From: a virus
Reading direction: 5' to 3' (one strand)
IMG/VR virus record: IMGVR_UViG_3300009449_000034
Coordinates: 1 to 23,468 of that record
Length of the DNA stretch: 23,468 nucleotides
The translations under genes were made by a program, and so were the position numbers. The stretch's first letter is position 1; every line of letters begins with the position of its first letter. This document shows positions 1 to 23,468 of the stretch, in pieces. The notes under the pieces are model-generated. The model was not told the DNA's origin. It saw nothing but the letters and a program-made list of their open reading frames with translations, and ran no database searches.

Positions 1-160
1 AGCGCGTGAGGGCGGCCCTAGGCGCACTAGGGTCGCCTAGTGCGATTATAGGGCGCCCTAGGCGCGCCCTAGGCGCCCTAGGGCCGCCCCGAGCGCGTGA
101 GGGCGGCCCTATTGACCTAGAGCGCCTAGCACGCGCCAATACGCGCCCTAAGTCAACACC

Positions 161-185
161 GCCGCCCTCATGGGCTGAGGGCGGC
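161..185. repeat. 10-bp hairpin inside the array
   Basis: GCCGCCCTCA and TGAGGGCGGC are exact reverse complements around the 5-nt loop TGGGC. The same arm and loop recur with one mismatch at 241-261, showing that the hairpin, not only the sequence, is repeated between units. Confidence 0.8.
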
Positions 186-253
186 CCTGTTGGCCTAGAG
201 CCGCCTAACATCGCCAATATGCGCTCTAAGTCAACACAACCGCCCTCATGGGC

Positions 254-325
254 TGAGGGGGCTTGTGGGGCACTTAGGGCGCCTAACATCGCCTAACATC
301 TCTAGGTGCCCTACAAGCCCCCTCA
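254..325. repeat. Long hairpin, about 24-bp stem
   Basis: Positions 254-277 pair with 302-325 without gaps; the only non-Watson-Crick pairs are two G-U type wobbles (267/312 and 274/305). The loop contains GCCTAACATC twice in direct tandem (281-290 and 291-300). This is the longest stem I found in the window. Both non-canonical pairs are wobbles that an RNA stem tolerates, which favours function as RNA over a purely DNA cruciform, although that is inference. Confidence 0.8.
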
Positions 326-415
326 CAGGAGGGCGGCCGTATTCGCCAAGAGAAGCGCTGTGTCGCGTCTGTAAGCGATCAGGGCCGCCCCGAGCATGAG
401 GGCGGCTGTAGCACG

Positions 416-441
416 TCGCCTGCGGGGGTCCCCGCAGGCGA
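416..441. repeat. Perfect 12-bp inverted repeat
   Basis: TCGCCTGCGGGG and CCCCGCAGGCGA are exact reverse complements separated by only GT. It sits at the boundary between the GC-rich array and the AT-rich stretch. The near-zero loop fits a protein-binding palindrome or cruciform at least as well as an RNA hairpin. Confidence 0.75.
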
Positions 442-534
442 GGGCCTGAGAGCCCCCCGAGGCCAAAATGGGGCGAAAAGCACCCGCTCCTAGGTCGCTC
501 AGACATTTTTTTGTATTTTTTTGAACGGCAATCA

Positions 535-960
535 TTGACAACCACAGAAGGGGGTACCTAAATCTGTCAAGGGGCAATTTCATGTCCCGGCCAAATTTTT
601 TTTTTTCAAAATTTTACCTGTCAAGGGACCCGCAGTCACAAATAAACCTACAATATTTGACGCGGATGGCGTTTTTTGCCCCAAAATCCTGTATGGTTAA
701 CTTTTTTGGGTTCAGCGTTTCTGAGCAAAAACGCTCTAAGTGCGCTGTGCGTTACTTGGCAAAATATTTTCCAAAACATTTCCGACCCATCCGCGTCAAA
801 AACTAGGGGTTTCTGAGGTAGTAGTAGTGTGTAGCCTATATCTCATATACCGGATGAAATTTTTTAGTTTACTAATAGGGGTTAAAACCTTAATAATTGA
901 CGCGGATGGGTTGGGAAAAGTTTTCAAATGTTCCAGGACGTGGTCGCCCACAAAAAAAAA
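535..960. other. AT-rich non-coding region with iteron-like repeats
   Basis: TTGACGCGGATGG occurs at 657-669 and 897-909 on the + strand and at 787-799 on the - strand. Similarity extends beyond the core: copies 1 and 3 share an upstream AAACCT 12-13 nt before the core, and copies 2 and 3 share a downstream GGGT-rich then GTTTT-containing flank. CTGTCAAGGG occurs at 564-573 and 618-627, and TTGACA at 535-540. There are runs of T at 507-522 and 594-605 and a 7-bp hairpin at 714-735 (AGCGTTT/AAACGCT). AT-rich DNA with directly and inversely repeated 13-mers beside a palindrome resembles a replication origin or a multi-site operator. I see no supported gene here. Confidence 0.6.
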
Positions 961-972
961 GAACCCCTGGCA

Positions 973-1010
973 CTAAGTGAATGCCCATATTCAGAGATAA
1001 TGAGGTGTAA
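973..1010 (+). promoter_or_regulatory. Phage promoter-like block, copy 1
   Basis: CTAAGTGA (973-980), 13 nt, GAGATAAT (994-1001), then GGTGTAAG. It matches two other blocks in the window almost letter for letter in both boxes. GATAAT reads as a -10 box; the upstream box is not a good TTGACA -35. It precedes the 1059-2352 small-gene cluster. The leader downstream holds a short hairpin (1014-1031) followed by TTATTTAT, which could act as a weak attenuator. Confidence 0.65.
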
Positions 1011-1058
1011 GCCGGAGCTGCCTCTGGCTCCTTATTTATCTATTTATCGGAAACTCTA

Positions 1059-1172
1059 ATGACTGAAGATGCACATCATTGCGATGTATGTTCCGACATC
1101 ATCGCACTTGATTTACTGCTCGTAGGCTCTCCCGTATGTGAGCACTGCCTACCAAACGAGGCCACAGAATGA
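1059..1172 (+). CDS. Small zinc-ribbon-like protein (37 aa)
   Basis: An ATG at 1059 opens a 37-codon frame ending in TGA at 1170-1172, which overlaps the ATG of the next gene (ATGA), a typical translational coupling. The protein has two CxxC pairs, CDVC near residues 8-11 and CEHC near 27-30, with a hydrophobic stretch between them. Paired CxxC motifs of this size usually bind one zinc ion as a minimal zinc ribbon. The SD is weak (CGGAA about 6 nt upstream). It is the first gene after promoter copy 1. Function is unknown: small phage zinc ribbons often bind nucleic acid or a host protein, but nothing here tells which. Confidence 0.65.
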   Translation: MTEDAHHCDVCSDIIALDLLLVGSPVCEHCLPNEATE

Positions 1173-1414
1173 CCGTCGATACATTCCTTCTCCTAGACCT
1201 CCTTGGCTATGTTGCCTACTCGCTGCTTTCTTTCGGCATGTTCAAGATTGCAAAGGAGGATGGGTCAGGATGGACATATAGAGCCCTGGGGGACGCCTTG
1301 TGGGTTGGGATCTTTTTCAACCTTGGCCTCACCAGCGGCGTTGTCTTCGGTTTGGCTTTTCTAACTATCGACCTCTTCGCTGTGCTATCCCCCGACAAGT
1401 CCCCCAAGGCTTGA
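1169..1414 (+). CDS. Two-helix small membrane protein
   Basis: An 81-aa protein that I do not recognise as a family. Hydrophobic segments cover roughly residues 5-25 and 42-73, joined by a short polar link (KIAKEDGSGW), with a charged C-terminal tail (PDKSPKA). The start overlaps the stop of the zinc-ribbon peptide. Size and topology are compatible with a class II holin, and a protease-like gene follows at once, but holin function is inference from size and position only. Other small phage membrane proteins, for example superinfection exclusion factors, look the same. Confidence 0.7.
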   Translation: MTVDTFLLLDLLGYVAYSLLSFGMFKIAKEDGSGWTYRALGDALWVGIFFNLGLTSGVVFGLAFLTIDLFAVLSPDKSPKA

Positions 1415-1442
1415 GGAGGGCTCACATTGTATAGGAGAACGT

Positions 1443-2123
1443 ATGAGCAACGCCTGGGACGTGCTAATTGACGCGACAAGCGAACTCGATGATGACAGGC
1501 GACCCCGGTTCACTAACTGGCTCTCGAACGACGCTCTGCCTGAACTGTTCGAGGCGGGCGTCTACCTAGATGCCACCAGCTCGGACCAGATTGAAGGCTG
1601 TGGTGGATATTTCACTGATGGTGAGGACACTGACGAGCCTATCTTTGCTATCGCCACAGGTAACCCCACATGGGCCGAGACGCTTATGCACGAGTTCTCT
1701 CATTTCCAGCAGTGGCAGGACGGCGCGGACGTATGGACAGCAGGACGACTCCCTGATGGGACCCATGGCGCGGACCTGATCAGTCTTTGGTACGATGGTC
1801 TGATCGAGTTGAATGGGAACCAGCTAGATGCTTACTTCCAGCCCATATTGGACGTTGAGCTGGACTGCGAGAAGCGAACTGTGAGCATGATCCAGGAACT
1901 GGACCTCCCGTTCGACCCGGCCCTCTACACAAAGCAGGCTAACGCCTACCTGATCGGCCACAGCGAGCTTCGACGCCGTCGGCGGTGGTTTACTGCCGGA
2001 GTAGCTCCCTACCGCATACCTGCAATCCTAGACGTCATGCCTTCTGACTTTGAAACGCACTGTTACTCCTTTGAGCCTCTGCCATCTCATTTGCAGGCTC
2101 TTTTTGACCCATGCTTCACCTAG
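1443..2123 (+). CDS. HExxH metallopeptidase-like protein
   Basis: A 226-aa protein with a clean zinc-peptidase motif, HEFSH at residues 83-87, in the context LMHEFSHFQQW. A second conserved-looking block, ELDCEKR at about residues 139-145, supplies acidic residues (E139 or E143) that could be the third, gluzincin-like zinc ligand. A further block, KQANAYLIGH near residue 164, and the C-terminal half match my recollection of uncharacterised proteins in other large environmental phages. No signal peptide or membrane segment is visible, so it acts in the cytoplasm or needs help to cross the membrane. The SD is AGGAG, 6 nt before the ATG. It could be a cytoplasmic protease acting on host or virion proteins, or a lytic peptidase; it is not one of the common endolysin families (M15, M23). 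Confidence 0.75.
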   Translation: MSNAWDVLIDATSELDDDRRPRFTNWLSNDALPELFEAGVYLDATSSDQIEGCGGYFTDGEDTDEPIFAIATGNPTWAETLMHEFSHFQQWQDGADVWTAGRLPDGTHGADLISLWYDGLIELNGNQLDAYFQPILDVELDCEKRTVSMIQELDLPFDPALYTKQANAYLIGHSELRRRRRWFTAGVAPYRIPAILDVMPSDFETHCYSFEPLPSHLQALFDPCFT

Positions 2124-2134
2124 GAGATTGCCCC

Positions 2135-2275
2135 ATGGACTACAATAGCCTCGTAGAAGACATCGACCGACTCGAACTGCTCCTCGCAGATGCCCGCCGC
2201 GAAATCCGCGCGCTCATCGTGCAGATAGACGACCTTGAGGGCGAACTTTACCGAATTGAGAGGTGGGGCGCATGA
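2135..2275 (+). CDS. Small coiled-coil protein (46 aa)
   Basis: ATG at 2135 with SD AGGAG about 8 nt upstream; the stop TGA (2273-2275) overlaps the next ATG at 2272. The peptide is a single acidic/basic amphipathic helix with leucine and isoleucine in heptad-like spacing (for example LVEDIDRLELLL and LIVQIDDLEGEL), predicting a short coiled coil. Function is unknown. Its neighbour is a single-helix membrane peptide, so the pair could form a small complex, but that is inference. Confidence 0.6.
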   Translation: MDYNSLVEDIDRLELLLADARREIRALIVQIDDLEGELYRIERWGA

Positions 2276-2352
2276 ACGTATTGGATGGTCTCTTTGTCCT
2301 GATCGTCCTCATATGCCTTGCTGTCCTCGCTGACAGGCTGGACCCTAAGTGA
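2272..2352 (+). CDS. 26-aa single-pass membrane peptide
   Basis: The ATG overlaps the stop of the coiled-coil gene (ATGA). The peptide is almost entirely one hydrophobic helix (residues 6-20, LFVLIVLICLAVLA within it) with the charged tail DRLDPK. Its last codons and TGA stop are the CTAAGTGA box of promoter copy 2, so gene end and promoter are interlocked. It is very short, and its reality rests on the coupling and the clean transmembrane profile. Function is unknown. Confidence 0.45.
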   Translation: MNVLDGLFVLIVLICLAVLADRLDPK

Positions 2353-2386
2353 AACGACCCAGACCGGAGATAATATAGTATAGGGA
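2345..2386 (+). promoter_or_regulatory. Phage promoter-like block, copy 2
   Basis: CTAAGTGA (2345-2352), 14 nt, GAGATAAT (2367-2374), then ATAGTATAGGG. It lies 43 nt before the ATG of the putative small terminase. The upstream box overlaps the stop codon of the 26-aa peptide gene. Confidence 0.75.
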
Positions 2387-2427
2387 CAACCATATTCGCA
2401 GGTCTGTGGCCTGCGAGGGAGCACCAA

Positions 2428-2817
2428 ATGGCCAAAATCAAACCAGCAATCGTAAAGCGCGAACCTGTGACGCTCGACCAAGATGGAATCATCTCAGAAG
2501 AGCTTCAGGCCGTGGTTCACAGCCCTCCAACCGACGCACATATCGCTCGGGCAGGAGAAGCAGTTGGAATGGATCGAGCCCTGTTGCCCCACTGTGCGAC
2601 CGTGGCAGAATTGCTGGCGTTCGTCATATCCGTCAAAGCCGCCGCTGGTGACGATAAAGCGATCACCGCGATTCTGGACAGGTTCAGTCCCAAGGCAAGC
2701 CGAAACGCAACTGACGTCACAATCAACAACGGTGGAGGAGCGCCTGTGGCCTCCTCTGACGCCGATGAAGAGAAGGCGGCAGCTAGTTACATGGCAAGCC
2801 TTACAGCCGTGAAGTAA
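2428..2817 (+). CDS. Putative terminase small subunit
   Basis: A 129-aa protein with SD GAGGGAG about 8 nt before the ATG. The region around residues 64-90 (AFVISVKAAAGDDKAITAILDR, followed by FSPKASRN) resembles the helix 'A..GD.KA...IldR..GK' seen at the C-terminal side of many phage small terminases and related DNA-recognition proteins. An acidic tail (DADEEKAAA) follows a glycine-rich link. Position, three small genes before the large terminase and directly after a promoter, supports the role: recognising phage DNA and loading the large subunit. The helix-turn-helix expected near the N-terminus is not obvious, so the call is tentative. Confidence 0.5.
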   Translation: MAKIKPAIVKREPVTLDQDGIISEELQAVVHSPPTDAHIARAGEAVGMDRALLPHCATVAELLAFVISVKAAAGDDKAITAILDRFSPKASRNATDVTINNGGGAPVASSDADEEKAAASYMASLTAVK

Positions 2818-2842
2818 GGGTCGCTCCCGAGCTTCACACCCA

Positions 2843-2865
2843 GAGCGGGGGTCGCTCCCCCGCTC
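2843..2865 (+). terminator. GC hairpin, possible weak terminator
   Basis: GAGCGGGGG and CCCCCGCTC form a perfect 9-bp stem around TCGCT, 26 nt after the small terminase stop. No T run follows, so it is more likely a partial terminator, pausing site or mRNA stabiliser than a strong terminator. Confidence 0.45.
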
Positions 2866-2891
2866 CGGTCCACCCCCATAAGGAGTAACGT

Positions 2892-2993
2892 ATGCCCAAA
2901 GGCGTAGGGTACGGCAAGAGCAAGTACACTAAGAAAAAGGCGGCTAAGAAAAAGCCCGCTAAGAAGAAGCCCGCTAAGAAAAAGGGAAAATGA
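2892..2993 (+). CDS. Lysine-repeat basic peptide (33 aa)
   Basis: ATG at 2892 follows a strong SD (AAGGAG, 7 nt upstream). The peptide begins MPKGVGYGKSKYT and then consists of KKK blocks with PAKKK repeated in tandem, like a histone H1 tail or nuclear-type DNA-binding tail. Nearly half of the residues are lysine and none are acidic, so it should bind nucleic acid strongly. It sits among packaging genes next to another very basic protein, which suggests packaged-DNA condensation or a DNA-binding minor virion protein; this is inference. Short MPKG-GYG-lysine peptides are familiar from other phages but uncharacterised. Confidence 0.65.
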   Translation: MPKGVGYGKSKYTKKKAAKKKPAKKKPAKKKGK

Positions 2994-3032
2994 GCCCACT
3001 AGCCGCCTCAGTTGGGGCGTAAGGACAAGTAG

Positions 3033-3347
3033 ATGGCAGCTAGAAAAAAGAAAGAGCCACAGAAGACTAAGCACCCAGGTGTGACGAAGACTTCAGGCGG
3101 CAGGCTCAAGAAAGCCGGGGAGACGTTCAGCGGTTTCAACAAGCCCAAGCGTACTTCCGGGGGGTCCAAGAAGTTCGCCGTTCTTGCCAAGGAAGGCGAC
3201 AAGGTGAAAGTCGTACGGTTCGGAGACCCGAACATGACGATCAAGAAGTCCAACCCCGAACGTCGTAAATCGTTCCGGGCTCGCCACAAGTGTGACGAAA
3301 AGAAATCTAAGTTAACCGCTGGCTACTGGTCGTGCAAGAAGTGGTAA
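3033..3347 (+). CDS. Basic conserved phage protein
   Basis: A 104-aa, very basic protein (SD AAGGAC about 8 nt upstream). The N-terminal 45 residues are lysine-rich and flexible. The C-terminal half has the pattern VRFGDPNM near residue 61, SFRARHKC near 80 and YWSCKKW at the very end. I recognise this pattern from uncharacterised proteins of many environmental phages and some large viruses (DUF5872-like, from memory). The Cys, His and Trp residues at the end suggest a compact, possibly metal-binding, domain. The gene sits between another basic peptide and the terminase. The role is unknown; a nucleic-acid-binding or virion role is plausible. Confidence 0.7.
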   Translation: MAARKKKEPQKTKHPGVTKTSGGRLKKAGETFSGFNKPKRTSGGSKKFAVLAKEGDKVKVVRFGDPNMTIKKSNPERRKSFRARHKCDEKKSKLTAGYWSCKKW

Positions 3348-3363
3348 CCACAAGGAGCAGCAA

Positions 3364-3606
3364 ATGAGAATGCTATATATTGGAATGGCCGCAGCGGCAA
3401 TGGGTTTCCTAATCGTTGGGTGTGCAGCTAGCATCTCCCCTGTGCCTGGAGTCGAAGTCGGCTTCGATGCACGTCCTGAAGCGGTAGGTGGCAATGTGTC
3501 CATCAATCCCCAGGAAGCCGGATGCGAATTCGCTATGGCCACGAGTTGGAATTGGCTTGAGAACAAAATCTGCCCCCAAGAGCCGACACTAAGTGAGACG
3601 CCCTAA
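3364..3606 (+). CDS. Small lipoprotein
   Basis: An 80-aa protein with SD AAGGAG 7 nt before the ATG. A short basic start and hydrophobic core lead to the lipobox IVGC with the lipidated cysteine at residue 20, leaving a 60-aa mature protein with two further cysteines (EAGC and KICP) that could form a disulfide. Such phage lipoproteins are usually outer-membrane spanins (Rz1 type) or receptor-blocking exclusion proteins. It lacks the proline-rich body of a typical Rz1, and no inner-membrane spanin partner is evident. The 3' end of the gene contains the upstream box of promoter copy 3. Confidence 0.7.
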   Translation: MRMLYIGMAAAAMGFLIVGCAASISPVPGVEVGFDARPEAVGGNVSINPQEAGCEFAMATSWNWLENKICPQEPTLSETP

Positions 3607-3630
3607 ATCAGAGATAATGTACTGTAGGGG
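3589..3630 (+). promoter_or_regulatory. Phage promoter-like block, copy 3
   Basis: CTAAGTGA (3589-3596), 14 nt, GAGATAAT (3611-3618), then GTACTGTAGGGG. The first box lies inside the end of the lipoprotein gene. The block is followed by a 47-nt leader and the large terminase, so it probably drives the packaging and head operon. Confidence 0.75.
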
Positions 3631-3676
3631 GGAGTCGCATCTATAATCCTATTTATGATATACGGAGTGATTCCAA

Positions 3677-5332
3677 ATGTCGATACGACCTGCAAGCTAC
3701 GACCCCAACATCCCTTACGAGTTCAAAGGCAAATATAAGAGCCCCTACGAACTAGACTTCCAGAACCCAGATTACGGCCGCATCTTCGCAGAGCGGTCCG
3801 CACGTCTCGCGCAGATCCGCAAAGACAATTCCTGGAATGTCGTGAAGCGCTATTACGCGGATGGAAACGTATGTGCTTTCGTCGAGGATTGGCTTCTCAC
3901 CTACGATCCCCGACTCGCTTCGCGCGGGCTACCCACGACGATGCCTCTTATCCTCATGGATCGCCAGATAGAATATCTTGAAGAGCTGACCTACTGCTAT
4001 GAGAATAATAAAGACCTTGTGATCGGCAAGTCTCGCGACATGGGCGTCTCGATCATCTCTTTGGCATGGGCTACCCACGCATGGTTATTCCGACCGGGCG
4101 TCAAGGTCTCTGTGGGCTCCCGCAAGGAGTCCCTCGTTGACACTCTTGGTCAGATGGACGCGCTCCTACCCAAGGTTCGGGCGTACCTCAAGTTCCTCCC
4201 ACATGAACTCCTGCCTGACGGATACTCTGAAAACAAACATGCGCGCTATTTGCGTATCATCAACCCCGTCAATGGTGCTAGTATCACGGGCGAGGCAGGT
4301 GATTCCATCGGCCGTGGCGGCCGTTCCTCAATCTACTTCGTAGATGAGGCTGCGTTCCTCGAACGTCCTGAGAAAATTGATGCCTCACTCTCGCAGAATA
4401 CGAATTGCCGAATTGACCTCTCGACGCCCAACGGCCCCGCGAACCCGTTTGCTCGCAAGTGGCTAGAGAATGAAGACATACGTGGCTTCTCCTTCCATTG
4501 GACCCAGGACGAAAGAAAAGACCGCGATTGGTACGATAGGGAAGTTAAGCGACTGAATGACCCTCGGGTCATCGCTCAGGAACTGGATGTTTCATTCGAC
4601 TGTTCTGGTGAAGAATCCACAGTTAATCCCGCTTGGGTCCAGTCCAGCATGAGGTTGCACAAGCACCTCATCGACACGGATGCTATGCCGGACTTCGGCT
4701 CGGGCGTAGCTGGTTGTGATGTTGGCGGCGTGCGCGATGAGAACGTCTTTGTGCCAGTTCATGGTCCAGTAGTCGGCAAGTCGATAGGCTGGCTCGACGC
4801 GGACACAACGAGAACGGCTGAGAAGTTCGCGGCCTACGCGGAAGTTCAGAACGTGACCTCAATCAAATATGATACGATTGGCGTTGGGCGTGGTGTCGCC
4901 TCTACTATGAGGCGTCTGGCCATCGAATCCATCCCTGTTGACGTAGGCAAGAGCCCAACAAGGGCTGTGATGCCTAACGGCAGGAAAGCTCGCGACCTGT
5001 TCCGCAACCTCAAGGCGGAACTCTGGTGGATCTTGAGATCCAAGCTGAACAAAACTCACGATCACTTCCTGTGGCTGTCAAGCGACGGCGAACAGGGGGC
5101 TGAGTACCCACTCGATGAACTTCTTTTGCTGCCCTTAGATGATGCTCAGCTCATAAAAGAACTCAGCGTCCCAGGGTACAGGACCCTTGAGACGGGCAAG
5201 ATTCAGATTGAAGGTAAGGACGAGCTTCGCAGACGCGGAGTATCTAGCCCTGACCGCGCGGACGCCTTGGTATTAGCTATGGCCCCCGCAGCGCCTATCT
5301 TCAAATTTCGCCGTTCACGCGGCATATTGTAA
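3677..5332 (+). CDS. terL: Terminase large subunit
   Basis: This 551-aa protein is the ATP-driven motor and nuclease that pumps DNA into the prohead and cuts it to length. The ATPase half shows a variant Walker A (GKSRDMGVS, residues 117-125, of the kind found in many terminases), Walker B IYFVDE at 219-224 and a coupling motif STPNG at 249-253. The RNase H-like nuclease half shows acidic residues in GCDVGG (D348), IKYDTIG (D399) and SPDRADA (D526, D529). Length is normal for the family and all motifs are intact. SD is GGAG, 9 nt upstream. After the TAA the same frame stays open for 29 more codons (see findings). Confidence 0.95.
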   Translation: MSIRPASYDPNIPYEFKGKYKSPYELDFQNPDYGRIFAERSARLAQIRKDNSWNVVKRYYADGNVCAFVEDWLLTYDPRLASRGLPTTMPLILMDRQIEYLEELTYCYENNKDLVIGKSRDMGVSIISLAWATHAWLFRPGVKVSVGSRKESLVDTLGQMDALLPKVRAYLKFLPHELLPDGYSENKHARYLRIINPVNGASITGEAGDSIGRGGRSSIYFVDEAAFLERPEKIDASLSQNTNCRIDLSTPNGPANPFARKWLENEDIRGFSFHWTQDERKDRDWYDREVKRLNDPRVIAQELDVSFDCSGEESTVNPAWVQSSMRLHKHLIDTDAMPDFGSGVAGCDVGGVRDENVFVPVHGPVVGKSIGWLDADTTRTAEKFAAYAEVQNVTSIKYDTIGVGRGVASTMRRLAIESIPVDVGKSPTRAVMPNGRKARDLFRNLKAELWWILRSKLNKTHDHFLWLSSDGEQGAEYPLDELLLLPLDDAQLIKELSVPGYRTLETGKIQIEGKDELRRRGVSSPDRADALVLAMAPAAPIFKFRRSRGIL

Positions 5333-5396
5333 GGAGACCGATCGCGCTGCCCCTACTGCGGACAGCGCGTGACGTCTCACAACCTAGGAGAACCTC

Positions 5397-6890
5397 ATGA
5401 CCCTGAAGAATACCCATCCTGAGTATGACAAGGTCATCGAGGATTACGTCCAGATGGCTGACGTGTACGCAGGCCAGCGAGTCATTAAGGAAAAAGGCGT
5501 CAGGTATCTCCGCGCTACCGGAAGCCAAGTGATTGATGGTGCCCTCCAGGCACGCGAACCGGGTTACGGCGCATACCTCGCGTACAAAGACCGCGCAGTG
5601 TTCCCAGAGATCGTACAGCAGGCCGCTGGCACAATGACCGGCATCCTTTCAAAGGACCTGTGGACCATCGAACTACCGCCCGAGATGGAGCCGCTCCTTG
5701 ATAACGCGACCCGTCAAGGCGAGACCCTACACCAACTTCTACGTCGAATCCACGAAGCGCAACTTATCTACGGCCGCATGGGCCTCCTGATCGACACAGC
5801 GCCGGACCGAGAGCTTCCTTTCTTTGTCACGTACGACGCGCGAAGCATAATCAACTGGAGCGATCGGCGGGACTACGGCCACGGCTCCGACATGCTAGAC
5901 TTTGTTGTCACTGAAGAGATCGAGCAGATCAATGAAGGTTTTGGCAGCTACGCCTGGACGGAAGAGGAAGTGCATCGCGCACTCTTCCTGGACGAGAATG
6001 GTAACTACAGCACCCAGACTGAACAGGACCGGATCACGAGCGAAACCCTCACCCCAACCTTTCGCGGGCAGTCATTAGACTTTGTCCCGTTTACCTTTAT
6101 CAACGCTTCCGATCTGGAAGCAACTCCGGGAGTTATCCCGTTGCTGGGCAGCTCTAACGCAGCCCTTACCATCTATCAATCAGAAGCCGACTTTCGTCAG
6201 ACCTTGCACCACCTCGGACAAGAGACACTAATCATTACCGGGGTCGCCCCTGGCTCTGAACTAGACGATGATCAGCCCACGCGCATCGGCGCTGGCGCGA
6301 TCATCGAACTCCCCGAAGGTGCGGACGCTAAGTTCATCGGACTCTCAGGCGTAGGCCTGACCGAGCAACGAATGGCTCTGGAAGGCGACTACAAACGCGC
6401 GCAGTCCGAAGGCTCAAAACTCCTTGAGAACACCAGCTCCCAAGCGGAGTCCGGTGAGGCTCTCAAGGTTCGCGTTGCAGCCAAGACGACTACGCTTCGC
6501 TCAATTGCTCGCACCTCAGCCCTCGGGCTCGAAACCTCGCTGAAGCAGATGGCCCGCTGGATGGGTGCCGACGAGGCAGCCGTTCGAGTGATTCCGGTTA
6601 CGGACTTCACAGAGGACCGACTACCGCCGCAGGAGATCATGAACCTTATGGAAGCGAAGGCAGCGGGTCTCCCGATGTCCTACGCATCTATACATGAGTA
6701 TTTGGTCAAGCATGATGTCGCAGAGAAGCGATTTGATGATGAGATTGCGGAGATCGCAGCCGAGGGGAACGTCCTCGAAGCAATCCGCAAGTCTAGTCTC
6801 TCGGTCGCTTCGGAAGAGGCGCAAACAGCTCAGCAACAGGATAACAGTAACGAACAACCCCCGACTGACCAGCAGGACGTCGAGGAATAA
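5397..6890 (+). CDS. Portal protein (DUF4055 type)
   Basis: A 497-aa protein that forms the twelve-subunit ring at one head vertex, through which DNA enters and to which the tail attaches. The pattern from the N-terminus matches the DUF4055 portal family: HPEYDKVIEDY...DVYAGQ near the start, YLAYKDRAVFPEIVQQAAGTM near residues 60-80, and LIYGRMGLLIDT near 125. The C-terminal 40 residues are glutamine- and asparagine-rich and probably disordered. SD is TAGGAGA about 6 nt before the ATG. AGCGCGTGA lies 33 nt before the start. The order terminase-portal-scaffold-capsid supports the call. Confidence 0.88.
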   Translation: MTLKNTHPEYDKVIEDYVQMADVYAGQRVIKEKGVRYLRATGSQVIDGALQAREPGYGAYLAYKDRAVFPEIVQQAAGTMTGILSKDLWTIELPPEMEPLLDNATRQGETLHQLLRRIHEAQLIYGRMGLLIDTAPDRELPFFVTYDARSIINWSDRRDYGHGSDMLDFVVTEEIEQINEGFGSYAWTEEEVHRALFLDENGNYSTQTEQDRITSETLTPTFRGQSLDFVPFTFINASDLEATPGVIPLLGSSNAALTIYQSEADFRQTLHHLGQETLIITGVAPGSELDDDQPTRIGAGAIIELPEGADAKFIGLSGVGLTEQRMALEGDYKRAQSEGSKLLENTSSQAESGEALKVRVAAKTTTLRSIARTSALGLETSLKQMARWMGADEAAVRVIPVTDFTEDRLPPQEIMNLMEAKAAGLPMSYASIHEYLVKHDVAEKRFDDEIAEIAAEGNVLEAIRKSSLSVASEEAQTAQQQDNSNEQPPTDQQDVEE

Positions 6891-6931
6891 CCCACCGTAG
6901 GCCGAACTCTATGTTGAGTGAGGCCGACCCA

Positions 6932-6955
6932 AGCGCGTGACGCGCAAAGGATAAA
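6932..6955 (+). promoter_or_regulatory. Leader hairpin motif before the scaffold gene
   Basis: AGCGCGTGACGCGC can fold as GCGCG-TGA-CGCGC just upstream of the SD (AAAGGATA). The stretch starting ACCCAAGCGC is repeated almost exactly before the 10273 gene (10241-10263), with AGCGCATGACGCGC and AAGGATA. Related copies are at 5364 (portal) and 9475 (PhoH). Confidence 0.6.
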
Positions 6956-6960
6956 CCAAA

Positions 6961-7776
6961 ATGATTAAACGACGAATTGAATCACTCGAAGATGCGGGCG
7001 ACCTCGCAAGCTACTACGTTGAAACAGATGGCGGCTATGAGCTGCAAGTTGATGGCCCTGGATCGGAAGACGTATCCAAGCTCAAGCAAGCCCTAGCCGC
7101 AGAGCGCAGCGCACACAAGGAAACGAAGTCCCGTTACACTGGCATCGACCTCTCAGCTACAGAAATTCAGGAACTGCGCGACCGCGCGGACGACCTCAGC
7201 TTCCAGCTTGAGTCGGCACCCAAGGCAGCGGACCCGCAGGAACTGGAAGACCGCGCGGAACTTCTCGCCGCTCGCAAGACGCGAGAGCTTGACCGCGAAC
7301 TCCAGTCTCTCCGTGAGCAGAACAGCAGCTACACCAACGCCATCCAGATGCACGAAGCGGCACAGACTCAGCGCACCATGCGCGATGCTGCCCTCGACGC
7401 CATCTCTGGGGATAAGGGCGTCCAGCTTGTGGATTCTGCTCGTGAGGATCTCCTCCCCTTCGTTGAGCGCAGCTTCGAGCTGAACGACCTCGGCGAGATC
7501 GTCTCCAAGGATGGAGTCGGGCTTGAGCCGGGTCTTACAATTCGTGAATCGCTTACAGAAATGCAAGCCTCTGGACGGCGCAGCCACTGGTTCAAACAGT
7601 CGGCTGGCGCGGGTGCTGCGGGCAGCAAGTCGGGAGCCCCGGCTGGTGGCCCGAACCCCTTCCAGAAGGAAACTTTCAATATGACCGAGATCGGTGCTCT
7701 TGTTAAGGCCGATCCCGCGCGAGCCAAGGCTTTGGCGAAGGCCGCAGGCGAGAATCCGGCTAAGTTCGGAATCTGA
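6961..7776 (+). CDS. Head scaffold protein
   Basis: A 271-aa protein. The N-terminus has the typical start of phage scaffolds (LASYYVETDGGYELQVDG, then SKLKQALAAERSAHKETKSRY). The middle (about residues 40-130) is a charged helical coiled coil rich in E, R, A and L. Near residue 215 is a glycine/alanine-rich hinge, followed by a C-terminal helical segment (PNPFQKE...ALAKAAG) suitable for binding the coat protein. It lies between portal and capsid genes, the usual place. Its role is to direct capsid assembly and then leave. No protease motif is visible in it, so it probably exits or is removed without self-cleavage. Confidence 0.8.
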   Translation: MIKRRIESLEDAGDLASYYVETDGGYELQVDGPGSEDVSKLKQALAAERSAHKETKSRYTGIDLSATEIQELRDRADDLSFQLESAPKAADPQELEDRAELLAARKTRELDRELQSLREQNSSYTNAIQMHEAAQTQRTMRDAALDAISGDKGVQLVDSAREDLLPFVERSFELNDLGEIVSKDGVGLEPGLTIRESLTEMQASGRRSHWFKQSAGAGAAGSKSGAPAGGPNPFQKETFNMTEIGALVKADPARAKALAKAAGENPAKFGI

Positions 7777-7790
7777 TCGCAATAAGTTCT

Positions 7791-7809
7791 ACCGGGGGAG
7801 CCCCCTGGT
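7791..7809 (+). terminator. GC hairpin after the scaffold gene
   Basis: ACCGGGGG pairs with CCCCCTGGT across a 3-nt loop (one G-T pair). A weakly T-rich TTGATTTGTG follows. It probably reduces read-through or stabilises the upstream message rather than ending transcription completely. Confidence 0.4.
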
Positions 7810-7815
7810 TGATTT

Positions 7816-7866
7816 GTGTACTTGAAGTACACGCCACGCCATCTGAACAATTATTTGTACTATAGG
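7816..7866 (+). promoter_or_regulatory. Capsid-gene control region with 17-bp palindrome
   Basis: GTGTACTTGAAGTACAC (7816-7832) is a perfect inverted repeat of 8-bp arms around one G, a typical dimer-binding operator shape. It is followed by GTACTATAGG at 7857-7866, which resembles GTACTGTAGG of promoter copy 3. At the matching distance upstream the CACGCC here parallels GACGCC of copy 3, but the CTAAGTGA and GAGATAAT boxes are not conserved. This is a possible divergent promoter of the same family with its own operator. Confidence 0.4.
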
Positions 7867-7873
7867 CCAACAT

Positions 7874-7895
7874 GCCCAACAGTGGGCGTGGCCCA
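7874..7895 (+). promoter_or_regulatory. Two mutually exclusive hairpins in the capsid leader
   Basis: GCCCA (7874-7878), TGGGC (7883-7887) and GCCCA (7891-7895) lie in a row. The central TGGGC can pair perfectly with either flank, giving a loop of ACAG or of GTG. The second hairpin ends 24 nt before the capsid start codon. Confidence 0.45.
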
Positions 7896-7919
7896 ACTTC
7901 AAAAGGAACTTAAATCAAA

Positions 7920-8927
7920 ATGGCAACTACCCAAATCGCAGACGTGATCGTCCCGGATGTTTTCTCGGCGTACACGCAGCAACTCAGCACGGAGCTTAGC
8001 CTCCTTGTGCGGTCGGGCGTCATCGCTCGTAACCCCGCACTCGACGCTTTCTTGTCCGGTGGGGGCAATCTGATCCAGATGCCCGTCTGGGAAGACCTGC
8101 TGGACACTGAAGCCAACGTATCCGGCGACAGTGGCGCAGCAACACCTGAAAAGGCTGGGTCTCACAAAGAGATCGGCATTCGACACAACCGCAATCAGGC
8201 TTGGTCCGCTATGGACCTTGCGAGCCAGCTCGCTGGTTCTGACCCGATGGCGATGGTCGCTGGTCGAGTCGCTTCTTACTGGGTTCGACAAGAGCAGAAG
8301 ATGGTCAACGCGATCCTGGAGGGTCTTATCCTCGATGAGGCGGGCCTGATCAACGACATCGCTGCTGCTAATAACACGGACGCGGTTGCGGCTAACCTCG
8401 CAACGAGCAGCGACATCCTGGACACATTCCAGCTTCTCGGCGACCACAAGAGCGACGTTACGGCCATCGCGGTCCACTCGGTTGTTCACACGAACCTCCA
8501 GAAGGCGAACCTCATTGACTTCATCCCGGACAGCCGTGCAGACGTTGGGTTCGGAACCTACATGGGGCGCACGCTCCTCGTAGACGACGGACTGACCGTT
8601 GACAATAGTCGTCACAAGGCGGACACGACCACTGATCAGCCGATGTACACCTCGGTTGCGTTTGGTCCTGGTGCGTTCCAGTACGGCGTTGGCTCTCCCC
8701 GAGTCGGCACTGAAATCGAACGTAACGCCCTGAACGGCAACGGCGGCGGCGAAGAGATCCTCGTTAACCGACGTGAGTTCGTGCTTCACCCCAAGGGCTT
8801 CTCGGTTGCGACCAACGTCGCGGCTGGCGAATCCCCCACGAATGCGGAACTGAAGGTGAACACTGCGTACACGACGGTCGGACAGCGCAAGGACATCCCG
8901 CTGGCGATCCTTCGCTCGAACGGTTAA
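7920..8927 (+). CDS. Major capsid protein
   Basis: A 335-aa coat protein that builds the icosahedral shell, presumably with the HK97 fold. Typical features of this capsid family are a start with IADVIVPDVFSAY, a block SGGGNLIQMPVWEDL near residue 46, QAWSAMDLASQLAGSDPM near 93, a central helix containing VASYWVRQEQKMVNAILEGL, and FGTYMGRTLLVDDG near 211. There is no long N-terminal extension to be cleaved, consistent with the separate scaffold and no visible protease. SD AAAAGGAAC lies about 11 nt upstream. The leader carries a palindrome and alternate hairpins, in line with high and separately controlled expression. Confidence 0.88.
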   Translation: MATTQIADVIVPDVFSAYTQQLSTELSLLVRSGVIARNPALDAFLSGGGNLIQMPVWEDLLDTEANVSGDSGAATPEKAGSHKEIGIRHNRNQAWSAMDLASQLAGSDPMAMVAGRVASYWVRQEQKMVNAILEGLILDEAGLINDIAAANNTDAVAANLATSSDILDTFQLLGDHKSDVTAIAVHSVVHTNLQKANLIDFIPDSRADVGFGTYMGRTLLVDDGLTVDNSRHKADTTTDQPMYTSVAFGPGAFQYGVGSPRVGTEIERNALNGNGGGEEILVNRREFVLHPKGFSVATNVAAGESPTNAELKVNTAYTTVGQRKDIPLAILRSNG

Positions 8928-8939
8928 ATCACAACTGTC

Positions 8940-8970
8940 GGGGCCGGGGGGCAATACGCCCCCCGGCCCC
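8940..8970 (+). terminator. Very stable GC hairpin after the capsid gene
   Basis: GGGGCCGGGGGGC and GCCCCCCGGCCCC form a perfect 13-bp stem around AATAC. No T run follows and the next gene starts 16 nt later, so it is more likely a partial terminator or a 3' block that protects the capsid message. Confidence 0.6.
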
Positions 8971-8985
8971 CGAAAGGCCATATAT

Positions 8986-9405
8986 ATGCCTAAACTCAGT
9001 AGCAAGACTTCGCACGCACTCGGGGCGCAGAACGCACGACGACAGGAAGCCATGTCCGGCGATCTGGTTTTCACTGCGTCCCCAGCAACGCTCGGCACGT
9101 CGGAAGCCGTGGCCGACGCAGGAACAACTCGTACCGTTCAGGTTGCACTCAAGAACGCAGCGGGTGATGTCCACGAATGGTTCAATAAGGCCATCACGAC
9201 GGGCGTGGCAGTGTCCGACTCCACCACCCCAACTCCAACAATCCCATCCACTACCCTCACGTTTGTGAACGGTCTGGCTTCGGTTGTTGTCACCTACCCT
9301 GCTGGCGTGTATGGCGCCGGAGAAGCGGTCACTCTGACCGTCAACGCCGCCACCATTTTGGGCGAGACGGTTGCAGCAGTAACGAGCGTTGATACGCTCG
9401 TATAA
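8986..9405 (+). CDS. Ig-like head decoration or fibre protein
   Basis: A 139-aa protein. The first 25 residues are basic (MPKLSSKTSH...ARRQEAMSG) and could anchor it to the capsid. The rest is a beta-rich, threonine-, valine- and alanine-rich domain with the pattern of a bacterial Ig-like (filamin/BIg) module: TTRTVQVALKNAAGDVHEW, then LTFVNGLASVVVTYPAG, then GEAVTLTVNA. Such proteins placed directly after the capsid gene usually decorate the capsid and bind surface sugars. The gene ends in a small CGAGCG/CGCTCG hairpin. Confidence 0.65.
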   Translation: MPKLSSKTSHALGAQNARRQEAMSGDLVFTASPATLGTSEAVADAGTTRTVQVALKNAAGDVHEWFNKAITTGVAVSDSTTPTPTIPSTTLTFVNGLASVVVTYPAGVYGAGEAVTLTVNAATILGETVAAVTSVDTLV

Positions 9406-9416
9406 GCATAGAGACT

Positions 9417-9438
9417 GGAGGGGCCTCCGGGCCCCTCC
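9417..9438 (+). terminator. GC hairpin, partial terminator
   Basis: GGAGGGGC and GCCCCTCC form an 8-bp stem around CTCCGG, 11 nt after the decoration gene. TTGTCT follows, a poor T tract, so termination is probably partial. Confidence 0.5.
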
Positions 9439-9474
9439 TTGTCTGACGCTGCCCATGGGGGTCAGTGAACCACT

Positions 9475-9488
9475 AGCGCATGAAGCGC
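9475..9488 (+). promoter_or_regulatory. Leader hairpin motif before PhoH
   Basis: AGCGCATGAAGCGC, a GCGC/GCGC hairpin with loop ATGAA, lies 27 nt before the GTG start of the PhoH gene. It is the same motif as at 6932 and 10246. Confidence 0.5.
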
Positions 9489-9501
9489 CGAGAGGGAACC
9501 T

Positions 9502-10227
9502 GTGACCAAGAGAGAGAAGCGAAAAGCGAAGCGAGCCGTTGAATTAGTGCCCGAACTTGTAAAGACTCCGCCCGTGAAAAAGGTGGTTCTCAAGGCTCGA
9601 AACTTCAGGCAGCGGCGACTGCTTGCTGCGCTCAAGGACGACAGTCAGAAGATTATATTTGCTAGTGGTCCTGCCGGGACTGGTAAGACCTACGTGTCTA
9701 CCCTCTTCGCGGTACAGCAGCTTCAGGAGAAGAGCATCGAACGGCTCGTCATCACTCGCCCCGCAGTTAGTGTGGACGAGCAGCACGGCTTCTTACCCGG
9801 AACGATCGAAGATAAGATGGCCCCCTGGTTGGGCCCTATTTTAGACTGCCTCGGTGAGTATTACCGGCCTGATGAGATCAAGCAGCTCATCCAGGACAAG
9901 GTGATCGAGATTGCTCCGCTCGCATACATGCGTGGCCGGACTTTCAAGAATGCGATCATCATTTTGGACGAGAGTCAGAACACCACACCAAGCCAGATGC
10001 AGATGATTACGACTCGCATCGGCGAGGGTTCGCGTCTGTTTGTTACAGGCGACGGCGCCCAGTTCGACCGTGGCTACGAGAAGAACGGCTTAGCCGACAT
10101 CATCCGGCGTATCGGTCAAGCCCCTAGTGACTTGATCGCACACATTAAGTTCACTGAGGATGAAGTCGAGCGATCCGCTATCGTGGCCGAGATGGTTCGG
10201 CTCTACAACAACAACCCGGATGCCTGA
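9502..10227 (+). CDS. phoH: PhoH-like ATPase
   Basis: A 241-aa P-loop protein starting at GTG (SD GAGAGGG 5 nt upstream). Walker A is GPAGTGKT at residues 56-63, Walker B ILDESQN at 154-160, and the block LVITRPAVSVDEQHGFLPG near 82-100 is diagnostic of PhoH. The usual TGDPxQ sensor reads TGDGAQFD (182-189), with glycine for proline. The first 27 residues are strongly basic and extra to the core. PhoH proteins are ATPases with proposed RNA-related roles; their part in infection is unsettled. The gene is common in marine phages, but lying between capsid and tail genes is unusual and means it is expressed with the virion genes. Confidence 0.9.
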   Translation: MTKREKRKAKRAVELVPELVKTPPVKKVVLKARNFRQRRLLAALKDDSQKIIFASGPAGTGKTYVSTLFAVQQLQEKSIERLVITRPAVSVDEQHGFLPGTIEDKMAPWLGPILDCLGEYYRPDEIKQLIQDKVIEIAPLAYMRGRTFKNAIIILDESQNTTPSQMQMITTRIGEGSRLFVTGDGAQFDRGYEKNGLADIIRRIGQAPSDLIAHIKFTEDEVERSAIVAEMVRLYNNNPDA

Positions 10228-10245
10228 TGACAGGTAGCCAACCCA

Positions 10246-10263
10246 AGCGCATGACGCGCGGAA
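10246..10263 (+). promoter_or_regulatory. Leader hairpin motif before the 111-aa gene
   Basis: AGCGCATGACGCGC with downstream AAGGATA repeats the scaffold leader almost exactly (including the preceding ACCC) and lies 27 nt before the ATG. The stem is GCGC/GCGC around ATGAC. Confidence 0.6.
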
Positions 10264-10272
10264 GGATACAAC

Positions 10273-10608
10273 ATGAGCGAAAACAAGAAACCCCGCGCTT
10301 TCAAACCAAAGCGCGAGAACCCCATCCCCGGCTCGCCTGAAATTGACGGCAAGTTTCCCGGTGACGAGGGGTATGACTACGAAGCTGCGTATGCAGCTCT
10401 GACCGCAGAGGTCAAAGGGCACGAAGACGCGGCGGCGGCGGCGGTTGCCGTCCGGCACAAGCTCGGCGGCGTTCGCCCCGAACCCAAGACGCTCACCTCC
10501 ACGGAGCTTTGGCTGTCTCAGCAGGCGACACGCCGTATGATTCAGGCAGAGTCCGACGAAAAGAAGAACAAGATCGCGGCGGTGCTGCGCGAAATGAAAT
10601 TGATATGA
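10273..10608 (+). CDS. Unknown small protein in head module
   Basis: A 111-aa protein I do not recognise. The first 30 residues are basic and proline-rich (KKPRAFKPKRENPIPGSP). The middle is acidic with an alanine run (EDAAAAAVAV, around residue 58). The C-terminal third is a charged helix (QATRRMIQAESDEKKNKIAAVLREMKLI). SD AAGGA is 8 nt upstream. The leader motif it shares with the scaffold suggests common control with head assembly genes. It is the last gene before a strong terminator. It may be a minor head protein or assembly factor. Confidence 0.6.
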   Translation: MSENKKPRAFKPKRENPIPGSPEIDGKFPGDEGYDYEAAYAALTAEVKGHEDAAAAAVAVRHKLGGVRPEPKTLTSTELWLSQQATRRMIQAESDEKKNKIAAVLREMKLI

Positions 10609-10618
10609 ACATAAACCC

Positions 10619-10668
10619 GGAGTGTTGTTGAGTCTCCTGCTGCGCTTACGCGCTTGACTCCACGCTCC
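10619..10668 (+). ncRNA. Candidate structured RNA element
   Basis: Three nested stems align on one axis: GGAGTGT (10619-10625) with ACGCTCC (10662-10668), GAGTC (10630-10634) with GACTC (10656-10660), and GCGC (10642-10645) with GCGC (10650-10653) closing a TTAC loop. It lies between the 111-aa gene and the strong terminator, where nothing needs to be coded. It may be a 3'-end protecting element or a small RNA ended by the terminator. Confidence 0.4.
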
Positions 10669-10674
10669 TAAACT

Positions 10675-10727
10675 GCGGAGAGGATAAAGGCGAGCACATC
10701 TCCTTATCCTCTCCGCTATTTTTTTTT
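10675..10727 (+). terminator. Strong intrinsic terminator
   Basis: GCGGAGAGGATAA (10675-10687) and TTATCCTCTCCGC (10704-10716) form a perfect 13-bp stem, followed after TA by nine T. This is a textbook Rho-independent terminator and closes the packaging/head operon. No clear promoter for the next gene is visible downstream of it. Confidence 0.9.
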
Positions 10728-10745
10728 GTTTACTAGGGAGCCAAC

Positions 10746-11558
10746 ATGGCCAAACTCAAACGCGGCAAGGGTACCACCATCGCGCAGAAGCAATGGTACG
10801 TGATGGATAAGAACAAAGACAGGCGCGCAGCCGTCCCCGCAGAGGAGCCTCTGGGGTACGAGTATACTTGGGCGTGGGACATGGCTACAGTGACAGCGTC
10901 TGACGGCCACACCGAGCCGAGTGGGTATGATGCCATTACGCCCCAATACACGTCTTCCTCAACCGGCGGTACTGGCGTTCGAGTGGCGGCTGGCATAAGT
11001 TCTACCGGGTATCTTGAATGGACTGACGCAAACCTAGATAACACCACCCACTCAGCCGGAACTGGGGGTATGCCAGATGATTCTATACCTATTTCTGGAG
11101 AGACCTCCCATCCGGGTCAGTATATAAGTTGGGTCGTAAGCATAGACCAGTTCGATATTACCTCCCCCACGACTATCATGGCCGCACCATCTTGGGAACT
11201 GGGTAACGCCGTCAGCGGTCGCGTCATCAATCTTCCCTACTTCTCCGGCGCAGGCTTCGGTCCTGCAAATAGACCTGCGTATATAGACGGAGTAGCGATT
11301 AGTGCGAGTTGGGGGGTTCAAAGTGATTGGACTGCCCTGGTCGGAAAAATGTCAACAATTACCTACGACATTGCCACTTCCTTTTACACCGCCGGGGATG
11401 ACGACCCGAGGTATATTAGGTTACACCCACTAAATGACCAATCCTCCAACGTAACTGCTGTAGTTGAATATGATATAACTTATCACGGAGCAATCTTTAG
11501 TGCAACCCCACCCAACGTAACCTCATTGCCGGTTCACACTTCATCCCCGAGCATATAA
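10746..11558 (+). CDS. Unknown virion-type protein
   Basis: A 270-aa protein, family not recognised. A basic N-terminus (MAKLKRGKG) leads into a domain rich in Gly, Ser, Thr, Tyr and Trp with beta-strand character and no long helices, typical of phage surface or fibre-like virion proteins. It uses more ATA, TAT and AGT-type codons than the capsid gene, suggesting a separate origin from the head block. SD GGGAG lies 5 nt upstream of the ATG, just after the terminator T run. It is followed at once by a GTG-started gene, so the two are probably co-translated. Confidence 0.6.
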   Translation: MAKLKRGKGTTIAQKQWYVMDKNKDRRAAVPAEEPLGYEYTWAWDMATVTASDGHTEPSGYDAITPQYTSSSTGGTGVRVAAGISSTGYLEWTDANLDNTTHSAGTGGMPDDSIPISGETSHPGQYISWVVSIDQFDITSPTTIMAAPSWELGNAVSGRVINLPYFSGAGFGPANRPAYIDGVAISASWGVQSDWTALVGKMSTITYDIATSFYTAGDDDPRYIRLHPLNDQSSNVTAVVEYDITYHGAIFSATPPNVTSLPVHTSSPSI

Positions 11559-11559
11559 A

Positions 11560-12582
11560 GTGACCCTCGAAGAGGCGCTCGCGAGCTACACGGAGAACCA
11601 CCAAGTCGATGGGATTCCTTTCACTCGTCACGACCATGGGCTCTACTGGACCGATGATGACAATGCGCTCTATGCGGGCATCCAGCTCGGCGCGATGGCG
11701 TACCGATATGCAGCAGACCCCTCCGATGACAAACTCGAAGCCATCCGAATGTCCCTCCGGGGCATCTCACTGCTAACCACTGTGACCGGAACTCGCGGCG
11801 TCCTGGTTCGCCGCGTGATGCCCTCCCGGATGTCCTCCCGGTTCGGACTAAACTACACCCTGGCCGAAGGCAGCTACTGGTACAGCAAGCCGCTCCAGTC
11901 CCGCAGTGGTTACATTTACCTGCTCAAGACCACGAAGGACCAAGTCACCGGAGTCCTGTTCGGCCTTTCGGTCTGCCGCAAGTTGCTCGCAGGCGTTGAC
12001 GCCCAGATTGACGACTCGGTCACCACGATCATACGCGACCTCTACAATGCGATCTCTGAGCGCAAGTGGAGCCTGAGAGACCATAACTACGAGACCCATG
12101 GCACTAGTGCCCACATACTGGACGCACCGTTACGGCTCAACCTAGAGGCTCTAGCGTACTCCATCGGCCACATCGAAGACAAGCCCCACCAGGGCTGGTT
12201 CAACCACGTCGGACTGATGACGATCCACTATAACACGTTCATCCAGAATGCGTACTCTCACGGACTGAACGCTATGACCGCCCACTCCCTCGACCTGCTC
12301 AACGATTACCACGAGGACAGTAGCGGAGTCCAGGACTGGATTACCAAGATAAACAGGACGATAGCCTTTGAGCACAACCCGTTCTGGGAGCTGCTCCTGA
12401 GAAACGGCACCACCCCAGAGGCCCATGCGCGCCTCGACGCCTTAGCGGACGAACCGTACACACGGTTCTTCATCTGGAACAAATACCGCGCCGAGATCAC
12501 TCAGCGTGAACTGACCACTGGCCCGCAGATCGACTACATGGTCGCAGGCTACATGCGGAACTTCTACAGGAGTACACTATGA
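11560..12582 (+). CDS. Alpha-helical, possible alpha/alpha-toroid protein
   Basis: A 340-aa protein starting at GTG one base after the previous TAA, with no SD, so it depends on translational coupling. It is helix-rich with alternating helix-loop units. The segments LYAGIQLGAMAYRYAADPSDDKLEAIRMSLRGI and TTKDQVTGVLFGLSVCRKLL (quoted here in part) resemble the repeating hairpins of (alpha/alpha)6-barrel glycan-acting enzymes, in which 'kDq..G...G' loops line the active site. Several His, Asp and Trp residues (FTRHDHGLYW, HQGWFNHVG) could be catalytic or sugar-binding. A polysaccharide-modifying virion enzyme is one reading, but no exact family is recognised. Confidence 0.55.
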   Translation: MTLEEALASYTENHQVDGIPFTRHDHGLYWTDDDNALYAGIQLGAMAYRYAADPSDDKLEAIRMSLRGISLLTTVTGTRGVLVRRVMPSRMSSRFGLNYTLAEGSYWYSKPLQSRSGYIYLLKTTKDQVTGVLFGLSVCRKLLAGVDAQIDDSVTTIIRDLYNAISERKWSLRDHNYETHGTSAHILDAPLRLNLEALAYSIGHIEDKPHQGWFNHVGLMTIHYNTFIQNAYSHGLNAMTAHSLDLLNDYHEDSSGVQDWITKINRTIAFEHNPFWELLLRNGTTPEAHARLDALADEPYTRFFIWNKYRAEITQRELTTGPQIDYMVAGYMRNFYRSTL

Positions 12583-12989
12583 ACGCAGGTAATCGACTAT
12601 GGGATCTCACCACTTCCGCATTTAGCGCCCTTCCGAACGGCGACGTGCATTTCATGATGTTCTTCGATCACTTGGGGCAGTTGAGCGCCGACGGCACTTT
12701 CAGCAACTCATCAGAGACCGTGCTGACTACATATGTTGGTCTCGCTGAGCACACTTTCAATTCCTCTAACTTCTCCGCAGCCGGTAATGAGTTCACTAAC
12801 ACGGTAGAGATACGTATGCCAACCTGGGTTACTGGACGTTCCTTCGGATCATATGCCATTGTGGACACCGAGGCCCTCACTGCGGACAACGCCGTGATCC
12901 TTTTCTGGAACCTGCCCTCCCCTATGTATGTGCCTTCTTTCGACACTATCGTAATCGAGTCCGGGGCTTTGAAGTTCAACCTCATCTAG
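12579..12989 (+). CDS. Unknown small virion-type protein
   Basis: A 136-aa protein starting at an ATG that overlaps the previous stop (ATGA). It is beta-rich, with many Ser, Thr, Asn and Phe residues and no charged helices. The ending (FDTIVIESGALKFNLI) resembles the terminal strand of fibre or jelly-roll-like phage domains. It is co-translated with the toroid-like protein, so the two may act together, for example as an enzyme and its virion attachment partner. Function is unknown. Confidence 0.55.
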   Translation: MNAGNRLWDLTTSAFSALPNGDVHFMMFFDHLGQLSADGTFSNSSETVLTTYVGLAEHTFNSSNFSAAGNEFTNTVEIRMPTWVTGRSFGSYAIVDTEALTADNAVILFWNLPSPMYVPSFDTIVIESGALKFNLI

Positions 12990-12998
12990 GAGCACCTA

Positions 12999-13661
12999 AT
13001 GGCTGACGTGATTGTACCAGTATCCTCCGAAAGAGGAGTGGCCTCTGCGGTGCTCGAAGGCATGACCCGATACATGCCCAACGCTAATGCTTTTGACGGG
13101 TTCACGGCCTCCCCCGCACGTAACTTCCCCGACAACCCGCACACATGGGGTGGGGTCGCAGCGATAGGGTTTAGTTATATCTTATGGGGTCCGGCATATG
13201 GGCTCCCATCCTTTGCGAGCGCGGAAACCTTCTATGCTCAGATAAAGCCTGTTGTTGGGCAGACGTGGGCTGGGCGGGTTAAGGTCAGTGGCGGACCTTT
13301 TGGCTTTTTATCTTCGGGATCTGCTGCATGGAGCGAACCCAGTACCTCCTCAACAGGTGAATGGGGCTACACTAGACTAGACAAATCCGCCATGAACACA
13401 ACGGAGCTAGCTTCTGCTTTCGTATCAATAGCACCCATACCTGACTTCTCCTTCGGCGAGACGCTCCCCCTGATCTCTGGCATGTACGCCTACGACGAGT
13501 CCATCGAGGTCCTGACCATCAGGGTTCCCGAGACATACAGGTCCTCCTTGACCGGCACCCAAATTACTACCGCGACCCTGACAGGCACTAAGAGCACCAC
13601 CGCGACCCTGACCGGCACTAAGAGCACCACCGCGACCCTTACGGGTTCCGCAGGAGAATAA
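12999..13661 (+). CDS. Virion-type protein with C-terminal decapeptide repeats
   Basis: A 220-aa protein with SD AGGAG 6 nt before the ATG. Residues 1-180 are a beta-rich domain (many Gly, Ser, Trp, Phe). Residues 184-216 are tandem copies of the decapeptide TATLTGTKST, an extended threonine-rich tail coded by a 30-bp DNA repeat. Such low-complexity threonine-rich tails are common as linkers or spikes in virion proteins. The next gene, a BppU-like protein, begins 5 nt after the stop, and its SD is inside this gene's last codons. Confidence 0.6.
   Translation: MADVIVPVSSERGVASAVLEGMTRYMPNANAFDGFTASPARNFPDNPHTWGGVAAIGFSYILWGPAYGLPSFASAETFYAQIKPVVGQTWAGRVKVSGGPFGFLSSGSAAWSEPSTSSTGEWGYTRLDKSAMNTTELASAFVSIAPIPDFSFGETLPLISGMYAYDESIEVLTIRVPETYRSSLTGTQITTATLTGTKSTTATLTGTKSTTATLTGSAGE
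13546..13650 (+). repeat. 30-bp in-frame tandem repeat
   Basis: Units at 13569-13598 and 13599-13628 differ at one position (ACAGGCACT versus ACCGGCACT). A third, partial unit follows from 13629 and a diverged one precedes at about 13546. Near-identity of the two central copies indicates recent duplication. Confidence 0.85.
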
Positions 13662-13665
13662 CAAC

Positions 13666-14025
13666 ATGGCCTTAGGCACCCAGAACGACGCCACCCTACA
13701 CTCGGGCGACACTCTGACCCTTGAGGTCACAGTCAATGACTCAAGTGGGTCGGCTGTAGACCTCACCGCAGCCACATTCACTTGGGCGATGTCCAAGAAG
13801 AGCAGTTCAGCAGTTGCGCCTCGCGGGGCAGCACTGTTGACCAAGGCTCTGGCTTCGGGCGTCACCCTGATCGACGCAGCCACTGGCCGCATCGACATCA
13901 CGCTTGACCCAGCGGACACCGAGTCCCTCGCGGGCACTTACTATCATGAGCTTCAGATGACGGACACGGGCGTAGTGTCCACGGTTCTGTACGGCTCAGT
14001 AACCATCGTGAAGGATCTAGTTTAA
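13666..14025 (+). CDS. BppU-like Ig-fold virion protein
   Basis: A 119-aa protein with the recurrent pattern of the phage BppU N-terminal-like domain: GDTLTLEVTV near residue 14, DSSGSAVDLTAATFTWAM near 25, GVTLIDAATGRIDITLDPADTESLAGTYYHEL near 65-96 (quoted in part), and a final strand YGSVTIVKDLV. In other phages this fold serves in baseplates, fibres or head-fibre proteins. Its place before the head-tail connector suggests a neck or head-surface role. SD AGGAG is 8 nt upstream; the stop overlaps the next start (TAATG). Confidence 0.65.
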   Translation: MALGTQNDATLHSGDTLTLEVTVNDSSGSAVDLTAATFTWAMSKKSSSAVAPRGAALLTKALASGVTLIDAATGRIDITLDPADTESLAGTYYHELQMTDTGVVSTVLYGSVTIVKDLV

Positions 14026-14576
14026 TGCCTATCGCATCAGACCTCGTCGTTGAAAACGGCGCTGGCCTCTCAGCGGCCAACACCTACATCAATCTGGCCC
14101 CCGCCGCAACGTACCACGCACTCCGTGGTAACGAAATCTGGGCGGACGCGAGCGAGTCCGACCAAGTCGTCGCGCTGATTCGCGCGACGGACTACGTGGA
14201 GTCCCGCTGGACGTTCACAGGTACCCCACTCCTCACCACGCAGGCACTCAGCTTCCCCATGGCCGCGAAGTACCTGAACAACCGTGGCGCGGACGTAAGC
14301 TCGACGGTCCCAGCAGAGATCGCGGAAGCGACCGCTGAGTACGCTCTGGCAGTCCTTGGTACCGGTGCGGGGCTCGTGGACCTCTCCCCTGCCGTGGACC
14401 AGACCGAGCCCCACTCAGTCAACTACAAGCGCGAGAAGGTCGGCACCCTCGAAGAGGAGACCCGATTTGACACCGCTCGTGGAATCAAGATCACGCTGTC
14501 CTATCCGACGGCAGACAAGATCATACAGTCCTCTGGCTTCCTGGCTGGCGGGCGCTCAGGCAGCACCATCCGATAG
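14025..14576 (+). CDS. Head-tail adaptor (DnaT-like fold)
   Basis: A 183-aa protein. The N-terminal VENGAGLSAANTYINLAPA, then SDQVVALIRATDYVESRWTFTG near residue 45-65, then TTQALSFPMA near 70 match the family annotated as 'DnaT-like ssDNA binding' in phages, now understood as the head-tail adaptor that docks on the portal. The Q-A-L-x-(F/W)-P signature is intact. The start overlaps the stop of the BppU-like gene, so the genes are coupled. Following genes are head closure and tail terminator, the standard neck order. Confidence 0.78.
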   Translation: MPIASDLVVENGAGLSAANTYINLAPAATYHALRGNEIWADASESDQVVALIRATDYVESRWTFTGTPLLTTQALSFPMAAKYLNNRGADVSSTVPAEIAEATAEYALAVLGTGAGLVDLSPAVDQTEPHSVNYKREKVGTLEEETRFDTARGIKITLSYPTADKIIQSSGFLAGGRSGSTIR

Positions 14577-14585
14577 GAGGTCACC

Positions 14586-14975
14586 ATGGCGCTAATAGAT
14601 ACCGCAGTTGAGCTGATCAAAAAGAATGGCCGAACTGTTTCAATTCGGCGGTCCGTAACGACCGCAGGAGACCCTGCAAAGCCTTGGGGCGGCGCGGGCG
14701 ACACGACCGTGGATACCGACGAGTCAACGACCGCTGTGTTCTTCAATGAGAACGCGAAGGATCTTGAAGCGCGGCTGTCCGCAGTCAGCCGACTGGTTGT
14801 TTCTCCAGTAGAGCAGAGCAAAATACTAGTCTACGTCGCGGCACGGGACCTTGGCGTGGCCCCGACAATCGCGGACAAACTAGTGGACGGCTCTCGCGTA
14901 CTTGAGATCGAACAAGTCGAAACGGTACAACCCGGAAATCAGGCTATCCTGTACATCCTGAAGGTGGAGAACTGA
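14586..14975 (+). CDS. Head closure / neck protein
   Basis: A 129-aa protein with a perfect SD (TAGGAGGT, 6 nt spacing). It begins with a short helix then LIKKNGRTVSIRRS, and ends with beta strands VLEIEQVETVQPGNQAILYILKVEN. This is the size and pattern of phage head closure (stopper) proteins, which sit between the adaptor and the tail terminator and retain packaged DNA. Identification rests on pattern and gene order. Confidence 0.65.
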   Translation: MALIDTAVELIKKNGRTVSIRRSVTTAGDPAKPWGGAGDTTVDTDESTTAVFFNENAKDLEARLSAVSRLVVSPVEQSKILVYVAARDLGVAPTIADKLVDGSRVLEIEQVETVQPGNQAILYILKVEN

Positions 14976-14976
14976 T

Positions 14977-15387
14977 ATGTCAACACAGATGGGCGCAGTG
15001 GATGAGATGCTAACCTTAGTCAAGACGACTTGGGACGCTCAGGCTGGCGGCGCTCCGCTTTACTTCGATAATATGGACGCAGATCGTCCCGACGTGCCCA
15101 GCACATTCGGCCGAGCCATCGTTCGTCACTTCACCGGACGGCAGATCAGCCTTGGCGACCAGTCGCTCAAGCGACGATCCGGGGCGCTCTTCATCCAAAT
15201 ATTTATGCCTCAAGGCGGCGGACAGTACGAGATTCGTAACCTGTCTGACCAAATGATGTTTGCTCTTGAAGGTGCGGACAACAGCATCGTTCGATTGACA
15301 GACGTCCAGATAAACGAAATTGGCGCTGACGGAACCTACTTTCAGGTAAACGTAGTTGCTAACTTCTCATACGACCGCGTGTCGTAA
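14977..15387 (+). CDS. Tail terminator protein (DUF4128-like)
   Basis: A 136-aa protein. The pattern GRAIVRHFTGRQISLGD, then RRSGALFIQIFMPQGGG, then VNVVANFSYDRVS at the end matches tail terminators of siphoviruses (DUF4128 type). These form the ring that caps the tail tube and joins it to the head. It starts 1 nt after the head closure stop. An 11-A run begins in the stop codon and precedes the tail tube SD. Confidence 0.75.
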   Translation: MSTQMGAVDEMLTLVKTTWDAQAGGAPLYFDNMDADRPDVPSTFGRAIVRHFTGRQISLGDQSLKRRSGALFIQIFMPQGGGQYEIRNLSDQMMFALEGADNSIVRLTDVQINEIGADGTYFQVNVVANFSYDRVS

Positions 15388-15407
15388 AAAAAAAAAGGAA
15401 CTATTTA

Positions 15408-16595
15408 ATGTCTGATACCAATCGCGTGGGTCTTCGATATATCAAAGAGGCCGCAGGTACACCCGGCACTACCCCATCCACGGGGCAGCTTGTGGCTATC
15501 CCGTTCACCGGCTCGTCTGACCTCGGCTTTACCCCCGAGACGACCACCTCAAGCATCATCCGATCTGACCGAGAGATCAGTGACCTCGTCCTCGTGAACG
15601 CCTCGGTCGGCGGCGGGTTCGACACCGAGCTGATCGCGGGCAATGCTCTTGACAACCTGTTGGATGGGGTCTTGTTCTCCGGTACGACCCTGGCCAGCCA
15701 GACCGCTTCGGTGAAAGTAAACAGCGGCTCAGTAACCTTCACGGACGTCGCTGGCGGAACCACTCTCGCAGGTACCGGCATTACCAGTGGGGTCACTGTT
15801 GGTGGCGTCGTTAAGGTTGAAAATGCAACTGAGACAGTCATCGCGCCGGTTACCGGTGTAACGGGATCAACGTCGATCACGATCTCCGCCTCGACGACCT
15901 CTGCTGGCGCAACCAGTGGAACCACGGTCACCCTGCTCCCGTCGATCAGCAATGGCACGACACAGTCCTCGTACACCATGGAGCGGACGTACCGCACCGA
16001 CGAAGGCTCCGATGAGTTCTATGAGTATCTTCGTGGCATGGTCCCTGGCACGTTCAGCATGTCAGCTTCGGCGTCCTCAATCGTTGAAGCCTCGTTCGGC
16101 TTCACCGGCAAGACCCAAAAGTTCGAGGCGCAGCTTGGTGGATCTCTGACCCGTCCCACCGCTGGAGCGTTCTCTGTGTACAATGCGGCGAGCAACGTGG
16201 CGACCATCGCCATTGGTGGCGAACCCATGGGCGACAACTTCGTCATGGAAGCGAGCATCGAAATCGAGAACAACCTCCGCGAGCGAAACGCTCTTGGTAC
16301 GTTGGGGGCGATCTCAATCGGCGCTGGCGAGTTCTCGGTCACCGGATCTCTTAACACTTATTTTAACAACTCCGACCTGATCGCTAAGGTCATCGACAAC
16401 TCTGAAACCAGTCTGACCTTGGCCTTCAACTCGGGCGACGAGAGCATCATGTTCTTCCTGCCAAGAGTTAAGTTCTCTGAGGGCACCCCGGACGTCTCTG
16501 GGAAAAATGAAGACGTGATGGCCTCGATCTCCTTTCAGGCCCTTCGCGACAATACGCTTCCAAATCATACTCTGACCATCGCGAAGACCACCTAG
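15408..16595 (+). CDS. Major tail tube protein
   Basis: A 395-aa protein that polymerises into the tail tube. The start RVGLRYIKEAAGTPGTTP, the SSIIRSDREISDLVLVNASVGGGFDTEL block near residues 47-75 (quoted in part), and the MERTYRTD then LRGMVPGTFSMSASASSIVEASFGFTG region follow the pattern of long-tailed phage tube proteins. Residues about 95-180 form a Gly/Thr/Val-rich inserted beta domain (GVTVGGVVKV within it), as in relatives. SD is AAGGAA. It is the first of the tail morphogenesis genes; hairpins lie downstream. Confidence 0.82.
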   Translation: MSDTNRVGLRYIKEAAGTPGTTPSTGQLVAIPFTGSSDLGFTPETTTSSIIRSDREISDLVLVNASVGGGFDTELIAGNALDNLLDGVLFSGTTLASQTASVKVNSGSVTFTDVAGGTTLAGTGITSGVTVGGVVKVENATETVIAPVTGVTGSTSITISASTTSAGATSGTTVTLLPSISNGTTQSSYTMERTYRTDEGSDEFYEYLRGMVPGTFSMSASASSIVEASFGFTGKTQKFEAQLGGSLTRPTAGAFSVYNAASNVATIAIGGEPMGDNFVMEASIEIENNLRERNALGTLGAISIGAGEFSVTGSLNTYFNNSDLIAKVIDNSETSLTLAFNSGDESIMFFLPRVKFSEGTPDVSGKNEDVMASISFQALRDNTLPNHTLTIAKTT

Positions 16596-16734
16596 GAACT
16601 TGGGGGCTGGGCTGCCAATACGGTCCAGCCTCTCCCTAGTTCATACCGAAGCTCCACTACACTTTAGGACCACATGTGTGGCCTAAGTTCGCCCGCACCA
16701 GCGGGCATAACCCCCTGAACAAAGGAACACATTC
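16596..16734 (+). promoter_or_regulatory. Intergenic region with three hairpins
   Basis: After the tube gene come GGCTGG/CCAGCC (16605-16630), AGG-CCAC/GTGG-CT around ATGT (16666-16684), and GCCCGC/GCGGGC around ACCA (16691-16706). None has a T run. The region separates the highly expressed tube protein from the chaperone and probably lowers or processes the downstream message. A CTAAGTTC at about 16683 is a poor relative of the promoter box. Confidence 0.5.
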
Positions 16735-17148
16735 ATGTCACTGTATACACTTTTTGAAACAAATGAGGACGCTGAACTCGACGGCTTCGAGCTGATCCTG
16801 TTCGACAATGAGGTGGAGATCAAATTCACCTTGGCCCGTGCCGGTGGGTCGAACAAGAAGTTTGCGAACCGCTTGCAGGCACTTCTCCGACCTTATGAGC
16901 GCTCGATAAAAGCGGGCACCATGAGCGATGACAAGGCCGAGGATATTATGTGTCAGACAATAGCCGAGACGGTCATTCTGTCCTGGGCTAACGTCAACGA
17001 CCGTGATGGCAAGGCACTGCCCTTCAGTGTCCCCGCAGCCAAGCAACTGCTGCTTGATCTCCCTGAGCTTCGGACCGTGATTCTTGAAGAGGCCCAGAAG
17101 GCTGTGAATTTCGTAGCGGAAGAGGTCGAACAGAACTCAAAAAACTAA
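16735..17148 (+). CDS. Tail assembly chaperone, short form (gpG-like)
   Basis: A 137-aa protein that, with its frameshifted long form, keeps the tape measure soluble and recruits tail tube subunits. Pattern: KFTLARAGGSNKKFANRLQALLRPYE near residues 30-56 (quoted in part), ILSWANVNDRDGKALPFSVPAAKQLL near 82-107, and AVNFVAEEVEQNSKN at the end, typical of siphovirus tail chaperones. The last sense codons are TCA AAA AAC before TAA and include a -1 slippery heptamer. SD AAAGGAA lies about 9 nt upstream. Confidence 0.85.
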   Translation: MSLYTLFETNEDAELDGFELILFDNEVEIKFTLARAGGSNKKFANRLQALLRPYERSIKAGTMSDDKAEDIMCQTIAETVILSWANVNDRDGKALPFSVPAAKQLLLDLPELRTVILEEAQKAVNFVAEEVEQNSKN

Positions 17149-17543
17149 GGGAGTATATCCGCTGGTCCCTGGAATGGGGCGAAAGGGCGTCGGCCCTCCT
17201 GAAGGCCGCAGCCGATGCGGGTGTACCTCCTCCCAAAAGCGCAGTCCCTCCTGACTTACCTGAGCATCTAGGTAAGTTCATTCAGGAGTTTTGGGTCCTA
17301 ACAACATGCAGACAGTACACGATGTCTGGTCCTGGGCCTATCCCTTGGACCGCCATTGACCAATACGCGGAGCGACATGCATATACACAGGACGTACTCC
17401 TCTATGAGGACTTCATAGCCTACGTCACCGCGATAGACCTAGAGTATCTCGCAGTGATAAACGAGGAGACGCAAAGGAAACAACAAGAGGCAGAGAGCAA
17501 GGGCAAGGCGCAAGCCAAGCAGCCCAAACGGTCCAACTGGTAA
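16735..17543 (+). CDS. Tail assembly chaperone, -1 frameshift form (gpGT-like)
   Basis: Reading join(16735..17145,17145..17543) gives 269 aa: the 137-aa short form plus 132 aa from the -1 frame. The -1 frame is open from the slippery site to 17543 with no stop. It contains the pattern of chaperone T domains: LGKFIQEFWVLTTCRQY, then GPIPWTAIDQYAERHAYTQD, then FIAYVTAIDLEYL, ending in a lysine- and glutamine-rich tail. An ATG at 17322 inside this frame is not needed and would cut the T domain, so the frameshift product is preferred. The pair before the tape measure gene is a hallmark of long-tailed phages. Confidence 0.88.
17139..17145 (+). promoter_or_regulatory. -1 ribosomal frameshift site A AAA AAC
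   Basis: In the zero frame the codons read TCA AAA AAC TAA, a canonical X XXY YYZ heptamer immediately before the stop. A short stem AGGGA/TCCCT (17148-17152 with 17166-17170) begins 2 nt after the heptamer, and AGGGC/GCCCT (17184-17197) lies further down. Confidence 0.88.
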
Positions 17544-17587
17544 CTTGCTGAAAACTGGCGTGGCCAGCAGGAAACTTGCGATCCAAC

Positions 17588-17621
17588 GGGCGGGCCTTAT
17601 CACAAGGCCCGCCCTTTTCTT
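17588..17621 (+). terminator. Intrinsic terminator after the chaperone
   Basis: GGGCGGGCCTT (17588-17598) and AAGGCCCGCCC (17604-17614) form a perfect 11-bp stem with a 5-nt loop, followed by TTTTCTT. A smaller hairpin CTGGC/GCCAG around GTG lies just upstream (17555-17567). It would reduce transcription of the tape measure relative to the chaperone and tube. Confidence 0.85.
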
Positions 17622-17636
17622 ACCGGAGCGTAGAAT

Positions 17637-18092
17637 ATGAGAATGAAATCAAACTTCAAGCTAGCTGCCTCAGAGATGCAAAAACTCACTGACAGGATTG
17701 ACAACAATCTAAAACTTATTGTACGTGATGTGTCCGCTGAGGTCTATGGGGAACTCACACAAGACCCACGCTCCCTTGGAGCGGGCACTGGAACTCCGCG
17801 TGATACCCGACGCGCAACCAATGGGTGGAACATATCTCAGAACGGACCGAACTATGATGACCCTGGGGAGGGCCAATATGGCGAACCTCCTGGGGCCCGA
17901 GAAGAGGCCCGTACTCAGATACGCAGAGGCGCCACGAACGCGAGTATCGCGAATGGTGTACCATACATCGCAACCCTAGACAACGGCACCTCGACGCAAG
18001 CACCCGCTGGATTCGTTCAGCGTGCTGTGAACCGAGCCGTCAACTGGCTTATAGGTTTCGACGTTCTAGACAAAAACTACGAGAAACGCTAA
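17637..18092 (+). CDS. Tail completion protein (HK97 gp10-like)
   Basis: A 151-aa protein. The key block GVPYIATLDNGTSTQAPAGFV near residues 107-127 (quoted in part), followed by a helix QRAVNRAVNWLI, matches the HK97 gp10-like tail completion/neck family ('lpYa..le.G.s.qap.Gmv'). These proteins normally lie between head closure and tail terminator. Here the gene sits between the chaperone and the tape measure, after a terminator. SD CGGAG is 7-8 nt before the first ATG; a second ATG two codons later is also possible. Confidence 0.72.
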   Translation: MRMKSNFKLAASEMQKLTDRIDNNLKLIVRDVSAEVYGELTQDPRSLGAGTGTPRDTRRATNGWNISQNGPNYDDPGEGQYGEPPGAREEARTQIRRGATNASIANGVPYIATLDNGTSTQAPAGFVQRAVNRAVNWLIGFDVLDKNYEKR

Positions 18093-18101
18093 GGGGACAC
18101 G

Positions 18102-20432
18102 ATGGCAACCCAGAACATTAACATCAACGTAAATGCACGAGGTATCCGGCAGACCACTCGCCAGATGACCGGACTCGGAAGGTCCATGGATCGCGCTGGA
18201 CTGTCCGCTGGCCAAGCTAGTATTGCTCTGGCGGCGGTAGGCGCGGTTGCCATAGGCACATCGCGCAAGCTCGTCAGGTCCGCAGATGCGTTCACGAACC
18301 TAACCAATCAGACGAAGGTCTTCGCTAAGAGTTCCGGGTCTGCGTCATTCAAGATGCAGGACACGATCAACATCGCTCGCAAGATGAACTCCTCGTTGAC
18401 TGAAGTCGGTCAGGTGTACCAGCGAATCTCGATGGTGCAATCGGGAGCCGGATTTGGTGACGAGACCGCATCTAAGATGGTCGAAAACTTGACCAAGGCC
18501 GTTAGGCTCTCCGGTGCTACCGCACAGGAAGCCGAAGGCGCACTTCGGCAGTTCTCGCAGGGCCTAGCCGCTAACCGCTTGTCCGGGCAGGAACTCAACT
18601 CGGTCCTAGAGCAGACACCCATGATTGCTCAAGTACTGGCCGAGGGCATGGATAAGCCTGTCGGCGCTTTGCGCCAGCTAGGAAAAGACGGCAAGATCAC
18701 GACGGACGTTCTTGTCGGAATCTTTGGCGGTTCGATCGACAGCTTGAATGAGAAGTTCAAGAAGTTCTCTTTCACTATTGAGGCGCAGATGGTATCCGTG
18801 AACCGAGAACTTACTTTGTTCGCGGGCATGATGATGCACGCCGCCGGAACCGCTGAAGGGCTGGGTGGGGCGATAGACAAGTTCATCACAAAGCCCCTGA
18901 TTGAGATGAACGGGATCATCAAAGAGGGCGGACCTGAAGCTGGCAAAATCATGGACAACGTCGAGGCCGCGATGGTCGGGGCTGCCGCTGGTGTAGCGAT
19001 ACTCGCTGCCGCAGTAGTGGGTCTGACCATAGTCTCGTTTCCGCTTACCTCCGCGTTCATGGGGATCGTCGGAGTGATCTCCCTTATCGTTGCGGGCATA
19101 TACCGGTTCCGCAACTCGACAATAGAGGTGTTTGGGTCACAGATCAGTTTGATGGACGTACTCGTTGGGTACTGGAATCTGTACAAACTCGTTGCGAAGA
19201 CTGCGTTCGAGGCTGTCGTCAATTATGCAAACTGGGCATTCAGCAAGCTCAAGTTCGCGGCAAAGATGATCGCCATGAGCATTGGTCCCATATTCGACGC
19301 CACAGTAAGCGGCATCAAGCGGGCTTTCAACGGCACATTGGACTTCCTGTCCGCGATCCTGAACAAGATGACGAAGGTCTCTAAATTTGTCAAGACCCTA
19401 CAGGAAGCGGACATGGGCCAACTCGTAAGTGGGGACTTCCTCAAAGGGGCATGGGCGAACGCAGAGGAGGGTTCGGTAGACTTCGCACAATCCTTCGCAG
19501 ATCAACTTAAAAAGGGCGTCGAAGGTGCGGGCAATCTGATCGAGGGGTTCGTAGCTCCCGCCCTAGAGACCGCCATGGAAGTCGTCGTAGATGTAATGGC
19601 AGAAGCTAAGCGTCTCGCAGAAAGCGCCGCTGAGATTGTAAGTCGCCAGCACGACGAGCCCGATCCGTCTTCCCCCGACCCACTAAGCGGTGGCTCCGAT
19701 CCCTTCAGTCGGGGCGAAATCCTGCCCCCGACTGAAGCCGCTGACCGCACCTTGGAAGAGATACAAGCCGCAGGGTTCATGAACCCCACGGAGCTATTCG
19801 ATTCCCTGAAGGGGGGCCTAGACGACGCGAAGGCACACATCTTCGAGTTTGCCACCAGCACACGGGCGACCATCGGAGAAGGTCTCGCTGGCGCATTTGA
19901 TCTCGTCACGGACTCCATCGTCGAAATGGCAACCACTGGCGAAGTTAGCTTCAAGAAGTTTGCAAGGGCCATGCTCAAGATGATCCAGGAGATCATCGTC
20001 AAACTTCTCATCCAACTCGCAATCCAGATGGCCATCAAGGCACTGGGCGGCGGCGCCGTTGCCTCCCCAACGACCGGCCCTTCCGCAATGGCGGGCGGCG
20101 GCACGGCTGGCGGCATGGGCGGCGCAAGTGGCTTCGGTGACCTACTGGGCGGCGGCGGCGGAATGTCCTTCGTAGCAGGCGGCGGTCGCGTAAGCGGCGG
20201 CCATCCCGTACTCGTCGGCGAGCGCGGACCGGAACTCTTTGTTCCCCCGCAGTCTGGTTCCATAAAGAACAACACGACCACGCAGGGCATGATGCAGCAA
20301 CAGCCCCCGCAGGTCACAATTGTAAATGTGGACTCTGCGGAGAACACGCTCAACGCCCTCGGAAGTGAAGAGGGTGAGACTATGATCATGAACGTAATTC
20401 AGCGCAACCCAGAGATTCTTAGGTCTCTGTAA
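18102..20432 (+). CDS. Tail tape measure protein
   Basis: A 776-aa protein that sets tail length; at about 1.5 angstrom per residue it predicts a tail near 115 nm (inference). Residues about 50-240 are the conserved tape-measure N-terminal domain, with ANRLSGQELNSVLEQTPMIAQ and the following GALRQLGKDGKIT. Two hydrophobic segments at about 292-314 and 316-335 can form a membrane hairpin for DNA entry. The lambda-type C-terminal part follows (GEVSFKKFARAMLKMI, about residue 615), then a glycine-rich stretch and the signature HPVLVGERGPELFVPP at 701-716. SD AAGGGGAC is 5 nt upstream. All expected parts are present. Confidence 0.93.
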   Translation: MATQNININVNARGIRQTTRQMTGLGRSMDRAGLSAGQASIALAAVGAVAIGTSRKLVRSADAFTNLTNQTKVFAKSSGSASFKMQDTINIARKMNSSLTEVGQVYQRISMVQSGAGFGDETASKMVENLTKAVRLSGATAQEAEGALRQFSQGLAANRLSGQELNSVLEQTPMIAQVLAEGMDKPVGALRQLGKDGKITTDVLVGIFGGSIDSLNEKFKKFSFTIEAQMVSVNRELTLFAGMMMHAAGTAEGLGGAIDKFITKPLIEMNGIIKEGGPEAGKIMDNVEAAMVGAAAGVAILAAAVVGLTIVSFPLTSAFMGIVGVISLIVAGIYRFRNSTIEVFGSQISLMDVLVGYWNLYKLVAKTAFEAVVNYANWAFSKLKFAAKMIAMSIGPIFDATVSGIKRAFNGTLDFLSAILNKMTKVSKFVKTLQEADMGQLVSGDFLKGAWANAEEGSVDFAQSFADQLKKGVEGAGNLIEGFVAPALETAMEVVVDVMAEAKRLAESAAEIVSRQHDEPDPSSPDPLSGGSDPFSRGEILPPTEAADRTLEEIQAAGFMNPTELFDSLKGGLDDAKAHIFEFATSTRATIGEGLAGAFDLVTDSIVEMATTGEVSFKKFARAMLKMIQEIIVKLLIQLAIQMAIKALGGGAVASPTTGPSAMAGGGTAGGMGGASGFGDLLGGGGGMSFVAGGGRVSGGHPVLVGERGPELFVPPQSGSIKNNTTTQGMMQQQPPQVTIVNVDSAENTLNALGSEEGETMIMNVIQRNPEILRSL

Positions 20433-20442
20433 TTCCAACTCT

Positions 20443-20470
20443 AGGCCCCGGCGTACCTGCCGGGGCCTTT
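20443..20470 (+). terminator. Hairpin terminator after the tape measure
   Basis: AGGCCCCGGC (20443-20452) and GCCGGGGCCT (20459-20468) form a perfect 10-bp stem around GTACCT, followed by TT then C. The T tract is short, so it is probably partial. It lies 10 nt after the tape measure stop. Confidence 0.65.
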
Positions 20471-20487
20471 CCCCCCGGAGACCGATC

Positions 20488-22443
20488 ATGGAAGATAAGA
20501 TAGTTGTAAGAGTGCCTCAGAGAAGATACGGTGCTGGGCAGTTCACTGACGATGCGAACGGCCCCCTTAACCGTGGCAACCGAATGGGCTCTGGTGGCGC
20601 TCTGCTGTCTAACCTAGTTCAGTTCATGGTTGGCGCTCCCGTTGTGGACTACTCGTCCTTCGCATTCAGCGGGTCTTTGGGGGCCTTCCCCGGCAAGGTT
20701 ATAACTATTGACACGAGCCTGCCCAAATACGATCAAAATGTTACCGTCCTACCTCGCCCGCCCCATAGTAGCCGCCCCAGCTTCACGGACGCTACCGCGT
20801 ACTCCCACTACACCAATAACCTGATGCAAAACCGAGGCAACAACGCCTCTACGGCAACTGGCACTTTCACTATACATAGCTCTTCGACCAATCTCTATCA
20901 AGTCAGTCACCCGACCCTAGGCATAGTTGACCCATCCCAAGGACCCTTTTTCGTTCAAGGGGGTCTCCAAAAGAAGGTCGGCTCAACATTTCTGACTGGG
21001 ACCTTCGCCCCCGACATTGATACCGATCTCTACGACCTAAACGGTAACTTTGTCCTGACGATTCGCATTTCCTCTGTAGCCAACTACTCTACGGACACAC
21101 CCACGGGGGTAGGTTGGGCTTCTAACATAACCGCCACGTTCAACGTAATAAACCCGAACTACACCGACGAGCTGAACTGGTCGGACATGGCCAACACCAA
21201 CCGAGGCAGTGGGTACAGCAATCCCTATACAGTCCTACATTTTGACACAAAGCGTAACCAGAACCTATCGCCCACAGATCCAATGAGTATGTACGACATC
21301 CAAGGTCTTGCCTTTGCAGGCCTCAACATTGACGCGATGGTCTACCCGGTAGTCAACCTCACTCACAGCATAAACTTATCGCGAGGCGGGTTCAATCGAC
21401 CGGACCTCTACAGCACATCTACAAACGGTATCTTCACCCAGTTTGGCGCAGCTCGCGCTTTTGGCAGTGTGGACCCCGCTAGCCAAGCCGACCGCTCGGC
21501 AGACTACTTCACGATATTCCGAGGCCCTGGGTATGTTAGAATGTTAGGCCAGGTTTCTGACCCAGCCACAGAATCGCCGGATGCCTCCGAGGCTGATAAA
21601 GACGTCTCGTATTTCTTTGGCAAGTTCAACTCATACGAGGAGGTCAGCGAGTACCCACACCCTATGGCATTCCTTGGGGACATCGGGTACCGATCAAGCG
21701 ACGCAGCCGCAAACCGGACGCGCCCTTGGTGGAGGTCCTCATACGGGCCTTTGGATACCGCAGACTCTAAAATCTGGTCAGAGAGCTTTTTTAACATCTC
21801 CGCAGGCTACTGGATCTTAAAGGCCCCGTCGATCCTCAGTCACGACTTTGTAATGGGCGACAGTTCCCTTAACACTCCGGCGCAGGCAAAGGCATTACTG
21901 CCGTCCCAGAATATAGGGCGGTGGTACGTTAACGGTGCTGGCACCACTACCATTAGTATCGGCACCGTGACCGACAGCAAAAAAATGGTGGTCACCGAGT
22001 TCAACGGCTACACCCAAGCGGTCGCATGGGACCCCGTCGTGGGGTGGCAGGCTCCTCAAGGTCTGTTCTACCAACACTTAGAGACTCCCGGAGCACCCCG
22101 TATTCTCCCGGTCACCTTTAGGCAGATCGCCCCGGATGACCATAGCTGGGCCACGTCGGGGGCCAACTCGCAGACCATCACGGCGGATTATAGCGCTGCG
22201 GCCGTCAACGAGACATATGAGAATATTGGTGAAATCCCCGGCATATATTGGATGAACAACATAGAGAGGTATGACGGCGCGACCCCGGTACCCTACGCCG
22301 CTGGATCTGAGTTCAATGCCGGGGGTCGCACGCTCCGCATGGTGATTGGCTACAGCCAGTCGGCGGGGCCAAACACCACCCCTGTCCCCGCATCATCTGG
22401 TGGAAACTCTGGGAACCTTCTTTTTGACATGAACGAAATCTAA
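20488..22443 (+). CDS. Large unknown virion-type protein
   Basis: A 651-aa protein of no family I recognise. It is rich in Asn, Ser, Thr, Gly, Tyr and Trp, poor in charged helices, and has no signal peptide or transmembrane segment, as expected of a tail-tip, fibre or receptor-binding protein. The N-terminal 40 residues (VVRVPQRRYGAGQFTDDANGP and on) look like an anchoring segment, and the last 30 are a Gly/Ser/Pro-rich tail. It follows the tape measure, where distal tail or baseplate genes normally lie, but shows no clear Dit or Tal domain. SD CCGGAGA is about 8 nt upstream. Confidence 0.65.
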   Translation: MEDKIVVRVPQRRYGAGQFTDDANGPLNRGNRMGSGGALLSNLVQFMVGAPVVDYSSFAFSGSLGAFPGKVITIDTSLPKYDQNVTVLPRPPHSSRPSFTDATAYSHYTNNLMQNRGNNASTATGTFTIHSSSTNLYQVSHPTLGIVDPSQGPFFVQGGLQKKVGSTFLTGTFAPDIDTDLYDLNGNFVLTIRISSVANYSTDTPTGVGWASNITATFNVINPNYTDELNWSDMANTNRGSGYSNPYTVLHFDTKRNQNLSPTDPMSMYDIQGLAFAGLNIDAMVYPVVNLTHSINLSRGGFNRPDLYSTSTNGIFTQFGAARAFGSVDPASQADRSADYFTIFRGPGYVRMLGQVSDPATESPDASEADKDVSYFFGKFNSYEEVSEYPHPMAFLGDIGYRSSDAAANRTRPWWRSSYGPLDTADSKIWSESFFNISAGYWILKAPSILSHDFVMGDSSLNTPAQAKALLPSQNIGRWYVNGAGTTTISIGTVTDSKKMVVTEFNGYTQAVAWDPVVGWQAPQGLFYQHLETPGAPRILPVTFRQIAPDDHSWATSGANSQTITADYSAAAVNETYENIGEIPGIYWMNNIERYDGATPVPYAAGSEFNAGGRTLRMVIGYSQSAGPNTTPVPASSGGNSGNLLFDMNEI

Positions 22444-22457
22444 CACGGAGAACCCCC

Positions 22458-23468
22458 ATGGCCTATACAACTGGAACCGCCACCTCACCCGAGGGGCTTC
22501 GCACCGCAATCAGCTCATTTGCAATCCGCACGCTCGGAAACTTCGACGACCTCTTCGGCGGAGCCCTTGGGCTCAGCGCCTTTGGGGGCAATTCGGTGCT
22601 TGGCCTAAAGCACCGGGGCACCGGAGCGGCCTACTTGTTCGACATCATACCTGGCCTGGATATGAACAACCTATCGACGGAGCATGTACTTCTCGGCCAG
22701 CTTCTAGGGGAGGCGGCGGGGTCATCCACCTATGACGCGAACTTGTACTTTGGGCAAGAGGGCGAGACTCTGATTCCTTTGGACGCCAATGGGACTGTCG
22801 CTTGGACCACTGCAAATGGCCAGCCGGTCGAGGGCAGCAGCGACCTGTTTGACCTAACTACCTTTGTTGCCCAGGTGCCCGACGGCGACGGACCATTCAG
22901 CGGGGCACAGATTGGGCAGGCCTTGATCCTCAAGACAAGCGTTGTCATTAGCTCTGTGACCTACTCGAACCATGTGTTCGAGATCCTCTCAGTCTCGGCA
23001 GTAGAGGGCAGCGCGGGCCTCAACCATGCCACCCTGCCGGACCCTGCGTACAGTCAAGAGATCGTCGGGACCTACCTCGGATCATATAACGAGAACGGGA
23101 CTAACAACGTTGGGGTGGTGCCGGACGGCTCGGGAGTCGCTAGCGACTTTCTGCTCTCCAACTTCTCCGCCCGAGACCAGGATCTCCTCGCGGACACCGC
23201 GTTCCACAAATACTCCTCCTCTATGTGGGGGTCGGGCATCCAAGTGACTGACCTTCCAGGCGGTTTTTTCCCTCGCTCAGGTCGGCTCAACTTCACCTCT
23301 GGTGTGGACTACACCTTCTATGGCAGCGCCGAGATTGGGAACGAACACTTCCACATGGTCCTCCAGACTGTTGGCAGCGACAAGGTCAGCCACTGGTGGA
23401 TGGGCCGCCTCGCTGGGGATGCAGACTTTCTCAGCACAGGGCTCAACCCGACCGGCATGTTCTTGGGC
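22458..23468 (+). CDS. Partial large virion-type protein, cut by window
   Basis: ATG at 22458 follows SD CGGAG 8 nt upstream. The frame is open to the right edge (337 codons, no stop), so the 3' end is outside the window. The start MAYTTGTATSPEGLRTAISSFA and later GNEHFHMVLQTVG then SHWWMGRLAGDADFLSTG resemble a family of phage tail proteins in which an H-x-h-x-Q strand precedes a 'W..fG.l' block. No catalytic motif is visible in the part present. It is probably a distal tail protein acting with the 651-aa protein. Confidence 0.7.
   Translation, partial: MAYTTGTATSPEGLRTAISSFAIRTLGNFDDLFGGALGLSAFGGNSVLGLKHRGTGAAYLFDIIPGLDMNNLSTEHVLLGQLLGEAAGSSTYDANLYFGQEGETLIPLDANGTVAWTTANGQPVEGSSDLFDLTTFVAQVPDGDGPFSGAQIGQALILKTSVVISSVTYSNHVFEILSVSAVEGSAGLNHATLPDPAYSQEIVGTYLGSYNENGTNNVGVVPDGSGVASDFLLSNFSARDQDLLADTAFHKYSSSMWGSGIQVTDLPGGFFPRSGRLNFTSGVDYTFYGSAEIGNEHFHMVLQTVGSDKVSHWWMGRLAGDADFLSTGLNPTGMFLG

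Follow-up and report, generated by a model that had tools for sequence, protein, structure and literature searches.

The motif AGCGCRTGA had been proposed as a leader element shared by four head-module genes of a virus, and the question that this locus raises is what exactly is conserved ahead of these genes and what it might do for the phage. The window, meaning the whole stretch of virus DNA that was analysed, comprises 23,468 nt (IMGVR_UViG_3300009449_000034, positions 1 to 23,468). Counted over the window, the motif occurs at 1, 92, 5364, 6932, 9475 and 10246, as the original prediction had listed, with all six copies on the + strand. This count is far above chance (6 copies against 0.45 expected, 6 being reached in 0 of 100 shuffles). 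From the four internal copies to the starts downstream of them, at 5397, 6961, 9502 and 10273, the distances are 33, 29, 27 and 27 nt, and the GCGC hairpin expected for three of them was found at 6932, 9475 and 10246 as GCGC-(GUGAC/AUGAA/AUGAC)-GCGC. These GCGC-RUGAN-GCGC hairpins, before the scaffold, PhoH and 111-aa genes, directly adjoin the Shine-Dalgarno sequence, and the scaffold and 111-aa gene copies do have the longer block ACCCAAGCGCRTGACGCGC..AAGGATA in common. The copies at 1 and 92 in the left array are present, but their context differs: in the GGCCGCCC/GGGCGGCC hairpins there, they fall on the loop side. The first account lacked a second hairpin, with AUG in its loop, that lies upstream in all three leaders, as well as one ahead of the gene at the tail-assembly-chaperone position (16663-16687). 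The features of the window are the following.

5364..5372, + strand: AGCGCGTGA copy before the portal gene, not a RUG-loop hairpin and judged to be outside the element
6906..6919, + strand: scaffold leader, upstream hairpin (SL1) ACUC-UAUGUU-GAGU, within a longer GGCC/GGCC stem at 6900-6925
6933..6945, + strand: scaffold leader, second hairpin (SL2) GCGC-GUGAC-GCGC, immediately 5' of the Shine-Dalgarno AAAGGAU
6947..6952, + strand: Shine-Dalgarno region of the scaffold gene, assigned from sequence (start codon 6961)
6961..7776, + strand: head scaffolding protein gene (PHROG 206, E 2.7e-28)
7883..7895, + strand: possible capsid leader hairpin UGGGC-GUG-GCCCA, weak
9443..9465, + strand: PhoH leader SL1, CUGAC-..CCC-AUGG-GGG..-GUCAG (CCC-AUGA-GGG in the relative L109)
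9476..9488, + strand: PhoH leader SL2, GCGC-AUGAA-GCGC (same sequence in L109)
10221..10236, + strand: 111-aa gene leader SL1, UGCCUG-AUGA-CAGGUA, with the stop codon of PhoH (10225-10227) lying within it
10247..10259, + strand: 111-aa gene leader SL2, GCGC-AUGAC-GCGC
10273..10608, + strand: 111-aa gene, with homologues in L125, L007 and L008
16663..16687, + strand: hairpin UUUAGG.CCAC-AUGU-GUGGCCUAAG in the leader of gene 16735, which has the position of a tail assembly chaperone gene

The loops of the window are all of the RUG class. Thermodynamic stability relative to shuffles was ordinary for the PhoH leader (z -0.65) and pronounced for the leader of gene 16735 (z -4.1), and the possible capsid hairpin of the window competes with a stronger CAUGCCC hairpin.

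The grouping of four head-module genes was wrong, as the portal is not a member and other genes are. The portal gene was rejected because its copy at 5364 is without the 3' GCGC arm and portal leaders are not enriched in the hairpin: an AUG loop on a stem of at least 5 was found in 2 of 36 portal leaders against 1.8 expected. The copy is the 3' side of a different hairpin, CGCGCUG...CAGCGCG, and the relative L006, about 92% identical, lacks the 33 nt upstream of it and has an insertion of 8 nt downstream. The nine-mer was likewise rejected as the unit, since the leaders of L125 do without it; the scaffold leader there has CGCGC-AUGAU-GCGCG, and the 111-aa gene leader of L109 has GUGC-GUGAC-GCAC instead of the version with GCGC arms. 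The 9-mer varies in relatives and a hairpin with a RUG loop is what stays; conservation before the same gene held for the hairpin, which is kept ahead of scaffold genes whose proteins are 31-37% identical, and failed for the exact 9-mer. An exact 17-mer pattern was also discarded as a descriptor, because its matches, found in 42 viral contigs when all viral contigs were searched, were mostly judged to be chance in GC-rich DNA. The conserved unit is a stem of free sequence with a RUG(N) loop, or ACGG in one clade, and it mostly occurs in tandem.

Among the Queuovirinae and related phages and contigs, such hairpins were found in 31 of 34 scaffold leaders, 20 of which have two in tandem; they fall below thresholds in a few Queuovirinae phages (033B, VpKK5 and pVco-14). 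An AUG-loop hairpin is present in 22 of the 25 non-redundant scaffold leaders, compared with 2.6 +/- 1.5 (maximum 8) in dinucleotide shuffles, and AUG ranks first of the 64 loop triplets. A larger set (stem of at least 5; 38 scaffold, 32 capsid and 36 portal leaders) gave AUG loops in 24/38 scaffold leaders (1.7 in shuffles, maximum 6) and in 17/32 capsid leaders (1.5, maximum 5), where GUG loops were also in excess (9 against 1.1, maximum 5); CUG loops had no clear excess in this loop-triplet test of leaders. Counted on the mRNA strand and on the opposite strand, the loop occurs 26 versus 3 times in scaffold, 19 versus 6 in capsid and 6 versus 7 in portal leaders. The orientation of the loop with the mRNA at the scaffold and capsid genes argues for RNA and against an operator in double-stranded DNA.

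The most common loops are AUGA, AUG, AUGU, ACGG and AUGG, with GUGAN in the minority. Across lineages the stem sequence varies freely while pairing is kept and the RUG(N) loop is constant. In the scaffold SL1 the loop AUG is retained on altered stems (UCC-AAUGUA-GGA in L152, GGC-AUGUU-GCC in L125), and the SL2 loop is GUGAC in L152 and AUGAU in L125. Compensatory changes were found between the window and L109 in the 111-aa leader (C-G to U-A, loop class kept), within close groups at 3 pairs altered on both sides in scaffold leaders, and in group A4 at 2 pairs. In L125, L007 and L008 the homologues of the 111-aa gene are likewise preceded by AUG-loop hairpins. Among the capsid leaders, stems resembling terminators, with the same loop, were seen in 033B, VpKK5 and L125. 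A covariance model (R1, nine copies) was built but set aside in favour of the loop-triplet test, because stem sequences vary by phage and that test is more direct. Rfam release 15 gave sub-threshold matches only, none of them at the hairpins, and we did not find the hairpins described or named in the openly accessible literature, including the R7M, EC151 and MMDA13 papers.

In 9g, K9PH25C2 and Vid5 the hairpins of both the scaffold and the capsid leaders carry the loop ACGG in place of RUG, and the same was found in both leaders of Seurat, which served as a held-out check. At the scaffold and capsid sites each genome thus has one loop class, ACGG in these four phages and RUG elsewhere. A concerted change across sites is what would be expected if a single factor reads all the sites of a genome. 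Since every carrier of ACGG has an enterobacterial host, the factor may also come from the host. The switch may represent one evolutionary event only.

We consider it slightly better than an even chance that these belong to one family of short hairpins in mRNA, in most cases paired in tandem, whose loops are read by a trans-acting factor that tunes assembly genes. The hairpins are most likely cis-acting, serving post-transcriptional control of these genes, and translational operators would be a plausible name for them. The idea of a shared leader hairpin acting as an operator, processing or stability element is supported and extended, although its unit and gene set were wrong: scaffold, PhoH and the 111-aa gene stay as members, the portal is dropped, and two genes are new, that at the tail-assembly-chaperone position and, in relatives, that for the capsid protein. 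The stem would merely present the loop, and the loop would be the signal that a putative RNA-binding factor recognizes, with repression of translation by a protein as the presumed action. The scaffold protein itself is a candidate reader, by autoregulation. In the scaffold leaders, SL2 lies 2-32 nt upstream of the start (median 17), and the Shine-Dalgarno overlaps its 3' arm in L007, L008, L040, L012 and L025; a factor bound there would most likely hinder or tune 30S loading and so set the amounts of assembly proteins. The capsid hairpins are 24-81 nt from the start (median 51.5), and being farther away they are not explained by simple blocking of the ribosome site.

A stability or processing element, which would shield 5' ends or let in a specific nuclease and thereby raise or balance the scaffold and capsid mRNA of the late operon, is a rather unlikely alternative. 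It would suit the position of the hairpins between genes of a single late operon, in several phages beside the stop codon of the gene upstream, the high expression expected of the downstream genes, and the RNase III gene that R7M has of its own. However, RNase III needs longer stems than the 4-6 bp present here, and a generic stability hairpin would not require its loop to be fixed as RUG or ACGG and to switch together across the sites of a genome. Specific reading of the loop is favoured over such a generic hairpin. A site on nascent RNA, of the nut/boxB or put kind, at which a loop binder would modify RNA polymerase for readthrough into scaffold and capsid, could account for the tandem arrangement and for the terminator-like stems of the capsid leaders. 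We regard it as improbable, since the hairpins repeat at consecutive genes of the operon and adjoin the scaffold Shine-Dalgarno, which suits translation better, and the loops differ from the GNRA-like boxB type. The SL2 hairpins of the window are not of the Rho-independent terminator type, as the sequences next to them on the 3' side are AAAGGA, CGAGAGG and GGAAGGA, with no U tract.

The preference for A or G before UG mirrors start-codon use (AUG over GUG, with CUG not clearly in excess), and in the window the AUG of SL1 begins a frame of nine codons that closes at a UGA in SL2. The loops might in that case display start codons, either by pairing with initiator tRNA through its anticodon CAU or by opening mini-ORFs for coupled translation. 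This was judged very unlikely because the frames are not conserved, running from 1 to 56 codons with stop codons that precede, coincide with or follow the start of the gene, and a whole clade has ACGG in place of AUG. Still less credible is a phage or N4-type hairpin promoter in DNA: a short repeat that can form a triloop palindrome (GCGCG-TGA-CGCGC) does stand upstream of several genes, but the element adjoins or overlaps the Shine-Dalgarno, which by the positions would leave no space for a transcription start and a ribosome site, and the stems share no sequence identity across phages. Chance, or the composition of GC-rich leaders, would agree with the frequency of exact 17-mer matches in unrelated viral contigs (the 42 contigs), but it is the least believable reading of all and is already refuted for scaffold leaders by the dinucleotide shuffles, the control leaders, the strand test and the prediction held out for Seurat.

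Tailed phages need scaffold and capsid protein in the correct ratio, and the small hairpins just before the scaffold and capsid genes of many of them probably let a putative protein that reads the loop adjust the amounts of assembly proteins. More tentatively, and at well below even confidence, one loop-reading protein may control, through tandem hairpins and after transcription, a regulon for assembly that takes in the scaffold and capsid genes, the tail chaperone gene and accessory genes. The protein and all the loops would then co-evolve, and in the branch of 9g, Seurat, K9PH25C2 and Vid5 the whole operator set would have gone from AUGN to ACGG together. A hairpin that keeps its loop across a clade, ahead of both the scaffold and the capsid gene, is a concrete and testable RNA target, present in 9g and Seurat, which are phages of standard laboratory E. 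coli, and the AUGN and ACGG classes are a natural experiment with two codes. If the reading is true, it would provide a portable RNA-protein pair and a new family of the Rfam type.

Autoregulation of the scaffolding protein in P22 has been known since the 1980s; Wyckoff and Casjens reportedly described in 1985 that unassembled scaffold protein controls its own gene post-transcriptionally. That paper is cited in PMC5744158. The likeness lies in post-transcriptional control of the scaffold gene, whereas here the capsid and other genes share the element, and we know of no RNA hairpin family of this sort for P22. The coat-protein operators of ssRNA phages (MS2, Qbeta and PP7) are short hairpins at the ribosome site whose loop bases are recognized by the capsid protein; they need a bulged A and specific loops of 4-6 nt, and enclose the replicase start. 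The hairpins here differ from them in having unbulged stems, loops of AUG(N), GUGAN or ACGG and not ANYA, UAA or AUAUGG, and the start codon outside. In the lambdoid boxB/nut sites, a small phage protein reads the loop of a short stem and loop classes are lineage-specific, but boxB has one pentaloop, GNRA-like, and stands next to boxA where an operon begins, unlike the tandem hairpins before individual late genes, whose dominant loops (AUGA, AUG, AUGU, ACGG and AUGG) are not of that kind. In T4, the operator hairpin of gp43 lies about 40 nt upstream and has the loop -UAAC-, with -CAAC- as a SELEX variant (PMC3014915). In gene 43 of T4 and RB69 the loop bases give specificity, the loops have diverged in related phages, and the hairpin overlaps or adjoins the ribosome site (PMC3014915). 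The hairpins described here are similar in lying a few tens of nucleotides upstream of the start, with a specificity that is probably borne by the loop. Gene 43 has one hairpin at one early gene and a known protein reader, whereas here the hairpins are mostly paired, precede several late assembly genes, have free stems and a putative reader. A position near or overlapping the ribosome-binding site, as in the gp43 type, was found for the scaffold gene, and the capsid sites lie farther away.

In the linear virus record of 23,468 bases, profile searches assigned the terminase large subunit, portal, scaffold, capsid and PhoH genes to the head module, and the scaffold protein shares 31-37% identity with its counterparts in Queuovirinae such as NP1, R7M and Nipunavirus relatives. 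The original prediction, a motif AGCGCRTGA shared by the portal, scaffold, PhoH and 111-aa gene leaders, was correct in its distances to the start codons; the window holds six copies, all on the plus strand, against an expectation of 0.45. Its GCGC hairpin was found for the copies at 6932, 9475 and 10246, which form the 5' half of GCGC-(GUGAC/AUGAA/AUGAC)-GCGC with a Shine-Dalgarno sequence immediately 3'. The portal copy (5364) lacks a matching arm and was dropped, also because its flanks differ in the close, 92%-identical relative L006 (33 nt missing before it, 8 nt inserted behind); this leader (window 5333-5396) is an unusually mobile spacer.

The scaffold leader hairpin is retained in relatives with scaffold proteins about 76-77% identical, L152 (CGCGC-GUGAC-GCGCA) and L125 (CGCGC-AUGAU-GCGCG). 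In the upstream hairpin (SL1) the loop AUG is kept and the stem altered (window ACUC-UAUGUU-GAGU, L152 UCC-AAUGUA-GGA, L125 GGC-AUGUU-GCC), and three pairs of the combined structure of SL1 and SL2, the hairpin nearer the start codon, have changed on both sides among these three. In L109, with about 93% identical DNA around the 111-aa leader, GCGC-AUGAC-GCGC of the window reads GUGC-GUGAC-GCAC, a C-G pair having become U-A and the first loop base A having become G; the PhoH leader comparison covers this near relative only. The stems vary freely with pairing retained. The scaffold leaders of distant phages have no common stem sequence and the same hairpin plan.

Hairpins in the scaffold leaders of distant phages (L007 is a related phage or contig)
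NP1: UGAUCACA-AUGG-UGUGGUCA, then GCCAC-AUGA-GUGGC
MiCath: AAGUCC-AUGU-GGACUU, then GCUGC-AUGU-GCAGC
HTN2: GCCCAGGA-AUGA-UCCUGGGC, then CGGC-AUGA-GCCG
RDJL3: GGCCC-AUGA-GGGCC, then AGGGCGC-AUG-GCGCCUU
Siara: GCCACC-AAUGUC-GGUGGC, then CAGGCG-AUGA-CGCCUG
L007: GGGCA-AUGU-UGCCC, then UAUCC-AUGA-GGAUA

An AUG-loop hairpin was present in 22 of 25 non-redundant scaffold leaders compared to 2.6 ± 1.5 (maximum 8) in dinucleotide-preserving shuffles, and AUG ranked first among the 64 loop triplets. At a minimum stem length of 5 bp, such hairpins occurred in 24/38 scaffold leaders of a larger set (1.7 expected) and 17/32 capsid leaders (1.5 expected), GUG loops being likewise enriched in the latter (9 vs 1.1), and portal leaders were at chance level (2/36 vs 1.8). 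When the minimum was 4 bp, an RUG (AUG or GUG) or ACGG hairpin was found in 31 of 34 scaffold leaders and two hairpins in 20, both descriptive raw counts uncorrected for chance. The three exceptions include Vid5, in which the hairpins appear once the annotated start is disregarded; within 3336-3380, that start falls inside the first ACGG hairpin, and the true one is probably further downstream, past the second hairpin. Four more distant scaffolds (L077, L074, L071, L075) had no such leader hairpins. The capsid leaders of MiCath, NP1, JG054, HD01, Siara and Salva carry a long CATGCTA...TGGCATG-stem hairpin upstream of the AUG-loop hairpins, its plan conserved between genera.

The loop lies on the mRNA strand rather than the opposite one in scaffold (26 vs 3) and capsid leaders (19 vs 6), with 6 vs 7 in portal leaders, which argues against a double-stranded DNA operator, from which no such bias is expected; the sequences indicate that the element acts as RNA, with its loop as the signal. 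In K9PH25C2, 9g and Vid5, ACGG is the loop of both hairpins before the scaffold gene and of one or two before the capsid gene, on stems that are unrelated. Seurat, fetched afterwards as a check, has GGGGCUGGG-ACGG-CUCAGCCCC and GUCAC-ACGG-GUGAC before the scaffold and AGGGAC-ACGG-GUUCCU and UUCC-ACGG-GGAA before the capsid. Loops switched together at the scaffold and capsid sites of a genome are as expected of a trans-acting reader, which could be encoded by phage or host; the latter is conceivable because the phages with ACGG loops have enterobacterial hosts and may owe their loops to a single switch. The scaffold protein is a natural first candidate, since P22 scaffold autoregulation is known, reportedly from Wyckoff and Casjens in 1985 (cited in PMC5744158). 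Scaffold proteins of 9g, K9PH25C2, Vid5 and pVco-14, three of them from ACGG-loop phages, have an N-terminal extension of 20-30 residues absent from NP1 and RDJL3.

The 3' end of the last hairpin is 2-32 nt (median 17) upstream of the scaffold start codon, and in several phages the Shine-Dalgarno sequence is part of this hairpin's 3' arm or adjoins it, so that binding of a putative protein there would put it in competition with the 30S subunit. In HTN2, L015, L065 and the 111-aa leader of the window, the stop codon of the preceding gene overlaps SL1, and ribosomes translating that gene would therefore open this hairpin. Capsid-leader hairpins are further from the start (median 51.5 nt), thus a simple roadblock would not suffice, and these hairpins may act through stability, processing or a co-transcriptional effect. 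Among described systems the nearest is the operator of T4/RB69 gene 43, where the regulated protein itself reads the loop (-UAAC-, SELEX variant -CAAC-) of a hairpin situated about 40 nt upstream (PMC3014915). Rfam gave no match reaching threshold, and no description of these hairpins was found in the literature searched, subscription papers being outside its reach. Phage mRNA operator hairpins are a known kind of element; a tandem, multi-gene, loop-coded family spanning a phage subfamily appears to be new.

AUG-loop hairpins also precede the 111-aa gene (4/4 leaders) and genes at the tail assembly chaperone position, as a tandem in NP1 (gene 13059; GGGCGCG.GCA-AUGG-UGC.CGCGCCC and CACC-AUGA-GGUG) and in the window as an AUGU loop on a long stem, in a leader that folds with z -4.1. 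GUGAN-loop hairpins, perhaps additional sites of the same putative reader, occur in the terL leaders of L007, L015, L018 and L025 and the terS leader of NP1 (gene 1864); UGA lies within the loop in 5 of 11 terL leaders vs 0.4 in shuffles.

The remaining two motif copies lie within a left-end non-coding GC-rich hairpin array (window 1-430) of CCTAGGCGC palindromes and GCCGCCC..GGGCGGC stems, a number of which have a loop containing CAUGGGCU or CGAGCGCGUGA. An AT-rich non-coding stretch holds TTGACGCGGATGG at 657-669, 788-800 and 898-910, two direct and one inverted, which look like iterons or operator sites. A short lysine-rich ORF (2892-2993, about 33 aa) with KKPAKKKPAKKK repeats is followed by a gene for a basic 104-aa protein (3033-3347, PHROG 7595) conserved in L125.
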